Source of the DNA: Candidatus Rokuibacteriota bacterium
Lineage (GTDB): Bacteria > Methylomirabilota > Methylomirabilia > Rokubacteriales > CSP1-6
DNA length: 64,000 nt
Assembly (NCBI GenBank): GCA_003220535.1
Contig: QHSU01000066.1
Span: 62,001-126,000 of the forward strand
Reading direction: 5' to 3'
Positions 1 to 64,000 of the stretch are shown here, piece after piece. How positions within the stretch are numbered: the stretch's first letter is position 1; every line of letters starts with the position of its first letter. A program made the position numbers and the translations under genes. The notes beneath the pieces were generated by a model. The model did not search any database. It had not been told where the DNA came from and was given only the letters and a program-made list of their open reading frames with translations.

Positions 1-1963
1 AGACGAACTCCTTGGCCACGAGGTTCATGCCGTCATGGAGCGAGGTCACCATGCAGAAGTCCGCGTGGCGGTAGTAGGCCCAGATGTCGCGATGCTCGTG
101 ATGGGCCTTCATGTAGTGGATAGGGCGCCAGGTTTTCGTCTGGAACGCCTGGTTCAGCTCGCGCACCTGCTCCTCGATCTCGCGCTGGATCTCCTGGTAG
201 CGATCGATCATGCCGCGGCTGGGCGCGGCGAGCTGCACGAACACCAGCCGCTCACGATAGTCGGGGTAGGTCTCGAAGAAGAAGCGCAGGGCCCGGATCC
301 GCTCGGGCAGGCCCTTCGTGTAGTCGATCCGCTCGACGCCGACCCCGAGGAACTCGGCCGTGATCCCCAGCCGGCGCAGCAGCTCCGCGCGGGAGACGCG
401 GAGCGGATCGTCCACGAACTCGGGGGCGACGCTGATCGGAAACGGCTTGACGTACGTCGTGTGCTCGCCACGCGTCACCGAGAAGCGCTCCCAGTCGGTG
501 CGCGTCTCGAGCGCACGGTCCACCGTTTCCAGGAAGTTGTTGCAGTAGTACTGGGTGTGGAAGCCGATCAGGTCGGCGCCGAGCATGCCGAGGAGCAGCT
601 CGCTCTGCCAGGGGCAGATTCCGAAGGCCTCGAAGTTCGGCCAGGGAATGTGCCAGAAGATGGCCACGCGCGCGTCGGGACGCTCGGCCTTGATGAGCGC
701 CGACAGCGGAGCGAAGTGGTAGTCCTGGATGAGGACGAGCGGCGCCTCGGCATCCTTGATCTGGTCCAGCACCGTGTCGGCGAACTTCTGATTCACCTCG
801 AGGTAGTACGCCCAGTCGTCGGGCCGGAAGACCGGCCGCGTGTGCACGATGTGGCAGAGCGGCCAGAGCCCTTCGTTGGAGAAGCCAGAGTAGTACCCTT
901 GCTCCTCTTCCTTCGTGAGCCACACCCGCCGCAACGTGTAGCGCGGATCGTCGACCGGAACGCCGAGCCGGCCGCGGCCGTCCGCAGTCTCCCGGTCGGC
1001 GTCGCCGCTGGCGTGCGCGACCCAGACGCCCCCGCAGGCGCGCATCACCGGATCCATCGCGGTCACGAGACCGCTGGCCGGAGCCTGCGCTTGCACCTGG
1101 CCACCCCGCCACACGTGGCTCACGGGTTCGCGGTTGGACACGACGACCAGCAGCCGGCCGTTGAGCTGCATGCTGACGAACTGCTTGAGGCGCTCCTCGG
1201 TCCAGACGCTCTCGCCGGACAGGCGCAAGGCCGCTTCCTGCTCGGCGGCGGCCTGGGCCCGCTGCATGCTGCGCGCCAGGCGCGAGACCTCGAGCGCGAG
1301 CGGCCCGAACATATTGGCGTCGACGACGTTGCGCGGCGGCGGAACCGGGCGTCCGCTCCGGAGCGCCCGCGTCCACTGAGAAATCTCCGCCATCGGTCGG
1401 GTGATGCTGATTTTCACCACCAGCGCGATGATGACCGAGATGACCAGGGCCAGCACGAGGAACCGCACGGCGTTGTAGCTCCAGCGATCCCACTCCGCCC
1501 GCTCCAGCTCCGAGGCGTCGAGGAGGACCGCGACCGCGCCGACGGGCTGGTCGTCGGCGAGCAGAGGCGTCGCGTAGATGTAGCGGGTGCGGTCGCCGAG
1601 AACCCTGATCCCCTGGGTCGGGACGTTCTGGGAGATCGCGTCGGTCACCTCGGATAAGGACGGCGGGAGAATCGGCGCGATGTCGGGTGTCGCGACCCGC
1701 AGGGTGGCGAAGCGATCGTAGACGGCGATCCCGCGCTGGTTCTGCCCGAACTTCTTGACGATCCGCTCGATAGCCGCCGTCGACTGCTTGGCCGCCGCCG
1801 GCTCGATCGCGTCGCTCAACCCTTCGGCGACCAGCGCCGCGCGCCGCTGCAGATCGCCGACCATGCGGCCGCGCTCCTCTCGGATCTGCAGGTACGCGAA
1901 GCCGCCGATGACCAGCATCACCGAGATCCAGATCGCGCTGACGAGACGAAGGGTGAATTTCAC
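1..1963 (-). CDS. otsA: HAMP-domain trehalose-6-phosphate synthase (GT20), membrane anchored, C-terminus off window
   Basis: Predicted to make trehalose-6-phosphate from UDP-glucose and glucose-6-phosphate. I read it from a GTG at 1963; the frame stays open to the window edge, so about 653 residues are visible and the C-terminus is missing. The N-terminus has a membrane helix (residues about 5-22), an extracytoplasmic region to about 160, a second helix (about 163-180) and a HAMP-like linker containing ITRPMAEISQWTRALRSGR. The GT20 domain follows from about residue 270 (VSNREPVSHVWRGG) and holds QDYHFAPL, FWHIPWPNFEAF, GFHTQYYCNNFLE, VGVERIDYTKGLPERI and SLHDGMNLVAKE. Ordinary OtsA lacks the membrane and HAMP part, so activity may respond to an envelope signal (inference). 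The start overlaps nothing; the HDAC-like gene lies 157 bp upstream on the same strand. Confidence 0.88.
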   Translation of the reverse strand, partial: MKFTLRLVSAIWISVMLVIGGFAYLQIREERGRMVGDLQRRAALVAEGLSDAIEPAAAKQSTAAIERIVKKFGQNQRGIAVYDRFATLRVATPDIAPILPPSLSEVTDAISQNVPTQGIRVLGDRTRYIYATPLLADDQPVGAVAVLLDASELERAEWDRWSYNAVRFLVLALVISVIIALVVKISITRPMAEISQWTRALRSGRPVPPPRNVVDANMFGPLALEVSRLARSMQRAQAAAEQEAALRLSGESVWTEERLKQFVSMQLNGRLLVVVSNREPVSHVWRGGQVQAQAPASGLVTAMDPVMRACGGVWVAHASGDADRETADGRGRLGVPVDDPRYTLRRVWLTKEEEQGYYSGFSNEGLWPLCHIVHTRPVFRPDDWAYYLEVNQKFADTVLDQIKDAEAPLVLIQDYHFAPLSALIKAERPDARVAIFWHIPWPNFEAFGICPWQSELLLGMLGADLIGFHTQYYCNNFLETVDRALETRTDWERFSVTRGEHTTYVKPFPISVAPEFVDDPLRVSRAELLRRLGITAEFLGVGVERIDYTKGLPERIRALRFFFETYPDYRERLVFVQLAAPSRGMIDRYQEIQREIEEQVRELNQAFQTKTWRPIHYMKAHHEHRDIWAYYRHADFCMVTSLHDGMNLVAKEFV

Positions 1964-2120
1964 GCGCGCGCGACCATGCGTTCGACCGTGCTCGGCATGA
2001 TGATTGTCTCAGTGTACCGTATGCCAGTCGCCCGTGCCGGCCACGATGAGCGCTGGCATCCTTCTGCACGACCGACTGCACGACCGACGCCAGGGGCCGC
2101 GGCGGCCCCCTTGGAAGGAT

Positions 2121-3266
2121 TCATAGTTTGTGGATGGGGAAGATGGTCCGGCGGATCGCTTCGACCTGGCGGTTCGCGTATTCCTGCGCGCGCACCCGTC
2201 GATGATCGGGGATCGGCTCGGCCGGGTCCCAGAGCGAGTCGGTCAGGAACTCGTAACGCCGTGCGTCGGCGGCGAACGACGCCGGGAGGGCGCTGGGCAG
2301 CTCGACGCCGTTCAGCACGGCCCACGCGGCTGTCCACGCGCGCGCGACGTTTTGCAGATCGTAGCCGCCGCCGCCCAGGCACACGAGCCTGGGCGAGAGC
2401 TCGGCGATGCGGGACACCGCGCGCGCGAACCCCTGGACGTCGAGCGCCAGATGAGTCAATGGATCGGTGCGGTGCGAATCGATCCCGAGCTGCGCGACGA
2501 CCACGTCGGGCCGGAACGCCCCGAAGAGCGGGGGGACCACCTCTTCGAACGCGGGCAGGTAGACCGATGAGTCGGTGAACGGCTCGAGGGGAAGGTTGAC
2601 CGAGTAGCCGACGCCGGCGCCCGTCCCCGCCTCCTCGACGAATCCGGTGCCCGGGAAGAGGTAGTCGCCACGTTCGTGGGTCGAGATCGTCAGGACGTCC
2701 GGATCGCCGTAGAACGCGTGCTGCACACCGTCGCCGTGATGCGCGTCGATGTCGACATAGAGGACGCGGAGCCCCCGCTCCCGGAGCCGGAGGATCGCCA
2801 GCACGCCATCGTTGACGTAGCAGAAGCCCGACGCGCGCGAGGGCATGGCGTGGTGCAGGCCGCCCGCGAAGTGGAACACGCGGTCCGCCTGCCCGCTCGC
2901 GACGAGGTCGGCCGCCAGGAGCGAGCCGGCCGCGCAGAGTCGCGCGGCGTCCCAGAGCCCGGGAAACACGGGGTTGTCGCCGGGGCCCAGGCCGAAGCGC
3001 TCGGCGAGCTTCGGAGGCCGGCCGCCGTTCGCGGCCTTGAGCACCTGCAGATACTCTGCGCCGTGGTAGACGGCGAGCGCGCTCTCGGGCGCGGGCTCGG
3101 GCGCGCGCACGATGGCCCCGGGCAGCGTCGCGAGGCCGTAGGCCTCCATAAGGCGCCATGTCAGCCCGAGCCGCTCCATCCGCAAGGGATGCTGCGGGCC
3201 GTAGTCGAAGCGCGTCCAGGCGTCGGAGTGGATCAGCGCGGTCTTGTTTGTTGTAGCGGGTGCCAT
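2121..3266 (-). CDS. Histone deacetylase family / AcuC-like deacetylase
   Basis: A 381-residue zinc-dependent deacetylase of the class I/II HDAC, acetoin-utilisation (AcuC) and acetylpolyamine amidohydrolase superfamily; the substrate cannot be told from sequence. Visible signatures are GGLHHAMPSRASGFCYVND (residues about 135-153, with the His-His charge relay), VDIDAHHGDGVQ (zinc ligands Asp174 and His176) and QLGIDSHRTDPL (third ligand about Asp263). A late GGGGYD supplies the usual catalytic-pocket Tyr. Length is normal for AcuC. It lies 58 bp downstream of moaC on the same strand, so co-transcription is plausible but no functional link is evident. Confidence 0.9.
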   Translation of the reverse strand: MAPATTNKTALIHSDAWTRFDYGPQHPLRMERLGLTWRLMEAYGLATLPGAIVRAPEPAPESALAVYHGAEYLQVLKAANGGRPPKLAERFGLGPGDNPVFPGLWDAARLCAAGSLLAADLVASGQADRVFHFAGGLHHAMPSRASGFCYVNDGVLAILRLRERGLRVLYVDIDAHHGDGVQHAFYGDPDVLTISTHERGDYLFPGTGFVEEAGTGAGVGYSVNLPLEPFTDSSVYLPAFEEVVPPLFGAFRPDVVVAQLGIDSHRTDPLTHLALDVQGFARAVSRIAELSPRLVCLGGGGYDLQNVARAWTAAWAVLNGVELPSALPASFAADARRYEFLTDSLWDPAEPIPDHRRVRAQEYANRQVEAIRRTIFPIHKL

Positions 3267-3324
3267 GAGCTGGGCTCAGACCGGGGTGGCCCGACCCGGC
3301 TCCGTACCACGTATCATGCGCGCG

Positions 3325-3825
3325 TTACCTCCGCCAGGTGCCGGACTTGCCGCCCGACTTCTCGATGAGCTGGATCTTGGCGATGGTCACGCCCCGCTCG
3401 ACAGCCTTCACCATGTCGTAGACGGTCAGCGCCGCCACCGAGGCGGCCGTGAGCGCCTCCATCTCCACGCCGGTCTTGTCGACGGTCCGCACGCGCGCCT
3501 CGACGGTCAATTCCCCTCGGCTCGCGTTGTCGCTGAAGGTGACGTCGAGGCCGGTGATGCGCAGCGGATGACAGAGCGGGATCAGCTGGGGCGTGCGCTT
3601 GGCGGCCAGGATGCCGGCCGTACGCGCCACGCCGAGGACGTCGCCCTTCGGCGCATTCCCCTGCCGGATCACTCGCAGGGTGGCGGGCTTCATGCGGAGG
3701 GTCGCGCGAGCAACCGCCTCGCGGACCGTCTCGCGCTTTTCCGAGACGTCCACCATGCGGGCGTCGCCCTTCGACGACAGGTGCGAAAGGCCGCGAAACG
3801 ACTTTGACGGCCGGGCGTTCGTCAG
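3325..3825 (-). CDS. moaC: Cyclic pyranopterin monophosphate synthase MoaC
   Basis: Second step of molybdenum cofactor synthesis: makes cyclic pyranopterin monophosphate from the product of MoaA. The core (MVDVSEKRETVREAV, APKGDV, AAKRTPQLIPLCHPL, KTGVEMEALTAASVAALT, EKSGGKSG) is textbook MoaC. The only ATG, at 3756, would remove the normally conserved N-terminal stretch. In the same frame just upstream I read FRGLSHLSSKGDAR, which matches that missing stretch. No ATG, GTG or TTG exists in frame upstream of 3756. A CTG at 3825-3823 overlaps the stop codon of the preceding DUF465 gene, so I chose 3825; the conservative alternative is 3756. Molybdate uptake genes nearby fit the role. Confidence 0.85.
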   Translation of the reverse strand: MTNARPSKSFRGLSHLSSKGDARMVDVSEKRETVREAVARATLRMKPATLRVIRQGNAPKGDVLGVARTAGILAAKRTPQLIPLCHPLRITGLDVTFSDNASRGELTVEARVRTVDKTGVEMEALTAASVAALTVYDMVKAVERGVTIAKIQLIEKSGGKSGTWRR

Positions 3826-4049
3826 GCGGTGACGCCGGATCGAGCGTGCCGGATGATCGCCTCCATCCGGTCTTTGGCCATCAACTTCAGCTTCTTCAGC
3901 TCACTGATACGCCACTGCCGGTCCGCCGAGAGCGGGGCCGTTCCCTTGAGCGCCTCCAACTCCTGATCGTGAGCGCGATGCTCGGTGCGGAGGCGGCGGA
4001 ACTCCTCGTTCTCGGCCATCAATCGTTCGATGAGGGACTCCTGGTCCAT
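3822..4049 (-). CDS. DUF465 (YdcH-like) small coiled-coil protein
   Basis: A 75-residue protein with the DUF465/YdcH pattern: an N-terminal helix (ESLIERLMAENEEFRRL), a central HRAHDQELEALK segment and a basic C-terminal helix (ISELKKLKLMAKDRMEAI). The family is small, helical and of unknown function. Its TGA stop (3824-3822) overlaps the proposed CTG start of moaC, suggesting translational coupling. Confidence 0.8.
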   Translation of the reverse strand: MDQESLIERLMAENEEFRRLRTEHRAHDQELEALKGTAPLSADRQWRISELKKLKLMAKDRMEAIIRHARSGVTA

Positions 4050-4128
4050 GCGAGGCCTCCTTGCGCGGTGGAGGAACCGTCATTACTAGGTGTCGACGCT
4101 TCCTTATAGCCTTGGACGCCCTGGAGTG

Positions 4129-5355
4129 TCAAGCTTCCACCTGGGCGAGCAGCCGCTCGACGATGACGCAGTCGCGCCACTCGCCCTCGAGCTTGCCGTG
4201 GCGTCGATACACGCCGACCACCCGGAAGCCGCATCGCTCGTGAACGGCCAGGCTCGCCTTGTTTTCCGGAAAGATACGTGACACGATTTTCCAGAAGCCG
4301 CGCTCGGCGTAGGCGCGGCAGAGCCCCTCCAGCGCCGCGCGCCCGGCACCCGAGCGTCGCGCGGAACGGGCGACGTACACCGCGTGCTCGACGACCCCCA
4401 CATAGGCCTCGCGGGCTCGATAGGGTCCCGCCGCCGCCCAGCCGATGATACGGCCGTCGCGCTCGACGACGACGGTGGGATAGCGGTCGCCCTTCTCGGA
4501 AAGGAGCGTGGCGATCTGCGCCGCCGTCCGCGGCGCCGTCTCGAACGTGGCGATCCGATCGGCGATGCCTTCGTTGTAGATCGCGGCAATGGCCGGAGCA
4601 TCGGCGGCGGTGGCGAGCCGGGTCGTGATCCCGTCGGCCACCGCCGCGATGGCCGGGGCACGTGACGCGCGCTCACGCCGGGAGGCGGGCACGAGCCACC
4701 GGAACGTCAACGTCGCCGCGGCGGCGCCGGCGATCTGCGCCGCGACGAAGCCCGGGACATCGGCCGGGCGAATACCCGCGAACGTGTCGCTCAACGAGCG
4801 GGCGAGGGTGACCGAAGGGTTCGCGAAGGACGTCGAAGCGGTGAACCAGTAGGCCGCGGTGATGTAGGCCGCGACGGCGAAGGGCACCGCGGCCGGTCGC
4901 AGCCGGACGCATCCCCAGATCGCCGCCAGCAGGCCGAACGTGGCCACGAACTCACTGAACAGCTGCGCGGCGCCGGGCCGCGCGTGGCTCGAGGCGAAGA
5001 AGATCGGCAGCCCGAACATCAGGTTCGCGGCCGCCACCCCCACCAACGCGCCGAGCACCTGGGCGAGCAGATAGCCGGGCACGTCGTGCCACGCGAGTCC
5101 CCCCTGGGATGCATCCGCCAAGGTCACGACGGGATTGAAGTGCGCTCCGGAGATCGGGCCGATGGTCAGAATGAGCACCACGAGCGCAGCACCGGTCGCC
5201 AGCGTGTTCGCGAGCAACGCGATCGCGCCGTTGCCCCCCGCGAGACGCTCGGCCATGATGCCCGAGCCGACCACCGCGGCGAGGAGGAACGCCGAGCCGC
5301 CGGCTTCGGCGACGAGACGCCGAGCCAGCGTGAAGTCCGAGTTCCCGGCGCTCAC
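4129..5355 (-). CDS. MIP/aquaporin channel fused to GNAT N-acetyltransferase (arsenic-linked)
   Basis: A 408-residue two-domain protein. Residues 1 to about 225 form a six-helix MIP channel with paired half-helix motifs GAHFNPVVTLAD (NPV 74-76) and SFANPSVTLARS (NPS 179-181), both variants of the usual NPA box. Residues about 243-408 are a GNAT acetyltransferase (ITTRLATAADAPAIAAIYNEG, RRSGAGRAALEGL for acetyl-CoA binding, NKASLAVHERCGF) closest to the phosphinothricin/arsinothricin acetyltransferase type (ArsN-like). It follows arsC by 23 bp on the same strand. In some bacteria an aquaglyceroporin replaces the arsenite pump and works with ArsC, so arsenite exit through the channel is a reasonable inference. 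Why an acetyltransferase is attached is unknown. Confidence 0.85.
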   Translation of the reverse strand: MSAGNSDFTLARRLVAEAGGSAFLLAAVVGSGIMAERLAGGNGAIALLANTLATGAALVVLILTIGPISGAHFNPVVTLADASQGGLAWHDVPGYLLAQVLGALVGVAAANLMFGLPIFFASSHARPGAAQLFSEFVATFGLLAAIWGCVRLRPAAVPFAVAAYITAAYWFTASTSFANPSVTLARSLSDTFAGIRPADVPGFVAAQIAGAAAATLTFRWLVPASRRERASRAPAIAAVADGITTRLATAADAPAIAAIYNEGIADRIATFETAPRTAAQIATLLSEKGDRYPTVVVERDGRIIGWAAAGPYRAREAYVGVVEHAVYVARSARRSGAGRAALEGLCRAYAERGFWKIVSRIFPENKASLAVHERCGFRVVGVYRRHGKLEGEWRDCVIVERLLAQVEA

Positions 5356-5378
5356 GCCTCGTGTCCCTCCATTCCCCC

Positions 5379-5822
5379 TTACCGGTCACGATCGGCGAGC
5401 CAGGCGCCCAGGCGCGCCGCGATGGCGTCGCGCACCCGTCGAAAGACGGCGACGCGCTCCTCCTCGGTGCCGACGGCGGCGGAGGGGTCCTCGAAGCTCC
5501 AGTGAATGCGCGCCGCGCGGCCTGCAAACACGGGACATCGTTCACTGGCCTGATCGCACACCGTGATGACGTAGTCCCACGGCTCGCGGAGAAACGGCTC
5601 GAGCGTCTTCGAGACGTGACCGCGCAGGTCGATGCCGGCCTCGTCCATCACCCGAATGGCCAGAGGATGCACGCGGCCGGCTTCGGTCCCGGCGCTCTGG
5701 ACCTCGATCCGATCCCCGGCCAGCGCGCGCAAGAAACCCTCGGCCATCTGGCTTCGCGCCGAGTTGTGCGTGCAGAGGACCAGCACGCGCCCGCGCGTCC
5801 CGGCGGGCGATCCGGCGCTCAT
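5379..5822 (-). CDS. arsC: Arsenate reductase, LMW-phosphatase/thioredoxin type
   Basis: A 147-residue protein reducing arsenate to arsenite in the cytoplasm. The nucleophilic loop is VLCTHNSARSQMAEG (Cys17). Two further cysteines, Cys89 (ITVCDQ) and Cys96 (ERCPVF), keep the spacing of the thioredoxin-coupled class, which passes a disulfide from the first to the second and third Cys. Start chosen at the ATG at 5822. It sits between the tungstate-type ATPase gene (41 bp upstream) and the MIP-GNAT fusion (23 bp downstream) and is probably in the same transcript. No arsR or arsB is seen nearby. Confidence 0.92.
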   Translation of the reverse strand: MSAGSPAGTRGRVLVLCTHNSARSQMAEGFLRALAGDRIEVQSAGTEAGRVHPLAIRVMDEAGIDLRGHVSKTLEPFLREPWDYVITVCDQASERCPVFAGRAARIHWSFEDPSAAVGTEEERVAVFRRVRDAIAARLGAWLADRDR

Positions 5823-5863
5823 ATTTCCGTCAAGCCTCAAATCCTCCCTGCTCGCCGCCGCAC

Positions 5864-6955
5864 CTACCCCAGTCCGATGAGGTGCGCGGCGCTCGCCTTG
5901 AACGCCGCGATGATCGGGGCGCCCTCGGCCAGGCCGAGATCGGCGACGGAGCGCGCGGTCACGGTGGCGACGAGCGGGAAGCCGACGTCGACGACGACAC
6001 GGATGGCCGGCGTCGAGGGCGTGATGCGCACGATCGTGCCGGCGAGATAGTTGCGGGCGCTCGACAACGGGGCCCCCTCGGTCGGCAGCAGCAGCGTGAT
6101 GTCCTCGGGCCGCAGGCCGAGCCGCACATCCTCGCCGACCCGCGCGCCCGCGGCCACCTCGAGCTTTCTCCCCGCCACCTCGACCACGGTGACCCCCGCC
6201 TCGCGCGCGATTACCCGGCCCGTCACGAGCGTCTCGACGCCGACGAACCGCGCGACTTCCTCGGAGGCGGGCGCGTGGAAGACGCGCGCCGTGGCGTCGA
6301 GCTGGACGATCCGTCCGGCCATCAGCACCGCGACCCGGTCGGCCAGCGCCTGCGCTTCGCCCCGGTCGTGGGTGACCAGGATCGTGGTGACGCGATCGTG
6401 GCGCAGGATGGCCCCCACGTCCGGCAGCAGCGCGGCCCGGGACGGCGTGTCGAGCCCGGCGAACGGTTCGTCGAGCAGCAGCACCTCGGGCTCGAGCACG
6501 AGGGCCCGTGCCAGGGCGACGCGCTGCGCCTGGCCCCCGGAGAGCGTCCGCGCGCGCTGGTCGCGGAGCGGCGCGATGTTGAGCCGCTCGAGCCATCGCT
6601 CGACGCGCGCGCCGTTCGCCTCGTCGCGGAGACCGCGGAACCGCAGTCCGAGCGTGACGTTGTCCGCGACGGTCATGTCGGCCAGGAGCGGGCGCTGGAA
6701 GACCGTCGCCATCCGCCGCCGCTCGGCCAGCGAGTGTCGCGCGTTCACCGGACGGTCGTGGAACCGCACGGCACCCCGGGTGGGACGCTCGAGCAGCCCG
6801 GCGACCCGCAGGAGCGTCGACTTGCCGCTGCCATTCGGGCCGACCACGGCCAGGACCTCGCCGCGGGAAAGGCCGAGCGCGGGCACGTCGAGCACGGTGG
6901 CGCCGCCGTAGGTCACCTGTACGCCCGCCAGCTCGACGACCGTAGACGGCGTCAC
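5864..6955 (-). CDS. ABC transporter ATPase with TOBE domain, tungstate/molybdate type
   Basis: A 363-residue ATPase that powers oxyanion uptake. Walker A GPNGSGKST (about 39-47), signature LSGGQAQR (from 138), Walker B LLLDEPF (about 159) and the switch His in ILVTHD are intact. A C-terminal extension (about 240-363) carries MOP/TOBE-like segments (RPEDITLLLP; NYLAGTIVRITPS) that in this family bind molybdate or tungstate. The start is a GTG at 6955 overlapping the stop of the preceding ATPase gene. It most likely pairs with the TupB-like permease at 9567-10262 (inference from family and the presence of a second ATPase/permease pair). Confidence 0.85.
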   Translation of the reverse strand: MTPSTVVELAGVQVTYGGATVLDVPALGLSRGEVLAVVGPNGSGKSTLLRVAGLLERPTRGAVRFHDRPVNARHSLAERRRMATVFQRPLLADMTVADNVTLGLRFRGLRDEANGARVERWLERLNIAPLRDQRARTLSGGQAQRVALARALVLEPEVLLLDEPFAGLDTPSRAALLPDVGAILRHDRVTTILVTHDRGEAQALADRVAVLMAGRIVQLDATARVFHAPASEEVARFVGVETLVTGRVIAREAGVTVVEVAGRKLEVAAGARVGEDVRLGLRPEDITLLLPTEGAPLSSARNYLAGTIVRITPSTPAIRVVVDVGFPLVATVTARSVADLGLAEGAPIIAAFKASAAHLIGLG

Positions 6956-8079
6956 GTCGGCAGGACGTGGATCGAGCCCCGGTGGATCGAGAACTCCCAG
7001 TGTCGGTCGCGCTCGATCTCGAGGATCTCGTAGACGAGGTGCGGTACCTCGACCTCGAGGTCGAAGTCGCCCTGCGCGGGCGCCCCAGGCGTGTCGAGGC
7101 ACAGGCGCAGCGACCACACCGTGCCGAAGTCGGCCTCGCCCACGATGCGCCCGCGCATCAGGTTCATGTGGTGGGCAGCATCCGGCGCGCCGCGGTCCTT
7201 GCGGATCAGCCGCACGTATTCCGGGCGGACGAAGAAGGCAATCGGGCTCTCGGGCGGCGGCAAGTACGAGCGCGTCGGCGAGTTGACCGCCTCGAGCGCT
7301 TGGCCGCGCCAGGCGATCTGGATGCGATCGGGCATCGCCTTCACGACGGTGCCGTGGAGCACGTTGGAGAGCCCCATGATGCGGGCAACCGACTCCGAGG
7401 CCGGCTGCCAGAGCAGCTCCGATCGCGGCGCCGACTGAATGACGCGACCGTCCTTGTACACGACGATCCGATCGGCGAGCCGATAGGCCTCCGTGAAGTC
7501 GTGAGTGACGACGACGGCGGCGGTCCCCCACCCGCTCAGGATCTCGCGCAGCTCATCGCGTAGTGCCCGACGCAGCGGCGCGTCCAGCGCCGACAGCGGC
7601 TCGTCGAGCAGCAGGAGCGCCGGGTCGATCGCGAGCGCTCGGCCGAGCGCCACCCGCTGGCGCTGGCCTCCGGAGAGCTCACGCGGGTAATGCTGCTCCA
7701 GGCCGCGGAGTCCGAGCCGCTCGATGACCTCCGAGGTGCGCCGCGCGCGGTCATCACGCGGACGCCCGTGAAGGCCGAACGCGATGTTCTTCACGACGCT
7801 CAGATGCGGGAAGAGTGCGTAGCCCTGGAACACGTAACCGATGCGGCGCTGCTGCGGGGCCAGGTCGACGCCCGCCGCCGCGTCGAAGAAGACGCGCCCG
7901 CCCACCACGATGCGACCCGCGTCCGGCCGGATGAGCCCGGCCAGACACTGGAGCGTGAGCGTCTTGCCCGCGCCCGAAGGGCCGAACAGACCGAGGACCG
8001 ATTGCTCCGCCTCCCAGGCCACGTCGAGCGTGAAGCCGGGGAAACGCTTCGTGATCGCCACCGACACCGCACCGCTCAT
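6952..8079 (-). CDS. modC: Molybdate ABC transporter ATPase ModC
   Basis: A 375-residue ATPase whose first half is typical ModC: GPSGAGKT Walker A (about 33-40), QRRIGYVFQGYALFPHL Q-loop, ELSGGQRQRVALGRAL (from about 134), LLLDEPLSALD and VVVTHD. The C-terminal region has a degenerate MOP/TOBE-like part (VARIMGLSNVLHGTV; AFFVRPEYVRLI) and is longer than in ordinary ATPases. It follows modB by 2 bp and overlaps the next ATPase gene by 4 bp, which argues for one polycistronic message. Confidence 0.9.
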   Translation of the reverse strand: MSGAVSVAITKRFPGFTLDVAWEAEQSVLGLFGPSGAGKTLTLQCLAGLIRPDAGRIVVGGRVFFDAAAGVDLAPQQRRIGYVFQGYALFPHLSVVKNIAFGLHGRPRDDRARRTSEVIERLGLRGLEQHYPRELSGGQRQRVALGRALAIDPALLLLDEPLSALDAPLRRALRDELREILSGWGTAAVVVTHDFTEAYRLADRIVVYKDGRVIQSAPRSELLWQPASESVARIMGLSNVLHGTVVKAMPDRIQIAWRGQALEAVNSPTRSYLPPPESPIAFFVRPEYVRLIRKDRGAPDAAHHMNLMRGRIVGEADFGTVWSLRLCLDTPGAPAQGDFDLEVEVPHLVYEILEIERDRHWEFSIHRGSIHVLPT

Positions 8080-8081
8080 GC

Positions 8082-8735
8082 CTAATATCGCAACCGCGCG
8101 AATCGGCTCAGGCCGAAGAGCAGCACGACGACGATGCCGACCGCGACCAGCGCGAGCGCGTTCGCTTCGCCCATCTGATTCGCCTGGACTCGGTCGTAGA
8201 TGGCCAGCGGCAGCGTCTGGGTGCGTCCCGGAATGTTCCCGGCCACCATGAGGGTGATCCCGAACTCGCCGAGCCCTCGGCAGAACGCCAGGACCGTCCC
8301 GGCGAGCACCGAGCGCCACGCGAGCGGAAGCGTGACGTTCCAGAACACGCTCCACTCCGAACGGCCGAGGGTCCGCGCCGCCTGCTCGAGCTGCCCGTCC
8401 ACGGTTTCGAAGCCCGCCTGAGCGGACTTGATGACGAGCGCGATGGACCCGACGCAGGCGGCCAGCACTGCGGCGCCCGGAGTGAAGGCGAGCTCGAGCC
8501 CGAGCGCGGCGAGGGCGCGACCGATCGGGCCGCGATATCCGATGACGACGAGGAGGTAGTAGCCGAGCACCGTGGGGGGCAAGACCAGCGGCAGGACCAC
8601 CACCGCCTCCAGCGCGTTGCGCCCGGCAAAGCGCTTGCGGGCCAGGAGCCAGGCGATCGGGACACCCGTGAGCAGCGTCAGCGTCGTGGCGCTCAGGGCG
8701 ACGCGCAGCGAGAGCCAGATCGGAAAAGAGTCCAT
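8082..8735 (-). CDS. modB: Molybdate ABC transporter permease ModB
   Basis: A 217-residue inner-membrane permease with five or more hydrophobic helices. The ModB-type sequence [16 protein letters not shown] is present near residue 50, and the EAA loop, which couples to the ATPase, reads [20 protein letters not shown] with [19 protein letters not shown] after it. It lies 7 bp downstream of modA and 2 bp upstream of modC. Confidence 0.92.
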
Positions 8736-8742
8736 CGCCAGG

Positions 8743-9510
8743 TCAGAACTCTCCCGGAAGCATGAACCCGAAGCGCTTCATGATCGGGCGCCCGTCCGGC
8801 CCGTTGACGAACTGGATGAATGCGAGACCGAGCTCCGGTCGCGGACTGCGGCGTACGATGGCGGCCGCCTGGTCGAGCGGCGCGTGCATCGCGGCGTCGA
8901 TGGGCACCCAGTCGACTTCCGGGACGTTGGCGACGGAGAGCGCGACGATACCGGCCTCCGCGGCCCCCGCCTGGACGAACTGCAGGGTGTGCCGGATGTT
9001 TTCGCCGAACACGAGCTTGGGGCGGAGCGCCTCCCAGAGCCCGGCTCTTCTCAGCGCCTGCTCGGCCGCCCGGCCGTATGGCGCGTGGACGGGGTTCGCG
9101 ATCGCCACATGCCGGACCCGCGGATCCAGAAGACTTCGTAGCTCGGTGAGCTTCGGACCGAACGCCCTCGCGGTCGCGAGGACGATGCGCCCTTGCGCGT
9201 ACAGTGTCCGCGTCTCGCGGAGCAGCACGCCCTCGGCGATCAAGTCTTCCACGAACGACTGATCGGCGGCGAAGAAGACGTCGGCCGGCCCTCCCTGGCG
9301 GATCTGGTGGGCGAAGTTCCCGGTCGAGCCGAATACCAGTGCGACGCGTGCGCCAGTCGCCTTTTCGAAGCGCGGCGCGATCTCCTTGAAGGCAAAGGTG
9401 AGGTCGGCCGCAGCGAAGACGGTCAAGGATGGCGGATCAGCGGCGGCGGCCGAGCCGGGCCCGAGGGCGAACCACGCGAGCGCGAGGCCGAGCGACAGGG
9501 AGTGCCGCAT
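8743..9510 (-). CDS. modA: Molybdate-binding periplasmic protein ModA
   Basis: A 255-residue exported binding protein. Residues 1 to about 24 form a Sec signal ([22 protein letters not shown] cleavage region). The mature start [24 protein letters not shown], then [24 protein letters not shown] and [15 protein letters not shown], is the ModA fold with its oxyanion pocket residues. Start is the ATG at 9510; longer in-frame readings lack a signal peptide. It is the only binding protein in an operon with two permeases and two ATPases. Confidence 0.92.
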
Positions 9511-9566
9511 TGCGCCTCCTATTCTATAGGCAGCGGAGCCCGCGGCGGTGGCGGGCTCCTCGCTGA

Positions 9567-10262
9567 TCAGCGCGGGTGGCGCTGCTGGATCGCGGTCAAC
9601 CCCCAGTTGACGAGGAAGATCAGCACGAGCAGCAGCAGCGACAACGCGATGGCGACGTCGAAGTTGCCCTTGCCGGTCTCGAGCACCATCGCCGTCGTCA
9701 AGGTCCGCGTCTGTCCCTTGATATTGCCGCCGACCATCATGGAGGCGCCGATCTCCGAGATGATGCCGCCGAAGCCGGCCATGACGGCGGCGAGCATCGG
9801 CAGCCGCGCCTCGCGCAGCACCATCCACACCATCTGAGCCCGCGAGGCGCCGAGCGCCAGGAGTTGCAGGCGGAACTCGCGGGGGACCTGCCCGACGGCG
9901 GCGAGCGTGATCCCGGTCACGATGGGCGAGGCGATGAGGGCCTGCGCGATCACGATGGCGGCCGGCGTGTAGAGGATCTCAAGGGCGCCGAACGGGCCGC
10001 TGCGCCAGAGCAGGAGCGTGACGAGGAGCCCGACGACGACGGGCGGCAGGCCCATCCCGGTGTTCACGGCGCTCACGACGAGGCCGCGCCCCGGAAAGCG
10101 CGCCAGCGCGAGCGCGGCGCCGGCCGGGACGCCGAGGGCGAGCGAGATCAGCGTCGCGGTCCCCGAGACCTGGAGCGAGAGCCAGAGAATCTCCCAGATC
10201 TCTCCGTCGGCGCCGACGATGAGCGCGAGCGCCTGACGGAAGCCGCTCCACACGAGGTCCAT
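9567..10262 (-). CDS. tupB: Tungstate-type ABC transporter permease (TupB-like)
   Basis: A 231-residue inner-membrane permease with about five helices. The segment NTGMGLPPVVVGLLVTLLLW and the EAA-loop region (LLALGASRAQMVWMVLREA) followed by GFGGIISEIGASMMVGGNIKG are characteristic of TupB/WtpB permeases rather than ModB. No TupA-like binding protein lies beside it. It is the first gene of the operon and runs divergently from the thiol peroxidase gene, with only 41 bp between. Confidence 0.85.
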   Translation of the reverse strand: MDLVWSGFRQALALIVGADGEIWEILWLSLQVSGTATLISLALGVPAGAALALARFPGRGLVVSAVNTGMGLPPVVVGLLVTLLLWRSGPFGALEILYTPAAIVIAQALIASPIVTGITLAAVGQVPREFRLQLLALGASRAQMVWMVLREARLPMLAAVMAGFGGIISEIGASMMVGGNIKGQTRTLTTAMVLETGKGNFDVAIALSLLLLVLIFLVNWGLTAIQQRHPR

Positions 10263-10303
10263 CGGTCGACGAGTGTACTAGAATCTCTCTGGGAGGATTC
10301 CCC

Positions 10304-10834
10304 ATGGCTGACGATCGGAAAGGTGCTGTCACGCTCCGCGGCAACCCCATCACGCTCGGCGGGCCCGAGGTCAAGGCCGGGCAGAACGCACCCGACTTCA
10401 CCGCGCTCGACAATGGGCTGAAGCCCGTGAAGCTGAGCGAGGCGAAGGGGAAGGTCATCATCCTGAGCTCGGTGCCGTCGCTCGACACGCCCACCTGCGA
10501 CACCGAGACACGACGCTTCAACCAGGAGGCGGCGAAGCTAGGCGCCGACGTCGAGATCTGGACGATCAGCCGCGATCTGCCGTTCGCGCAGAAGCGCTGG
10601 TGCGGGGCCGCGGGGGTCACGAGCGTGAAGACGCTCTCCGACTTCCGCGAGCGCGCCTTCGGTCCCGCCTACGGCGTCGAGATCAAGGATGGTCCGATCG
10701 CCGGGCTCACCGCGCGCGCGGTCTTCGTGGTCGGCAAGGACGGCAAGGTGAAGCACGTCGAGTACGTGAAGGAGATCGGATCCGAGCCGAACTACGACGC
10801 GGCGCTGGCCGCGGCGAAGTCGGCGGCGAGCTGA
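10304..10834 (+). CDS. tpx: Thiol peroxidase (atypical 2-Cys peroxiredoxin)
   Basis: A 176-residue peroxiredoxin reducing H2O2 and lipid hydroperoxides with thioredoxin. The peroxidatic Cys65 is in VPSLDTPTCDTETRRF and the resolving Cys100 in FAQKRWCGAAG, the Tpx spacing. The N-terminus (VTLRGNPITLGGPEVKAGQN) is also typical. A GGGAGGA ribosome site sits just before the ATG at 10304. It is a single gene, divergent from the Mo/W operon and convergent with the cytochrome c gene that ends 6 bp away. Confidence 0.95.
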   Translation: MADDRKGAVTLRGNPITLGGPEVKAGQNAPDFTALDNGLKPVKLSEAKGKVIILSSVPSLDTPTCDTETRRFNQEAAKLGADVEIWTISRDLPFAQKRWCGAAGVTSVKTLSDFRERAFGPAYGVEIKDGPIAGLTARAVFVVGKDGKVKHVEYVKEIGSEPNYDAALAAAKSAAS

Positions 10835-10840
10835 GCAGCC

Positions 10841-11809
10841 TCAGGTTCCGGTCGCTCGCTCGAAGACGACGGTCACCGGTTTCGCGAAGCGGCCCTTGGC
10901 GGACGCCATCACCTGCATCGCCGCCGGGCCGATCGACAGCGTGATCGTGTGTGCGCCCTCCGGCAGGGCCACGTTGACGCCGTAGTGGAACCCTTGGCCG
11001 CCGACCATCGGTGAGAGCTTCACCGCGCGCGCGGGCTTGCCGGCGCCGCGGATCGTCGCGGTCACGGGCAGGTAGGGAACCGTCTCGCCGGTCGTGCGAT
11101 CGCTGACGAAGACCATCAGGTGGCCGGGCGCGGCGGCCGGCGCGCCGTGGCCGCCATGCCCGCCGTGATCGGCGCCGTGGCCGGCGGCCCCCCGGTATTC
11201 GAGCCGCACCGCGTAGTCGCCCGCCGTCTTCTCGACCGACGCGGGCTCATGCGCGTGGCCGCCGGCCGTCAGGCTCTTGAGAAACGCCACGAGGTCGACG
11301 AGCTGCGTGACGCTCAGGCTGTCGGCGTACGTCGGCATGATCGACTTCCCGTCCGGTCCCGTGTAGCCGGGACCGTCCAGGATCACCGCGTTCGGGGACA
11401 GGATCGATTCGGCGAAGTACTCCGCTGGGTGCTGGCCCCCCATGCCGGTCAGCTCGGGGCCGACGTTCTTCGCGTCACCGCCCGTCTTGGGGAAGCTCTC
11501 GCCCTGGATCGCATGGCACTTGGAGCATTCCAGCTCGGCGAAGACCTGCCTTCCCTTCGCCGGATCGCCAACCGGCAGCGCGAACTTCCACCCCCGCGGC
11601 ACGCCGCCCGTCTGGTGCAGCTCCTCCATCGTGACCTTCCTCGCCGCCTCCGGAGGCGTCGTCGTCGTGCCGGACGTGGTCGCAGCGGGAAACGTCGTCC
11701 CATGTCCCTGATGCTGAGCCCAGGCACCGGCTGCTGACACGGCGAGCACCGCAAGACCGATACATGCTCCGCCGACGATCGCCCGTACCCCATGCCGATT
11801 GTTGGTCAT
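10841..11809 (-). CDS. Exported cytochrome c fused to a P19/Tp34-like domain
   Basis: A 322-residue periplasmic protein with a Sec signal (about residues 1-31, ending AGAWAQ). A class I cytochrome c domain follows, with ECSKCHAIQGE for heme attachment and SIMPTYADSLS giving the likely axial Met. Then comes a His/Gly linker (AGHGADHGGHGGHG) and a C-terminal beta domain (MVFVSDRTTGETVPYLPVT, GFHYGVNVALPEGAHTITL) that resembles the P19/Tp34 iron-binding periplasmic family. The heme domain is clear. The C-terminal assignment is by pattern only. The His-rich linker could bind metal. It is followed by the convergent tpx gene, and a 42-bp inverted repeat lies just upstream of its start. Confidence 0.72.
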   Translation of the reverse strand: MTNNRHGVRAIVGGACIGLAVLAVSAAGAWAQHQGHGTTFPAATTSGTTTTPPEAARKVTMEELHQTGGVPRGWKFALPVGDPAKGRQVFAELECSKCHAIQGESFPKTGGDAKNVGPELTGMGGQHPAEYFAESILSPNAVILDGPGYTGPDGKSIMPTYADSLSVTQLVDLVAFLKSLTAGGHAHEPASVEKTAGDYAVRLEYRGAAGHGADHGGHGGHGAPAAAPGHLMVFVSDRTTGETVPYLPVTATIRGAGKPARAVKLSPMVGGQGFHYGVNVALPEGAHTITLSIGPAAMQVMASAKGRFAKPVTVVFERATGT

Positions 11810-11856
11810 GAGCCACCTCGATAAGGAACCGCCCGACGCATCACCATAACCGGGAA

Positions 11857-12001
11857 CGGGCGGCGGGGCGGAGGCTGGCGGGGCGCCCACCGCGCCCCGT
11901 GTAGTCAGGCTCGTCTGCATGCAATGCGAACGGCTCGCCGTCACGCCCCGAGTGCCGTCGGGGCGCGGTGGGCGCCCCGCCAGCCTCCGCCCCGCCGCCC
12001 G
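11857..12001. repeat. 42-bp perfect inverted repeat, palindromic element A
   Basis: Left arm 11857-11898 and right arm 11960-12001 are exact reverse complements over 42 bases, separated by 61 bases. Arms begin CGGGCGGCGGGGCGGAGG. The element fills most of the gap between the stop of the aldehyde dehydrogenase gene (12010) and the start of the cytochrome gene (11809), both on the minus strand. No U-run follows, so a simple intrinsic terminator is not supported. Confidence 0.9.
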
Positions 12002-12009
12002 GCTCCCGC

Positions 12010-13455
12010 CTACGAGAGATCGACCCAGACGGATTTCGTCTCCGTATAGTGCTCGAGACCCGCCGACCCCATTTCGCGACCAAACCCCGATTCCTTGAAC
12101 CCACCGAACGGCAGCGCCGCGTCGAAGAGGTTGTAGGCGTTGACCCACACCGTGCCGGCCCGGATCGCGCGCGCCGCCTTGAGCGCCTTCGCGACGTCGC
12201 GCGTCCACACGGCGGCGGCGAGCCCGTAGGTCGTCGCGTTGCCCTCGGCGATCCCGTCGTCGATGGACTTGAACGGGATCACGGAGAGGACGGGGCCGAA
12301 GATCTCCTCGCGGGCGATCTTCATTCGATTGGTGACGCCGTCGAAGATCGTGGGCTCGACGAAGTAGCCCTTGCCCGAGCCGACGTTCGCGCGGCCGCCA
12401 CCCGCGACGAGCCGGGCACCTTCCTTCTTGCCCGCGTCGATGTAGCCGAGCACCGTCTCCATCTGCTGTTTCGACACGACGGGCCCCATGCGCGTCGCCT
12501 TGTCCATCGGGTCGCCGACCTTGAGGCCCTTGACGCGCTCGGTGAGCTTCGACACGAACTCGTCGTGGATCTTGTCCTCGAGGAACAGGCGCGAGCCGGC
12601 GGCGCAGACCTCGCCTTTGTTGTAGAAGATGCCGGTGAGCGCGCCCTTCACCGCCGCCTCCATGTCGGCGTCGGCGAAGACGATATTCGGCGACTTGCCC
12701 CCGAGCTCGAGCGACAGCCGCTTGAGCGTGCCCGCGGCCTCGCGCATGATCCCCTTGCCCACTTCGGTCGAGCCCGTGAAGGCGATCTTGTCGACGCGCG
12801 GGTCGCGCACCATCGCCATCCCGACCTGCCCGCCGGGGCCGGTCACGACGTTGAACACGCCCTCGGGCAGGCCCGCTTCCTGGGTGAGCTCGGCGAACTT
12901 GAGCGCGGTGAGCGGCGTCAGCGACGCGGGCTTGAGCACGACCGTGTTGCCGGCGGCCAGCGCCGGGGCGATCTTCCACGACGAGAGCAGGAACGGGAAG
13001 TTCCAGGGCACGATCGCGCCGACCACGCCGAGGGGCTGGCGCAGGGTGAAGGTGAACGCGTTCTCGCGCAGGCCGAGCGTCTCACCGTGGATCTTGGTGG
13101 CCCAGCCCGCGTAGTACCGGAAGACCTCCGCGGCGAACGGGATCTCGACCTTCCCGGAGTCGAAGAGCGTCTTGCCCGTGTTCAGGCTCTCGAGCCGGGC
13201 CATCTCGTCGAGGTTCTGCATGATCAGGTCGCCGAGCTTCCACACGATCCGCCCGCGGTCGGCCGCGCTCATCCGCGGCCACGGACCCGAGTCGAACGCC
13301 TTACGGGCCGCCGCGACGGCGAGCTCGACGTCGCGCTCGTCGCCGCGGCCGACCTGCGCGCTCGCCTCCTCGGTTGCAGGGTTGATCGTGGCGTACGTGG
13401 CGCCCGAGACCGGCGGACGCCAGCTCCCGGCGATGAAAAGCTGTTCGGTGTTCAT
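12010..13455 (-). CDS. NAD(P)-dependent aldehyde dehydrogenase
   Basis: A 481-residue soluble aldehyde dehydrogenase oxidising an aldehyde to its acid. The cofactor-site segment VGAIVPWNFPFLLSSWKIAPAL, the catalytic-base segment LSLELGGKSPNIVF and the nucleophile segment NKGEVCAAGSRLFLED are intact, as is the C-terminal PFGGFKESGFGREMG. Length and motif order match the betaine/phenylacetaldehyde-type group, but the substrate cannot be assigned. Upstream and on the same strand is the glycosyltransferase gene, 19 bp away. Confidence 0.93.
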   Translation of the reverse strand: MNTEQLFIAGSWRPPVSGATYATINPATEEASAQVGRGDERDVELAVAAARKAFDSGPWPRMSAADRGRIVWKLGDLIMQNLDEMARLESLNTGKTLFDSGKVEIPFAAEVFRYYAGWATKIHGETLGLRENAFTFTLRQPLGVVGAIVPWNFPFLLSSWKIAPALAAGNTVVLKPASLTPLTALKFAELTQEAGLPEGVFNVVTGPGGQVGMAMVRDPRVDKIAFTGSTEVGKGIMREAAGTLKRLSLELGGKSPNIVFADADMEAAVKGALTGIFYNKGEVCAAGSRLFLEDKIHDEFVSKLTERVKGLKVGDPMDKATRMGPVVSKQQMETVLGYIDAGKKEGARLVAGGGRANVGSGKGYFVEPTIFDGVTNRMKIAREEIFGPVLSVIPFKSIDDGIAEGNATTYGLAAAVWTRDVAKALKAARAIRAGTVWVNAYNLFDAALPFGGFKESGFGREMGSAGLEHYTETKSVWVDLS

Positions 13456-13474
13456 GGCGTGACTCCCTCGGAGG

Positions 13475-15091
13475 CTATGGACGGTTGGGGACGGTGGCGC
13501 GAAACGCGAGGACGGCGATCGGACGGAATGCGAGGCGGTCGCGCATCACGACGGTGAAGCCATCGGCGGCTTGCAGCGTCGTGAGCGTGCGGTCGGTGAC
13601 GATGGCGACGGCCGGCGCGGCGCCCCGCACGACCTCGCGCAGGTTGACGTCGGTCAACGCCGGCACGACGGGGCGCCTGAGATAGAACGCGAGCGGCATG
13701 TCGGCCAGCCCGAGCGTCGCGACGATCGGCGACTCGCGAAGGAGTGGCTTCATCCGCTCGTGGAGCCCCACATAGTCGTAGGCCGCGTTCCGGCGCTCGA
13801 GCTCCCAGTGGTAGCCCCACATGACCAGCACGGCGCAGCCGACCCACGCCGCCGCGAACGCGCGCGGGAGGCGCCAGTTGCGGGTGCCCGAGATCAAGGC
13901 GACGACGACCGTGACCACTGTCACGACGAGCACGACGGCCTGCGTGACGTAGGCCGGCCAGAGCATCGCGATCTCGTTGACCGCGTTCCGCCTGAAGAAC
14001 GCTCCCGCCAGCGCCGCCGCGACGAGCACGGCGCCGACCGCCGCGCACACCCGCCACGGGATCGCCAGGACCCCGCGCCGGCTCAGAGCGCTCGACGCCC
14101 ACCAGCCGACCAGCAGGGCGACGGGCGGCACGAGCGGCAAGTAATAGCGGAAGCGCTGCTGCTGCGACAACGCGATAGCGACGAACATCGTCGCCGACGA
14201 CACGACGAGGAGAAAGACCGCGTCCCGCTCGACGCCGCGACTGCGGAGTCGCCGGGTGGCCTCGACGAGCACGATCGGCACCACGAACACCCACGGAAAG
14301 AGGATCCCGAAGGCGTTCTGGATGGGCTCGGCCACCATCCCCGGACGTAGCTCCTGCGGGAGGTACCAGAAGAGTTGGTTCTGGACGACCGCCTGGCGGA
14401 GGCCGTCGGCGTGCCGGGCGAGCCGGAGCAGCGGCCAGGGCGCGACGATCGCCGCGAGAAGTGGCAGCCCGAGCGGCAGATTCAACGCGCGCCAGTGCCC
14501 GGCGCCGCGGCCGACGGCCGCCCAGACGACCGCCACGATCAGCGGCAGGAAGCCCCCCGGGCCTTTGGCCCAGAACGCGAGCCCGACGAAGGCGTAGAAG
14601 CCGAGCCACGCCCGCGGCGCGCCCTCGGCCATCCGCCAGTGCATCCAGAGGCTCGCGGTGATGAAGAGCGTCATCAGCATGTCGGGCATCGGCAGCCGCC
14701 CGTGCAGGAAGAACCCTTGCGTGGTGATCGCGATCAGGGCCGCGTACTTGCCCGCGGCCGCGCCGAACATCTCGCGGCCGAGGCCGAAGATGACGAGCGC
14801 CGTGGCGAACGCGGCGAGCGCCGAGGGGATCACCGCGGTGAACTGCGTCACGTAGCCGAGCGGCCACGACACCAGCGTGATGAGCCATGCCAGGAGGAGC
14901 GGCTTGTTGTGGTACACGGTTCCGTTGAGGGCCGGGAAGAGCCAGTCGCTCCGCGTCAGGATGTCCTGCGCCAGGAGGGGGAACCGCGCCTCGTCGTTGC
15001 TCGTGAGGATGCGACGCCCCAGATCCACTCCGACCATCACCGCCGCGCCACCGACGACCCAGAGCAGCGCGCGCCGGTCCCGCCCGATCAC
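13475..15091 (-). CDS. GT39/ArnT-type membrane glycosyltransferase
   Basis: A 538-residue polytopic membrane protein with about ten or more helices. The first periplasmic loop has the acidic motif LTSNDEARFPLLAQDIL followed by YHNKPLLLAWLITL, the signature of the PMT/ArnT superfamily that moves sugars from polyprenyl phosphate donors to lipid A or proteins outside the membrane. The GTG start at 15091 overlaps the stop of the deacylase gene. Acceptor and sugar are unknown. Confidence 0.85.
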   Translation of the reverse strand: MIGRDRRALLWVVGGAAVMVGVDLGRRILTSNDEARFPLLAQDILTRSDWLFPALNGTVYHNKPLLLAWLITLVSWPLGYVTQFTAVIPSALAAFATALVIFGLGREMFGAAAGKYAALIAITTQGFFLHGRLPMPDMLMTLFITASLWMHWRMAEGAPRAWLGFYAFVGLAFWAKGPGGFLPLIVAVVWAAVGRGAGHWRALNLPLGLPLLAAIVAPWPLLRLARHADGLRQAVVQNQLFWYLPQELRPGMVAEPIQNAFGILFPWVFVVPIVLVEATRRLRSRGVERDAVFLLVVSSATMFVAIALSQQQRFRYYLPLVPPVALLVGWWASSALSRRGVLAIPWRVCAAVGAVLVAAALAGAFFRRNAVNEIAMLWPAYVTQAVVLVVTVVTVVVALISGTRNWRLPRAFAAAWVGCAVLVMWGYHWELERRNAAYDYVGLHERMKPLLRESPIVATLGLADMPLAFYLRRPVVPALTDVNLREVVRGAAPAVAIVTDRTLTTLQAADGFTVVMRDRLAFRPIAVLAFRATVPNRP

Positions 15092-16686
15092 GGCGTGAGG
15101 ACGCGCCCCGTGCCGGAGGGCTTCATGCGGCCGCCGTCCACGACGACGGCGCCATTGATGACGACGTAGGGGATGCCCCTCGGGTAGCGATGGGGATCGG
15201 CGAAGGTCGACTCGTCCTTGACGGTCCGGGGATCGAAGATCGCGAGGTCGGCGGCGTGGCCCTCACGCACGAGCCCCCGGTCCCGCAGGCGAAGCCGCGC
15301 GGCGCACATCCCCGTCATTTTATGGACGGCCGTCTCCAGCGGAAACATCTTTTGATCACGGGCGTACTCGCCGAGGATGCGCGGGAACGTGCCGTACGTG
15401 CGCGGATGGGGTTTGCCCGGACGGTCGCCGTCCCCCTCGTAGAGCGGGATCGAGTCGGAGCCGATCATGAGCAGGGGATGCGCCAGCACCTTGGCCACGT
15501 TCTCGATGCTCTGCGAGAAGCTGACCATGCCGATCGTGCACTGCTCGTCGAGCAGGAGGTTCATCAGCGTCTCGGCGGGCGCCAGACCCGACTGGCGGGC
15601 GATCTGGGCGAGGCTGAGACCTTCCAGCTCGCGCCGGCGGCAGGTGGCGATGAAGACCTGGTCGAATCCGATCCCGCCCTGCGAGACCGTGCCCCAGCGC
15701 TCGCCGTCGATCAGGCACTCCTCGGCGATGCGCCGCCGCATCGCGCGGTCGGCGAGCCGTTCGAGGAGCTTCGCCGTTCCCCCGTCGTGAGCCCAGGCGG
15801 GCATCATGTTGTCGAGCTTCGTGCTGCCGGCGTTGTACGGATAGACATCGCCTGACACGTCCACACCGCGCGCGCGGGCCGTCTCGAGCAGGCGCAGCGC
15901 CGCGTCGATCTTCGGCCAGTTCTCGCGGCCGGAGGCCTTCACGTGCGAGACCTGCACGCCTACGCCCGCCTCCTCGCCGATGCGGATCGCCTCGTTGATG
16001 GAGTCGAGGACCATCGAGGACTCGCCGCGGATATGGGAAAAGTAGTAGCCGCCTCGCGGGGCCATCGCCTTGGCCAGCGCGATCAATTCGTCGGTGTCGG
16101 AATAGGCACTGGGCGCGTAGACGAGGCCCGTCGAGAAGCCGAACGCGCCGGCGTCCATCGCCTCGCCGAGCAGCCGCTGCATCGCTCGCACGTCGTCGGC
16201 GTCGGCCGGCCGCGCCTCGAATCCCATGGCGGCGATGCGCAAGGCGCCGTGGCCGACGAAGTGCGCGACGTTGACGGAGGGGCGGATCGAGCGGAGCGCG
16301 TCGAGGTACTGCGCGAACGTCTCCCAGCGCAAGTCGAGGCTGGCGCCGATGCCGCCCGCCCAGCCCCGGACGATCTCGCGCTGGTCGGCGCGCAACGGCG
16401 CCTGCGAGAACGAGCACATCCCGACGACTTCGGTCGTCACGCCCTGGCGGACTTTCGACTCCGCCGACGGACAACCGAAGTAGAAGAGATCGGAGTGGGA
16501 GTGCATGTCGATGAACCCGGGCGCCACCGCGTGTCCGGTCGCGTCGATCACGCGGGTCGCCTCGCCGGCCAGGTGCCGGCCGATGGCGACGATCCGATCG
16601 CCTTCGACGGCGACGTCCGCCGGCCGGGCGGGCGCGCCCGTCCCGTCGATCAGTGAGCCGTTCCGGACCAGGAGCGACCAGGCCAC
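15088..16686 (-). CDS. N-acyl-D-amino-acid deacylase (D-aminoacylase family amidohydrolase)
   Basis: A 532-residue metal-dependent amidohydrolase. Sequence cues are VAPGFIDMHSHSD (metal His pair, about residue 60), the early-strand SFSQAP/GHGALR region, GAFGFSTGLVYAPSAYSDTDELIALA, SHIRGES, QVSHVKASG and the late metal Asp in MIGSDSIPLY, all as in D-aminoacylase/dihydroorotase-like enzymes. Likely removes acyl groups from N-acyl-D-amino acids. Translationally coupled to the GT39 gene and 3 bp downstream of the first cyclophilin gene. Confidence 0.9.
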   Translation of the reverse strand: MAWSLLVRNGSLIDGTGAPARPADVAVEGDRIVAIGRHLAGEATRVIDATGHAVAPGFIDMHSHSDLFYFGCPSAESKVRQGVTTEVVGMCSFSQAPLRADQREIVRGWAGGIGASLDLRWETFAQYLDALRSIRPSVNVAHFVGHGALRIAAMGFEARPADADDVRAMQRLLGEAMDAGAFGFSTGLVYAPSAYSDTDELIALAKAMAPRGGYYFSHIRGESSMVLDSINEAIRIGEEAGVGVQVSHVKASGRENWPKIDAALRLLETARARGVDVSGDVYPYNAGSTKLDNMMPAWAHDGGTAKLLERLADRAMRRRIAEECLIDGERWGTVSQGGIGFDQVFIATCRRRELEGLSLAQIARQSGLAPAETLMNLLLDEQCTIGMVSFSQSIENVAKVLAHPLLMIGSDSIPLYEGDGDRPGKPHPRTYGTFPRILGEYARDQKMFPLETAVHKMTGMCAARLRLRDRGLVREGHAADLAIFDPRTVKDESTFADPHRYPRGIPYVVINGAVVVDGGRMKPSGTGRVLTP

Positions 16687-16689
16687 CGG

Positions 16690-17124
16690 CTATTCTTCCG
16701 TGATCGTCACCGACGTCATCCGGTCGCCTTGCTTGATACGGTCGACGAGCTCCATGCCAGACACCACATGGCCGAACACCGTGTACTGGCCGTCGAGGTG
16801 CGGCGTCGACCCGTAGCAGATGTAGAACTGGCTGCCGGCCGAGTCCGGGTCCTGGCTGCGCGCCATCGCCATCGTCCCCCGCACGTGCTTCTGCTTGTTG
16901 AACTCCGCCTTGATCTGGTAGCCGGGACCGCCCGTGCCGTTGCCCTTCGGGCAGCCGCCCTGCACCACGAAGTCCGGCACGACCCGATGGAACGTGAGCC
17001 CGTTGTAGAAGCCCTTCTTCGCGAGCGTGACGAAGTTCTCGACGGTCTTCGGCGCGTCCGCCGGGTAGAATTCCATCCGGATCTCGCCGCCCTTCTCGAG
17101 CGTGATGACGCCTGTCTGCTTCAC
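16690..17124 (-). CDS. Cytoplasmic cyclophilin-type peptidyl-prolyl isomerase
   Basis: A 144-residue cyclophilin without a signal peptide. FHRVVPDFVVQGG contains the catalytic Arg and Gln; AMARSQDPDSAGSQFYICYG and LDGQYTVFGHVVSGMELVD complete the fold. It catalyses proline cis-trans isomerisation during folding. It lies 10 bp downstream of a second, exported cyclophilin, and the two look like a tandem duplication followed by relocation of one copy to the periplasm. Confidence 0.95.
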   Translation of the reverse strand: MKQTGVITLEKGGEIRMEFYPADAPKTVENFVTLAKKGFYNGLTFHRVVPDFVVQGGCPKGNGTGGPGYQIKAEFNKQKHVRGTMAMARSQDPDSAGSQFYICYGSTPHLDGQYTVFGHVVSGMELVDRIKQGDRMTSVTITEE

Positions 17125-17134
17125 CGAAGTCTCC

Positions 17135-17665
17135 TCAGTTGACCTTGATCGACTTCACGCGGTCGCCGACCTTGATCGTGTCGACGACCTCCATGCCGTT
17201 GACCACCCGGCCGAACGCGGTGTACTGGCCGTTGAGATGCTCGGCTGCGCCGAGCATGATGTAGAACTGGCTGCCCGCCGAGTCGGGATCGCTCTTCCGC
17301 GCCATCCCGAGCAGGCCGCGGTCGAACTTCCGCTTGTTGAACTCGGCCTTGATCGTGTACCCCGGGCCGCCCGTCCCCATGTTCGGATGATCCAGCGGGA
17401 GCGTCTTCGACTGCGGGTCGCCGAGCTGGACGACGAACCCCGGCTCGACGCGGTGGAAGCGCTGACCGTCGTAGAACCCCGACCGCGCGAGCTTCAGGAA
17501 GTTCTCGACGTGCCTCGGCGCGTCGGCCGGGAAGAACTCGAGGGTGATCTCGCCGCCTTTCTCGAGCGTGATCACGGCCGTCGGCGACTTGGCGGCCGGT
17601 TTGTCCTGAGCCAGCACTGGCGCGGCCACGACGAGGGCCGCGACGAGGGCGAGCAGACGATTCAT
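17135..17665 (-). CDS. Exported cyclophilin-type peptidyl-prolyl isomerase
   Basis: A 176-residue cyclophilin with a Sec signal (MNRLLALVAALVVAAPVLAQ). The mature domain keeps RFHRVEPGFVVQLGDP, GMARKSDPDSAGSQFYIMLG and LNGQYTAFGRVVNGMEVVD. Relative to its neighbour it has a short insertion (SKTLPLDHPNMG) before GTGGPGY. Predicted periplasmic foldase. Divergent from typA. Confidence 0.94.
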   Translation of the reverse strand: MNRLLALVAALVVAAPVLAQDKPAAKSPTAVITLEKGGEITLEFFPADAPRHVENFLKLARSGFYDGQRFHRVEPGFVVQLGDPQSKTLPLDHPNMGTGGPGYTIKAEFNKRKFDRGLLGMARKSDPDSAGSQFYIMLGAAEHLNGQYTAFGRVVNGMEVVDTIKVGDRVKSIKVN

Positions 17666-17761
17666 GCGGACGACCTCCGGAGAGTGATGAGAGCGTCATT
17701 ATACATGCTCGGACGGCCGAGGCGGTCAGTCCGACGTGATAGGGCGTGATAGGATGGAGCG

Positions 17762-19561
<1,800 letters not shown>

Positions 19562-19793
19562 CTTCTTTCTCACGGGTTCCGTTGGGGGGAGGCGGACGGG
19601 TGGCGCGGCGGGTCCCGGGGGTATGCAATCGGCTCCGTCACCCACTCGCCCGAATCGCAGCTCTTCGAGCTGCGGACGGGACGAGGGGGAACATGCGTGA
19701 TCCAAGCCTGAAGTGCTCGAGTGCCACCCGACCGATTCCGCTGCTCGCGCGAAGTGAGCCGCGCTCTGAGTGCCGTGGCCGGTTCACACGCAG
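19562..19793. other. Intergenic region with the inverted copy of the ligD palindrome core
   Basis: A 232-base gap between typA and the amidohydrolase. It contains a 60-base stretch (19630-19689) identical to the centre of the ligD-embedded palindrome. Short open frames here lack family resemblance and I do not call a gene. Confidence 0.7.
19630..19689 (+). repeat. 60-bp dispersed repeat, copy 1 (intergenic)
   Basis: Exact over 60 bases with the reverse complement of 34660-34719. It begins CGGCTCCGTCACCCACTCG and ends GACGAGGGGG. Inside, CGCAGCTC-TTC-GAGCTGCG (19657-19675) forms an 8-bp perfect stem with a 3-base loop. The long flanking arms seen at the ligD copy are absent here. Confidence 0.92.
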
Positions 19794-21403
19794 ATGATTT
19801 TGACCAACGGTCGGATTTACACGATCGAGGCTCGGAATCGCGTCGTCGACACGATCGTCGTGCGGGAGGGGCGCGTGGCGTTCGTCGGGCGTCGTGCGGA
19901 CGTCAATGCGCCGGCGGCGGAGGAGGTGGTCGATCTCGAGGGGCGGGCGGTGTTGCCGGGGCTCGTCGATGCTCATGGGCACTTGATGTATCTGGCGCGG
20001 GCACGGCTGACGCTCGACGCGGGTGGCGCGCGATCCGAGGCCGAGGTCGCCGAGCGCGTCGCCGCGCGGGCGGCCACGCTGCCCCGGGGCGAGTGGCTCG
20101 GCGGGCGCGGCTGGGACCAGAACCGGTGGCCGGACCGCCAGTGGCCGACGAAGACCTCGCTCGACCGCGCGGCGCCCCATCATCCGGTCGCGCTCACGCG
20201 AATCGACGGTCACGCGACGTGGGCGAACTCTGCGGCGCTCGCCGCTGCCGGGATCGACCGCGCGACGGCCGAGTCGGGCGGCGGTCGGATCCTGAAGGAC
20301 GCGCGGGGTGAGCCGACCGCGTGCTCATCGACACGGCCCAGCAGCTGCTTCAGCGCGCCGAGCCACGGCCCTCCTCCGAGCGCTTCGACCAGGCTGTCGA
20401 AGAGGCGATCGGCGAGTGCCTCGCCGCGGGGCTGACCGGGATCCACGAGATGGGCGTCGAGCTCTACGTCCTCGCTTCCTATCGCCGACTGGTCGAGCGC
20501 GGCCGGTTCCCCTTCCGGAACTACGCGGCGATCGCCGCGCGCTCGGCGACGACGTGGACCCACTACCGCGAGCAGGGCCCCGAGGCGATCGGCGACGCGC
20601 GCGTCGTGGTACGCGCCCTCAAGCTGATGGCCGACGGCGCTCTCGGCTCGCGGGGCGCGGCGCTCCACGATTCGTACTGCGACGATCCGGGTAATGCGGG
20701 GCTCGTCCTCATGCCGCCCGAGGAGATCACGCGCCTGACGCTCGAGGCGGCCGCGCGCGGCTTCCAGGTCTGCGTCCACGCGATCGGCGACCGTGCCAAC
20801 ACGCTGACGCTCGACGCGCTCGAGGCTGCGCTCGAGCGTGCCCCGTGGCCGGACCATCGCTTCCGCGTTGAGCACGCCCAGGTCCTGACCGAGCGCGACA
20901 TTCCCCGCTTCCACCGGCTGGGCGCGCTGCCGAGCATGCAGGCGACCCACTGCACGTCCGACATGGAGTGGGCGGCCGAGCGGCTCGGCCCGGAGCGGCT
21001 CCAGGGGGCCTACGCGTGGCGCTCGCTGCTCGCCACCGGTGTCGTCATCGCTGGCGGCTCGGACTTTCCCGTCGAGAGCCCGAGCCCGTTCCACGGCATC
21101 TACGCGGCGGTCGCGCGGCGCCCGCGAAGCGGCGAGGATCGCGGCTGGCAGCCGGAGCAGCGGATGACGCGCGAGGAAGCGGTGCGCTCCTTCACCGCCT
21201 GGAATGCCTACGCCTCGCGCCAGGAAGCGCTGCTCGGCTCGCTCGAGCCCGGCAAGCACGCCGATCTCGTCGTGCTCTCGGACGACGTGTTCACCTGCCC
21301 CGAGTCGCGCATCCCGGACATCACTCCCGTTCTCACTCTGGTCGCCGGCGAGATCGTCTTCCGTCGCCCCGCGTCTGGCGTTCAGCCGGGGGTGCGGGAG
21401 TAG
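19794..21403 (+). pseudogene. YtcJ-like amidohydrolase, single-base frameshift
   Basis: A metal-dependent amidohydrolase of the YtcJ (Amidohydro_3) family, about 535 residues if repaired. The first part (MILTNGRIYTIEARNRVVDT, VLPGLVDAHGHLMYL, GRGWDQNRW, RIDGHATWANSAAL) reads in one frame to about 20318. The rest (VLIDTAQQLLQR, KLMADGALGSRGAALHDSY, VCVHAIGDRANTLTLDALE, RVEHAQVL, GGSDFPVESPSP) reads in the next. Restoring one G at ACC(G)GCGTG, about 20318-20320, joins them as GEPTGVLIDTA. Either an assembly indel or a real recent lesion. The C-terminus and stop lie inside the left arm of an inverted repeat. Start could also be the GTG at 19770. Confidence 0.85.
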
Positions 21404-21532
21404 GGGTCCCGGGACCACGCGGCACGCGTCCGCTGCTCCTGGGCGGCTGGGCTCCATCCGGGCCCGCAACGTCCGTCGCCGCTTGACGGGAACGGGTCCC
21501 GCAACCCTACCCCCACACCCCCGGCTGAACGC
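21378..21532. repeat. Imperfect inverted repeat of about 38 bp, palindromic element B
   Basis: Left arm 21378-21416 and right arm 21495-21532 are near-complementary, with a few mismatches and one indel. Both arms share GCGTTCAGCCGGGGGTG in inverted orientation, and the spacer is 78 bases. The left arm encodes the last residues and stop codon of the amidohydrolase. The element lies between convergent genes, so it could terminate transcription from both sides, but its size and design resemble elements A and C. Confidence 0.8.
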
Positions 21533-21568
21533 GGGACAAGCGCCAGCGGAACCGTAGTCAGGGCGGCG

Positions 21569-22444
21569 TCAGAGGTGGAGGAGGGTGATTCCGGCGATGG
21601 TGATCGCGGCGCCGAGGAGCGCTCGGGGAGTTAGGCGCTCGCCGAGGAAGATGACCGCGAGGGGGATCGCGAACATCGGGGCCGTGGACGAGAGCACCGA
21701 GGCCACGGCGACGCCGGCGTACTTGACGCCCGCGACGAACATGACCGAGCTGACCGAGGTCAACGCGCCGAGCACCGCGATGCGCACACGCACCGCGCGG
21801 CTGCTCAGCGCCAGCGCCCTCGGAGCGGAGCGCGCCCAGGGCCAGAGCGCCGTCGCGGCCAGCGGCAGACGGATCGCTTGCGCCGTCACCGCGTCCATCT
21901 CGGAGAGCGGCGGCTTGACGAGGACCGTCGAGACCGCCCAGGCGAGCGATGCGAGCGCCGCCGTCCCCACTCCGAACCAGAACCGCTCCTCCGGCGCCCG
22001 CTCGGCCCACGGGGCGACGATGAGCGCGAGACCGGCCAGCGTGACGAGCGTCCCGACGGCGATCGGCAGGGTCACGGGCTCGTCGAGGAACACGGCGGCG
22101 ATGGCGGCGGCCCCCACGGGATAGGTCGTCGAAATCGTCATTGCGCGCCCGACGCCGAGCGCGCGCGTGCTCTCGAAGAAGACGGTGTCGCCGATGGCGA
22201 TCGCGGTCACGATCGAGACGGCCAGGAGCATCCACGCGCCGGCTGAGATCGTCGTGAACGCGGCCGTGCCGGCCGTCGCGAGCACCCAGAAGACGAGGAT
22301 CGCACCGCCGATCGTCGAGCGCACGGCGTTGACGGCCACCGAGCCGAGGTCGGGCAAGAGCGTACGCGCGATCAGGCTCGTCACCGCCCACATCAGCGCC
22401 GCGCCCAGCGAGGCGAGGGCGCCGAGCGTCGTCTCGGCGATCAT
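21569..22444 (-). CDS. EamA/DMT-family transporter
   Basis: A 291-residue membrane protein with about ten helices in two EamA repeats. The first repeat ends GRAMTISTTYPVGAAAIAAVFLDEPVTL; the second ends GVAVASVLSSTAPMFAIPLAVIFLGERLTP. This is the drug/metabolite transporter superfamily, usually exporters; the substrate is unknown. Start taken at the ATG at 22444. Convergent with the amidohydrolase and divergent from the hydrolase at 22526. Confidence 0.88.
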   Translation of the reverse strand: MIAETTLGALASLGAALMWAVTSLIARTLLPDLGSVAVNAVRSTIGGAILVFWVLATAGTAAFTTISAGAWMLLAVSIVTAIAIGDTVFFESTRALGVGRAMTISTTYPVGAAAIAAVFLDEPVTLPIAVGTLVTLAGLALIVAPWAERAPEERFWFGVGTAALASLAWAVSTVLVKPPLSEMDAVTAQAIRLPLAATALWPWARSAPRALALSSRAVRVRIAVLGALTSVSSVMFVAGVKYAGVAVASVLSSTAPMFAIPLAVIFLGERLTPRALLGAAITIAGITLLHL

Positions 22445-22525
22445 CGGGAGGGAGGCGGGGCAGCGTCCGGTCGAGCGGGGCCAGCCGCTCGACAACTCGG
22501 GCATCGCACGGCGAAGATCATACAC

Positions 22526-23368
22526 GTGAAGCTCGTCGTCTATGCCGCCGTCCTCGTCGGCGCATTCGTGCTGCTGAGCCTCGTGAGCTTCTGGCTCGCC
22601 GTGCGCCCACCGCGCATCGCCGTTCCCCTTCGGCCCGAGGAGTTCCGCCTGTCCGTCGAAGAGGTGACGATCACCGCCGACGACGGCGTGAAGCTCGCGG
22701 CGTGGCTCCTGCCCCGCGCGGGCGCGCCGGCGGTCGTGCTGCTCCACGGCTATCCCGCCGAGAAGGCCGACATGCTTCCGATCGCCGCGGCGCTGGCGCC
22801 GCGCTTCACCGTGCTCCTCCTCGACCAGCGCTACTTCGGGCAGAGCGGCGGACGCGCGACCACCATCGGCTTCCGGGAGCGCGGCGACCTGCGTCGGGCG
22901 ATCGACGTCCTCGCCGACCGCGGCTTCCGCGAGGTCGGCGTCTTCGGCTTCTCGCTGGGCGGCGCGGTGGCGCTGCTGACCGCGGCCGAGGATCCCCGCA
23001 TCCGCGCCGTCGCCGCCTACGCGCCGTTCGCCGATCTCACGACGCTCGGGCACGAGCTCTACGGTTGGCTCTGGGTGCTCAAGTATCCCTTCGTCGGGCT
23101 CCTGCGCGGCTGGTCTCTGCTCTTTTTCGGCCACGACATCACCGCGGTCTCGCCCGAGCGCGCCGCCGCGGCGGTCTCGGTGCCGGTCCTCCTCGTCGCC
23201 AGCCGCGAGGACGAGCAGATTCCGTTCGCCCACGCCGAGCGACTGCGCCGGGCGCTCGCCGACAACCCGAAGGCCGAGCTCGTGGTCATGGATCGGGGCC
23301 GCCACGGCGAGCTGCCCCGCGGGTTCGAGGCGCGCCTCGCGCAGTTTTTCCTGTTATATGTGAGGTGA
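22526..23368 (+). CDS. Membrane-anchored alpha/beta hydrolase
   Basis: A 280-residue serine hydrolase with one N-terminal helix (residues about 4-25) that should hold it at the membrane. Catalytic cues are LLHGYPAEKADM (oxyanion region), VFGFSLGGAVALL (nucleophile Ser), SREDEQIPFAHAERL (acid) and DRGRHGELP (His). Related proteins are annotated as dienelactone-hydrolase-like or BAAT-type; no substrate can be given. Starts at a GTG. Confidence 0.82.
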   Translation: MKLVVYAAVLVGAFVLLSLVSFWLAVRPPRIAVPLRPEEFRLSVEEVTITADDGVKLAAWLLPRAGAPAVVLLHGYPAEKADMLPIAAALAPRFTVLLLDQRYFGQSGGRATTIGFRERGDLRRAIDVLADRGFREVGVFGFSLGGAVALLTAAEDPRIRAVAAYAPFADLTTLGHELYGWLWVLKYPFVGLLRGWSLLFFGHDITAVSPERAAAAVSVPVLLVASREDEQIPFAHAERLRRALADNPKAELVVMDRGRHGELPRGFEARLAQFFLLYVR

Positions 23369-23407
23369 TGGAGTGGGGCCCCGCCGGCCGAGGCGCGGCT
23401 CTAAACT

Positions 23408-24307
23408 ATGGACCACGCCTACGCCGACGTGAACGGGATCCGCCTGCACTACGTGACCGTGGGCCGGGGGCCGCTCGTCGTGTTCGTCCACGGCTTTCCC
23501 GAATTCTGGTACGCGTGGCGGAACCAGCTGCGCGAGTTCGGGCGCGACCACCAGGCCGTCGCGCCGGACATGCGCGGCTACAACCTTTCCTCCAAGCCGG
23601 CCGACCTCGCTCAGTATCGCGTCGCCCACCTGGTCGAGGATCTCCGCGCCCTGGCGGCGCACCTCGGCCATGAGCGCTTCGCCCTCGTCGGCCACGACTG
23701 GGGCGGGGTCGTCGCGTGGGCGTTCGCGATCGCGCACCCCGAGCGTCTCGAGAAGCTGGTCATCGTCAACGCGCCCCATCCCGCGATCTTCGAGCGCGAG
23801 CTCCGCGAGAATCCCGCCCAGCAGAGCGCGAGCCGCTACATGCTGACCTTCCGCAGCCCGGAGGCCGAGGCAATCCTCGCGGCGAACAACTGTGCGCGGC
23901 TGGTCGAGTCGCTCAGCCGCGACCTCGGCGAGCACTTCACGGCCGCCGACCGCGCGATGTACCTCGAAGCCTGGTCGCAGCCGGGTGCCCTGACGGGCGG
24001 GCTCAACTACTATCGCGCGGCCGGCGTGGGCCCGCCGACGGCGGACGGAGCGCCGGCGCGCAGCTTCGGCGGCGACCCGTCGCGCCTGACCGTGCGGGTG
24101 CCCACGCTCGTGATCTGGGGCGAGCAGGATCGGGCGCTCCTCACCGGCAACCTCGACGGGCTGGAGCGCTTCGTGTCCGATCTGACGATCACGCGGGTTC
24201 CCGACGGCTCCCACTGGGTGATCCACCAGCATCCCGAGCTCGTCAACCGCCTGATCCGCGACTTCCTGACCGTCCGCGACGTGCCCGTCACGAAGGAGGC
24301 GCGATGA
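23408..24307 (+). CDS. Alpha/beta hydrolase, epoxide hydrolase / haloalkane dehalogenase type
   Basis: A 299-residue hydrolase. The nucleophile loop is VGHDWGGVVAWAFA, with Asp rather than Ser, which places it with epoxide hydrolases and dehalogenases. The oxyanion motif is FVHGFPEFWYAW, the acid is in IWGEQDRALL and the His in VPDGSHWVIHQHPE. A cap Tyr in GLNYYRAA favours epoxide hydrolase over dehalogenase. Its TGA overlaps the ATG of the alanine dehydrogenase gene. Confidence 0.87.
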   Translation: MDHAYADVNGIRLHYVTVGRGPLVVFVHGFPEFWYAWRNQLREFGRDHQAVAPDMRGYNLSSKPADLAQYRVAHLVEDLRALAAHLGHERFALVGHDWGGVVAWAFAIAHPERLEKLVIVNAPHPAIFERELRENPAQQSASRYMLTFRSPEAEAILAANNCARLVESLSRDLGEHFTAADRAMYLEAWSQPGALTGGLNYYRAAGVGPPTADGAPARSFGGDPSRLTVRVPTLVIWGEQDRALLTGNLDGLERFVSDLTITRVPDGSHWVIHQHPELVNRLIRDFLTVRDVPVTKEAR

Positions 24308-25416
24308 TCGTCGGCGTCCCTCGCGAGATCAAGCCGGGCGAGCAGCGGGTGGCGCTGACTCCCGCGGGCGCGCGCGCCCTGGTCGAGGCGGCTCACCGCG
24401 TGCTGGTCGAGCGCGGCGCCGGCGCCGGGAGCGGGATCCGCGACGACGAGTACACCGCGGTCGGCGCCGAGCTCGTCGCGGTCGACGACGTGTGGCAGCG
24501 CGCCGAGCTGGTGCTCAAGGTGAAGGAGCCGCTCGCGCCCGAGGTCAGGTACCTCAGGGCCGCTCAGATCCTCTTCACCTACCTCCATCTGGCGCCCGCG
24601 CCAGAGCTGACTCGCGCGCTCCGCGACACGAAGGCTATCGCGATCGCGTACGAGACGGTCCAGCGCGCCGACGGCAGCCTTCCGCTGCTCACGCCGATGA
24701 GCGAGGTCGCCGGACGCTTGTCGGTCCAGGAGGGCGCCTTCTACCTGGGCCGGGGGCACGGCGGCCGCGGCATCCTCCTCTCGGGCGTACCGGGCGTCCC
24801 GCCGGGCAACGTCGTGATCCTCGGCGCGGGCACGGCGGGGCTCAACGCCTGCAAGACCGCGGTCGGGCTCGGCGCCGACGTCTCGATCCTGGACGTGAAC
24901 CTCGACCGGCTGCGCCACGTGGACGATCTCTTCCGCGGCCAGGTGGTCACGCTGATGTCGAACAGCTTCAACATCGACCAGGTCGTCCGGCGCGCGGACC
25001 TGCTCATCGGTGCGGTGCTCGTCGCCGGGGCGCGCGCGCCGGTGCTGGTGACCAAAGAGATGGTCGCGCAGATGAAGGAAGGCTCCGTGATCGTGGACAT
25101 CGCGGTGGACCAGGGAGGCTGCGTCGCGACCATCCGCCCGACGACCTTGCTCGATCCCATCTACCTCGTCGGCGGCGTCGTCCACTACGGCGTCGCCAAC
25201 ATGCCTGCGCTCGTCCCGCGCACGTCGACCTTCGCGCTCACGAACGCGACGCTGCCGTACGTCCTCGAGCTGGCCGCGCGCGGCGTGGTGGCGGCGGTGC
25301 GCGCGAATCCCGCGCTGGCCAAGGGCGTCAACGTCTGGGGCGGGAAGGTCGTGCATCCGGCGGTCGCCGAGGCGCTCGGCGAGCCCCCGACACCGATCGA
25401 GGCGGCCCTGCGTTGA
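24304..25416 (+). CDS. ald: Alanine dehydrogenase
   Basis: A 370-residue NAD-dependent enzyme interconverting alanine with pyruvate and ammonia. The N-terminus MIVGVPREIKPGEQRVALTP, the substrate-site segments LVLKVKEPL and FTYLHLAP, the nucleotide fold VVILGAGTAGLNACKTA, and VDIAVDQGGC plus HYGVANMPALVPRTST match the family throughout. It is coupled by 4-bp overlaps both to the upstream hydrolase and to the downstream DUF72 gene. Confidence 0.95.
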   Translation: MIVGVPREIKPGEQRVALTPAGARALVEAAHRVLVERGAGAGSGIRDDEYTAVGAELVAVDDVWQRAELVLKVKEPLAPEVRYLRAAQILFTYLHLAPAPELTRALRDTKAIAIAYETVQRADGSLPLLTPMSEVAGRLSVQEGAFYLGRGHGGRGILLSGVPGVPPGNVVILGAGTAGLNACKTAVGLGADVSILDVNLDRLRHVDDLFRGQVVTLMSNSFNIDQVVRRADLLIGAVLVAGARAPVLVTKEMVAQMKEGSVIVDIAVDQGGCVATIRPTTLLDPIYLVGGVVHYGVANMPALVPRTSTFALTNATLPYVLELAARGVVAAVRANPALAKGVNVWGGKVVHPAVAEALGEPPTPIEAALR

Positions 25417-26117
25417 AGTTCCACGTCGGCACGTCGGGCTACAACTACCCGGAGTGGCGCGGGACGTTCTATCCCGACAAGCTGCCGGCCTCGAAGATGC
25501 TCGCGTACTACGTCGAGCGCTTCACCACCGTCGAGATCAACGCGACCTTCTATCGAATGCCGAAGGCCACGACCGTCGAGGGCTGGGCCGCCGCCGCGCC
25601 CGACGGCTTCACCTACGTCCTGAAGGCGCCGCAGCGCATCACCCACTTCGCCCGGCTCCACGGCGTGGAGGAGCCGCTGCGATACTTCTGCGACACCGCC
25701 CGGCTGCTCGGCGACAAGCTCGGCCCGCTGCTCTTCCAGCTTCCCCCGAACTTCAAGAAGGCGACCGACCGGCTCGGCGCGCTGCTCTCGCTGCTGCCCC
25801 CCGAGCTCCGCGTCGCCTTCGAGTTCCGTCACGAGAGCTGGTTCGACGACGAGGTCTACGCGCTGCTCCGGCCACGGAACGCCGCCCTCTGCATCGCCCA
25901 CACCGAGGAAGGCACGACACCGGTCGTCGCGACCGCGGACTTCGGCTACCTCCGGCTCCGCGCCCCCGAGTACCCCGACGACGACTTGCGGCGCTGGATC
26001 GAGACGATCGAGCGCGTCGACGCCAGCTGGCGCGATGCCTTCGTCTTCTTCAAGCACGAGGTTGGAGCCACGCGCCGCGCGTTGGCCTTGCAAAATCAAG
26101 TCCTTACGCACGCGTAG
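25413..26117 (+). CDS. DUF72 protein with C-terminus replaced by an integrated element
   Basis: A 234-residue TIM-barrel-like DUF72 protein (HVGTSGYNYPEWRGTFYP, VEINATFYRMP, LGPLLFQLPPNFK, AFEFRHESWFDDEVY, GYLRLRAPEY) of unknown function. The start is a TTG overlapping the ald stop. Family homology runs to DAFVFFKHE and then switches to an unrelated tail (VGATRRALALQNQVLTHA) at exactly the point where a 20-bp direct repeat occurs. The expected tail is found 4.6 kb away at 30676-30766. The gene was therefore split by site-specific integration and now uses element-supplied sequence to finish. Confidence 0.85.
   Translation: MKFHVGTSGYNYPEWRGTFYPDKLPASKMLAYYVERFTTVEINATFYRMPKATTVEGWAAAAPDGFTYVLKAPQRITHFARLHGVEEPLRYFCDTARLLGDKLGPLLFQLPPNFKKATDRLGALLSLLPPELRVAFEFRHESWFDDEVYALLRPRNAALCIAHTEEGTTPVVATADFGYLRLRAPEYPDDDLRRWIETIERVDASWRDAFVFFKHEVGATRRALALQNQVLTHA
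26042..26061 (+). repeat. attL-like 20-bp direct repeat
   Basis: CGTCTTCTTCAAGCACGAGG, identical to 30676-30695. It lies in the 3' part of the DUF72 gene, 43 bases from the stop codon of the recombinase fragment. This is the left boundary of the integrated element. Confidence 0.85.
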
Positions 26118-26598
26118 CCCGTCTCGCTGTCCGCGATTTGTCCGTGTTCAGGGGCATCACTTTCGCGGCCCGCCGCTGGGCGTGGTAGGCCTCCGTCGCC
26201 TGGAGGGCCTGCCGCTGGTCCTCGTGGTCGGTGATGTTGTACCGCTGGAAGACGAGCCGCGACTGGTGACCGCTGATGGTCATCGCCACGCCCTCGGCGA
26301 CGCCCGCCCGCGGCATGTTGCGGACTGCGGAGCGTCGAAGGTCGTGAATCGAGACGCCAGCGAAGGAGCGCCAGCCGGTCGGGCTACGGCGCTTCTCTTC
26401 GGCAATGCCGACCGTCTCGCACGCCGCCCGCCAGTGCCTCCGTAGCCCGTCCGTCACGCGTCGCCCGTTCCGGTGGAAGAGATACGCGCAGTCCAGCCGC
26501 CGGCCGGCCCACCATTTCTCCACGAGCTCGTGGAGTCGGCCCCCGAGCGCGATCGTGCGCGGCTCGCCGTTCTTGCTGTCCGGCAGGCGGATCTCCAC
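26104..26598 (-). pseudogene. Tyrosine recombinase/integrase, 5'-truncated
   Basis: C-terminal catalytic half of a phage-type integrase. It has VSIHDLRRSAVRNM (the HxLRR box), MTISGHQSRLVFQRYNI (GH box and the nucleophilic Tyr) and a preceding RLPDSKNGEPRTIALGG strand. The N-terminal DNA-binding domain and the first catalytic Arg region, normally just before the DSKNGEPRT strand, are absent: the frame stays open to 26817 but upstream sequence has no family resemblance. It reads toward the left repeat, as expected for an integrase next to att. Likely inactive. Confidence 0.75.
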
Positions 26599-27259
26599 GT
26601 CTGCTAGACGGCAAGAGGAGCAAGAAACAGGCAGAGACTGAGAACGAGCCCGATCAGCCGCATGGGATGTCTCGGTGGAGGACGGCTGGCGGGAGTCTAG
26701 CTGAACTCTGGGACGCGTACCTGCACAGCGCCGAATGAGTACGTCAGCGTCGGGCGATGCAGACGTCCTTGGCGCCGCGCGGGAGCACGTTCCGAACGCG
26801 ACACTCGCCTCTCTCATCCGCCACCAGGCTTGTCCACATGCCCACGGTTGTTCACAACATTAAAATCGCCTGGATTGGTGCGGTCTCACGGTCGACGTCC
26901 CAGAAAAATGACGGTCTGCTGCACCGACGGGGGCGTCGTCCACAAATTCTGATCTCTTTACGGGCTCGCGCGTGGCCCAGGCGTCCCCCGCCCGCCATTG
27001 ACGCGGGTAAATGAAGTCTTGACAGCCTGGTCGGCCCGCCCACATCGTCCGCAGACTTGGTTCGTTCGGCAGCGTCGTGTCGGAGTGTGGTCCAAAGGGG
27101 TGGCGTGGAGTGGTTTCTAGACGCGAGTCTCTGCGTGGCACCGCAGGCGGGGGCTGCCGTCGAGGCTCTGCAAAGTCGATCGACCTCGCGCGACTCGGGA
27201 TCGATGGTCGTCGTGAACGTTCATGGCCTTGCGCGGCCGCTGCGCTGACTGGTGGTTTC
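26599..27259. other. Element interior without a recognisable gene
   Basis: About 660 bases. Several short frames are open on both strands but none shows a family motif, a good ribosome site or conserved-looking composition. The stretch near 26840-26880 is locally AT-rich. I see no promoter, repeat or RNA gene I can defend. Confidence 0.5.
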
Positions 27260-27448
27260 ATGAGCACGTTCTTCAGGGCCCTCGAGCAAGCGGAGCAGGA
27301 TCGAGCGCGGCGTCACCCGACGGCGCTGTCGGAGCCCGCGAGTGAGCGGAGGCCTTCTCGGCTGAGAGCCGCAAAGGGCTCGAACAGCTCAAGCTACTTT
27401 TCGACTACGCAAAGTTTGATATTGGCCTGTACATCACGGTGGGGATGA
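27260..27448 (+). pseudogene. N-terminal fragment resembling a polysaccharide-export tyrosine kinase
   Basis: Opens MSTFFRALEQAEQDRARRHP, a start I associate with CapD/CpsD-type tyrosine kinases in related high-GC genomes, but diverges after about 25 residues into low-complexity sequence. No Walker motif follows. Treated as a gene fragment; the identification is weak. Confidence 0.35.
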
Positions 27449-27693
27449 TCTTCGCCACTGCGCTTGCATTTGAGCCGGCGGTGTTCAAGTTTCACAGAGG
27501 CTTTCTAAGCCTCGCTGTAGGCTTCATCTGCCTCGCTGGAATAGCGGCCGGGATTATCGCGAGTCGCTGTGCGCATTTCACGAGCCAGAGCGAGCTTTGG
27601 GCGGCAAAATTTGGACCGTTCCGATGGAGTTGCCTCAAAGGAGAAAGCTGGACGTACGTACAACATTTCTGTTGCATTCAGGGAAGCTGTTGA
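27346..27693 (+). pseudogene. Two-helix membrane protein fragment, 5' end missing
   Basis: A frame open from a stop at 27343-27345 to 27693. It reads GLEQLKLLFDYAKFDIGLYI, then two hydrophobic helices (TVGMIFATALAFEP; FLSLAVGFICLAGIAAGII) and a cytoplasmic-looking tail. The convincing part begins before the first usable start (ATG 27445 or GTG 27439), so the 5' end was probably lost when it was joined to the preceding fragment. Function unknown. Confidence 0.4.
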
Positions 27694-27706
27694 AGTTGGG
27701 GGACTC

Positions 27707-27910
27707 ATGGCCTATAGCGTTAACCTTCCTGACATGTTTCATCGGTCCGCCACTTTCGTAGACAAAATCCTCAAGGGTGCGAAGCCTGCCGATCTCCCTA
27801 TGGAGCAGCCCACGAAGTTCGAGTTAGTCGTCAACCTCAAGACCGCGAAGGCGCTCGGCCTGACGATCCCGCACTCTCTGCTGCTCCGGGCGGACCAAGT
27901 GCTCGAATAG
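27707..27910 (+). pseudogene. C-terminal fragment of an ABC_sub_bind periplasmic protein
   Basis: Sixty-seven codons matching only the end of the family represented in full at 42364-43350: compare ATFVDKILKGAKPADLP and PTKFELVVNLKTAKALGLT with the full-length protein's YVDRILKGAKPGELP and PTKFELVVNLKTARAIGLT. Signal peptide and ligand lobes are missing. A remnant carried into, or left inside, the element. Confidence 0.75.
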
Positions 27911-28051
27911 CCCGTGCTCGACTAACGCGCCCAGCTCCTGAGAGCAGCACTCGCCTTCTCGGGGCTTTCTCTGCCGTCGTACGACCGCGCCCTCTGGGCT
28001 CTCCGTTCCTGGCTCGATTCCTGGTCCGGCATCGGGCGGGTGGCGGTCGGG

Positions 28052-28243
28052 ATGGCCCGGCAGGGCTACGACCTGCAACTCACCCGGTACGACGAGAAGG
28101 GCTGGCGAGCCACCTTCTACACGAGCGGGGTGGAGCACTCGCCCACGAGTGCTACGGGCAGCGCATGGGAGCGCGCGCCGTGGCACGCGGTCCAGGGTGC
28201 GGCGTGGGAGGCGTTGAGGCGCGCGGAGGGGAATGAAGCCTGA
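28052..28243 (+). CDS. Small hypothetical protein
   Basis: Sixty-three residues from the ATG at 28052 (a GTG at 28040 would add four). It reads MARQGYDLQLTRYDEKGWRA, then FYTSGVEHSPTSATGSAWE and a helical WHAVQGAAWEALRRAEG tail. The periodic hydrophobic pattern and compact alpha/beta-like layout look like a real small protein, but I do not recognise a family. Confidence 0.5.
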   Translation: MARQGYDLQLTRYDEKGWRATFYTSGVEHSPTSATGSAWERAPWHAVQGAAWEALRRAEGNEA

Positions 28244-28304
28244 GCGGCGGTTGCTTCGACGAGGCGCTAGATCACATGGTCAGCAACTCCACGATTGCGC
28301 CGCG

Positions 28305-29014
28305 CTACTTCTTCTTCAGCCAAACTTCATAGCTGCAGCCGCCACGACCTTGGTCCGTTCCCTTGAACTCGTTGTTGCTGAATGTACCCGTGAAACTGCT
28401 CGACCGGCCGTCGGTGCTGTTCGCTCTCAGAGTCAGCCTGGCCGTCTTGTCCGCACGTATGTCGCCAGTAACGGCGCTGAGGCGGTGACTTGCACTTGTA
28501 GAGTAGGAGGGAAAATCGACGGTGCCCGTGACTGTTGAATTTTCTACTGTGAGAGCATAGCTTCCCGCCGCACAATTTACTGATTGCGCGGTCGCGATAC
28601 CCACCCAATCACCGTCGAACTCCGTGGATACAGGCTCTTTAGTCAGACTCGCAGACATAACCCCACCAGCGCCGTCTTTTCTTCTGAAATCACCAGTGAG
28701 AACGCTGTCGCCAGCGCGACCAAGGTCGACAACACTATCGATCACGGTAATAATCTTTAGCTGCGACCCTTCTACTTTGCCTTGTATAGCTGGTCCTCGA
28801 AAAGACCCCACCTACCCTCAGCCGTTCCGTCCGACGCAATTCCGATCACCTTCATCGTGACCCGGGCAACCACTTTACCGGATGCGTCCCGCAACTCGCC
28901 GTTCCACGTGCCCAGCAGCCAATCACTCTGGCCTGGCTGCGCGAGGGAAGCCGCACAAGGACACAACGCAAGGAGAGCCACAAGACTCAGCCCGATCAGG
29001 CGAGTACTCTTCAT
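28305..29014 (-). pseudogene. Secreted beta-rich protein of unknown function, frameshifted
   Basis: Begins at the ATG at 29014 after a GGAGG ribosome site. A clear Sec signal (MKSTRLIGLSLVALLALCPC, cleavage near SLAQ) is followed by LLGTWNGELRDASGKVVARV and GIASDGTAEGRWG. The frame breaks in a G-run at 28806-28809 (minus strand TGGGGT). One extra G would continue it as WGSFRGPAIQGKVEGSQLKI and on through TLRANSTDGRSSSFTGTFS to a CSYEVWLKKK end. The repeated GxWxG/GxVxG strands suggest a lipocalin-like or beta-sandwich fold; no family is assigned. Composition is less GC-rich than the host. Confidence 0.6.
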
Positions 29015-29163
29015 TTTGGGCCTCCAGACATCGAGGAATTCAGTGAACCGACGGCCGGAAGCTCGATGCTCCGCTGCCGCGGAGCGGAGGGCAACGATGC
29101 CGACGCCTGGGCCCGAGAAGAAGCGCGAGGCTGCGCCGCCGGCCGCCAACGCAGGTCCTGCCG

Positions 29164-29367
29164 ATGGAGCTCCAGGTCGGCGATCGCCTGACCGACGCAA
29201 CCGGTGAGTGGGAGGTCGTCCGCCGCCGCCCATACACGTCACCGGGAGGAAAGAGCACCCATGCTCACGTCCAGAGAATCGGTCAGCCGGGCAATGCAGA
29301 GGTACGAACGTGGGGCGCCTTCGAGCACATCACCGTGAAGCAAGCGGCCGCCGAGGAGGGCAGATAG
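29164..29367 (+). CDS. Small hypothetical protein, first of a cluster
   Basis: Sixty-seven residues (MELQVGDRLTDATGEWEVVR, SPGGKSTHAHVQRIG, EVRTWGAFEHITVKQAAAEE). The pattern of short strands suggests a small beta-barrel protein. Followed after one base by another small gene with a strong ribosome site inside this gene's 3' end. Confidence 0.5.
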   Translation: MELQVGDRLTDATGEWEVVRRRPYTSPGGKSTHAHVQRIGQPGNAEVRTWGAFEHITVKQAAAEEGR

Positions 29368-29368
29368 C

Positions 29369-29533
29369 ATGGACGGTCTAATCCAGATCCAACTGGTGGT
29401 ACAAGGCGACGCAGGGGTGGTCGGTCTGGTAGGGCTGGATACGCACGGTCGGGTCTGGTATGGCGAACTCTCGGGAGCGCCATCACCGGCGCGCTACTCC
29501 ATCAAATGGACAAAGATCGAAGAGCGTAAATAG
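29369..29533 (+). CDS. Small hypothetical protein, second of a cluster
   Basis: Fifty-four residues. Starts at an ATG preceded by GAGGAGGG. Reads MDGLIQIQLVVQGDAGVVGL, GLDTHGRVWYGELSG, RYSIKWTKIEERK. The strand-turn-strand pattern with HGRVWY resembles small beta-propeller-like repeat units, but one unit alone is not diagnostic. Confidence 0.5.
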   Translation: MDGLIQIQLVVQGDAGVVGLVGLDTHGRVWYGELSGAPSPARYSIKWTKIEERK

Positions 29534-29570
29534 CCTCCCCGACACTGTGGGACCCGCGAGCGCCGAGGTG

Positions 29571-29723
29571 ATGGACGCGATGACCTGGCGCGCGCCCTAC
29601 TTCGACCTCCGCTCCGGCCTCTTCGTCCCGCAGCTCGTCACCTGGGATCCGGTGACCGGCGAGTTCACGCGGGTCGAGGGGCCGAAGGGCTTCGCGACGT
29701 GGGAGGAGGCGGAGGAAGCGTGA
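29571..29723 (+). CDS. Small hypothetical protein, third of a cluster
   Basis: Fifty residues (MDAMTWRAPYFDLRSGLFVP, LVTWDPVTGEFTRVEGPKGF, ATWEEAEEA). Aromatic-rich and acidic at the end; no family recognised. Its stop overlaps a GTG that opens a 19-codon frame (29720-29779, MKVSPGMIAVDPRARAG), which may be a coupled microprotein or nothing. Confidence 0.45.
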   Translation: MDAMTWRAPYFDLRSGLFVPQLVTWDPVTGEFTRVEGPKGFATWEEAEEA

Positions 29724-29778
29724 AGGTTTCTCCGGGCATGATCGCCGTCGACCCGCGTGCACGTGCGGGGCCGTTCTA

Positions 29779-30516
29779 ATGCCATCGCCGCCGCAGTGGG
29801 TTCAGTATCTGCATCTGAATCTGTGGCAGCACGCGATTCCATTTGTTTTCGGTCCACCGCCTTACAGGCGCCCTCTTCCGCCCTGCGTTCAGCCACTTGC
29901 TGTGCGCTGGAGATGGGCGAGCATTGCTTCGTGCTGTCCGCGGCTCACGTCATCGGTCCCGCTCTGAAGGCAAGCCTTGGAGGCCCTACCAACGTACTCG
30001 CAGGCCCCACGTCACTCGAGTTGACGGCCGACACAGTCAGTCTTCGCGAGGATATAGACGTTGCGACAGTGCGGATCACTGAAGATCAGCTTCTCGAAAT
30101 CGAGCGCAATGGGTATCGGGCCACTCGTCCCGTGTCGTGGCCACCTCCTCAAGTTGAGGTGGGAGATGGCATCCTCATGGGGGATACCCGGGGACTTGGC
30201 GACTTCCTGTATCCTGGCACGAACTCGACTTTCGCGCAGTGACGCTGGGTCTGCTCGTCCACTCCGTTCATGCCACTGAGCTTCTGCGCACCGTGATCCC
30301 AGATATTCCGACGCCGTCAACGTCAGCCTCGAGGAGGCCTCGCCGCTGGAGCTACCTGGCTGCAGTGGAGGCCCAGTCTTCTTGATTCGTCAGGAGCAGG
30401 TCCTTGTTCCCAACCTCTGCGGTCTCGTGAAAGAAGGTGGGCCCGTGGGTGACGGCCACATCATCATTCGGTTTGCACGTCTCGAAGACGTCCGGCCAGA
30501 CGGGCACCTCGCCTAA
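29779..30516 (+). pseudogene. Trypsin-like serine protease, multiply frameshifted
   Basis: All three catalytic positions of a chymotrypsin-fold protease can be read, but in different frames. His lies in EHCFVLSAAHVIG (about 29918-29956), Asp in SLREDIDVATVRI (about 30043-30081) and Ser in LPGCSGGPVFLI (about 30352-30387). The final frame runs to a TAA at 30514-30516. A plausible N-terminus (MPSPPQWVQYLHLNLWQ) at 29779 is in yet another frame. At least two or three frame changes are needed, so this is a decayed gene rather than one sequencing slip. Confidence 0.65.
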
Positions 30517-30675
30517 AGCCGCGCGACCCTACGCACCAAGAAGGCCGGGCGCTTCCTATTGCCCTCGGTGGAGACGAGCATGGCCGATGACCTTCGCGGC
30601 GTGATCGACGAAATGAAGCAGCTCCGCATCGCGATTCGCGCCGGAGGCCAGGGCGGCGCTGGTAGACGAGTCGCC

Positions 30676-30695
30676 CGTCTTCTTCAAGCACGAGG
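30676..30695 (+). repeat. attR-like 20-bp direct repeat
   Basis: Identical to 26042-26061. It opens the orphan 3' end of the DUF72 gene and marks the right boundary of the integrated element. Confidence 0.85.
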
Positions 30696-30766
30696 ACTCG
30701 GGGGCCGGGCCGGCGCTGGCCCGGCGGTTCCTGGCGCTACGCGAGGGATCGGCGCAGGTCGTCTAG
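30676..30766 (+). pseudogene. Orphan 3' end of the DUF72 gene
   Basis: Reads VFFKHEDSGAGPALARRFL and on to a TAG at 30764-30766. The FKHE-D-G-GP-A pattern is the usual DUF72 ending, and VFFKHE repeats the point at which the gene at 25413 is interrupted. It has no start of its own. It overlaps the 3' end of the LysR gene on the other strand. Confidence 0.8.
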
Positions 30767-31633
30767 CGTCCTGAGGAAGGCGTCGAGCACCGGCGTCTGC
30801 GGCTTGTCGCGGCGGAGCACGATCCCGATCTGGCGGAAGAGCGGTGGGGTGAGCTTCACCGCGGTGAGCCTCCGCGCGCGCACGTCGGCCTTGGCCGCGA
30901 ACCACGAGGTCACCGACAGCCCAAGCCCCGACTCGACGAGCTTCTTGATCGCTTCGGTGTTGCCCAGCTCCATCGGCAGGGCGGGCGAAGCGCCCCCGCG
31001 CTGGAACCAGTCGTCGATCACTCGCCGCAACGTGGCACCCTGCTCGAACAGGATCAGCGGCTCGCGCGCGAGCTCGGCGGCCGTCACGCGCCGGCCGCGC
31101 GGCCAGCGGCGGTCCGGAGGCCCGATCGCGACGAGCTCGTCGCGATAGAGCGCGGTCACCGCCAGCTCCCGCTCCCGGACCGGCAGGCTCACGATCCCGA
31201 CGTCGAGCTCGTTCGCCACCACCGCCCGCGCGATCTCCGGCGCGTTGCCCGTGACGACGACGAGCTCGGTCTGCGGGTAGCGCGCCCGGAACCGGCGCAG
31301 GGCGGACGGCAGCAGGTAGATGCTGAACGAGGCGCTGGTCCCGAGCCGGATTCGGCCGGCGACGATCCCGCGGAGCTGCTGAACGAGCGCGAGGCCTCGA
31401 TCGAGCTCCTCCATGGCGCGCCCGGCGTGAGCCAGGAGCAGCTCGCCCGCCTTGGTCGTGTAGGTCCGCTTGCCGACGCGCTCGAGCAGCGGAAGCCCGA
31501 GCTCCCGCTCGAGCTGACGCACCTGCATACTGACGGCCGGCTGCGTGAGCCGGCGCTCGCGCGCCGCCCGCGAGAAGCTGCCGTGGCGCACGACGGCCGC
31601 GAGCGTCTGAAGGTGCGCGAGCTGGATGTCCAA
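30737..31633 (-). CDS. LysR-family transcriptional regulator
   Basis: A 298-residue regulator. The N-terminal winged helix-turn-helix (HLQTLAAVVRHGSFSRAARE, LTQPAVSMQVRQLERELG) is followed by a periplasmic-binding-protein-like effector domain (from about residue 90, GRIRLGTSASFSIYLLPSAL). Effector unknown. It diverges from a short ORF and the GNAT/aminotransferase genes; the AT-rich 31634-31714 gap is where LysR sites would be expected. Confidence 0.92.
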   Translation of the reverse strand: MDIQLAHLQTLAAVVRHGSFSRAARERRLTQPAVSMQVRQLERELGLPLLERVGKRTYTTKAGELLLAHAGRAMEELDRGLALVQQLRGIVAGRIRLGTSASFSIYLLPSALRRFRARYPQTELVVVTGNAPEIARAVVANELDVGIVSLPVRERELAVTALYRDELVAIGPPDRRWPRGRRVTAAELAREPLILFEQGATLRRVIDDWFQRGGASPALPMELGNTEAIKKLVESGLGLSVTSWFAAKADVRARRLTAVKLTPPLFRQIGIVLRRDKPQTPVLDAFLRTLDDLRRSLA

Positions 31634-31714
31634 AATCGAGACTCAAAAAATAGCTGATAGTAACGATCATGACAATTGATTTCCCTGATGATCGGAGCCG
31701 GGCGACCATGCGCC
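31634..31714. promoter_or_regulatory. Divergent AT-rich promoter region beside lysR
   Basis: This 81-base gap is strikingly AT-rich for the host (AAAAAATAGCTGATAGTAAC; CATGACAATTGATTT) and separates lysR from genes transcribed the other way. LysR proteins usually bind T-N11-A sites in such gaps. I cannot fix an exact operator. Confidence 0.4.
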
Positions 31715-31840
31715 ATGGACATCAGCTACTACGCCCTCGAAGTCCTCGCGAAGGACCGACTGGACCGCGCCCGGGTCGACGCCGAACGCCGGAGGCTGCT
31801 TCGCGGCGTTGAGGGCGTGCTCGCGCTCCCCCGACGGTAG
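31715..31840 (+). CDS. Short ORF divergent from lysR
   Basis: Forty-one codons (MDISYYALEVLAKDRLDRAR, VDAERRRLLRGVEGVL). A highly charged amphipathic helix in the natural leader position of the GNAT/aminotransferase transcript. It could be a real small protein or a leader peptide; there is no family evidence. Confidence 0.35.
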   Translation: MDISYYALEVLAKDRLDRARVDAERRRLLRGVEGVLALPRR

Positions 31841-32383
31841 CGGCGCGCGCGCCGGACGCGTCGAGATCCGCGCCGCCCGCGAGGCGGACCTCGCGCAGAT
31901 CGCTGCGATCTGGAACCACGAGGTCCTCTGCACCGACGCGACCACCGACACCGAACCCCGGGATGAGGTCGCCCAGCGCGAGTGGCTGGCCCGACACACG
32001 GAGCCCTATCCGGTCATCGTGGCCGTGAGCGCCGCGGACGGCGCCGTGAGCGCCGCGGACGTCGTGGCGTACGGCGCTCTCTCGCCCTACCAGCCGAGGC
32101 CGGCCTTCGCCCGAACGGTCGAGGATTCCGTCTACGTCGAGCGGGGCCGGCGGGGGGCCGGGCTCGGGAGCCTGATCCTCTCCGAGCTGATTCGGCGAGC
32201 GGGCGGGCTGGGCCACCACTCGATCCTGGCGCGGATCACAGCGAAGAACGTCGCGTCCCTGCCCTGCACGCGCGCCACGGCTTCCACCCGGTCGGCGTCG
32301 AGCACCAGTCCGCGTTCAAGCTCGGCCGCTGGCACGACGTCACCATCATGCAGCGTCGTCTCGACGATGGCAGGGTGAGGTGA
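31809..32383 (+). pseudogene. GNAT acetyltransferase, single-base frameshift
   Basis: About 190 residues if repaired: VEIRAAREADLAQIAAIWNH, SVYVERGRRGAGLGSLILSE (acetyl-CoA loop) and RITAKNVASL. It then continues in the next frame as LHARHGFHPVGVEHQSAFKL, GRWHDVTIMQRRL. One missing base at about 32261 (CTG-GCC read as CTGCC) explains the shift. It belongs to the same phosphinothricin/methionine-sulfoximine acetyltransferase group as the GNAT half of the protein at 4129-5355. It contains a 21-bp tandem duplication. Start uncertain (TTG at 31809 or a later codon). Confidence 0.75.
32022..32061 (+). repeat. 21-bp tandem duplication inside the GNAT gene
   Basis: GCCGTGAGCGCCGCGGACG occurs at 32022-32040 and again at 32043-32061, in phase with the codons, repeating AVSAADG. 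Looks like a recent slippage duplication lengthening a loop by seven residues. Confidence 0.85.
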
Positions 32384-32409
32384 GCGCTGCCGCGGCGCGA
32401 CCCGACCGC

Positions 32410-32433
32410 TTCGATGGCTCATTCGATGGCTCA
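32410..32433 (+). repeat. 12-bp perfect tandem repeat upstream of the aminotransferase
   Basis: TTCGATGGCTCA is repeated twice with no gap, immediately before the GAGGAGG ribosome site of the gene starting at 32449. Confidence 0.85.
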
Positions 32434-32448
32434 GAGGAGGGCCGAGCG

Positions 32449-33609
32449 ATGAACGACCACTTCGACCGGATCATGAAAGTCGCCGAGCGGCCGTCCCCCG
32501 TGATGGTCAAGGGGGCGGGGTCGTGGCTCTGGGACCGCGACGGCAAGCGCTATCTGGACTTCGTCCAGGGCTGGGCCGTGAATTGTCTCGGCCACTCGCC
32601 GCGCGTCGTGCTCGACGCGCTCCTCGCTCAAGGCGCCGAGCTGATCAACTGCAGTCCCGCGTACTACAACGAGCCGATGGCGAAGCTGGCGGTCCTCCTC
32701 GCCGAGGCGTCGGGGCTCGACCAGGTCTTCCTCTGCAACAGCGGCGCCGAGGCGAACGAGGGCGCGATCAAGCTGGCGCGCAAGTGGGGGGCCCGACATC
32801 GCGATGGCTCCTTCGAGATCATCACCATGCACGGGAGCTTTCACGGGCGCACCCTGGCGACGATGGCCGCCTCGGGCAAGCCCGGATGGGACGAGCTGTT
32901 CGCGCCCAGAGTCCCCGGGTTTCGGAAAGTCCCGCTAGGCGATCTCGACGCCGTCGCCGACGCCATCACCCCCCGCACGGTCGCCGTGATGCTCGAGCCG
33001 ATTCAGGGTGAAGCCGGTGTCTTCGTAGCCGCCGACGACTACCTGCGCGCGCTGCGGGCGCTGACGGAGGAGCGCGGCGTCCTCCTCATCGCCGACGAGA
33101 TCCAGACGGGCATCGGGCGGACCGGCCGCTTCCTCGGCTGCCAGCACGCGGGAATCGCGCCCGACATCGTCACGCTCGGCAAGGGCCTCGGCGGCGGGGT
33201 TCCGCTCGCGGCGCTCGTGGCCGCCGGCCGCGTCAGCTGCTTCGAATACGGTGACCAGGGCGGCACCTTCAACGGCAACCCGCTCATGGCCGCCGTCGGC
33301 TGCGCGGTGGTCGCGACGGTCCAGCAGGAGGAATTTCTGCGCGGGGTCGTCTCGAACGGCGCCTACCTGACACACGGGCTCGAGACTCTCGCCGGCGAGC
33401 GCGGCCACGGCGAGGTGCGCGGCCGGGGGTTGCTGCAGGCTCTCGAGCTCCAAGGGCAGGACGCGAAGAAGGTCGCGACCGCCGCGCTCGATCATGGACT
33501 TCTGATCAACGCCCCTCGGCCGGACACGCTCCGCTTCATGCCGGCGCTCACCGTCTCTCGAGACGAGATCGACCAGATGATCAGGCGCCTCACGGCGAGC
33601 CTCTCCTAG
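32449..33609 (+). CDS. ArgD-type class III aminotransferase
   Basis: A 386-residue PLP enzyme of the acetylornithine/ornithine aminotransferase group. It has VFLCNSGAEANEGAIKLARK, MHGSFHGRTLATMAASG (cofactor stacking), VMLEPIQGEAGVF, LLIADEIQTGIGRTG and the Schiff-base Lys in DIVTLGKGLGGGVPLAAL. The ATG at 32449 is preceded by GAGGAGG and gives the usual N-terminus; a GTG at 32380 would add an unlikely leader. Its role could be arginine synthesis or another omega-amino transfer; no other arg genes are nearby. Confidence 0.88.
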   Translation: MNDHFDRIMKVAERPSPVMVKGAGSWLWDRDGKRYLDFVQGWAVNCLGHSPRVVLDALLAQGAELINCSPAYYNEPMAKLAVLLAEASGLDQVFLCNSGAEANEGAIKLARKWGARHRDGSFEIITMHGSFHGRTLATMAASGKPGWDELFAPRVPGFRKVPLGDLDAVADAITPRTVAVMLEPIQGEAGVFVAADDYLRALRALTEERGVLLIADEIQTGIGRTGRFLGCQHAGIAPDIVTLGKGLGGGVPLAALVAAGRVSCFEYGDQGGTFNGNPLMAAVGCAVVATVQQEEFLRGVVSNGAYLTHGLETLAGERGHGEVRGRGLLQALELQGQDAKKVATAALDHGLLINAPRPDTLRFMPALTVSRDEIDQMIRRLTASLS

Positions 33610-36341
33610 CGGCGCCCGGAAGGATCGCGTTCAGCGGCCGGGGCGGCACGGCGCTCGAGCTTCCGGAGGGCGGCCGCGACGTCGATGCGCCCCCTGAGCA
33701 CCGGTGCGAGCGGGTCGCCGACCTTCTCGAAGCGCGCCGGCGCCGTCTTGATCGTGAAGCGCGCGGGATCGAGCCCGGCGGTGACGTCCTCCCAGCCGAG
33801 CGGGCACGAGACCGGCGCCCCCGGCAGCGGGCGCGCCGAGAAAGGCGCGACAATCGTCTGCCCCCGGCCGTTCTGGCCGAAGTCGATGTAGACCTTGCCG
33901 CCACGTGAGCGCAGCGGCCTCGCGATCGTCGAGATCTGAGGCTCCGCCTCGACCCCCATCACCGCGAGGAGCCGCGCGAAGGTGCGCGTCACCTCGTAGT
34001 CATAACCGGCGCCGAGCGGGAGGAGGATGTGGAGGCCGGTTGCCCCGGAGGTCTTCACGTAGCTCGGCACCGCGAGCTCGTCCAGGATTCGGTGGAGCGC
34101 CTGCGCGACCTTGACCACGTCCGTGAACGGCGCGCCCTTGGGATCGAGGTCGAGGACGAGCCAGTCCGGATGATCGAGTGACGCCAGCCGCGAGCTCCAG
34201 AGATGCAGGGGGATCGTTCCGAGGTTCACGACGTAGCGCAGGCTCTCGCGGTCGTCCACGATGAAGTAGTCGATGTCGCGTCCGACGTCGTGCGAATGGA
34301 TGCGCGCGGCGGTCCTTACCCACGACGGAATCCATTCGGGCGCGTCCTTCTGGAAGAAGGACTTCCCCTTGATCCCATCGGGATACCGCGTGAGCACGAG
34401 CGGCCGATCCTTCAAGTACGGCAGGAGCCACGGCGAGACTGAATCGTAGTACTCGATCAGGTCCGACTTCGTATATCCCTCATCCGGCCAGAACACCTTC
34501 CTCGGATTCGTAATCGTCACGCGCCGCTCATCCACCCCCCCAGCGCCTTCGGCCGCAGTCGTGGAGCGCCGAGAGGCCGGCTCCCGATCGCCAGCGCCAC
34601 CGCGAGGGCGAGGGGCCGAGGCCGGGGCCGGCGGGGGGGACGCGACCGGCGTAGTGGGACCCCCTCGTCCCGTCCGCAGCTCGAAGAGCTGCGATTCGGG
34701 CGAGTGGGTGACGGAGCCGGTCGCGTCCCCCCCGCCGGCCCCGGCCTCGGCCCCTCGCCCTCGCGCCACCCCGGGAGTCTCGCGCACGCAATCCTCAGGG
34801 CGCTTGTCGTCGCGCAACCCGAGGAAAGCCGGGTGACGGATGCCGCCGTCGCGTGTCCACTCGGTGAAGCGAACTTCGCAGACCAACCTGGGCTCGACCC
34901 AATGGTGGCCGCGCCCGCCGGGCGTGCCGCGCACGAAGGGCGAGGTCGGGCGCGTCAACGGGCGGAGCTTCTCGCTGATGAGCTTGAGCGCCCGGTCATC
35001 GAAGCCCGTGCCGACCTTGGAGATGTAGACGAGCTGGCCGTGCTCGTAGAGACCCAGGTGCAGCGCGCCGAAGTGGGCGCGCGTCCCCTGAGGCACCGTG
35101 TAGCCGCCGATCACGAACTCTTGCCGGAGCTGACACTTGATCTTGAGCCAGTCCTTCGAGCGCTTCGCGGCATACGAACTGTCGCGCCTCTTGGCGATCA
35201 CGCCTTCCAGACGCTGCTCGCACGCGGCGGCGAGGAACTCGGCGCCGTGGCCGACGACGTGGTCGCCGTAGTGGACGACGCCGCGCGCCGGCAACAGGAG
35301 CTTCAAGCATTCCTTGCGCGCCTCGAGCGGCAGCCGGCGCAGATCGCGGCCGTCGAGCCCGAGCGCATCGAAGAAGACGGCGCTGACCGGCACCTCCGCC
35401 CGCCCCCGCTCGATATCGGCCGCGCGCGTGAGGCCCATCCGTTCCTGGAGTCGCTGGAAGCTCGAGCGGCCCTGGTCGTCAAGCGCGACGATCTCGCCGT
35501 CGAGCAGGAAGTGCGAGAGCGGCAGCGCGCGCAGGGCCGCCGTCACCTCGGGGTACCTGGCGGTGACGACCTGGCCGCTCCGCCCGCGAAGCTCGACCGC
35601 GTCATCGGCGCGGGAGGCGAGGACGCGGACGCCGTCGTACTTGATCTCGAAGAGCCACGCCGGATCCGAGGGCGCCTCGTCGACGAGCGTCGCGAGCATC
35701 AGGAGCTCCCCGTGCGGCGCGATCTCGGCACGCGGCGCCCTGAGCTCGGCCAGGCGCCGGCGCAGCGTCTCGACCCGGCTCGGGCCATCGCGCAGCTCTT
35801 CCACCGTCAGGCCCGAGAGCACCGACTCGGGGAAGCGCTCGATCGGCTCCGCCTCGCCGGCGTACGCGTCGGCTTTCTTCAGGAGCAGCCACTCGCGGTC
35901 CTTGCCGCTCATGCGGGCGAGCGTCCAGCGCCCACGCAGCTTGAAGCCGAACAGCTCGAACTCGAGCTTCCCGCGCTCGAGCTGGTCGCGCACGGGCTCC
36001 GGCTTCACGAGCCGGAACCGTCCGGTGTCCCACACGATCGACGGCCCCGCGCCATAGTTCCCCTCGGGAATCACGCCCTCGAAGTCGGCGTACTCGATGG
36101 GATGGTCCTCGACGTGCACGGCCAGCCGCTTTTCGTGGGAGCGTACCGAGGGGCCCTTGGGCACGGCCCAGCTCTTCAGCACGCCGTCGATCTCCAGGCG
36201 CAGATCGTAGTGGAGCCGTCGCGCGGAGTGCTTGTGGACGACGAAGCGGCTGCCGCCGGGCTGGCCGGCACCGCCGAACGGCTCCGGCGTCGCCGCCGGA
36301 TCGCGCTTCCTTCGATACTCCTGCAGATCGCGGCTAGCCAC
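33606..36341 (-). CDS. ligD: Multidomain NHEJ DNA ligase D carrying an in-frame palindromic insert
   Basis: A 911-residue end-joining enzyme with domains in the order phosphoesterase, ligase, polymerase. The 3'-phosphoesterase is at about residues 10-160 (FVVHKHSARRLHYDLRLEID). The ATP-dependent ligase runs from about 200 to 520 with catalytic Lys234 in FEIKYDGVRV and EGVIAKRRDSSYAAKRSKDW. The primase-polymerase domain runs from about 605 to the end (TITNPRKVFWPDEGYTKSDL, DHPDWLVLDLDPKG with the metal Asp pair). The linker between ligase and polymerase, residues about 526-581, is encoded entirely by a 49-bp inverted repeat element that keeps the frame open. Ku is encoded 1.5 kb away on the other strand. 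The 5' end overlaps the 3' end of the CPBP gene by 8 bp. Confidence 0.95.
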   Translation of the reverse strand: MASRDLQEYRRKRDPAATPEPFGGAGQPGGSRFVVHKHSARRLHYDLRLEIDGVLKSWAVPKGPSVRSHEKRLAVHVEDHPIEYADFEGVIPEGNYGAGPSIVWDTGRFRLVKPEPVRDQLERGKLEFELFGFKLRGRWTLARMSGKDREWLLLKKADAYAGEAEPIERFPESVLSGLTVEELRDGPSRVETLRRRLAELRAPRAEIAPHGELLMLATLVDEAPSDPAWLFEIKYDGVRVLASRADDAVELRGRSGQVVTARYPEVTAALRALPLSHFLLDGEIVALDDQGRSSFQRLQERMGLTRAADIERGRAEVPVSAVFFDALGLDGRDLRRLPLEARKECLKLLLPARGVVHYGDHVVGHGAEFLAAACEQRLEGVIAKRRDSSYAAKRSKDWLKIKCQLRQEFVIGGYTVPQGTRAHFGALHLGLYEHGQLVYISKVGTGFDDRALKLISEKLRPLTRPTSPFVRGTPGGRGHHWVEPRLVCEVRFTEWTRDGGIRHPAFLGLRDDKRPEDCVRETPGVARGRGAEAGAGGGDATGSVTHSPESQLFELRTGRGGPTTPVASPPPAPASAPRPRGGAGDREPASRRSTTAAEGAGGVDERRVTITNPRKVFWPDEGYTKSDLIEYYDSVSPWLLPYLKDRPLVLTRYPDGIKGKSFFQKDAPEWIPSWVRTAARIHSHDVGRDIDYFIVDDRESLRYVVNLGTIPLHLWSSRLASLDHPDWLVLDLDPKGAPFTDVVKVAQALHRILDELAVPSYVKTSGATGLHILLPLGAGYDYEVTRTFARLLAVMGVEAEPQISTIARPLRSRGGKVYIDFGQNGRGQTIVAPFSARPLPGAPVSCPLGWEDVTAGLDPARFTIKTAPARFEKVGDPLAPVLRGRIDVAAALRKLERRAAPAAERDPSGRR
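34601..34765 (-). repeat. 49-bp perfect inverted repeat inside ligD, palindromic element C
   Basis: Arms 34601-34649 and 34717-34765 are exact reverse complements over 49 bases; the spacer is 67 bases. The whole 165-bp unit is a multiple of three and has no stop in the ligD frame. It encodes a mirrored low-complexity peptide: RGRGAEAGAGGGDA from one arm, SPPPAPASAPRPR from the other, and SQLFELRTGRG from the middle. The 60-base core 34660-34719 recurs exactly at 19630-19689. Confidence 0.93.
34660..34719 (-). repeat. 60-bp dispersed repeat, copy 2 (within ligD)
   Basis: Reverse complement of 19630-19689 over 60 bases without mismatch. It holds the 8-bp hairpin CGCAGCTC-GAA-GAGCTGCG as read on the plus strand and reaches 3 bases into the right arm of the larger palindrome. 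Confidence 0.92.
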
Positions 36342-37773
36342 GCAGCACCAGGAGCACGGACAGCGAGGCCATGAGGTTGTCCACCGCGTGCGCCGCCATC
36401 GACGGGAGCAGGCTGCCGGTCCGATCGTACGCCCACGCCCACAGGAGCCCGCTCCAGAAGACCGCGGCGAAGCCGAGGACTCCGTAACCGTGGGCGACGG
36501 CGAAGATCGCCGCGCTCAGCACCGCCGCCACGCTCGTGCCGAAGTGCCGGCGAAGGGTCGCGAACAAGAGTCCGCGGAACACGATCTCCTCGAACACCGG
36601 CGTGAGGACGACCGTGTCGAAGAGCGTCAGCCCGACCAAGGCCGGCGGCCCCCAGACCAGATCGCGATCGAACCACTCGGTCCAGTGTGTGGTCAGCCCG
36701 AGCCACCGTCCCGCGATGTCGATCACGCTCTCGCCGAGCTGGCCCACGGCCAGCAGCGTGAGGAGGACGAGCCCGAGCCGCCGGCCCCCACCGGGCGCCG
36801 GCACCAGCCCGAAGCTCTCGCCGAAGCGCAACCCCGACGGCCGGAGCAGACGGCGATGGGCGAGGATCAGCAACGGAACGAAGGCGAGGTTCGTCGCGGT
36901 GCCGATCATCACTCGGGCGAATGGGCGCTCGGGACCGACGGAGGAATAGAGATAGAGGAGAACGACCGTGATCGCGCCGAGCGCTCCGCCCCGAATCAGG
37001 ACGACCACGCCGTCGCGGCCCCGCCAGGGCGGCGGGAGGACGGCGGCCCCGATGCGCGCCAGGGCGCCACGCCGCACGACCAGCCGAACGATGACCAGGA
37101 GCCCCACGCCCAGCATCGCCAGCTGGAGCGTCAACATCGCGCGCATGCGCACCAGCAGCCGACTCGACCGGGCGGCCTGCGCTGCGGTCGCGACGGCCAG
37201 TAGCTGGGTGTCCCCGCTGCGGGTCGCCAGGCGCGCGGCGATCCGGTCCCTGAACCACCCGGCCTCGACCGCGTCGGCAAGCGCCTCATCGAAGGCCGTT
37301 GCGCCGTCCGCGTCGAGCTCTTCGTCGAGATAGGCGCCGGCGACGAGGCGCGCAAACGCGGGCAGTGGGTCGGGTCGGCGATCCCACTCCTCCGTCCGAC
37401 GCCGCAAGTTGTCCAGGCGCCCGGCTTCGCCTTCGAGGATCGCCAGATGCAGATCGACGGCGGGATCGAAGGACGCGCCGGCGAGCTCCTCGTACCAGCG
37501 AATCGCCTCCTCGAGATCCTCCACGGGCTCGGTCGACATCACGCGGTAGACGAACCGCTCCCACGCGGGGGCGCGGGCGACGGCCTCGTCGATGTCCATG
37601 GTCCGTCCCACGATCAACGCGAGCGCGCGCTCGGGCTCCTCCATCCCGTCCACGCGCGAGCCGCCGTACTGGAGCCAGGCCATCGTCGCCAGGAAGGCGA
37701 CGAGGACGAGCGCCGCCAGGGCGGTCAGGACCCCGACATGTTGCCGCTCGACGGGTGTTTGAACGCTATCCAT
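36334..37773 (-). CDS. CPBP-family intramembrane metalloprotease with N-terminal extension
   Basis: A 479-residue membrane protein. After one helix (about 15-35) comes a long soluble region of about 170 residues rich in charged helices (ERFVYRVMSTEPVEDLEEAI, TAFDEALADAVEAGWFRDRI). The C-terminal part has about seven helices and the CPBP/Rce1 motifs TPVFEEIVFRGLLFATLRRH (near residue 395), FAVAHGYG and MAAHAVDNLMAS. The family contains membrane proteases and bacteriocin-immunity proteins. The soluble N-terminal part is not standard. Start at the ATG at 37773; an ATG at 37797 is possible. Lies between ligD and ku. Confidence 0.85.
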   Translation of the reverse strand: MDSVQTPVERQHVGVLTALAALVLVAFLATMAWLQYGGSRVDGMEEPERALALIVGRTMDIDEAVARAPAWERFVYRVMSTEPVEDLEEAIRWYEELAGASFDPAVDLHLAILEGEAGRLDNLRRRTEEWDRRPDPLPAFARLVAGAYLDEELDADGATAFDEALADAVEAGWFRDRIAARLATRSGDTQLLAVATAAQAARSSRLLVRMRAMLTLQLAMLGVGLLVIVRLVVRRGALARIGAAVLPPPWRGRDGVVVLIRGGALGAITVVLLYLYSSVGPERPFARVMIGTATNLAFVPLLILAHRRLLRPSGLRFGESFGLVPAPGGGRRLGLVLLTLLAVGQLGESVIDIAGRWLGLTTHWTEWFDRDLVWGPPALVGLTLFDTVVLTPVFEEIVFRGLLFATLRRHFGTSVAAVLSAAIFAVAHGYGVLGFAAVFWSGLLWAWAYDRTGSLLPSMAAHAVDNLMASLSVLLVLRG

Positions 37774-37827
37774 GGGACAGGTCAGGCCTTCGCGCATCAT
37801 AGGGACCATCGTGCTATCGTGCAAACC

Positions 37828-38691
37828 ATGGCGCCGCACTCGATCGGCTCCGGGACCATCTCCTTCGGGCTGGTCTCCATCCCGGTCCGGCTCTACACCG
37901 CCGCGTCCTCGGCGAGCGTGTCCTTCAATCTCCTGCACGCGAAGTGCGGCTCGCGGATCAAGCAGCAGACGTTCTGCCCCGTGTGCAACGAGGTCGTCGA
38001 CCGCGCGTCCCTCGTTCGTGGCTACGAGTTCGCGAAAGACCAGTACGTGCGGGTGACCGACGACGAGCTCAAGGCCCTCGAGGGCGAGGCCTCGAAGGTG
38101 ATCGACATCGCGGAGTTCGTGCCGCTCGAGTCGGTCGATCCGATCTATTTCGAGAAGGCCTATTACCTCGGGCCCGACAAGGGCGGCGACAAGGCGTACC
38201 GGCTCCTCGCCGACGCCATGGAGAAGCAGGGCCGCGTGGCCCTCGCCAAGTTCGTCATGCGCGGCAAGGAGAGCCTCGTGCTCATCCGGCCCGCCCAGGG
38301 CGGCCTCATGCTCCACACGATGTACTTCGCCGACGAGGTGCGCGACTTCGGCGAGATCGACCGCGGGCAGTCGGCGAAGATCAAGGCGGGTGAGCTCGAG
38401 CTGGCGCAGCAGCTCATCGACGGTCTCTCGAACGACGAGTTCAGCCCGGCGCAGTATCAGGACGAGTATCGCCACCGCGTCCTCGACGTGGTGAACCAGA
38501 AGGTCGAGGGCAAGGAAGTCACCGCCGTCGGGCCGCAGGTCCAGCGCGCCCAGGTGATCGACCTGATGGAAGCCCTCAAGGAGAGCCTCGCCAAGCGCGT
38601 CGCCTCCGGCGAGAAAAGGCCCCTGGCGAAGGCCAAGCGCACGGAACCCGCCGCCCCGCCCGCGAAGCGAGCCCAAGCCGCGAAGAAGTAG
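37828..38691 (+). CDS. ku: Ku, DNA end-binding protein for NHEJ
   Basis: A 287-residue bacterial Ku that threads onto double-strand breaks and recruits LigD. The N-terminus GSGTISFGLVSIPVRLYTA and SFNLLHAKCGSRIKQQTFCP, the Cys pair in FCPVCNEVV, and YYLGPDKGGDKAYRLL are typical, and the tail is Lys/Ala-rich (KRPLAKAKRTEPAAPPAKRA) as in many bacterial Ku proteins. It runs divergently from the CPBP/ligD pair. Confidence 0.96.
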   Translation: MAPHSIGSGTISFGLVSIPVRLYTAASSASVSFNLLHAKCGSRIKQQTFCPVCNEVVDRASLVRGYEFAKDQYVRVTDDELKALEGEASKVIDIAEFVPLESVDPIYFEKAYYLGPDKGGDKAYRLLADAMEKQGRVALAKFVMRGKESLVLIRPAQGGLMLHTMYFADEVRDFGEIDRGQSAKIKAGELELAQQLIDGLSNDEFSPAQYQDEYRHRVLDVVNQKVEGKEVTAVGPQVQRAQVIDLMEALKESLAKRVASGEKRPLAKAKRTEPAAPPAKRAQAAKK

Positions 38692-38731
38692 CGTTCTGGG
38701 GTCGGAGGGTTAGAATGGGTTTTGGGCCGTC

Positions 38732-39874
38732 ATGCCCAGAACCGCCCTCGAACCTCGGTTCCAGGTCGAGCACCTGTCGATCCTCGACAGCGAAGGCAAC
38801 CTCGACGCGGCGCTCGAGCCCAAGCTCTCCGATCGCGACCTGCGATCGCTCTACCGCGCGATGCTGCTCGGTCGCCGTCTCGACGAGCGGATGGTGCGGC
38901 TCCAGCGGCAGGGACGCATCGGGACCTTCGCGCCCATCAAGGGGCAGGAAGCCTCCCAGCTGGGAAGCGCGTTCACCCTGCGGCGGAGCGACTGGATGGT
39001 GCCGTCGTTCCGCGAGACGGCGGCGATGGTCTGGCGCGGGTGGCCGATCGAGAAACTCCTGCTCTTCTTCTCGGGCCATCTCGAGGGAGGCCAGCCGGCG
39101 CTCGAGCAGCACGATCTGCCGATCACGATCCCGGTCGCGACCCAGCTGCCCCACGCGGTGGGCCTCGCGTACGCCGCCCAGTACCGGGGCGACGACGCGG
39201 TCGTCATGGCGTACTTCGGTGACGGCGCGACCTCCGAGGGCGACTTCCACGAGGCGATGAACTTCGCGGGCGTCTGGCACGTCCCGCTCGTCTTCGTCTG
39301 CCAGAACAACCAGTGGGCGATCTCGGTGCCCCTGAAGAAGCAGACCCATTCGCGCACGATCGCCCAGAAAGCGCTCGCGTACGGGCTGCCCGGCATCCAG
39401 GTGGACGGCAACGACGTCCTCGCCGTCTACGCCGCCTCGCGCGAGGCGGTGGAGCGAGCGCGCGCCGGCGACGGCCCGACGCTGATCGAGTGCGTGACGT
39501 ATCGCCTCGGCGTTCACACGACCGCCGACGACCCCACCAAGTACCGCACCGACCAGGAAGTCGCGATGTGGGAGCAGAAGGACCCGCTTACCCGCTTCCG
39601 CGCATACCTCGAGAAGCGCAACCTCCTCGAGGAGGGCCTCGAGCAGCAGGTCGACGAGGAGATCGCCGAGGCTGTGCGTCGCTTCGAGACGGCGCCGGCC
39701 GCTGACCCGCTGGCGATGTTCGACCACGTGTATGCCGAGCTCACGCCGGAGCTCACGGCGCAGCGCGACGAGATGGCCGCGCGCGAGCGGGCGACGCCGT
39801 CAGACACCGGCGACGCGGGGACGACCCCGCCGGGCGCCACGCCGATGCGGGGCCAGCGGTTGACGCGGCGCTGA
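38732..39874 (+). CDS. pdhA: Pyruvate dehydrogenase E1 component, alpha subunit
   Basis: A 380-residue thiamine-diphosphate-binding subunit that decarboxylates pyruvate. The ThDP/Mg motif is MAYFGDGATSEGDFHEAMNFAGVWHVPLVFVCQNN; the phosphorylation-loop-like HTTADDPTKYR is present. Unlike EC or human forms it has a 40-residue N-terminal lead and a disordered Pro/Thr-rich tail. First gene of the pdh cluster, 4 bp before E1 beta. It could also act on a branched 2-oxoacid; pyruvate is the likeliest substrate. Confidence 0.92.
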   Translation: MPRTALEPRFQVEHLSILDSEGNLDAALEPKLSDRDLRSLYRAMLLGRRLDERMVRLQRQGRIGTFAPIKGQEASQLGSAFTLRRSDWMVPSFRETAAMVWRGWPIEKLLLFFSGHLEGGQPALEQHDLPITIPVATQLPHAVGLAYAAQYRGDDAVVMAYFGDGATSEGDFHEAMNFAGVWHVPLVFVCQNNQWAISVPLKKQTHSRTIAQKALAYGLPGIQVDGNDVLAVYAASREAVERARAGDGPTLIECVTYRLGVHTTADDPTKYRTDQEVAMWEQKDPLTRFRAYLEKRNLLEEGLEQQVDEEIAEAVRRFETAPAADPLAMFDHVYAELTPELTAQRDEMAARERATPSDTGDAGTTPPGATPMRGQRLTRR

Positions 39875-39878
39875 CGTC

Positions 39879-40859
39879 ATGGCGAAGCTGAACATGGTCA
39901 AGGCGCTCAACCTGGCGCTCTTCCAGGAGATGGAGCGCGACGGGGACGTGCTCGTCCTCGGCGAGGACGTCGGCGTGGACGGCGGCGTCTTCCGCGTGAC
40001 CGACGATCTGCAGCGGACGTACGGCTCCCAGCGCGTCATCGACAGCCCGCTCGCCGAGGCGGCCATCATCGGCACCGCCGTCGGCATGGCGCTCTACGGC
40101 CTCAAGCCCGTCTGCGAGATCCAGTTCTCCGGCTTCGCCTTCCAGTGCTTCCACCAGATCGAGAACCACTGTGCGCGCTACCGGATGCGCTCGCAGGGAC
40201 GCTTCCACATCCCGATGGTGATTCGCATGCCCTACGGAGGCGGTGTTCGAGCGCTCGAGCACCATTCGGAGTCCGAGGAGCAGTTCTACGCCCACATTCC
40301 CGGGCTGAAGATGGTCATCCCGTCCGGCCCGCGCACCGCGCGGGCGCTGCTGGCGGCCGCCATCCGCGATCCCGACCCCGTGATCTTTTTCGAGGCGAAG
40401 TCGCTCTACCACGCCGCCAAGGAGGAGGTGCCCGACGAGAGCGAGAGCCTACCGATCGGGCGCGCGCAGACGGTCCGCGAGGGGGACGCCCTGACGCTGA
40501 TCGCCTACGGCGCGATGCTCCGCGTGGCGCTCGAGGCCGCCGACGTCCTCCGCGACGAGGATGGGGTCGGCGTGGAGGTGATCGATCTGCTCACGGTCTC
40601 GCCGCTCGATCGCGACGCGCTCGTGAGGTCGGTCAAGAAAACGGGCCGCGCGGTCGTCGTCCACGAGGCGCCGCGGAGCTTCGGCCCGGGCGCCGAGATC
40701 GCCGCCTCGATCATGGACGGCGCCTTCCTCTCGCTCGAGGCGCCGGTCCGACGCGTGGCCGCGCACGACGTGCCGTTCGTCGGCTTCGCGCGCGAGAAGG
40801 CGAACGTCCCGGACGTGCCGCGCGTCGTCGCCGCCGTGCGCGAGACCCTCGCGTTCTGA
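39879..40859 (+). CDS. pdhB: Pyruvate dehydrogenase E1 component, beta subunit
   Basis: A 326-residue subunit completing the E1 active site. VLVLGEDVGVDGGVFRVTDD, DSPLAEAAIIGTAVGMALYG, EIQFSGFAFQCFHQIENH, MPYGGGVRALEHHSES and HIPGLKMVIPSGPRTA are the standard E1 beta blocks. The gap to pdhA is 4 bp and to the E2 gene 45 bp. Confidence 0.95.
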   Translation: MAKLNMVKALNLALFQEMERDGDVLVLGEDVGVDGGVFRVTDDLQRTYGSQRVIDSPLAEAAIIGTAVGMALYGLKPVCEIQFSGFAFQCFHQIENHCARYRMRSQGRFHIPMVIRMPYGGGVRALEHHSESEEQFYAHIPGLKMVIPSGPRTARALLAAAIRDPDPVIFFEAKSLYHAAKEEVPDESESLPIGRAQTVREGDALTLIAYGAMLRVALEAADVLRDEDGVGVEVIDLLTVSPLDRDALVRSVKKTGRAVVVHEAPRSFGPGAEIAASIMDGAFLSLEAPVRRVAAHDVPFVGFAREKANVPDVPRVVAAVRETLAF

Positions 40860-40904
40860 GCGTGGCCGTGCGAGCCGCAGCCGCAGGCGAGGTGAGCCGC
40901 TAGC

Positions 40905-42356
40905 ATGGTGCGGCCGTTCGCGCTCCCCGACCTGGGCGAGGGACTGACCGAGGCCGAGATCGTCAAGGTGCTCGTCAGCGAGGGCGACGTCCTCGCCGAA
41001 GACGCGCCGCTCCTGGAGGTCGAGACCGACAAGGCCACGGTCGAGATTCCCTCGCCGTTCGCTGGTCGCGTGGCTCGCATCCACGTCCAGCCCGGGCAGA
41101 CCGTGAAGGTTGGGGAGGTTCTGGTCACGTTCGAGGACTCGGCGGGGGTGGCGTCGGGGAGGGGAGGCGGGGCGGGGGGAGGGTTCGCTGGCTTCGGAAC
41201 CCCCCGACGGGAACCCGTTGCGGCCGGCGACGTGAGCCAGGCCTCGACCGCGACGACGGCCGCCCGTTCCGGTCGAGGTGACGGGCCAGTAGCGGCGAAG
41301 GCGGCGGCCGGCGCGAGCATAGGCCCGGCAGCGACGACACGGGCGACGGACCCGGGCGGCGCGGGCATGGGGCAGCCGCAGGTGGCGGCGGGGGCCGGCG
41401 CGCACCTGGGACCGGTGCCGGCGACACCGGCGACGCGGCGGCTCGCGCGCGAACTCGGCGTCGATCTGCGCGCCGTGCGGGGCACGGGGCCGGGAGGGCG
41501 CGTGACGGACGACGATGTGCGCGCGGCCGACGGCGCGACCCGGTCGAGCGCCCCGCCGCCGGCGCAGCGACAGGCTCCGGAGCGCGCGCTCGTCGCCAAG
41601 CCGTTGGCCGCCGTCGGTATGGAGCCGCCGGCGCTGCCGCGGTTCGAGCAGTGGGGACCGGTGGAGCGGCAGCCGCTGTCCCACCTGCGCCGCACCATCG
41701 CCGAGCGGATGACGCTCTCGGCCACGCTCATCCCCCACGTGACGCACTTCGATCGCGCCGACGTCACCGAGCTCGACGCGATCATCCGGCGCAACGTCGA
41801 ACCCGCCCGCGAGCGCGGCCTCACGCTCACCCTGACGAGCTTTCTCCTGAAGGCGGCGGCGCTCGCGCTCCGGGAGCACCCGCAGTTCAACGCGAGCCTC
41901 GACCCGGCAGCGGGCGAGCTGATCCTCAAGCGGTATCATCACCTGGGTGTGGCGGTGGCGACCGAGCGCGGTCTGATCGTCCCGGTGATCCGCGACGTCG
42001 ACCGGAAGCCGCTCGTCGAGCTGCAGCGCGAGCTGGCGGCGCTCGCCCAGCGCGTCCGTGAAGGCAAGGCGACGCTCGACGACCTGCGGGGCGGGACATT
42101 CACGATCACCAACATCGGCGCGCTCGGCGGCACCGGCGCGATTCCGATCATCAACTACCCGGAGGTGGCGATCCTCGGCGTCGCCCGCGCGCGGGAAGAG
42201 CCCGTCGTGCACGAAGGCCGGATCGTGCCGCGCACGCTCGTGCCGATCTCGCTCACGTTCGATCATCGTGTCGCCGACGGCGCCGACGGCGCGCGCTTCG
42301 CCGCCGCGATCGTGCGGCGGCTCGAGCGGCCCGAGCAGCTGCTCCTCGAGTGGTGA
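40905..42356 (+). CDS. pdhC: Dihydrolipoamide acetyltransferase E2
   Basis: A 483-residue core enzyme with one lipoyl domain (VETDKATVEIPSPF, lipoylated Lys43), a long Ala/Gly-rich linker (about 80-165), a peripheral-subunit-binding domain (ATPATRRLARELGVDLRAVR, GTGPGGRVTDDDV) and the catalytic acetyltransferase domain ending FDHRVADGADGARF, which carries the active-site His. Only one lipoyl domain is present. It passes acetyl groups to CoA and feeds electrons to E3, encoded 1.8 kb downstream. Confidence 0.95.
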   Translation: MVRPFALPDLGEGLTEAEIVKVLVSEGDVLAEDAPLLEVETDKATVEIPSPFAGRVARIHVQPGQTVKVGEVLVTFEDSAGVASGRGGGAGGGFAGFGTPRREPVAAGDVSQASTATTAARSGRGDGPVAAKAAAGASIGPAATTRATDPGGAGMGQPQVAAGAGAHLGPVPATPATRRLARELGVDLRAVRGTGPGGRVTDDDVRAADGATRSSAPPPAQRQAPERALVAKPLAAVGMEPPALPRFEQWGPVERQPLSHLRRTIAERMTLSATLIPHVTHFDRADVTELDAIIRRNVEPARERGLTLTLTSFLLKAAALALREHPQFNASLDPAAGELILKRYHHLGVAVATERGLIVPVIRDVDRKPLVELQRELAALAQRVREGKATLDDLRGGTFTITNIGALGGTGAIPIINYPEVAILGVARAREEPVVHEGRIVPRTLVPISLTFDHRVADGADGARFAAAIVRRLERPEQLLLEW

Positions 42357-42363
42357 GCGGGCG

Positions 42364-43350
42364 ATGGCGCGCTGGGTGCTCGGATTGCTCGTCGTCGTGC
42401 TGTTCGCGCCTTCCTGCCCGGCCGGCGCGCAGCAGCCCGCGAAAATCCCGCGGATCGGGTACCTCGTTCTCTCGCCGCTCACTGAGCCGCCCTCGCCGGA
42501 GCGCGCCGCGTTTCTCGACGGTCTGCGCGAATTGGGCTGGATCGAGAGCAAGACGGTCGCCATCGAGTACCGCTCGGCCAAATGGAATCCCGAGCTGTTC
42601 GAGGACCTCGCCGAGGAGCTGGCCCGTTTGAAGGTCGACGTCATCGTCACGGCAGGCGGCGACACAGCGCCAAAAGCCGCGCGGCGGGCGACGCGAACGA
42701 TCCCGATCGTGATGGCGGCGAGCGGCGACCCCGTCAGCGAGGGTCTCGTCGCGAGTCTGGCTCGGCCAGGAGGCAATGTGACCGGGGTGTCGCTCATGGC
42801 GCCCGAGATCAGCGCCAAGCGGCTGGAGCTCCTCAAGGAAGCCGCCCCCCGCGTGACGCGGCTGGCCGTCCTCTGGAATCCCGCGTTCCGCGGCGGAGAC
42901 CTCGAGCTTCGCGCGACGCAGGCAGGGGCCCACGCGCTGCGGCTCACCGTGCGGTCCTTCGAGATCAGGAGCGCCGACGAGCTGGCCCGCGCGTTCTCGG
43001 TGCTCGAGAGGGAACGGCCCGACGCCCTGACCATGTTCTTCGATCCGTTGACGTCGGGGTTCCGTGAGCTGGTCGCCGACTTCGCGAAGAAGCACCGCTT
43101 GCCCACGGTCTTCGGCGCCCGGGAGTTCGCGCAGACCGGAGGGCTCATGTCCTATGCGCCGAAGATCGCCGACGGCTTCCGGCGCGCCGCCGGATATGTG
43201 GACAGGATCCTGAAGGGTGCCAAGCCCGGCGAGCTGCCGATCGAGCAGCCGACGAAGTTCGAGCTCGTGGTCAATCTCAAGACTGCGCGAGCGATCGGGC
43301 TCACGCTGCCCCGGTCCATCTTGCTCCGCGCCGACGAGGTCATCGAATGA
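42364..43350 (+). CDS. ABC_sub_bind periplasmic substrate-binding protein
   Basis: A 328-residue exported protein (signal MARWVLGLLVVVLFAPSCPA, cleavage near AGAQQ) of the ABC_sub_bind/TrpX-like family. KIPRIGYLVLSPL, FLDGLRELGWIESKTVAIEY, IVTAGGDTAPKAARRATRTI and PTKFELVVNLKTARAIGLTL are family hallmarks. No permease or ATPase lies next to it, so it is an orphan binding protein; the ligand is unknown. It sits 7 bp after the E2 gene, between E2 and E3. Confidence 0.88.
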   Translation: MARWVLGLLVVVLFAPSCPAGAQQPAKIPRIGYLVLSPLTEPPSPERAAFLDGLRELGWIESKTVAIEYRSAKWNPELFEDLAEELARLKVDVIVTAGGDTAPKAARRATRTIPIVMAASGDPVSEGLVASLARPGGNVTGVSLMAPEISAKRLELLKEAAPRVTRLAVLWNPAFRGGDLELRATQAGAHALRLTVRSFEIRSADELARAFSVLERERPDALTMFFDPLTSGFRELVADFAKKHRLPTVFGAREFAQTGGLMSYAPKIADGFRRAAGYVDRILKGAKPGELPIEQPTKFELVVNLKTARAIGLTLPRSILLRADEVIE

Positions 43351-43363
43351 AAGCCGAAGACCC

Positions 43364-44167
43364 ATGACATCGCCTGAGCCGCGCGATCGCTGGTCGAGCG
43401 GCGACGCCTACGAGCCCTACGTGGGCCGGTGGAGCCGGCTCGTCGCACGCGAGTTCATCGGCTGGCTCGGCGCGGAAGCCGACCTCCGCTGGCTCGACGT
43501 CGGCTGTGGCACCGGCGTTTTGACCGAGACGATCGTCGCGCGCTGCTCGCCACACGCGGTCGTCGGCGTCGACCTGTCCGAGGGGTACCTCGCTCACGCC
43601 CGGTCGCGCGTGACCGACCCGCGGGTCAGTTTCCGAGCCGGCGACGCACAGGCGCTGCCCGTCAAGGACGGCGAGCACGACGTCGTGGTCTCTGGACTGA
43701 TGCTGAATTTCGTGCCGGACCAGGTGCTCGCGGTGAGCGAGATGAGGCGCGCGTTGTCGGCCGGGGGCACGGCCGCGGCATACGTCTGGGACTACGCGGG
43801 CGAGATGCAGCTCATGCGCCGCTTCTGGGACGCGGCGGTCGCCCTCGATCCGGGCGCGCTCGAGCTCGACGAGGGACGGCGGTTTCCGATCGCCAGGCCG
43901 GCGCCGCTCGTCGAGCTCTTCGAGTCAGCCGGCCTGACCGAGGTCCGCGTTCTCGCCATCGACGTTCCCACGATCTTCAGGGACTTCGACGACTACTGGT
44001 TACCGTTCCTCGGCGGTCAGGCGCCGGCGCCCGGGTACTGCATGTCGCTCACCGACGAGCGACGCGCCACGCTCCGCGAGCGGATCCGGTCGACCCTGCC
44101 GACCCGGCCCGACGGCAGCATCCATCTCATCGCCCGCGCCTGGGCGGTCCGCGGCATCGCCGACTGA
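43364..44167 (+). CDS. SAM-dependent methyltransferase
   Basis: A 267-residue class I methyltransferase. SAM-binding motif LRWLDVGCGTGVLTETIVAR, VVGVDLSEGYLAHAR (acidic strand-2 residue) and GDAQALPVKDGEHDVVVSGL are clear. The DAYEPYVGRWSRLVAREFI opening is common in UbiE/Methyltransf_11-like proteins of unknown target. Embedded between pdh genes. Confidence 0.88.
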   Translation: MTSPEPRDRWSSGDAYEPYVGRWSRLVAREFIGWLGAEADLRWLDVGCGTGVLTETIVARCSPHAVVGVDLSEGYLAHARSRVTDPRVSFRAGDAQALPVKDGEHDVVVSGLMLNFVPDQVLAVSEMRRALSAGGTAAAYVWDYAGEMQLMRRFWDAAVALDPGALELDEGRRFPIARPAPLVELFESAGLTEVRVLAIDVPTIFRDFDDYWLPFLGGQAPAPGYCMSLTDERRATLRERIRSTLPTRPDGSIHLIARAWAVRGIAD

Positions 44168-44188
44168 CCGGATGATCCGGCCGTGGTA

Positions 44189-45577
44189 ATGGGCGATCTC
44201 GTCATCGAGGTGGACGTGGCCGTGGTGGGCGGCGGGCCGGGCGGCTACTCGGCGGCGTTCCGCTGCGCCGAGCTCGGGCTCGAAACGGTCGTCGTGGACG
44301 CCGCCAAGCGCCTGGGCGGCGCCTGTCTGTGGGAGGGCTGCATCCCGTCCAAGGCGTTGCTCCACGTCGCCGCGCTGATCGAGGACGCCGAGCGCGCCCG
44401 CGAGGTCGGGATCGACTTCGGCGAGCCGCGCGTGTCGCTCGACCCCCTCCGCAAGTGGAAAGCCGAACGGGTCGTCGGCCGGCTCGCGCGGGGGCTCGCG
44501 GCCGTCGCGAAGGCCAGGGGCGTCGAGGTAATCGGGGGCCGCGCGGTTTTCGAGAGCTCGCGCGAGCTGCGCGTCGAAGGCGACGAGCCGCAGAAGGTGC
44601 GCTTCAAGCACGCGGTCATCGCGACGGGCTCGGCGCCGACCAGCCTCCCCGGCCTGGCGCTCGCGAGCGATCGCGTCATCGACTCGACGGCCGCGCTCGA
44701 GCTCGCCGAAGTGCCGGACCGGCTCCTCGTGATCGGCGGAGGCTACATCGGCCTCGAGCTGGGTCAGGTCTACGCGGCGCTGGGCAGCTCGGTCACCCTC
44801 GCCGAGATGACCGACGGCCTCCTGCCGGGTGTGGACCGGGCTCTCGTCCAGCCGCTCGCCCGCCGTTGCGAGAAGCTCTTCACCAAGATCCGCCTGTCCA
44901 CGAAGGTGACGTCGCTGCTCGAGCGGGGCTCGGCGATCGAGACGCGCTTCGACGGCGACGACGTCGCCGTCTTCGACCGTGTGCTCGTCGCGGTCGGCCG
45001 AAGGCCGGCCAGCGCCGGACTGGGTCTGGAGATGACCCGTGCGCGCGCCGATGCGCGCGGCTTCATCGCGGTGGACGACCGCTGCCGAACGGTCGATCCG
45101 GCGATCTACGCGGTCGGCGACGTCACCGGCGAACCGATGCTCGCCCACCGCGCGATGCGCCAGGGCAAGGTCGCCGCCGAGGTGATCGCCGGGCGCCCGG
45201 CGGCGTTCGACAATGTCGTCGTCCCGGCGGTCGTGTTCACCGACCCCGAGGTCGCCTGGTGCGGGCTCACCGAGACTCAGGCGGCGCGCGAGGGTCGCAC
45301 CGTCAAGGTCGCCAAGCGCGAGTGGGCGGCCTCGGGTCGCGCCTTGACGCTCGGCCGCAGCGATGGCCTGACGAAGCTCGTCGCGGACCCTGACACGGGC
45401 CGCGTCCTCGGCGTCGGCATCGTGGGCCCGGGCGCCGGCGAGCTGATCGCCGAAGGTGCGCTCGCCGTCGAGACGGCGCTCACCGTCGAGGACCTCGCGG
45501 CGACGATTCATACCCACCCCACCCTCTCGGAGACGCTGATGGAGGCCGCAGAGTCGCTGCTGAGATCGGGTAGCTGA
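44189..45577 (+). CDS. lpdA: Dihydrolipoamide dehydrogenase E3
   Basis: A 462-residue flavoprotein reoxidising the lipoyl groups of E2 with NAD. FAD motif VAVVGGGPGGYSAAFRCAEL, redox disulfide in ACLWEGCIPSKALLH (Cys46/Cys51; WE replaces the common NV between them), NAD fold LLVIGGGYIGLELGQVYAAL, and the C-terminal HTHPTLSETLMEA with the catalytic His-Glu pair. I chose the ATG at 44189; a GTG at 44183 is the alternative. Confidence 0.94.
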   Translation: MGDLVIEVDVAVVGGGPGGYSAAFRCAELGLETVVVDAAKRLGGACLWEGCIPSKALLHVAALIEDAERAREVGIDFGEPRVSLDPLRKWKAERVVGRLARGLAAVAKARGVEVIGGRAVFESSRELRVEGDEPQKVRFKHAVIATGSAPTSLPGLALASDRVIDSTAALELAEVPDRLLVIGGGYIGLELGQVYAALGSSVTLAEMTDGLLPGVDRALVQPLARRCEKLFTKIRLSTKVTSLLERGSAIETRFDGDDVAVFDRVLVAVGRRPASAGLGLEMTRARADARGFIAVDDRCRTVDPAIYAVGDVTGEPMLAHRAMRQGKVAAEVIAGRPAAFDNVVVPAVVFTDPEVAWCGLTETQAAREGRTVKVAKREWAASGRALTLGRSDGLTKLVADPDTGRVLGVGIVGPGAGELIAEGALAVETALTVEDLAATIHTHPTLSETLMEAAESLLRSGS

Positions 45578-45583
45578 GAAGTC

Positions 45584-46402
45584 CTACCGGACCACCTTGC
45601 TGCCATCGGCGAAGAGATACGGCCCGTCGAAGTCGCCGATGTAGCTCGTGTGGCTGACGAGACCGGTGTCCGGTCGCCAGACGTGGAGCTGGCACGCCGG
45701 CGGCTCCATGACGAACGCTAGCGGGTTGTCGTCCTCGAGGTCGAGCGCCACCTGGTGCGCGGTGCTCGGCGCGGTGCTCGCGAGCGTCCCGCCCACGCGC
45801 GCCTGGATCGGGCGGTGCAGGTGTCCGCACACGACGCGCTCGACCTGCGGATGCCGGCGTACGACGTCAGCGAACGCGGCGGCATTCGCGAGACCGTGGC
45901 TGTCCATGGACGCGATCCCCGTCACGAACGGCGGATGATGCATGAAGATGACGGTCGGGCGCTGGCGCGCCTCGTCCAGGCGCGCCGCGAGCCAGCCCAG
46001 ACGCTCGTCGCAGAGCAGGCCGCCGACCTGGCCGGGCACGAGCGTGTCGAGCGCCACGAGCCTCACCGGGTATTCCTCGACGACGTACTGCATGAACCGC
46101 CCGCCCCGTGGGAGGTAGGCATGGTCGGCGAACGCGGCGGCGAGCGCGTCGCGGTTGTCGTGATTACCCGGGATGAGGTAGACCGGCATCGGGAGTGGCG
46201 CCAGCAAGTCGTGCAGACGCCGGTATTCCTCGGCGGTGCCCGCGTCGACGAGGTCGCCCGTCGCCAGCACGACGTCGGGCCGCGGCCGCAGGCGGGTGAG
46301 GTGCTCGACGGCGCGGGAGAGGTACGGAGCCGTGTCCACGCGCCGGTAGGCGAGGACGCCTTCGGGCCTGATGTGCGTGTCGGTGATCTGGGCCATGATC
46401 AT
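45584..46402 (-). CDS. Metallophosphoesterase, CpdA/GpdQ-type phosphodiesterase
   Basis: A 272-residue dinuclear-metal phosphoesterase. Metal ligands are in AQITDTHIRPEG, VVLATGDLVDAG, LIPGNHDNRDAL, IFMHHPPFV and VVCGHLHRPIQ, the exact order of class III cyclic-nucleotide or glycerophosphodiester phosphodiesterases. GNHD and GHLH are intact, so it should be active. Start ATG at 46402; divergent from the MFS gene. Confidence 0.9.
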   Translation of the reverse strand: MIMAQITDTHIRPEGVLAYRRVDTAPYLSRAVEHLTRLRPRPDVVLATGDLVDAGTAEEYRRLHDLLAPLPMPVYLIPGNHDNRDALAAAFADHAYLPRGGRFMQYVVEEYPVRLVALDTLVPGQVGGLLCDERLGWLAARLDEARQRPTVIFMHHPPFVTGIASMDSHGLANAAAFADVVRRHPQVERVVCGHLHRPIQARVGGTLASTAPSTAHQVALDLEDDNPLAFVMEPPACQLHVWRPDTGLVSHTSYIGDFDGPYLFADGSKVVR

Positions 46403-46452
46403 GGCATCAGGATAGCCCCGCGCGCGCCGGGAGGGGAGACGATCGCGATCCC

Positions 46453-47643
46453 GTGACATCCCGCTGGCCGATCCTCGCGCTCGTGACCCTGGCTCACGCT
46501 CTCGGCGCCCTCACCGCCCTGGCGGTGGCCCCGCTCGCGCCGTTCCTGCTCGACTCGCTCGCGCTGTCCCGCGTGCAGGTCGGGCTCTTCCTCCCCGCCG
46601 TGTATCTGGGCGGCGTGCTGATGGCGCTCCCCGCCGGGTGGCTCGCCGACCGCCTCGGCGTCCGTCTCACGCTGGCACTGGGTCAGCTCATCGTCGGCGC
46701 CATGATCACGCTCGCGGCCGCGAGCCCGAGTCTCGCGGTGCTCCTCACCCTGCTGGTCCTCGGCGGGTTCGGCTTCAGCGTGCTGAATCCCGCGACGGGC
46801 AAAGCCGTGGTGGAGTGGTTTCCGCCGCGCGAGCGCGGCATGGCGATGGGGATCAAGCAGACCGGGCTCACGCTCGGCGGGCTCGCCGCTGCGCTGGTGC
46901 TGCCGCCGATCGCCCTGGCCTGGAGCTGGCGACACGCACTCGCCGCCGCGGGCACACTCTCGCTCGTCTCTGCCGTGCTGGTCGCGGTCCTCTATCGCCG
47001 CAGTCCCATCGTCTCGATCACCCCTCTCGTCGACCGGCCTCGGCTCGAGGAGCTCGGCGCATTCCTCCGGCGCCCGCCGGTTCTCGTCGTCTTCGGCTGC
47101 GGGCTCGCGCTCTCGATCGCGCAGTCCTCGCTCCTGGCCTATCTGGTCCTCTACGCGAAGGAGACCTTCCTCGTCTCCGCGGTGAAAGCGGCACAGTTTC
47201 TCGCTCTGGCGCAGATCGGCGGGACGGCCAGCCGCGTTCTGTGGGGGGTGGCCTCGGACCGCTCATTCGGCGGCCGGCGCCGACCGGGTGTCGTGGTGAG
47301 CGCGGCGATCGGCGCCGCCTCGTACGCTACGCTCGCCCTCGGGAGCCTGCTGCCGACATGGCTCATGGTCCCGCTCGCCGTCGTCGCGGGCGCCGGGGCC
47401 TTCGGCTGGGTCGGGCTCTACTTCGCCCTCGTGGCCGAGATCGGGGGGCCGCGCTACGCCGGTCTCCTCACCGGCGCCGCCACCGCCTGCTCGTGGAGCG
47501 GCACGCTCATCGGTCCGCCGATCTTCGGCCTGGTGCTCGAAGCCACCGGAGACTACACACTGCCGTGGCTCTTCCTCACCCTCGTCGCGCTGGCGGTCGT
47601 GGTCACGCTCCCGCGCCTCTCCCCGCTCGTGCAGCGCGGCTGA
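46453..47643 (+). CDS. MFS transporter
   Basis: A 396-residue permease with about 12 helices. The loop 2-3 motif GWLADRLGVRLTLALG is a standard MFS signature and GLTLGGLAAALVLPPIALAW follows motif C style. The substrate is unknown; related proteins are CynX/NarK-like or drug exporters. Starts at a GTG. Confidence 0.86.
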   Translation: MTSRWPILALVTLAHALGALTALAVAPLAPFLLDSLALSRVQVGLFLPAVYLGGVLMALPAGWLADRLGVRLTLALGQLIVGAMITLAAASPSLAVLLTLLVLGGFGFSVLNPATGKAVVEWFPPRERGMAMGIKQTGLTLGGLAAALVLPPIALAWSWRHALAAAGTLSLVSAVLVAVLYRRSPIVSITPLVDRPRLEELGAFLRRPPVLVVFGCGLALSIAQSSLLAYLVLYAKETFLVSAVKAAQFLALAQIGGTASRVLWGVASDRSFGGRRRPGVVVSAAIGAASYATLALGSLLPTWLMVPLAVVAGAGAFGWVGLYFALVAEIGGPRYAGLLTGAATACSWSGTLIGPPIFGLVLEATGDYTLPWLFLTLVALAVVVTLPRLSPLVQRG

Positions 47644-47681
47644 GGCGCACTGTGGCAGACTGAGGTTTCGGGAGACTACAG

Positions 47682-48326
47682 ATGGCGGAAGATCGCGTCA
47701 TCCTCGTGACCGGGTTCGAGCCGTTCGCGGCTCACACCGTCAACCCCTCCGAGGGACTCGCCAAGGCCGTCGACGGACGCCGCGTCGGCGATTTCGGCAT
47801 CGTCGGCATGGTTCTGCCCGTTCATCACGCGGACGCGACCGGGCGGCTCACGGTGGCACTCGCCGAGACCAGGCCGGCGGCGGTCGTGCACCTCGGTCTC
47901 GCGGGGGGCCGTGCGCGTGTCGCGCTCGAGCGCGTCGCCGTAAACGTCATGGACTACGAGCAGCCGGACAACGCGGGCTTTCGGGCGAGCGGGGCGCCGT
48001 GCGTCCCCGGCGGGCCGGCGGCATACCTCGCGACGTTGCCGCTGGCCACGATGCTGAAAGCGCTCGGCGATGAAGGCATTCCGGCGTACACCTCGAATGC
48101 CGCCGGTACCTATCTCTGTAATCAGACGCTTTACTGGACGCTCCACGCCGTGCGTGGCGAGACTCGCCCGCCCCGGGTCGGCTTCATCCACTTCCCGCTC
48201 CTTCCGTCGATGGTCGTCGCCTCGGGCCTCGAGCAGCCCAGCATGGACTTTCCGGTCATGCTCCGCGCGGTCGAGACGGTGCTGGGCGTGATCGCGCGCG
48301 CGGATGACCAGGCTGTCCGGGTCTAG
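47682..48326 (+). CDS. pcp: Pyroglutamyl-peptidase I
   Basis: A 214-residue cysteine peptidase removing N-terminal pyroglutamate. VTGFEPFAAHTVNPSEGL, HLGLAGGRARVALERVAVN (catalytic Glu), SNAAGTYLCNQTLYWTLH (catalytic Cys) and PPRVGFIHFPLLP (catalytic His) are all present. Its 3' end overlaps the next gene by 23 bp. Confidence 0.95.
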   Translation: MAEDRVILVTGFEPFAAHTVNPSEGLAKAVDGRRVGDFGIVGMVLPVHHADATGRLTVALAETRPAAVVHLGLAGGRARVALERVAVNVMDYEQPDNAGFRASGAPCVPGGPAAYLATLPLATMLKALGDEGIPAYTSNAAGTYLCNQTLYWTLHAVRGETRPPRVGFIHFPLLPSMVVASGLEQPSMDFPVMLRAVETVLGVIARADDQAVRV

Positions 48327-48663
48327 AAAGCCCGGGTCCGAAGAGACCCAGTACCTCTACGTGACGACGACGGGACGGCGCACGGGTCGGCCGCGGGAGA
48401 TCGAGATCTGGTTCACACGGCACGACGGTCGCTTCTATCTGGTCGCCGAGCAGCGCGAGCGGGCTCAATGGGTGCAGAATCTCCGGGCCCTCCCACGCGT
48501 GGGCGTGCGCATGGGCAAGCAGAGGTTCCTGGCGCGGGCGCGGGTGGTCGACGCGAGGGCCGAGCCCGAGCTCGCTCGTGCCGTAAAGGCGCTCTCGAGG
48601 AAGAAGTACGGCTGGGGCGACGGCCTCGTGGTCGAGCTGACCCGAGCCACGACGAAACCGTGA
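48304..48663 (+). CDS. DUF385/DDN-like nitroreductase-family protein (F420-type)
   Basis: A 119-residue split-barrel protein. YVTTTGRRTGRPREIEIWF and FYLVAEQRERAQWVQNLRAL, then RVGVRMGKQRFLARARVV match the deazaflavin-dependent nitroreductase (DDN) family, many of which use F420. It lacks a signal peptide. Coupled by overlap to pcp and to the HAD gene. Confidence 0.82.
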   Translation: MTRLSGSRKPGSEETQYLYVTTTGRRTGRPREIEIWFTRHDGRFYLVAEQRERAQWVQNLRALPRVGVRMGKQRFLARARVVDARAEPELARAVKALSRKKYGWGDGLVVELTRATTKP

Positions 48664-49367
48664 AAGCGCTGCTGTTCGACCTCGACGATACGCTGCTCGA
48701 CTACTCCGGAGACGTGGATCGGAGCTGGGCGGAGGCGTGCTCGACGTGCTGTGATCCCGTGGGCATCGACGCGGACGCCCTCGTCGCGGCGATCGGCGAC
48801 ACCCGGCGGTGGTTCTGGGACGACCCGGAGCGCCACCGCCGGGAGCGTGTGAACATGCTCGGGGCCTGGCAGCACATCGTCGAGTTCGCCCTCGAGCGTC
48901 TGGGCCAGACCGCCACGGGCCTCGCCGAGAGGCTCGCGCGCGACTACGCCGCGCGACGGCGGGAGCGGATGCGCCTATTCCCGGACGCGCTCGCCTGCCT
49001 GGCGGAGTTGCGGCGACGTGGCGTCCCGCTGGCGCTCGTCACGAACGGCGACACAAGCCAGCAGCGGGACAAGATCGAGCGCCACGATCTCGCGCGCTTC
49101 TTCGATGCGATCTTGATCGAGGGCGAGTTCGGCGTCGGAAAGCCCGACGAGGCGGTGTACCGCCACGTCCTGGGGGCGCTCGGCGCATCGCCGGCCGAGG
49201 CGTGGATGGTCGGCGATCATCTCGAGTGGGACGTGGGGGCCCCGCAGCAGCTCGGGCTCAGGGGCGTGTGGATGGATCGCGGGGGGCTCGGGCTCCCGCC
49301 GGGCAGCGCGGTGCGCCCTCACCGGATCATCCGGTCGCTCGACGACTTGAGAGCGCTCGGGGGTTGA
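48660..49367 (+). CDS. HAD-superfamily hydrolase
   Basis: A 235-residue phosphatase-like protein. Motif I FDLDDTLLDYSG, motif II VTNGDTSQQRDKIE, motif III Lys in GEFGVGKPDEAVY and motif IV MVGDHLEWDVGAPQQLGL are intact. The four-helix cap places it in subfamily I; substrates in this group include small phosphorylated metabolites and 2-haloacids. Starts at a GTG overlapping the stop of the previous gene. Confidence 0.92.
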   Translation: MKALLFDLDDTLLDYSGDVDRSWAEACSTCCDPVGIDADALVAAIGDTRRWFWDDPERHRRERVNMLGAWQHIVEFALERLGQTATGLAERLARDYAARRRERMRLFPDALACLAELRRRGVPLALVTNGDTSQQRDKIERHDLARFFDAILIEGEFGVGKPDEAVYRHVLGALGASPAEAWMVGDHLEWDVGAPQQLGLRGVWMDRGGLGLPPGSAVRPHRIIRSLDDLRALGG

Positions 49368-49376
49368 GTCCGCCGC

Positions 49377-49613
49377 TCAGCGGCGGCCGTGGAGGATGTC
49401 GCACCAGCGCCGGTTGTCGTCGCCGCCCGCCTCGGCGCTCCCCGACAGGTACGCGGACGCGGTCACCACTTCGTCGTCGGCGCCGTCGCGCGCCGGAGAG
49501 TGGGACTCGCACCAGCGCACGTCGAGGATCTCCTGGCTTGGATCGGCGTCGGGCTCACAACCAGGACAGTAGGCGCGGGCGACACATGGGGTGTCTGGAA
49601 GGTAATCCGTCAC
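49377..49613 (-). CDS. Small Cys-containing hypothetical protein
   Basis: Seventy-eight codons from a GTG. It reads MTDYLPDTPCVARAYCPGCE, PDADPSQEILDVRWCESH and ASAYLSGSAEAGGDDNRRWC. A CPGC pair plus the later Cys and His (DVRWCESH) could bind zinc. Composition and spacing look like a real protein, similar in style to small metal-binding proteins of soil bacteria, but I do not recognise a family. Confidence 0.5.
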   Translation of the reverse strand: MTDYLPDTPCVARAYCPGCEPDADPSQEILDVRWCESHSPARDGADDEVVTASAYLSGSAEAGGDDNRRWCDILHGRR

Positions 49614-49935
49614 CGGTTTATGGCGAGAATCTGCATCGCCATTCCTTTCTCATATTAGAGTAGCCACCTCTGTATGCATGCAATATTTAAACCGCCGGGC
49701 ACGCCTCGAGATCCCGGAAGGAGCGAGCATCAAGACGAGCGATTTCAACGTGATGCAGCCGCGGCAAAACGCCTGGAAAAGTCCTTACCGCAGTGCAGGG
49801 CTTACACGGTGACGGCAAATGAGGCCCTCCAGGCATTGGGCATGACGGAAATGTCAGCAGGTCCGAGACTGCCTGACATTGACTGGCCTGCGCCTTCCGG
49901 CTTGACGTAGACTCCTCCTGGCAACGTCTGGGACG
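49614..49935. other. Intergenic region before murA
   Basis: About 320 bases, partly AT-rich (49645-49690, with TGCATGCAATATTTAAAC). Frames are open on both strands but without family resemblance or clear ribosome sites. Probably holds the murA promoter; nothing else is defensible. Confidence 0.5.
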
Positions 49936-51240
49936 ATGCCTTCCATGGATTCGACGGCTGGCGACCGCTTCGTAATCGAAGGTGGGCATCCGATCGGCGG
50001 AGAGGTGACGCCGAGCGGGAACAAGAACGAGGCCCTGCCGCTTCTCGCCGCATCGCTCCTCGTATCAGGGAGCGTCGTGATCGACAACGTGCCGCGCATC
50101 CGCGACGTCAGCACGCTGATCGAGCTCATCCGCCCGCTCGGCGTCGACATCGACTGGTCGGGGGAACACGCGGTCGCCGTCGACGCCTCCCGGCTTCGGG
50201 AATCCTGCCCGGACGCGGCGCTCGCCGCGGAGATCCGGGCCTCGTTCCTCCTCGCGGCGCCCCTGCTCGCGCGAACGGGCCTCGCGGTCCTGCCCCGCCC
50301 GGGCGGGGACAAGATTGGTCGCCGCCGGCTCGACACCCACCTCCTCGCCCTTCGTGAGCTCGGCGCCAGCATCACACTCGACGACGCGTACTACCGCCTC
50401 AAGGTCAGCGGTCGCTTTCGGGGCACCGAGGTGTTCCTCGACGAGGCGAGCGTGACCGGGACGGAAACCGCAGTGATGGCGGCCGCGACCGCCGACGGCC
50501 GCACCCGGCTGTTGAACGCGGCTTCGGAGCCGCACGTGCAGGGGCTCTGTCATGCCCTGAACGCGATGGGGGCGCGGATCAGGGGAATCGGTAGCAACGT
50601 CCTCGAGATCGACGGCGTCCGCGAGCTCCACCCGGCCCGTCACCGCGTCGGGCCGGATCACATCGAGGTCGGGTCCTTCGTCGCCGTCGCCGCGATGACG
50701 GGCGGCGAGCTTCGCGTTCGCGATGTGGCCCCGGACCACCTGCGGATGATCCGGATGGTGTTCGCGCGGCTCGGCGTGGAGACCGCGATCGCGGGAACGA
50801 CCCTCCGGGTGCCCGCGGCGCAGAAGCGGGTCATCGTCGCCGACATCGATGGCGGGATCGCGAAGGTCGACGACGCCCCGTGGCCGGGCTTCCCGGCCGA
50901 TCTCACTGCACTGGCTCTGGTGCTCGCGACCCAGTGCGAGGGGACGGTGCTCATCCACGAGAAGCTCTTCGAGAGCCGACTGTTCTTCGTCGACAGCCTG
51001 ATCGCGATGGGCGCCCGGATCGTCCTCTCGGATCCCCACCGGGCGCTCGTGATCGGCCCGAGCCGTCTGCACGGCGCCACGATCGTCTCGCCCGACATCC
51101 GCGCCGGGATGGCGATGATCGCCGCGGCGCTCGCGGCCCACGGCCGGTCCGTCATCCGCAACGTTCAGCAGGTGGACCGCGGCTACGAGCGCGTCGACGA
51201 GCGCCTGCGGAGCCTCGGCGCCCGGCTCGCCCGCAAGTAG
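49936..51240 (+). CDS. murA: UDP-GlcNAc 1-carboxyvinyltransferase, Cys-to-Asp (fosfomycin-insensitive) form
   Basis: A 434-residue enzyme for the first committed step of peptidoglycan synthesis, adding enolpyruvate to UDP-GlcNAc. [20 protein letters not shown] at the N-terminus contains the conserved Lys-Asn pair, and [18 protein letters not shown] and [12 protein letters not shown] are family blocks. The mobile loop reads [18 protein letters not shown]: residue 125 is Asp where most bacteria have the Cys that fosfomycin alkylates. The same Cys-to-Asp change occurs naturally in mycobacteria and chlamydiae. A start at 49945 is also possible. Confidence 0.94.
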
Positions 51241-51268
51241 CAGCAGGCCAAAACCAAGGAGGCCATGC

Positions 51269-52591
51269 ATGCGTCGCATTCGAGTCGGCAAGAAATTCCT
51301 GGGAGCAATCGTCGGCATCGTGGCGCTCGTCGGGGCGCTCGAGGCCGGCGCGGACGAGACGTGCAACTCGCCCTACATGGGCAATCTGATCAAGGGGCAG
51401 GAAGACTACCTGTACGTCTGGGCGCTCGGGGTCAAGGGGTCGGGGGACGGCGCCGACAAGCTCGTCACGATCGACGTGAACCCGGCGTCGAGCCGCTACG
51501 GGAAGGTGATCCACAAAGTCCCCGTGGGCGGCGGCCGCGGCGAGGCTCACCACATGGGCTTCACGGACGATCGCCGGTTTCTCTGGGCCGGCGGCCTCGA
51601 CAACAGCCGCATCTCGATCTTCGACGTCGGCAGCGATCCGGCGCGCCCCAAGCTCGTGCAGACGATCGCGAACATGCCGGCCAAGACCGGCTTCGTCGGC
51701 CCGCACACGTTCTACGCGATGCCCGGGCGGATGCTCGTCCAGGGCCTGTCCAACACCAAGGACGGGGGCGGCGTGACCGGGATGGCGCTCTACAGCAACA
51801 AGGGTGAGCTGATCGCCACCTACCCCATGCCCACGACCGACGGCGGCGACGGCTACGGCTACGACGTCGCGATCAATCCGCAGAAGAACGTGCTGCTGAC
51901 CTCGAGCTTCACCGGTAGGAAGAACTACATGCGCAATCTGGGCGACCTGGTGAAGGACGCCGAGGCCATGAAGCGCTTCGGCAACACCATGGTGATCTGG
52001 GACCTCAAGGCGATGAAGCCCCGGAAGGTCCTGAGCGTTCCGGGCGCGCCGCTCGAGATCCGCTGGTCGCTCAAGGACGGTGACAGCTGGGCGATCACCG
52101 CCTCGGCGCTCACCTCGAAGCTCTGGCTCGTCAAGCCCGACGCCTCCGGCGAGTGGCAGGCGAAGGAAGTCGGCGTCATCGGCGACCCGGCCAAGATCCC
52201 CCTGCCGGTGGACATCAGCATCAACAAGGACGGCACCGGCCTCTGGGTCAACACGTTCATGGACGGCAAGACCCGCTACTTCGACCTGTCGAATCCCGAG
52301 CAGCCGAAGCAGACCTACGAGCGCGTCACCGGCAAGCAGGTCAACATGATCTCGCAGAGCTGGGACGGCACCCGCGTCTACATCGCCTCCTCGCTCCTCG
52401 CGAACTGGGACAAGGCCGGCGCCGACGACGAGCAGTTCGTGCGGGGCTTCCGCTGGGACGGCAAGGAGCTGACACCCGCCTTCGAGGTCGACTTCAACAA
52501 GGAGAAGCTCGGCCGCGCGCATCACATGAAGCTGGGCTCCAAGACGATGAAAGCCGCGTATGGACTCGAGCGCACCGCGAACCTCCGCTGA
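51269..52591 (+). CDS. mtoX: Methanethiol oxidase / SBP56 family, exported
   Basis: A 440-residue protein of the selenium-binding-protein 56 family, which includes methanethiol oxidase converting methanethiol to formaldehyde, H2S and H2O2. A signal peptide (GKKFLGAIVGIVALVGALEA) indicates periplasmic location, as for bacterial MtoX. The mature start ETCNSPYMGNLIKGQEDYLY, GRGEAHHMGFTDD, FVGPHTFYAMPG and GRAHHMKLGSK give the conserved Cys and the His residues thought to bind copper. It is followed by a SCO-type copper chaperone, the neighbour seen in characterised mtoX clusters. Confidence 0.85.
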   Translation: MRRIRVGKKFLGAIVGIVALVGALEAGADETCNSPYMGNLIKGQEDYLYVWALGVKGSGDGADKLVTIDVNPASSRYGKVIHKVPVGGGRGEAHHMGFTDDRRFLWAGGLDNSRISIFDVGSDPARPKLVQTIANMPAKTGFVGPHTFYAMPGRMLVQGLSNTKDGGGVTGMALYSNKGELIATYPMPTTDGGDGYGYDVAINPQKNVLLTSSFTGRKNYMRNLGDLVKDAEAMKRFGNTMVIWDLKAMKPRKVLSVPGAPLEIRWSLKDGDSWAITASALTSKLWLVKPDASGEWQAKEVGVIGDPAKIPLPVDISINKDGTGLWVNTFMDGKTRYFDLSNPEQPKQTYERVTGKQVNMISQSWDGTRVYIASSLLANWDKAGADDEQFVRGFRWDGKELTPAFEVDFNKEKLGRAHHMKLGSKTMKAAYGLERTANLR

Positions 52592-53303
52592 GGCGCGACG
52601 CGCCCGGATCCTCGCGGGCCTCGCGGCGGCCGCGTCGCTCGTGACGGCCGCGGTCGCAGTGCCGGGCACGGCGCACGAGCTCGACGACCGCCTGCCGGGC
52701 CCGGTCACCATGGACTTCGTGCCGCCCCCGCCCGGCAGCTACCCGCTGCACGCGATCATGCGGGCGCCGGATGGGCCAGTGCTCGATCTCGACGGCCGGC
52801 GTCTGCGGCTGTCACGCTTCACCGCCGGGAAGATCACCCTGCTCGGCTTCATCTACACCTCGTGCGCCGACTCCCGGGGGTGTCCCCTCGCTTACCAGGT
52901 CTTCCACACGGTGCGGCATCGCGTGGCGGAGGATCCCGAGCTCCGCCATCGCGTCCGCCTGGTGTCGCTCAGCTTCGACCCGGTCCGCGACACCCCGGCG
53001 GTGATGCGCCAGTACGCGGCCGAAGCGCCACGAAACGGCGTCGAGTGGGCCTTCCTCACGACGGAGCTTCCCCGGACCCTCGTGCCCCTCCTCGACGGCT
53101 TCGGCCAGGACGTCCGCATCGAGCTCGACGCACGCGGTCGGCCCGCGGGGCCGCTCGCGCACGTGCTCAAGGTGTTCCTCTTGGACGAGCGGGCGATCGT
53201 CCGGGAGATCTATACCGTCTCGTACCTCTTCGCGGACGTCATCCTCAACGACATCAAGACGCTGAGGCTCGAGGACAGTCCGCCGCGGCGGACCGTCCCG
53301 TGA
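52560..53303 (+). CDS. SCO1/SenC-type copper chaperone
   Basis: A 247-residue exported thioredoxin-fold protein (hydrophobic segment about 17-35). The metal site is FIYTSCADSRGCPLAYQVFH (Cys102 and Cys108) with a later His in GPLAHVLKVFLL. Typical SCO proteins have three residues between the Cys pair; here there are five, a variant site. VRLVSLSFDPVRDTPAVMRQ is standard. It overlaps mtoX by 32 bp and probably loads copper into it. Confidence 0.85.
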   Translation: MDSSAPRTSAEARRARILAGLAAAASLVTAAVAVPGTAHELDDRLPGPVTMDFVPPPPGSYPLHAIMRAPDGPVLDLDGRRLRLSRFTAGKITLLGFIYTSCADSRGCPLAYQVFHTVRHRVAEDPELRHRVRLVSLSFDPVRDTPAVMRQYAAEAPRNGVEWAFLTTELPRTLVPLLDGFGQDVRIELDARGRPAGPLAHVLKVFLLDERAIVREIYTVSYLFADVILNDIKTLRLEDSPPRRTVP

Positions 53304-54160
53304 GCGCGCCCGCGCGCGCGCCGGTGTCCTCGCCGCTCGTCTCGACCGCGTGGCTCGCCGATCACCTGGGCCGGCGAAACGTCCGGGTGGTCGACGGCTC
53401 CTGGCACATGCCGCAGCTCAACCGCGACGCGCGCGCCGAGTTCACCGAAGCCCACATCCCGGGCGCCGTCTTCTTCGACATCGACGCGATCGCCGATCGA
53501 GGCTCGCCCCTCCCGCACATGCTCCCGCGCGCCCCGGAATTCGCGCGCGAGGTCGGATCCCTGGGTATCGGCGCGCGCGACCGGGTGATCGTCTACGACT
53601 CGCGCGGCGTCGTGAGCGCCGCGCGAGTGTGGTGGACCTTCCGGGCGTTCGGCCACGATGCGGTCGCCGTCCTCGACGGCGGCTTCCCGCGCTGGCGCGC
53701 CGAGGGGCGTCCCATCGAGTCGGGCACACCGGCGCCGACGCCGCGCCGCTTCGTGGCGCGCTTGCGCCGCCGGCTCGTCCGCGACCTCGCGAGCATGCGC
53801 CTGAATCTCACGACCCGGCGAGCGCAGGTGCTCGACGCCCGTTCCCGCGGTCGCTTCCTCGGCACCGAGCCCGAGCCGCGCCCGAGCCTCCGCGCCGGAC
53901 ACATCCCCGGGAGCCTGAACCTCCCGTACGACGAGCTCTACCAGAAGGACGGGACGCTCCTGCCGAGCGACGCCCTTCGGCGGAAATTCGAGGCGTCCGG
54001 GCTCGACCTCGAGCGGCCGGTCGTCACCTCGTGCGGCTCGGGCGTCACGGCGTCCGTGCTGGCGCTCGGGCTCTACGTGCTCGGCCGGCCCGGCGTCGCG
54101 GTCTACGACGGTTCCTGGACAGAATGGGGCGGTCGTGCCGATACTCCCGTAGAGCGATAG
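53300..54160 (+). CDS. Two-domain rhodanese / 3-mercaptopyruvate sulfurtransferase
   Basis: A 286-residue sulfurtransferase with two rhodanese domains. The N-terminal domain is inactive (LVSTAWLADHLGRRNVRVVD, HIPGAVFFDID); the C-terminal one has the catalytic loop VVTSCGSGVTASVLALGL (Cys245). The CGSGVT loop favours 3-mercaptopyruvate over thiosulfate. Starts at a GTG overlapping the SCO stop. In this cluster it could handle sulfide or sulfane sulfur from methanethiol (inference). Confidence 0.9.
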   Translation: MSAPARAPVSSPLVSTAWLADHLGRRNVRVVDGSWHMPQLNRDARAEFTEAHIPGAVFFDIDAIADRGSPLPHMLPRAPEFAREVGSLGIGARDRVIVYDSRGVVSAARVWWTFRAFGHDAVAVLDGGFPRWRAEGRPIESGTPAPTPRRFVARLRRRLVRDLASMRLNLTTRRAQVLDARSRGRFLGTEPEPRPSLRAGHIPGSLNLPYDELYQKDGTLLPSDALRRKFEASGLDLERPVVTSCGSGVTASVLALGLYVLGRPGVAVYDGSWTEWGGRADTPVER

Positions 54161-54162
54161 AC

Positions 54163-55353
54163 GTGGCCACCGCCGAGCTCGAGTTCAACCCGATGGATTC
54201 CGCGTTCAACGCGGACCCGTTCCCGACCTATCGCCGGCTGCGCGCCGAGGACCCCGTCCACCGGAGCCCGATGGGCTTCTGGGTCCTCACCCGCTACGAC
54301 GACGTCGCGACGGTGCTGCGGGACGGGCGCTTCGGCCGCAAGGGCTTCGACGATCTGATCCGCACGCGCCTCGGCGAGGCGAGCGTCGACCAGTCGATGC
54401 TCTTCCGTGATCCGCCTGATCACACGCGGCTGCGGTCGCTGGTGAACAAGGCGTTCACGCCGCGCGTCGTCGAGGACCTGCGCCCCCGGATCCAGCAGAT
54501 CGTCGATGGCCTGCTCGACCGCGTCCGGGACACGCGCGCCATGGACGTCATCGCCGACCTCGCGTACCCGCTGCCCGTCATCGTCATCTGCGAGATGCTC
54601 GGCGTGGCGGCGCAAGACCGCGACGTCTTCCGCGGATGGTCGGCCGACATCGCCAGGAGCCTCGACGCGATCGCGCTCCCGACCCAGCCCGAGGTGATCG
54701 AGCGCGGTAACGCCGCGCGCCGAGCGCTGGCCGACTATTTCCGCGCCCTCGTCGCCGAGCGTCGCCGACGCCCGAGAACGGATCTCCTCTCCGACCTGAT
54801 CGCCGCCGAGGAGCAGGGCGACAAGCTCAGCGAGGGGGAGCTCATGGCGACGATCCTCCTGCTCTTCGTCGCCGGCCACGAGACCACGGTGAACCTCATC
54901 GGCAACGGGACTCTGGCGCTCCTGCGCAATCCCGACCAGCTCGGGGCGCTCCGCCAGGACCCCGCGTTGATCGCGACCGCCGTGGAAGAGCTCGTGCGCT
55001 ACGACGGTCCGGTCCAGCGCACCGGACGGATCCCCAACACGGACGTCGAGCTCGGGGGCAAGGCGATTCCGAAGGGGTCCCTGGTCCTCGGCGTGATCGG
55101 CGCGGCGAACCGCGATCCGGCGCATTTCGCCGAGCCCGACCGTCTCGACGTCACGCGCGTCGACAACCGCCACCTCGGATTCGGCTGGGGCATTCACTTC
55201 TGCCTGGGGGCGCCGCTCGCGCGCGCCGAGGCGCAGGCGGCGATCGGCACCCTCGCGCGCCGCCTGCCCGGGCTCGCGCTCGCGACGGCCACGCCCGAGT
55301 GGCGTGGGGCCTCGGCGCTGCGCGGTCTCACGGCCTTACCGGTGATGTTCTAG
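54163..55353 (+). CDS. Cytochrome P450 (bacterial class I type)
   Basis: A 396-residue soluble monooxygenase. I-helix LLLFVAGHETTVNLIGNG, K-helix EELVRYDGPVQRTGR, and the heme loop HLGFGWGIHFCLGAPLAR (heme-ligating Cys near residue 347) are intact. It lacks a membrane anchor. Needs a ferredoxin system not encoded nearby. Substrate unknown. The GTG start lies 2 bp after the rhodanese stop. Confidence 0.94.
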   Translation: MATAELEFNPMDSAFNADPFPTYRRLRAEDPVHRSPMGFWVLTRYDDVATVLRDGRFGRKGFDDLIRTRLGEASVDQSMLFRDPPDHTRLRSLVNKAFTPRVVEDLRPRIQQIVDGLLDRVRDTRAMDVIADLAYPLPVIVICEMLGVAAQDRDVFRGWSADIARSLDAIALPTQPEVIERGNAARRALADYFRALVAERRRRPRTDLLSDLIAAEEQGDKLSEGELMATILLLFVAGHETTVNLIGNGTLALLRNPDQLGALRQDPALIATAVEELVRYDGPVQRTGRIPNTDVELGGKAIPKGSLVLGVIGAANRDPAHFAEPDRLDVTRVDNRHLGFGWGIHFCLGAPLARAEAQAAIGTLARRLPGLALATATPEWRGASALRGLTALPVMF

Positions 55354-55372
55354 CCTACCCAGGAGGACCCCC

Positions 55373-55792
55373 ATGCCGCTCAAGCTCTCGGACGACATCA
55401 AGGCGCTCGTCAGCGGCGCGAACTTCGCCCATCTCGCCACGCTCATGAGCGACGGGTCCCCGCAGGTGGCGCCAGTCTGGGTGGATCTCGACGGAGATTC
55501 CATTCTCGTGTGCACCGGCGAGGGCTCGCTCAAGGCGAAGAACTCCAAGCGTGATGCCCGCGTGGGGCTGTCCGTCATCGCGATGGACAATCCGTACCGG
55601 GAAGCTCAGCTTCGTGGGCGCGTCGTCGAGCGACGGCCCGACGCCGACTTCAAGACCATGGATCGGATCTCGCGCAAATACACGGGCAAGCCGTTCCCAT
55701 TCCGCGACAATCCCGCCCAGCGCGTCGTCCTCGTGATCGGGGTCGAGCGTGCGCGCTACGCCGTCCTGCCCTTCGTCCACGCCCCCGCGTAG
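55373..55792 (+). CDS. PPOX-class F420-dependent oxidoreductase
   Basis: A 139-residue split-barrel flavin/deazaflavin protein. NFAHLATLMSDGSPQVAPVW and the strand SILVCTGEGSLKAKNSKRD, then ARVGLSVIAMDNPYREAQLRG are characteristic of the TIGR03618-like F420 group of the PNPOx superfamily. AGGAGG precedes the ATG. Likely a small-molecule reductase; substrate unknown. Confidence 0.85.
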   Translation: MPLKLSDDIKALVSGANFAHLATLMSDGSPQVAPVWVDLDGDSILVCTGEGSLKAKNSKRDARVGLSVIAMDNPYREAQLRGRVVERRPDADFKTMDRISRKYTGKPFPFRDNPAQRVVLVIGVERARYAVLPFVHAPA

Positions 55793-55808
55793 TCGACGGC
55801 CGCAGCGT

Positions 55809-56504
55809 TCACGCGACAGGCTCCATCGTGCCGTACAGGAAATACCGTCCGCTCGCGCGCACGTCCCCGCGCCAGCCGAGCGCCCCGAGCCGGCGCTCCA
55901 GATCGTCTGGCTCGTAGTAGACCTTCACGATGTCGAACTCGCGCCCGTCGTTGAGTCGCCGTCGCGTGATGCCCGAATCGTCGAGCGGAATCTGGTCGCG
56001 GGCCGTCGAGTCCTGCAGACGCAGGTTGTCCACGAAGAACACCCGCCCGCCGGCGCGGAGCGCTGTGGCCACGAGCGCCCAGAACGCGTCGAACCGCGCC
56101 GGCGGCACGTGAGACAGCCAGAACGCGAACAGGACGAAATCGAAGGGGCGGTCCGGCCTCCAGGAGAAGATATCGGCGACGACGTACTCCACCTTCTCCG
56201 ATCGGAGCCGTTCGCGGTTGAGCGCGATGACCTCAGGTGAGGCGTCCACGGCCGTGATCCGCCTGGCGCTCGCGGCGAGGTGCCGTGTCCAGAGTCCCGT
56301 CCCACACGCGAGCTCGAGCACGTCCCCGCGGGGACCGGCCGCGCGAAGCCCCGCCTCGACGGCGCCGACTTCTTTGAACCATTCGGCTCGCTGCTCGGGC
56401 CCCCGGTCGTAACGGCCCTCGCGCAGGAACCACTCGTCGTACTCCCCGGCGCGCGCCCGGTAGTACGCCAGTTGCTCGTCGAGCAGCCTCCCCTCCTCCG
56501 TCAT
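55809..56504 (-). CDS. SAM-dependent methyltransferase, last gene of the Mo-hydroxylase operon
   Basis: A 231-residue class I methyltransferase. VLELACGTGLWTRHLAASA and RITAVDASPEVIALNRERL bind SAM; YVVADIFSWRPDRPFDFVLF follows. The N-terminus (LLDEQLAYYRARAGEYDEWF) is typical of a group acting on small molecules. One base separates it from the VOC gene upstream. Confidence 0.88.
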   Translation of the reverse strand: MTEEGRLLDEQLAYYRARAGEYDEWFLREGRYDRGPEQRAEWFKEVGAVEAGLRAAGPRGDVLELACGTGLWTRHLAASARRITAVDASPEVIALNRERLRSEKVEYVVADIFSWRPDRPFDFVLFAFWLSHVPPARFDAFWALVATALRAGGRVFFVDNLRLQDSTARDQIPLDDSGITRRRLNDGREFDIVKVYYEPDDLERRLGALGWRGDVRASGRYFLYGTMEPVA

Positions 56505-56505
56505 C

Positions 56506-56853
56506 TCAATCGCAGTAGAGCTCGACCGTGTAGCCGTTCGGGTCTTCGATGTAGATCGCGCTGGTGCCGCGACGGCCGCGGATCGGGACACGAGCCTGCT
56601 TGACGCGCGCACAGACCTTCTTCCACTGCGGACGCGCGAAATGCAGGCCGAAGTGGTCGAAGCCGCCGGCCTCCGGATCGAATCGGGCTCGCGTCCCGAC
56701 GAAGTTCAGGAGATCCTGCCCGCCGGGGGTCTCGAGGAAGATCATCCCCTCGTGGGGAAATGCGGGCTTGAGACCGAGGACGTCGATGTAGAAGCGCTCG
56801 GTGGCGCGCAAGTCGCGCGTCTTGAGGGCCAGGTGTCGGAGCCCACGGCTCAT
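56506..56853 (-). CDS. VOC-family protein (glyoxalase/dioxygenase fold)
   Basis: A 115-residue protein with paired beta-alpha-beta-beta-beta units: GLRHLALKTRDLRATERFYI (metal His), FDHFGLHFARPQWKKVCARV (second His) and IYIEDPNGYTVELYCD (metal Glu). The three ligands suggest an active metalloenzyme, such as a lyase, isomerase or dioxygenase. Confidence 0.88.
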   Translation of the reverse strand: MSRGLRHLALKTRDLRATERFYIDVLGLKPAFPHEGMIFLETPGGQDLLNFVGTRARFDPEAGGFDHFGLHFARPQWKKVCARVKQARVPIRGRRGTSAIYIEDPNGYTVELYCD

Positions 56854-56872
56854 ACGGCGCCTGTCCTGCGCC

Positions 56873-59071
56873 TCAGCGGAGGGCCGCGAGCACGCGCTCG
56901 GGCGTGAAGGGCATGGTGCGCAAGCGGGCGCCGGTCGCGTCGAAGATCGCGTTCGCGACGGCGCCGGGGATGGGGCACACGGCCGGCTCCCCCGCGCCGA
57001 CCGACGGCTGGTCCGGTCGGTCGATCAGCTCGATCTCGATCGACTCCGGCACCTCGGGGAACGTGAGGATGGGATAGGACGTCCAGTCCAGGCTCGTCAC
57101 CCCCGCACGGTCGAAGGCGACCGCCTCCTTGATCGCGCGGCTGATGGTCTGGATCGTCGCGCCCTCGATCTGGTTGCGCACGCCGTCGGGATTGACGATC
57201 AATCCGCAGTCATGGGCGACCCACACACGACGCACGCGCACCTCGCCCGTCCGGCGGCTCACCTCCACCTCCGCGACGCTCGCGGCGTAGGCCGTCTCCG
57301 TCTCGTACTGGGCGTAGGCGATGCCGCGGCCGACGGCGGCGTCGCCGCCGCTGCGCGCCGCGCTCGCCTTGGGCGACGGACGCGGGTCCCAGCGGGCGAG
57401 CGCCGCGACGCGCTCGATCACGGCACGCGCGCGCGCGTCGCTGAGGTGGCGGAGCCGGAAGCCGACCGGATCCGCGCCGGCCGCCGTCGCCAGCTCGTCG
57501 ATGAACGACTCGTTGGCGAAGCTGTTCTGCGAGGCGCCGAGTCCGCGCAGCGCCGAGGGCCGGAGCGGGCTCGTGGCCTGCCAGCGCACGACGACCCGGT
57601 CGGTCGGGAACACGTACGTGTGCTTCGCGTTCCGATCGCCGCCGATGAGCCCGGCGCGCGGTGACATGCCGATCTCTCGACCGGCCAGGAGATTGCCGGC
57701 TTCTCCCTGCGGCCGCGTGCTGTGGGTCGGCGTCGTCACCATGTAGTCCCACGCCGTCACGCGGCCGGCCGCGTCGAGCCCACCGCGCACGTCGATCACC
57801 ATCGCGGGGCCCTTCGGCTCCCAGCCGTGCTCGTCCTGCCGCGACCACTGCACACGCACGGGCTTGCCGACCGCCTGAGAGAGGAGCGCCGCGTCGCCGG
57901 CGACGTCGTCGGCGCCGTTGTGGCCGTAACAGCCCGAGGCCTCCACCCACACCACGCGCACGTCGGCGGGCGGCAGCCCGAGAAGCTTGCCGAGCGCCGC
58001 GCGCAGCCCGAAGGAGTGCTGGGTACCGGACCAGACCGTGGCGGCGCCCGGCCGCACGTCGGCGACGGCGCACGACGGACCGATCGAGGCGTGCATCTGC
58101 CACGGCGTCTGGTAGCTGGCGCTGAGCGACGTCGCGGCGCCGGCGAGGCCGGCCTGAACGTCGCCGAGGCTCGTCAGCACCTTCTCGCTCGCCGACGTGC
58201 GTCGGATCACGTCGTAGAGCGCCGCCAGGTCCGGAAGACTGTCGGAGGACCGCCAGGCGACCTTGAGCTCGCGCGCGGCGCGAACGGCCTGCTCCTCGCG
58301 CTCGGAGACGACCCCGACGAAGTTGGCGCGATGGACGACCTTCACGAGCCCGGGCACCGCGCGCACCGAGTCCGCGTCCACCGAGTCGACCGTGGCGCCC
58401 GCGGCGCGCGTGCGCACGACGCGGCCGTGCAGCATACCGGGCACGCGCACGTTCTGGACATACACGTAGCTCCCGGCCACCTTCGCCGGAATGTCCACCC
58501 GCGCGATCGGCCGACCGACGACCGAGTACTCCGCGACGCGCTTCGGCGGGGCGCTCTTCGTGATCGCGCGGCTCCAGCGCTGGCCGCCGACCAGCTCGGC
58601 GTAGGTGACGCGCCGCGCGCCGCCACTCACGACGCCATCCGCCACCGCGAGCTTGTCCACCGAGACGCCGAGACGCGCCGCGGCCAGGGTCAGGAGCGTC
58701 TGGCGCGCCTCGGCGGCGGCCTCGCGGATCGGCGGTCCGCCGAGCTGGATCGTCTTGCTGCCGACCGTCGGCCCCTGGTCGGGCGTGAGCGCGGTGTCCC
58801 CCTGGACGACCGTCACGCGCGCGACCGCCACGTCCAGCTCCTCGGCGACGATCTGCGACAGCGCGGTCTCGACGCCCGTGCCGAGCTCGACCTTTCCCGT
58901 GGAGAGCGTCACGCGACCGTCCTGGCCGATGGCGAGCCACGTATCCAGCTGGTCCCGCGCGCGCGACGGCGCCGGCGACTGGGCGCGGAGGATCACCGGG
59001 AGCGAGAAGGTGACGACGAGGGCGCCCGTGCCCTGCAGGAGGCGGCGGCGGCTCAGGGTGGGCGTCCTCAT
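56873..59071 (-). CDS. Molybdenum hydroxylase large subunit (IorB/aldehyde oxidoreductase type), Tat-exported
   Basis: A 732-residue molybdopterin-binding subunit of the xanthine dehydrogenase family, isoquinoline 1-oxidoreductase beta branch. A Tat signal is present (LSRRRLLQGTGALVVTFSLP). VGSKTIQLGGPPIREAAAEA and TVWSGTQHSFGLRAALGKLL lie in the cofactor region; SVGAGEPAVCPIPGAVANAI contains the catalytic Glu. Export suggests electrons go to the respiratory chain. No FAD subunit is encoded beside it, which fits this branch; no cytochrome c subunit is seen either. Start ATG overlaps the small-subunit stop. Confidence 0.9.
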   Translation of the reverse strand: MRTPTLSRRRLLQGTGALVVTFSLPVILRAQSPAPSRARDQLDTWLAIGQDGRVTLSTGKVELGTGVETALSQIVAEELDVAVARVTVVQGDTALTPDQGPTVGSKTIQLGGPPIREAAAEARQTLLTLAAARLGVSVDKLAVADGVVSGGARRVTYAELVGGQRWSRAITKSAPPKRVAEYSVVGRPIARVDIPAKVAGSYVYVQNVRVPGMLHGRVVRTRAAGATVDSVDADSVRAVPGLVKVVHRANFVGVVSEREEQAVRAARELKVAWRSSDSLPDLAALYDVIRRTSASEKVLTSLGDVQAGLAGAATSLSASYQTPWQMHASIGPSCAVADVRPGAATVWSGTQHSFGLRAALGKLLGLPPADVRVVWVEASGCYGHNGADDVAGDAALLSQAVGKPVRVQWSRQDEHGWEPKGPAMVIDVRGGLDAAGRVTAWDYMVTTPTHSTRPQGEAGNLLAGREIGMSPRAGLIGGDRNAKHTYVFPTDRVVVRWQATSPLRPSALRGLGASQNSFANESFIDELATAAGADPVGFRLRHLSDARARAVIERVAALARWDPRPSPKASAARSGGDAAVGRGIAYAQYETETAYAASVAEVEVSRRTGEVRVRRVWVAHDCGLIVNPDGVRNQIEGATIQTISRAIKEAVAFDRAGVTSLDWTSYPILTFPEVPESIEIELIDRPDQPSVGAGEPAVCPIPGAVANAIFDATGARLRTMPFTPERVLAALR

Positions 59072-59520
59072 GCCCGCGCCGCCCGTCGCACGGCGCGCAG
59101 AATGCGCATGTGCGTCCCGCAACGGCAGAGGTTGCCCGCCAGCGCCGTGCGGATCTGGGCCTCGGTCGGCCGCGCGGTCTTCTTCAGGAGCGCCGCCGTG
59201 GTCATGATCATGCCGCTCACGCAGTAGCCGCACTGGGCGGCCTGCTCGTCCACGAATGCCTGCTGGACGGGATGGAGCCGCCCGAGCGCCCCCAGCCCTT
59301 CGAGCGTCGTCACCCCTTTGCCCGCGACCGACGAGACGGGAGTGACACACGCGCGCACGGCGTCGTCGCCGACGTGCACCGTGCACGCCCCGCACTGGGC
59401 GAGACCGCAACCGAAGCGCGGGCCGTTGAGGCCGAGCTCGTTCCGGAGCACGTAGAGCAGGGGCACGTCGGGCTCGGCTTCGACCCGGTGGCGGCGGCCG
59501 TTGACGGTGATGTCCATCAT
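59068..59520 (-). CDS. Molybdenum hydroxylase [2Fe-2S] small subunit
   Basis: A 150-residue electron-transfer subunit. The plant-type ferredoxin cluster is FGCGLAQCGACTVHVGDD plus a later Cys (AVRACVTPV), and the second cluster QCGYCVSGMIMT plus GNLCRCGTHMRI. No signal peptide, so it should travel through the Tat pathway with the large subunit. Overlaps both neighbours by 4 bp. Confidence 0.95.
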   Translation of the reverse strand: MMDITVNGRRHRVEAEPDVPLLYVLRNELGLNGPRFGCGLAQCGACTVHVGDDAVRACVTPVSSVAGKGVTTLEGLGALGRLHPVQQAFVDEQAAQCGYCVSGMIMTTAALLKKTARPTEAQIRTALAGNLCRCGTHMRILRAVRRAARA

Positions 59521-60638
59521 GGCTGCTCCGCGGGACCGACACCCTTGAACACGAACTTCTGGGCGCGCTTGCCGGTGTCGACCTCGGTCGTGTAGATATT
59601 ACCCTTCGAGTCCACGGCGAGATTGTGCACCCAGTGGAAGTGACCGGCCTGGCGGCCGTTGCGTCCGAACTTCGACACGACCTGGCCGTTGTCGCGCAGG
59701 AGCGTCCACACGTGGTTGTTCTCGCCGTCGGCATTGTAGAGCCACGTCTGCGGCGCGTCGGGGGAGACGTCGAGGTCCCAGACCGAGCCGCCGCCGCGCG
59801 TGGCGGGCGCGACGACGAACGCCTTCACGAACGTCCCGTCCTTCCGAAAGACTTGGATGCGATTGTTCGCCCGGTCGCACACGTAGAGGAGACCGTCCCG
59901 GGCGAGCCGCACGCAGTGCACCGGATTGCCGAAGGGCTTCACGCCGGTCTCCCCCGGCGGCCGGCCGTTGGCGCCCCAGTGCCGCTTGTAGGCCCCGGTC
60001 TGCGCGTCGAAGACGATCACGCGGTGGTTCTTGTAGCCGTCGGCGACGAACAGCTCGTTCGTCGCGGGGTCCACGCTCACGTTCGCCGGTCGCCCGAGAT
60101 GGACGGGGTCATTGTCGTCGCCGGTGACGTCCGCCTTGCCGATCTGGAGCAGAAACTTTCCGTCCCGGGTGAACTTGAGGACCTGGTGGTCCTTCTGATG
60201 GTTCCCGCCGATCCAGACGTGGTCCTGGTAATCGACGAAGATCCCGTGCTCGCTCAACGGCCAGTCGTAGCCGGCGCCCGGACCGCCCCACGCGTGCAGC
60301 AGGTTGCCATCGACGTCGAACTCGAGCACGGCCGGCGCGGGGGCGCAGCAGAGCGAGCGCGGCGGGGTCAGGGTGGCGCCGCGCTCGTCCTCGGTCAGCG
60401 TGCGCGGACGCTGGATGACCCAGACGTGGTCATGGCGGTCCACCGCCACGCCCGCAGCCTGGCCCATGAGCCAGTTGTTCGGCAACGGCTTGGGCCACCA
60501 CGGGTCGACCTGGAACCGCGGCGCGACGCCGTCCGAGGACCGCTGCGCCGTCACCGACCCGGTGAGCACGAGCGTGAGGCCGACGACCGTCGCCAGCGCC
60601 AGCGTGCCGGCCGCGAGCCAGAGACGTCGCGTGGTCAT
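59517..60638 (-). CDS. Exported NHL-repeat beta-propeller protein
   Basis: A 373-residue secreted protein. A signal/anchor (LWLAAGTLALATVVGLTLVL) is followed by about six NHL-type blades (GVAVDRHDHVWVIQRP, GIFVDYQDHVWIGGNHQKD, NVSVDPATNELFVADGYKNH, LARDGLLYVCDRANNRIQVF, NLAVDSKGNIYTTEVDTGKR). Related periplasmic proteins are annotated as peptidylglycine lyase-like, but the catalytic residues cannot be judged here. Coupled to the Mo-hydroxylase genes. Confidence 0.85.
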   Translation of the reverse strand: MTTRRLWLAAGTLALATVVGLTLVLTGSVTAQRSSDGVAPRFQVDPWWPKPLPNNWLMGQAAGVAVDRHDHVWVIQRPRTLTEDERGATLTPPRSLCCAPAPAVLEFDVDGNLLHAWGGPGAGYDWPLSEHGIFVDYQDHVWIGGNHQKDHQVLKFTRDGKFLLQIGKADVTGDDNDPVHLGRPANVSVDPATNELFVADGYKNHRVIVFDAQTGAYKRHWGANGRPPGETGVKPFGNPVHCVRLARDGLLYVCDRANNRIQVFRKDGTFVKAFVVAPATRGGGSVWDLDVSPDAPQTWLYNADGENNHVWTLLRDNGQVVSKFGRNGRQAGHFHWVHNLAVDSKGNIYTTEVDTGKRAQKFVFKGVGPAEQP

Positions 60639-61645
60639 GGGCCTGCCTCCTCGAGTCCGAAGACCCTGGCCAGGAGCTCGTAGGATCGGCGCCGCGCCTT
60701 CGGGTCGTGGGTGATCGTGACGACGATCAGCTCGTCCGCCTCGTATTCGGCGGCGAGCGCCTCGAGCCGCTCGCGCACCTGCTCGGGCGCGCCGGCCACC
60801 GTGCGCCCCCGCGCCTGCCGGAGGATGGCGAGCTCGCGCTCCGTGTACGGGTACGCCTCGGCCTCCTCGATCGACGGATAGCGGCCGGGGCGCCCCGTGT
60901 ACAGACGGACGATGAAGAGCTCGCGGCTCTTCGCCAGACGCTGCGCCTCGGCCTCGGCATCCGCACAGACGACGAACACGGCCAGGCTCGAGCGAGGAGC
61001 GTCGAGCCAGGCGGACGGCCGGAACTGACGCCGATAGGCGCGCGCGATCTCGGCGCCACCGTCCTGGTTGATGAAGTGCGCGAACGAGAAGCCGGTGCCG
61101 AAGTGGGCGGCGATCGCGGCGCTCTGATCGCTCGAGCCGAGGAGCCACACCTCCGGCGCCGTCGGGCCGGTCGGCATCGCGAGCACGTGCGCGTAGGGAT
61201 GGCCCGCCGGCAAGGTCCCGTGGAGAAAACCGACGAGGTCGGCGACCTGCTGGGGGAAGTACTCGGGGCTCGCGTCGTCCCGGAGCGCCCGCGCCGTCAG
61301 CTGGTCGCTCCCGGGCGCGCGACCGATTCCCAGATCCACGCGCCCCGGGAACAGCGTCTCGAGCACGCGGAAGCTTTCGGCGACCTTGAGCGGGCTGTAG
61401 TGCTGGAGCATGACGCCGCCCGAGCCCACGCGGATCCGCGACGTGCGGGCGGCGACCTGACCGATCAGCACCTCGGGGCTCGAGCCGGCGAGCCCCGGCG
61501 TCGAGTGGTGCTCGGCGAGCCAGTAGCGGTAGTAGCCGAGCCGGTCGCACGCTTCGGCGAGGTCGAGGGTCTCGTGGATGGCGTCCGCCACGGCGCCGCC
61601 GCCGCTCCGCACCGGGGACTGGTCGAGCACGCCCAACCGGAGCAT
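60635..61645 (-). CDS. LLM-class flavin-dependent oxidoreductase (luciferase-like)
   Basis: A 336-residue TIM-barrel monooxygenase. MLRLGVLDQSPVRSGGGAVA, RYWLAEHHSTPGLAGSSPEV, SGGVMLQHYSPLKVAESFRV and LETLFPGRVDLGIGRAPGSD are the LuxA-like signature; it uses FMNH2 or F420H2. Immediately follows the acyl-CoA ligase gene with no gap and overlaps the NHL gene by 4 bp. Confidence 0.92.
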   Translation of the reverse strand: MLRLGVLDQSPVRSGGGAVADAIHETLDLAEACDRLGYYRYWLAEHHSTPGLAGSSPEVLIGQVAARTSRIRVGSGGVMLQHYSPLKVAESFRVLETLFPGRVDLGIGRAPGSDQLTARALRDDASPEYFPQQVADLVGFLHGTLPAGHPYAHVLAMPTGPTAPEVWLLGSSDQSAAIAAHFGTGFSFAHFINQDGGAEIARAYRRQFRPSAWLDAPRSSLAVFVVCADAEAEAQRLAKSRELFIVRLYTGRPGRYPSIEEAEAYPYTERELAILRQARGRTVAGAPEQVRERLEALAAEYEADELIVVTITHDPKARRRSYELLARVFGLEEAGP

Positions 61646-63229
61646 CTAGTTGATCCGCTTCTCCCGGCCCTTCCACTCCTTCTCGCGCAGGACGAACTTC
61701 TGCACCTTCCCGGTCGACGTCTTCGGCAGGTCGCCGAACTCGACGGCCGCCGGGCACTTGAAATGCGCGATGTGCTCGCGGCAGAACTCGATGATCTCCG
61801 GAGCGGTCGCCGTCTGACCGGGCTTGAGCGTGACGAACGCCTTGGGGCGCTCGCCCCACCTCTCGTCGGGGACCGCGACAACGGCGCACTCGAGCACGGC
61901 CGGGTGCCGGGCGACGCATTGCTCGACCTCGATCGTCGAGATGTTCTCGCCGCCCGAGATGATGATGTCCTTCTTCCGGTCGCGCAGCTCGACGTAGCCG
62001 TCGGGGTGCCACACCGCGATGTCGCCCGAGTGGAACCACCCGCCGCGGAACGCCTCGGCCGTGGCCTCCCGCTGCTGGAAGTAGCCCATCGCGGCGTTGT
62101 TGCCCCGCATGATGACCTCGCCGAGCGTCTCGGCGTCTCGGGGCACGTCGTTCATGCTGCCGTCGACCACGCGCACGAGGTCGAACAGGGCGTAGCCCTG
62201 GCCCTGCCGGGCGGCCAGACGCGACTGCTCATCGGGCGGCAGCGCATTCCACTCCTCGTGCCACGCGCACACGGTGTGCGGCCCGTACGTCTCGGTGAGC
62301 CCGTAGACGTGGACGGGTCGGAACCCCAGCTCCTTGAGCCGGCCGAGCAAGGTCGGCGACGGCGGCGCCCCCGCCACGCACACGGTCACCGGCCGCGCGA
62401 GCTTGTGGGCCTGGGGGTCGTTGACGACGCCGATGTGGACAGTCGGGGCGCCGTTGTAGTGGGTGACGCCCTCCTTGTCGATCATGTCCCAGACGCGCCC
62501 GGGCTCGACCCGGCGCAGGCAGATGTGGGTGCCGCCCACCGCGGTGACGCCCCACGTGAAACACCAGCCGTTGCAGTGGAACATCGGCAGGGTCCAAAGG
62601 TAGCGCGTGTCGAAGCTCATCTGGGATTCGATCAGCTCGCCGAGGGCGTTGATCCAGGCGCCGCGGTGCGAGTACATGACGCCCTTGGGCCGGCCCGTCG
62701 TGCCCGAGGTGTAGTTGATCGCGAGCATCTCCTCCTCGTCCTCGAGCCAGCTCTCCACCGGCGTCGGCGAGCCGCCGGCCAGAAAGTCCTCGTAGGGATC
62801 GCCCCCGTTCCCGGTGTCGTCCACGCGCACGACGCGCACGCCGCTCAGCGGGAGCGGCTTCACGAGCGACTCGAGCTCGGCGTCGACGAAGAGGAACCGC
62901 GCCCCGGAGTGCTCGAGGATGTAGCCGACCTCGTCGGTGTTGAGTCGCGTGTTGATCGCGACGAGGACACCGCCCGCGGCCGGCACGCCGAAGTGCGCCT
63001 CGAGCATCGGCGGGATGTTCGGGCAGAGGAACGCCACCCGGTCGTGCTTGCCCAGGCCCGCCGCGCGCAGCGCCGAGGCGAGGCGGTTCACGCGCTCCTC
63101 GAGCTGCCGGTATGTGTACCGCCGCGAGCCGTGCACGACGGCGATCTTGTCGGGGAAGACGTACGCGCTACGGGTGAGGAAGCTCACCGGGGACAGCTCG
63201 GTGCGATACACGTGACGGAACTCGCTCAT
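61646..63229 (-). CDS. Acyl-CoA synthetase (ANL superfamily)
   Basis: A 527-residue adenylate-forming ligase. The P-loop AINYTSGTTGRPKGVMYSHR, VYGLTETYGPHTVCAW, WFHSGDIAVWHPDGYVELRD and the C-terminal Lys in LPKTSTGKVQKFVLR are all intact. Medium-chain or aryl acids are likely substrates; the enzyme resembles fadD/DMSP-ligase-like proteins. First gene of the seven-gene minus-strand operon. Confidence 0.93.
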   Translation of the reverse strand: MSEFRHVYRTELSPVSFLTRSAYVFPDKIAVVHGSRRYTYRQLEERVNRLASALRAAGLGKHDRVAFLCPNIPPMLEAHFGVPAAGGVLVAINTRLNTDEVGYILEHSGARFLFVDAELESLVKPLPLSGVRVVRVDDTGNGGDPYEDFLAGGSPTPVESWLEDEEEMLAINYTSGTTGRPKGVMYSHRGAWINALGELIESQMSFDTRYLWTLPMFHCNGWCFTWGVTAVGGTHICLRRVEPGRVWDMIDKEGVTHYNGAPTVHIGVVNDPQAHKLARPVTVCVAGAPPSPTLLGRLKELGFRPVHVYGLTETYGPHTVCAWHEEWNALPPDEQSRLAARQGQGYALFDLVRVVDGSMNDVPRDAETLGEVIMRGNNAAMGYFQQREATAEAFRGGWFHSGDIAVWHPDGYVELRDRKKDIIISGGENISTIEVEQCVARHPAVLECAVVAVPDERWGERPKAFVTLKPGQTATAPEIIEFCREHIAHFKCPAAVEFGDLPKTSTGKVQKFVLREKEWKGREKRIN

Positions 63230-63330
63230 TGGCGCTCCTTCGAACGGGCTTGCGCAAGTTTACCCCAGGACTCTTGCGCTGGGCAGACGGCCCGCTTACG
63301 CTCCCCGCGAACGCACCCCAGGAGGAGCGC
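63230..63330. promoter_or_regulatory. Divergent promoter region with a 10-bp palindrome
   Basis: The gap between the catabolic operon and the cyclase-family gene. CTTGCGCAAG at 63249-63258 is a perfect palindrome and could be half of an operator. No regulator gene is adjacent. Confidence 0.35.
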
Positions 63331-64000
63331 ATGAACGATCTGTCACGGCGGCAGTGGCTCAGGTCGGCTGGAACACTCGGCGTCGCGGCGACGATCGTCG
63401 GCACGGCGTCCGCCCAGGGTCGGCTCACCGCGGACGATCTCGTGCGGACGGTCAAGGGCGCGCGCTTGTTCGATCTCTCGTTCACGTGGAGCGAGCAGTC
63501 GCCGGTGCTCAGCCTCAATCCGCCGTACTCGTTCGCGCTCAACCGGACCCACCGCATGACGCACGAGATCTTCGGTCAGGCTCCGGGGAGCCGCGTGTCC
63601 TGGGCGTCGGAGATCATGTACTTCAGCGGGCAGCACGGCGCGCCGACCATCGACGCGATCGGCCACATCGGACGCGACCTGAAACTCCACGGCGGCGTCG
63701 ACGCCGTCGCCGCCACCTCCACGCCGGGCGGCATCGGCGCCAACCTCGGCATCGACAGCTTCCCGGCCGACCTGATGGTGAATCGCGTGGTCTTCCTCGA
63801 CGTCGCGCGCCAGGTGGCGGGCGGCCGGTCCGACCCGTTGGCGCCCGGCTTCGAGATCACGGCCGCGCACCTCGAGCAGACCTCGAAGGCGCAGGGGGTC
63901 GAGGTGCGCCGCGGCGACTCCCTCCTCATCCGCACCGGGTGGGGGCAGTACTTCGCCAAGGACAACGCGAAGTACCTCGGCGAGCAGTCGCCCGGGCCGG
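63331..64000 (+). CDS. Cyclase-family (kynurenine formamidase-like) hydrolase, partial
   Basis: About 223 codons are visible before the window ends. A twin-arginine-like signal (MNDLSRRQWLRSAGTLGVAA, ending TASAQG) indicates export. LFDLSFTWSEQSPVLSLNPP and the metal-site region YFSGQHGAPTIDAIGHIGRD match the cyclase family (PF04199), where the usual HxGTHxDxxxH reads QHGAPTIDAIGH. AGGAGG precedes the ATG. Exported members hydrolyse cyclic or amide substrates; partnership with the divergent operon is an inference. Confidence 0.85.
   Translation, partial: MNDLSRRQWLRSAGTLGVAATIVGTASAQGRLTADDLVRTVKGARLFDLSFTWSEQSPVLSLNPPYSFALNRTHRMTHEIFGQAPGSRVSWASEIMYFSGQHGAPTIDAIGHIGRDLKLHGGVDAVAATSTPGGIGANLGIDSFPADLMVNRVVFLDVARQVAGGRSDPLAPGFEITAAHLEQTSKAQGVEVRRGDSLLIRTGWGQYFAKDNAKYLGEQSPGP

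Follow-up and report, generated by a model that had tools for sequence, protein, structure and literature searches.

The window, the whole stretch of DNA that was analysed, is 64,000 nucleotides long and comes from a Candidatus Rokuibacteriota genome coded G000 here; G001 to G008 are relatives of the same genus and G011 and G012 belong to other genera. ORF and domain searches identified a ligD gene of 911 aa (phosphoesterase, ligase, polymerase) at 33606..36341 on the (-) strand. An inverted-repeat search located a palindrome inside this gene at 34601..34765, with arms at 34601..34650 and 34716..34765 that are 50 nt each and 100% complementary, separated by a 65 nt spacer. An earlier note on this DNA had described the same 165 bp as 49-bp arms with a spacer of 67, and the palindrome is real. 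Inverted repeats with a score of at least 18 numbered three in the window and zero in 10 order-2 Markov versions of it. Inverted-repeat and similarity searches assigned the whole element to what we call family A, on the (-) strand, which is the sense strand of ligD and is denoted A-. Its conserved core, core A, lies at 34649..34717 in (+) orientation, that of the core query, and its reverse strand is ligD sense. The ORF 33606-36341(-) is uninterrupted across the palindrome, as the note had maintained for the ligD frame, and the 165 bp are free of stops in all three frames of the ligD strand. The Pfam domains of LigD place the end of the ligase C-terminal domain (421-513) and the polymerase domain (624-877) on either side of the insert, and TIGR02778 begins at 608. 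Residues 526-581 are therefore inside the linker between ligase and polymerase, but the note's wording that they form the whole of this region was too strong, since the domains end at 513 and resume at 608 or 624. We propose that this linker would tolerate 55 extra codons. No terminal inverted repeat or CTAG was recognisable at the ligD copy, and a target-site duplication was not clear there.

Judged from sequence comparison, the 165 bp in ligD are a resident copy of a palindromic element dispersed in Rokubacteria. Used as a query, they gave 37 matches in their own genome, some of which are both strands of one place. Family A copies have a core of ~70 nt in common and differ in their arms. A covariance model of core A, built from 43 copies, detected it in 25 of the 95 genomes of the phylum (E<=1e-6) and at 28 places in G000 and 22 in G006. 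In G060, the scoring of 67 candidates gave at least 66 places. When an exact core A pattern was searched for in 84,980 species, all 16 matching stretches were from Candidatus Rokuibacteriota; records of the window's own genome were possibly left out. The exact pattern had no match in viral contigs, and spread by viruses was set aside on this narrow test. Weak core A matches were also seen beyond the order, in G083, G085 and G034 (family f7, same class).

The core search of the window revealed a second family A core at 19632..19690 (-), which is intergenic and lacks symmetric arms. An unrelated core, core B, was found first in ligD of relatives and occurs also in the window, in a family B palindrome at 21378..21532 (+) that was located by inverted-repeat and core searches and overlaps the end of gene 20321-21403(+). 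Core B is present in 24 of the 60 genomes of the order and at 45 places in G000. A third palindrome of the window, at 11857-12001, has arms of 43 nt, a spacer of 59 and a different core, C, and lies 8 nt past the stop of gene 12010-13455(-). With this core as the query, the window copy was the sole match in 998,349 bases; a palindrome at L115:2699-2865 looks akin to it by eye (AGTCAG.CTCG). In 859,958 bases, there were 40 inverted repeats with a score of at least 16, compared with one in a single shuffled set, and by our own count 30 of the 40 contain core A or B. These bases comprise the window and 40 further stretches from G000 and G006, of which many were picked for holding matches. At L036:1001-1386 and at L060:1001-1426, two A copies lie close to each other and point in opposite directions.

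Between related species A copies are gained and lost, at CTAG close to stop codons and in some cases within genes. The copy at G000:C147:24461-24716 is absent from all five aligned relatives, and two of these, G001 and G003, show a CTAG at that position. At the C104 site, G000 carries an A element, G008 a B element and the other seven of the eight relatives are empty. The C21 copy is absent in 5/7 relatives, and related remains are present in the other two. A radical SAM gene of G000 contains an in-frame copy that adds 40-43 residues and is absent in 7/7 relatives; the linker there measures 56 residues, against 13-16 in these relatives. In a POR/DUF6537 gene of G000, the stretch bearing the copy has 86 residues. 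It has 44-71 in seven relatives, so its length varies regardless of the copy. All 49 A cores examined are stop-free in every A- frame and none (0/49) is stop-free in every A+ frame, and A- is the sense strand in the 7/7 A copies called inside genes. Four of these seven are ligD, and one (C107) has no arms and is doubtful. The palindromes could in principle be assembly artefacts of metagenome contigs, as the genomes are drafts (G000 consists of 162 contigs with 8.15% contamination) and long palindromes assemble poorly. We give this explanation almost no credence, because elements of the same kind occupy orthologous sites of other assemblies and occur in named public contigs, and the ligD linker is open through the palindrome in G001 to G007, seven of the eight relatives.

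The earlier note had likened the ligD palindrome to those that insert in frame in Rickettsia genes, a reading it would have given up if all close relatives shared the linker at the protein level with unrelated DNA or if no related genome contained another copy. Neither came true: further copies lie within and outside genes, and the insert is not universal among ligD orthologues, as G011 and G012 have neither core A nor B and the core is a different one in five of the eight relatives from the same genus. In the sections of the literature available to us, frequent in-frame palindromic insertion is described above all for Rickettsia, whose palindromic elements (RPE) are dispersed, 105-146 bp long, located within or between genes, and translated as in-frame fusions (PMC2229807, PMC10969869). 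The trait of in-frame palindromes in coding genes is met here by ligD and the radical SAM gene. The likeness is one of behavior, not of membership in the Rickettsia families, which are of another phylum and another sequence; the exact core pattern was found only in Candidatus Rokuibacteriota, without a direct alignment to RPE sequences. In addition, RPE arms are reported, in the part of the source we could consult, to lose identity over time (PMC6649704), whereas the Rokubacteria arms mostly stay symmetric. Core exchange is not described for RPE in the portions of the literature examined.

Intact A copies in a sister genus are MITE-like units of ~218 bp with CTAG and an inverted repeat at their ends. 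In G060, both inverted-repeat ends were present in 20 of 29 A copies, which measured 187-219 bp (mostly 214-219). Among these 20 intact copies, 12 have CTAG at both ends, and in 15 an end lies no more than 6 nt from a called stop codon. The end pattern, allowing up to 2 mismatches, occurs at 92+77 places in G060 and at 0 places when read backwards. The intact copies are alike over their full length (mean pairwise identity 0.83, n=20), and the idea that the arms were made afresh at each insertion was rejected on this ground. Copying of arms from the host flanks at insertion was likewise rejected, since the empty C104 sites show nothing arm-like by eye. Most A copies in the genus of the window lack the terminal repeats, with both of them retained in the C147 copy; we presume that the repeats would be lost after insertion. 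A 142-bp unit at L129:10666-10807 (G000:C91) has A-type ends without a core A by sequence and may be regarded as a shorter MITE. Family B copies in G064 and G021 have apparent inverted ends at CTAG, the sequence of which is unlike that of the A ends by eye.

A candidate partner for the A elements was found in G003, where 1532 bp between matching ends (L245), which differ from the query at 3 and 2 positions, encode an IS1380-family transposase with 262.7 bits against a cut-off of 180. We infer that a transposase of this type would move A elements in trans. Its family, PF13701, was detected in only 3/8 genomes searched and was absent from G060, G021, G064, G061 and G006, so that no IS1380-family partner was found in G060, the genome richest in A copies. 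A scan of four PF13701 loci for A-type ends was positive for one, and the PF13701 locus of G000 has no such ends. An IS630-type partner was rejected: PF13358 is present in 3/6 genomes, but no matching ends were found at the scanned loci L251, L252 and L253. As with MITEs, there are terminal inverted repeats (the 20/29 copies of G060), a duplicated target, CTAG, along with empty sites, no transposase and a candidate partner IS in the genus; unlike MITEs, the Rokubacteria element has a conserved core that is unpaired and sits between arms of changing sequence. The main text of a 2024 MITE review does not contain the term 'IS1380'. CTAG itself is rare in G000, with 179 occurrences in 644,000 bases versus 1859 expected from base composition, and TAG stop codons account for 60 of the 179. 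This would explain why a gene 3' end adjoins 43/45 intergenic A copies, a count in which orthologous copies were entered separately and genes were taken from an in-house codon-usage caller.

A position downstream of genes is also typical of REP elements, and the motif CGTC is invariant in core A. The element could then be a member of the CGTC or GTAG REP superfamily that moves with the help of a RAYT or on its own. According to the parts of the source at hand, REPs occur downstream of genes, sometimes inside repair genes including a DNA ligase, and form part of longer palindromes in three species (PMC3733652). The same source, as far as it was accessible, gives the CGTC-REP format as CGTC next to an 8-9 bp stem, the loop being 4-5 nt long and the tail CCA-like (PMC3733652). 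This format is not met by the predicted structure of core A as judged by eye: core A is longer and the stem beside its CGTC is not such a simple stem-loop. As the intact A copies moreover have IS-like ends, we consider membership in a REP superfamily highly improbable.

The arms differ between copies and between orthologues and yet are nearly perfectly Watson-Crick paired. In family A, 1533 of 1606 arm pairs are Watson-Crick (44 copies), with 20 G-U pairs on the sense and 24 on the antisense strand. The corresponding number for family B is 564 of 622 (16 copies), with 8 G-U pairs on the sense strand and 21 on the other. These counts exclude copies lacking arms of score 11 (8/52 A and 5/21 B), whose existence indicates that symmetry is not always kept. 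This exclusion and the choice of arms by symmetry inflate the Watson-Crick share but do not bias the G-U comparison. In both families the 5' arm is G-rich on either strand (G 0.51-0.60). The selection of an RNA stem would be expected to leave an excess of G-U pairs on the sense strand. Because there is none, we conclude that the symmetry is kept at the DNA level.

The covariation of the arms might instead reflect selection for a structured RNA that acts in the 3' part of transcripts, in termination, stability or binding. The covariation score is 0.355 versus 0.088 in shuffles, 27 columns are invariant in 43 core A copies, and the predicted fold is very stable (-174.5 kcal/mol, z -18.4). There is also a strand preference within 30 nt of gene 3' ends, where the sense strand is A- for 19 A copies and A+ for 5 (3 in both) and where B copies are in the preferred strand in 7 cases versus 1 (1 in both). 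A selected RNA is difficult to reconcile with the lack of a sense-strand G-U excess, with the takeover of the same site by an unrelated core, with copies inside coding sequence and with the absence of copies from many relatives. Nor is there an Rfam match in the window at gathering scores, and a known Rfam family was rejected as a candidate; matches with E up to 10 are all sub-threshold and are mostly to microRNA precursor models, plus Pxr, Xanthine riboswitch and PART1_3. We regard the RNA explanation as unlikely. We suggest instead that the arms keep changing and would be re-made complementary by template switching during replication (quasipalindrome correction). Template switching between inverted-repeat arms is a known homogenising process, documented in yeast in the portions of the reports available (PMC8604942, PMC8794818). 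Genes of Nematomorpha mitochondria similarly contain perfect inverted repeats whose sequence changes without loss of symmetry, according to the part of the source we could consult (PMC6649704). A dispersed conserved core of transposon-like form is not described for either system in these excerpts.

Cores resemble those of the same genome more than their orthologues, which means that they evolve in concert within a genome. The mean identity of core A is 0.919 within G000 (23 cores) and 0.895 within G006 (14 cores). Between the two genomes, the six orthologous pairs average 0.878 and the other pairs 0.882. Column 60 is T in 22/23 cores of G000 and C in 12/14 of G006 and differs in 6/6 orthologous pairs. 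The core in ligD of G000 matches another G000 core exactly, compared with an identity of 0.845 to the orthologous core of G006. These identities exclude cores of less than 61 nt, and the evidence for concerted evolution rests on the six orthologous pairs of two genomes.

At ligD, the core itself is not constant among species. G000, G003, G006 and G007 have core A and G001, G002, G004, G005 and G008 have core B. In G008 (L073), the gene is broken at its core B palindrome, with the 5' arm missing and the frame lost. Core B is read in frame 0 in all four unbroken copies. For core A the reading frame is 0 in G000 versus 2 in G003, G006 and G007, resulting in different peptides, and conservation for the protein sequence was rejected on this ground. 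The tree of the conserved parts of ligD groups G000 with G001 and G008, which makes two separate B-to-A changes the simplest history of the gene; the node on which this independence rests has a support of just 0.81. The stem ends coincide between A and B species. In the outer 17 nt of the stem, G000 (A) and G001 (B) are 0.82 identical and all A-B pairs 0.41-0.82, for which there is no matched background. In the inner 18 nt of the arms, identity is 0.67-0.89 within A and 0.61-0.83 within B, compared with 0.28-0.61 between A and B. At a second swap site, presumably ftsZ-lpxC, one A copy in G006 corresponds to three tandem B copies of ~181 bp in G000 (L138:4843-5348, G000:C60), and the outer arms are similar between the two. 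That related species hold core A or the unrelated core B at one spot suggests that the hairpins are mobile and interchangeable. We propose that the core with ~18 nt of inner arm would occasionally be replaced by a copy from another locus. Such replacement would explain both the concerted cores within a genome and the A/B change at ligD and one intergenic site.

A and B might also have been inserted independently at shared hot spots such as the CTAG of stop codons or existing hairpins, with no exchange of cores. The rarity of CTAG and its concentration at TAG stops would fit this, as would the C104 site, where separate hits would account for an A, a B and seven empty alleles. It remains a genuine if doubtful possibility, for ligD has no CTAG and its A and B stem ends coincide, the outer 17 nt of G000 and G001 are alike while their inner arms have no match, and the outer arms at the second swap site are similar as well. 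Our overall reading, which we consider probable, is that the elements are degenerate MITEs whose arms are homogenised by template switching and whose cores are replaced from elsewhere; the function of the core and the choice between exchange and insertion are unsettled. More tentatively, and with the odds somewhat against it, we envisage the stems as docking sites. A palindrome would persist through the lifetime of the genus while its core and ~18 nt of inner arm form a cassette overwritten from other loci, be it by its own kind, as in concerted evolution, or by an unrelated core, as in A for B. If true, short sequences could travel from one palindrome to another by hairpin-templated copying, without a transposase.

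Taken singly, there are precedents for in-frame palindromes, for REPs in repair genes or within palindromes, and for arm homogenisation. The open-access literature, preprints excluded, yielded no description of such elements in Rokubacteria and no precedent for a stem in which cores are interchangeable. What goes beyond the earlier note is the second core, the MITE form, the changing yet symmetric arms and the concerted cores. The setting is an uncultured, GC-rich soil phylum. As it offers a MITE form, a candidate partner IS, and empty and orthologous sites to compare, old questions become testable: how perfect palindromes endure within genes, whether template switching by itself suffices for symmetry, and whether cores are exchanged between loci. 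At ligD, the element alters the linker of a double-strand-break repair enzyme from one species to the next. The ORF adjoining ligD in the window, 37447-38691(+), has a translation that looks Ku-like.
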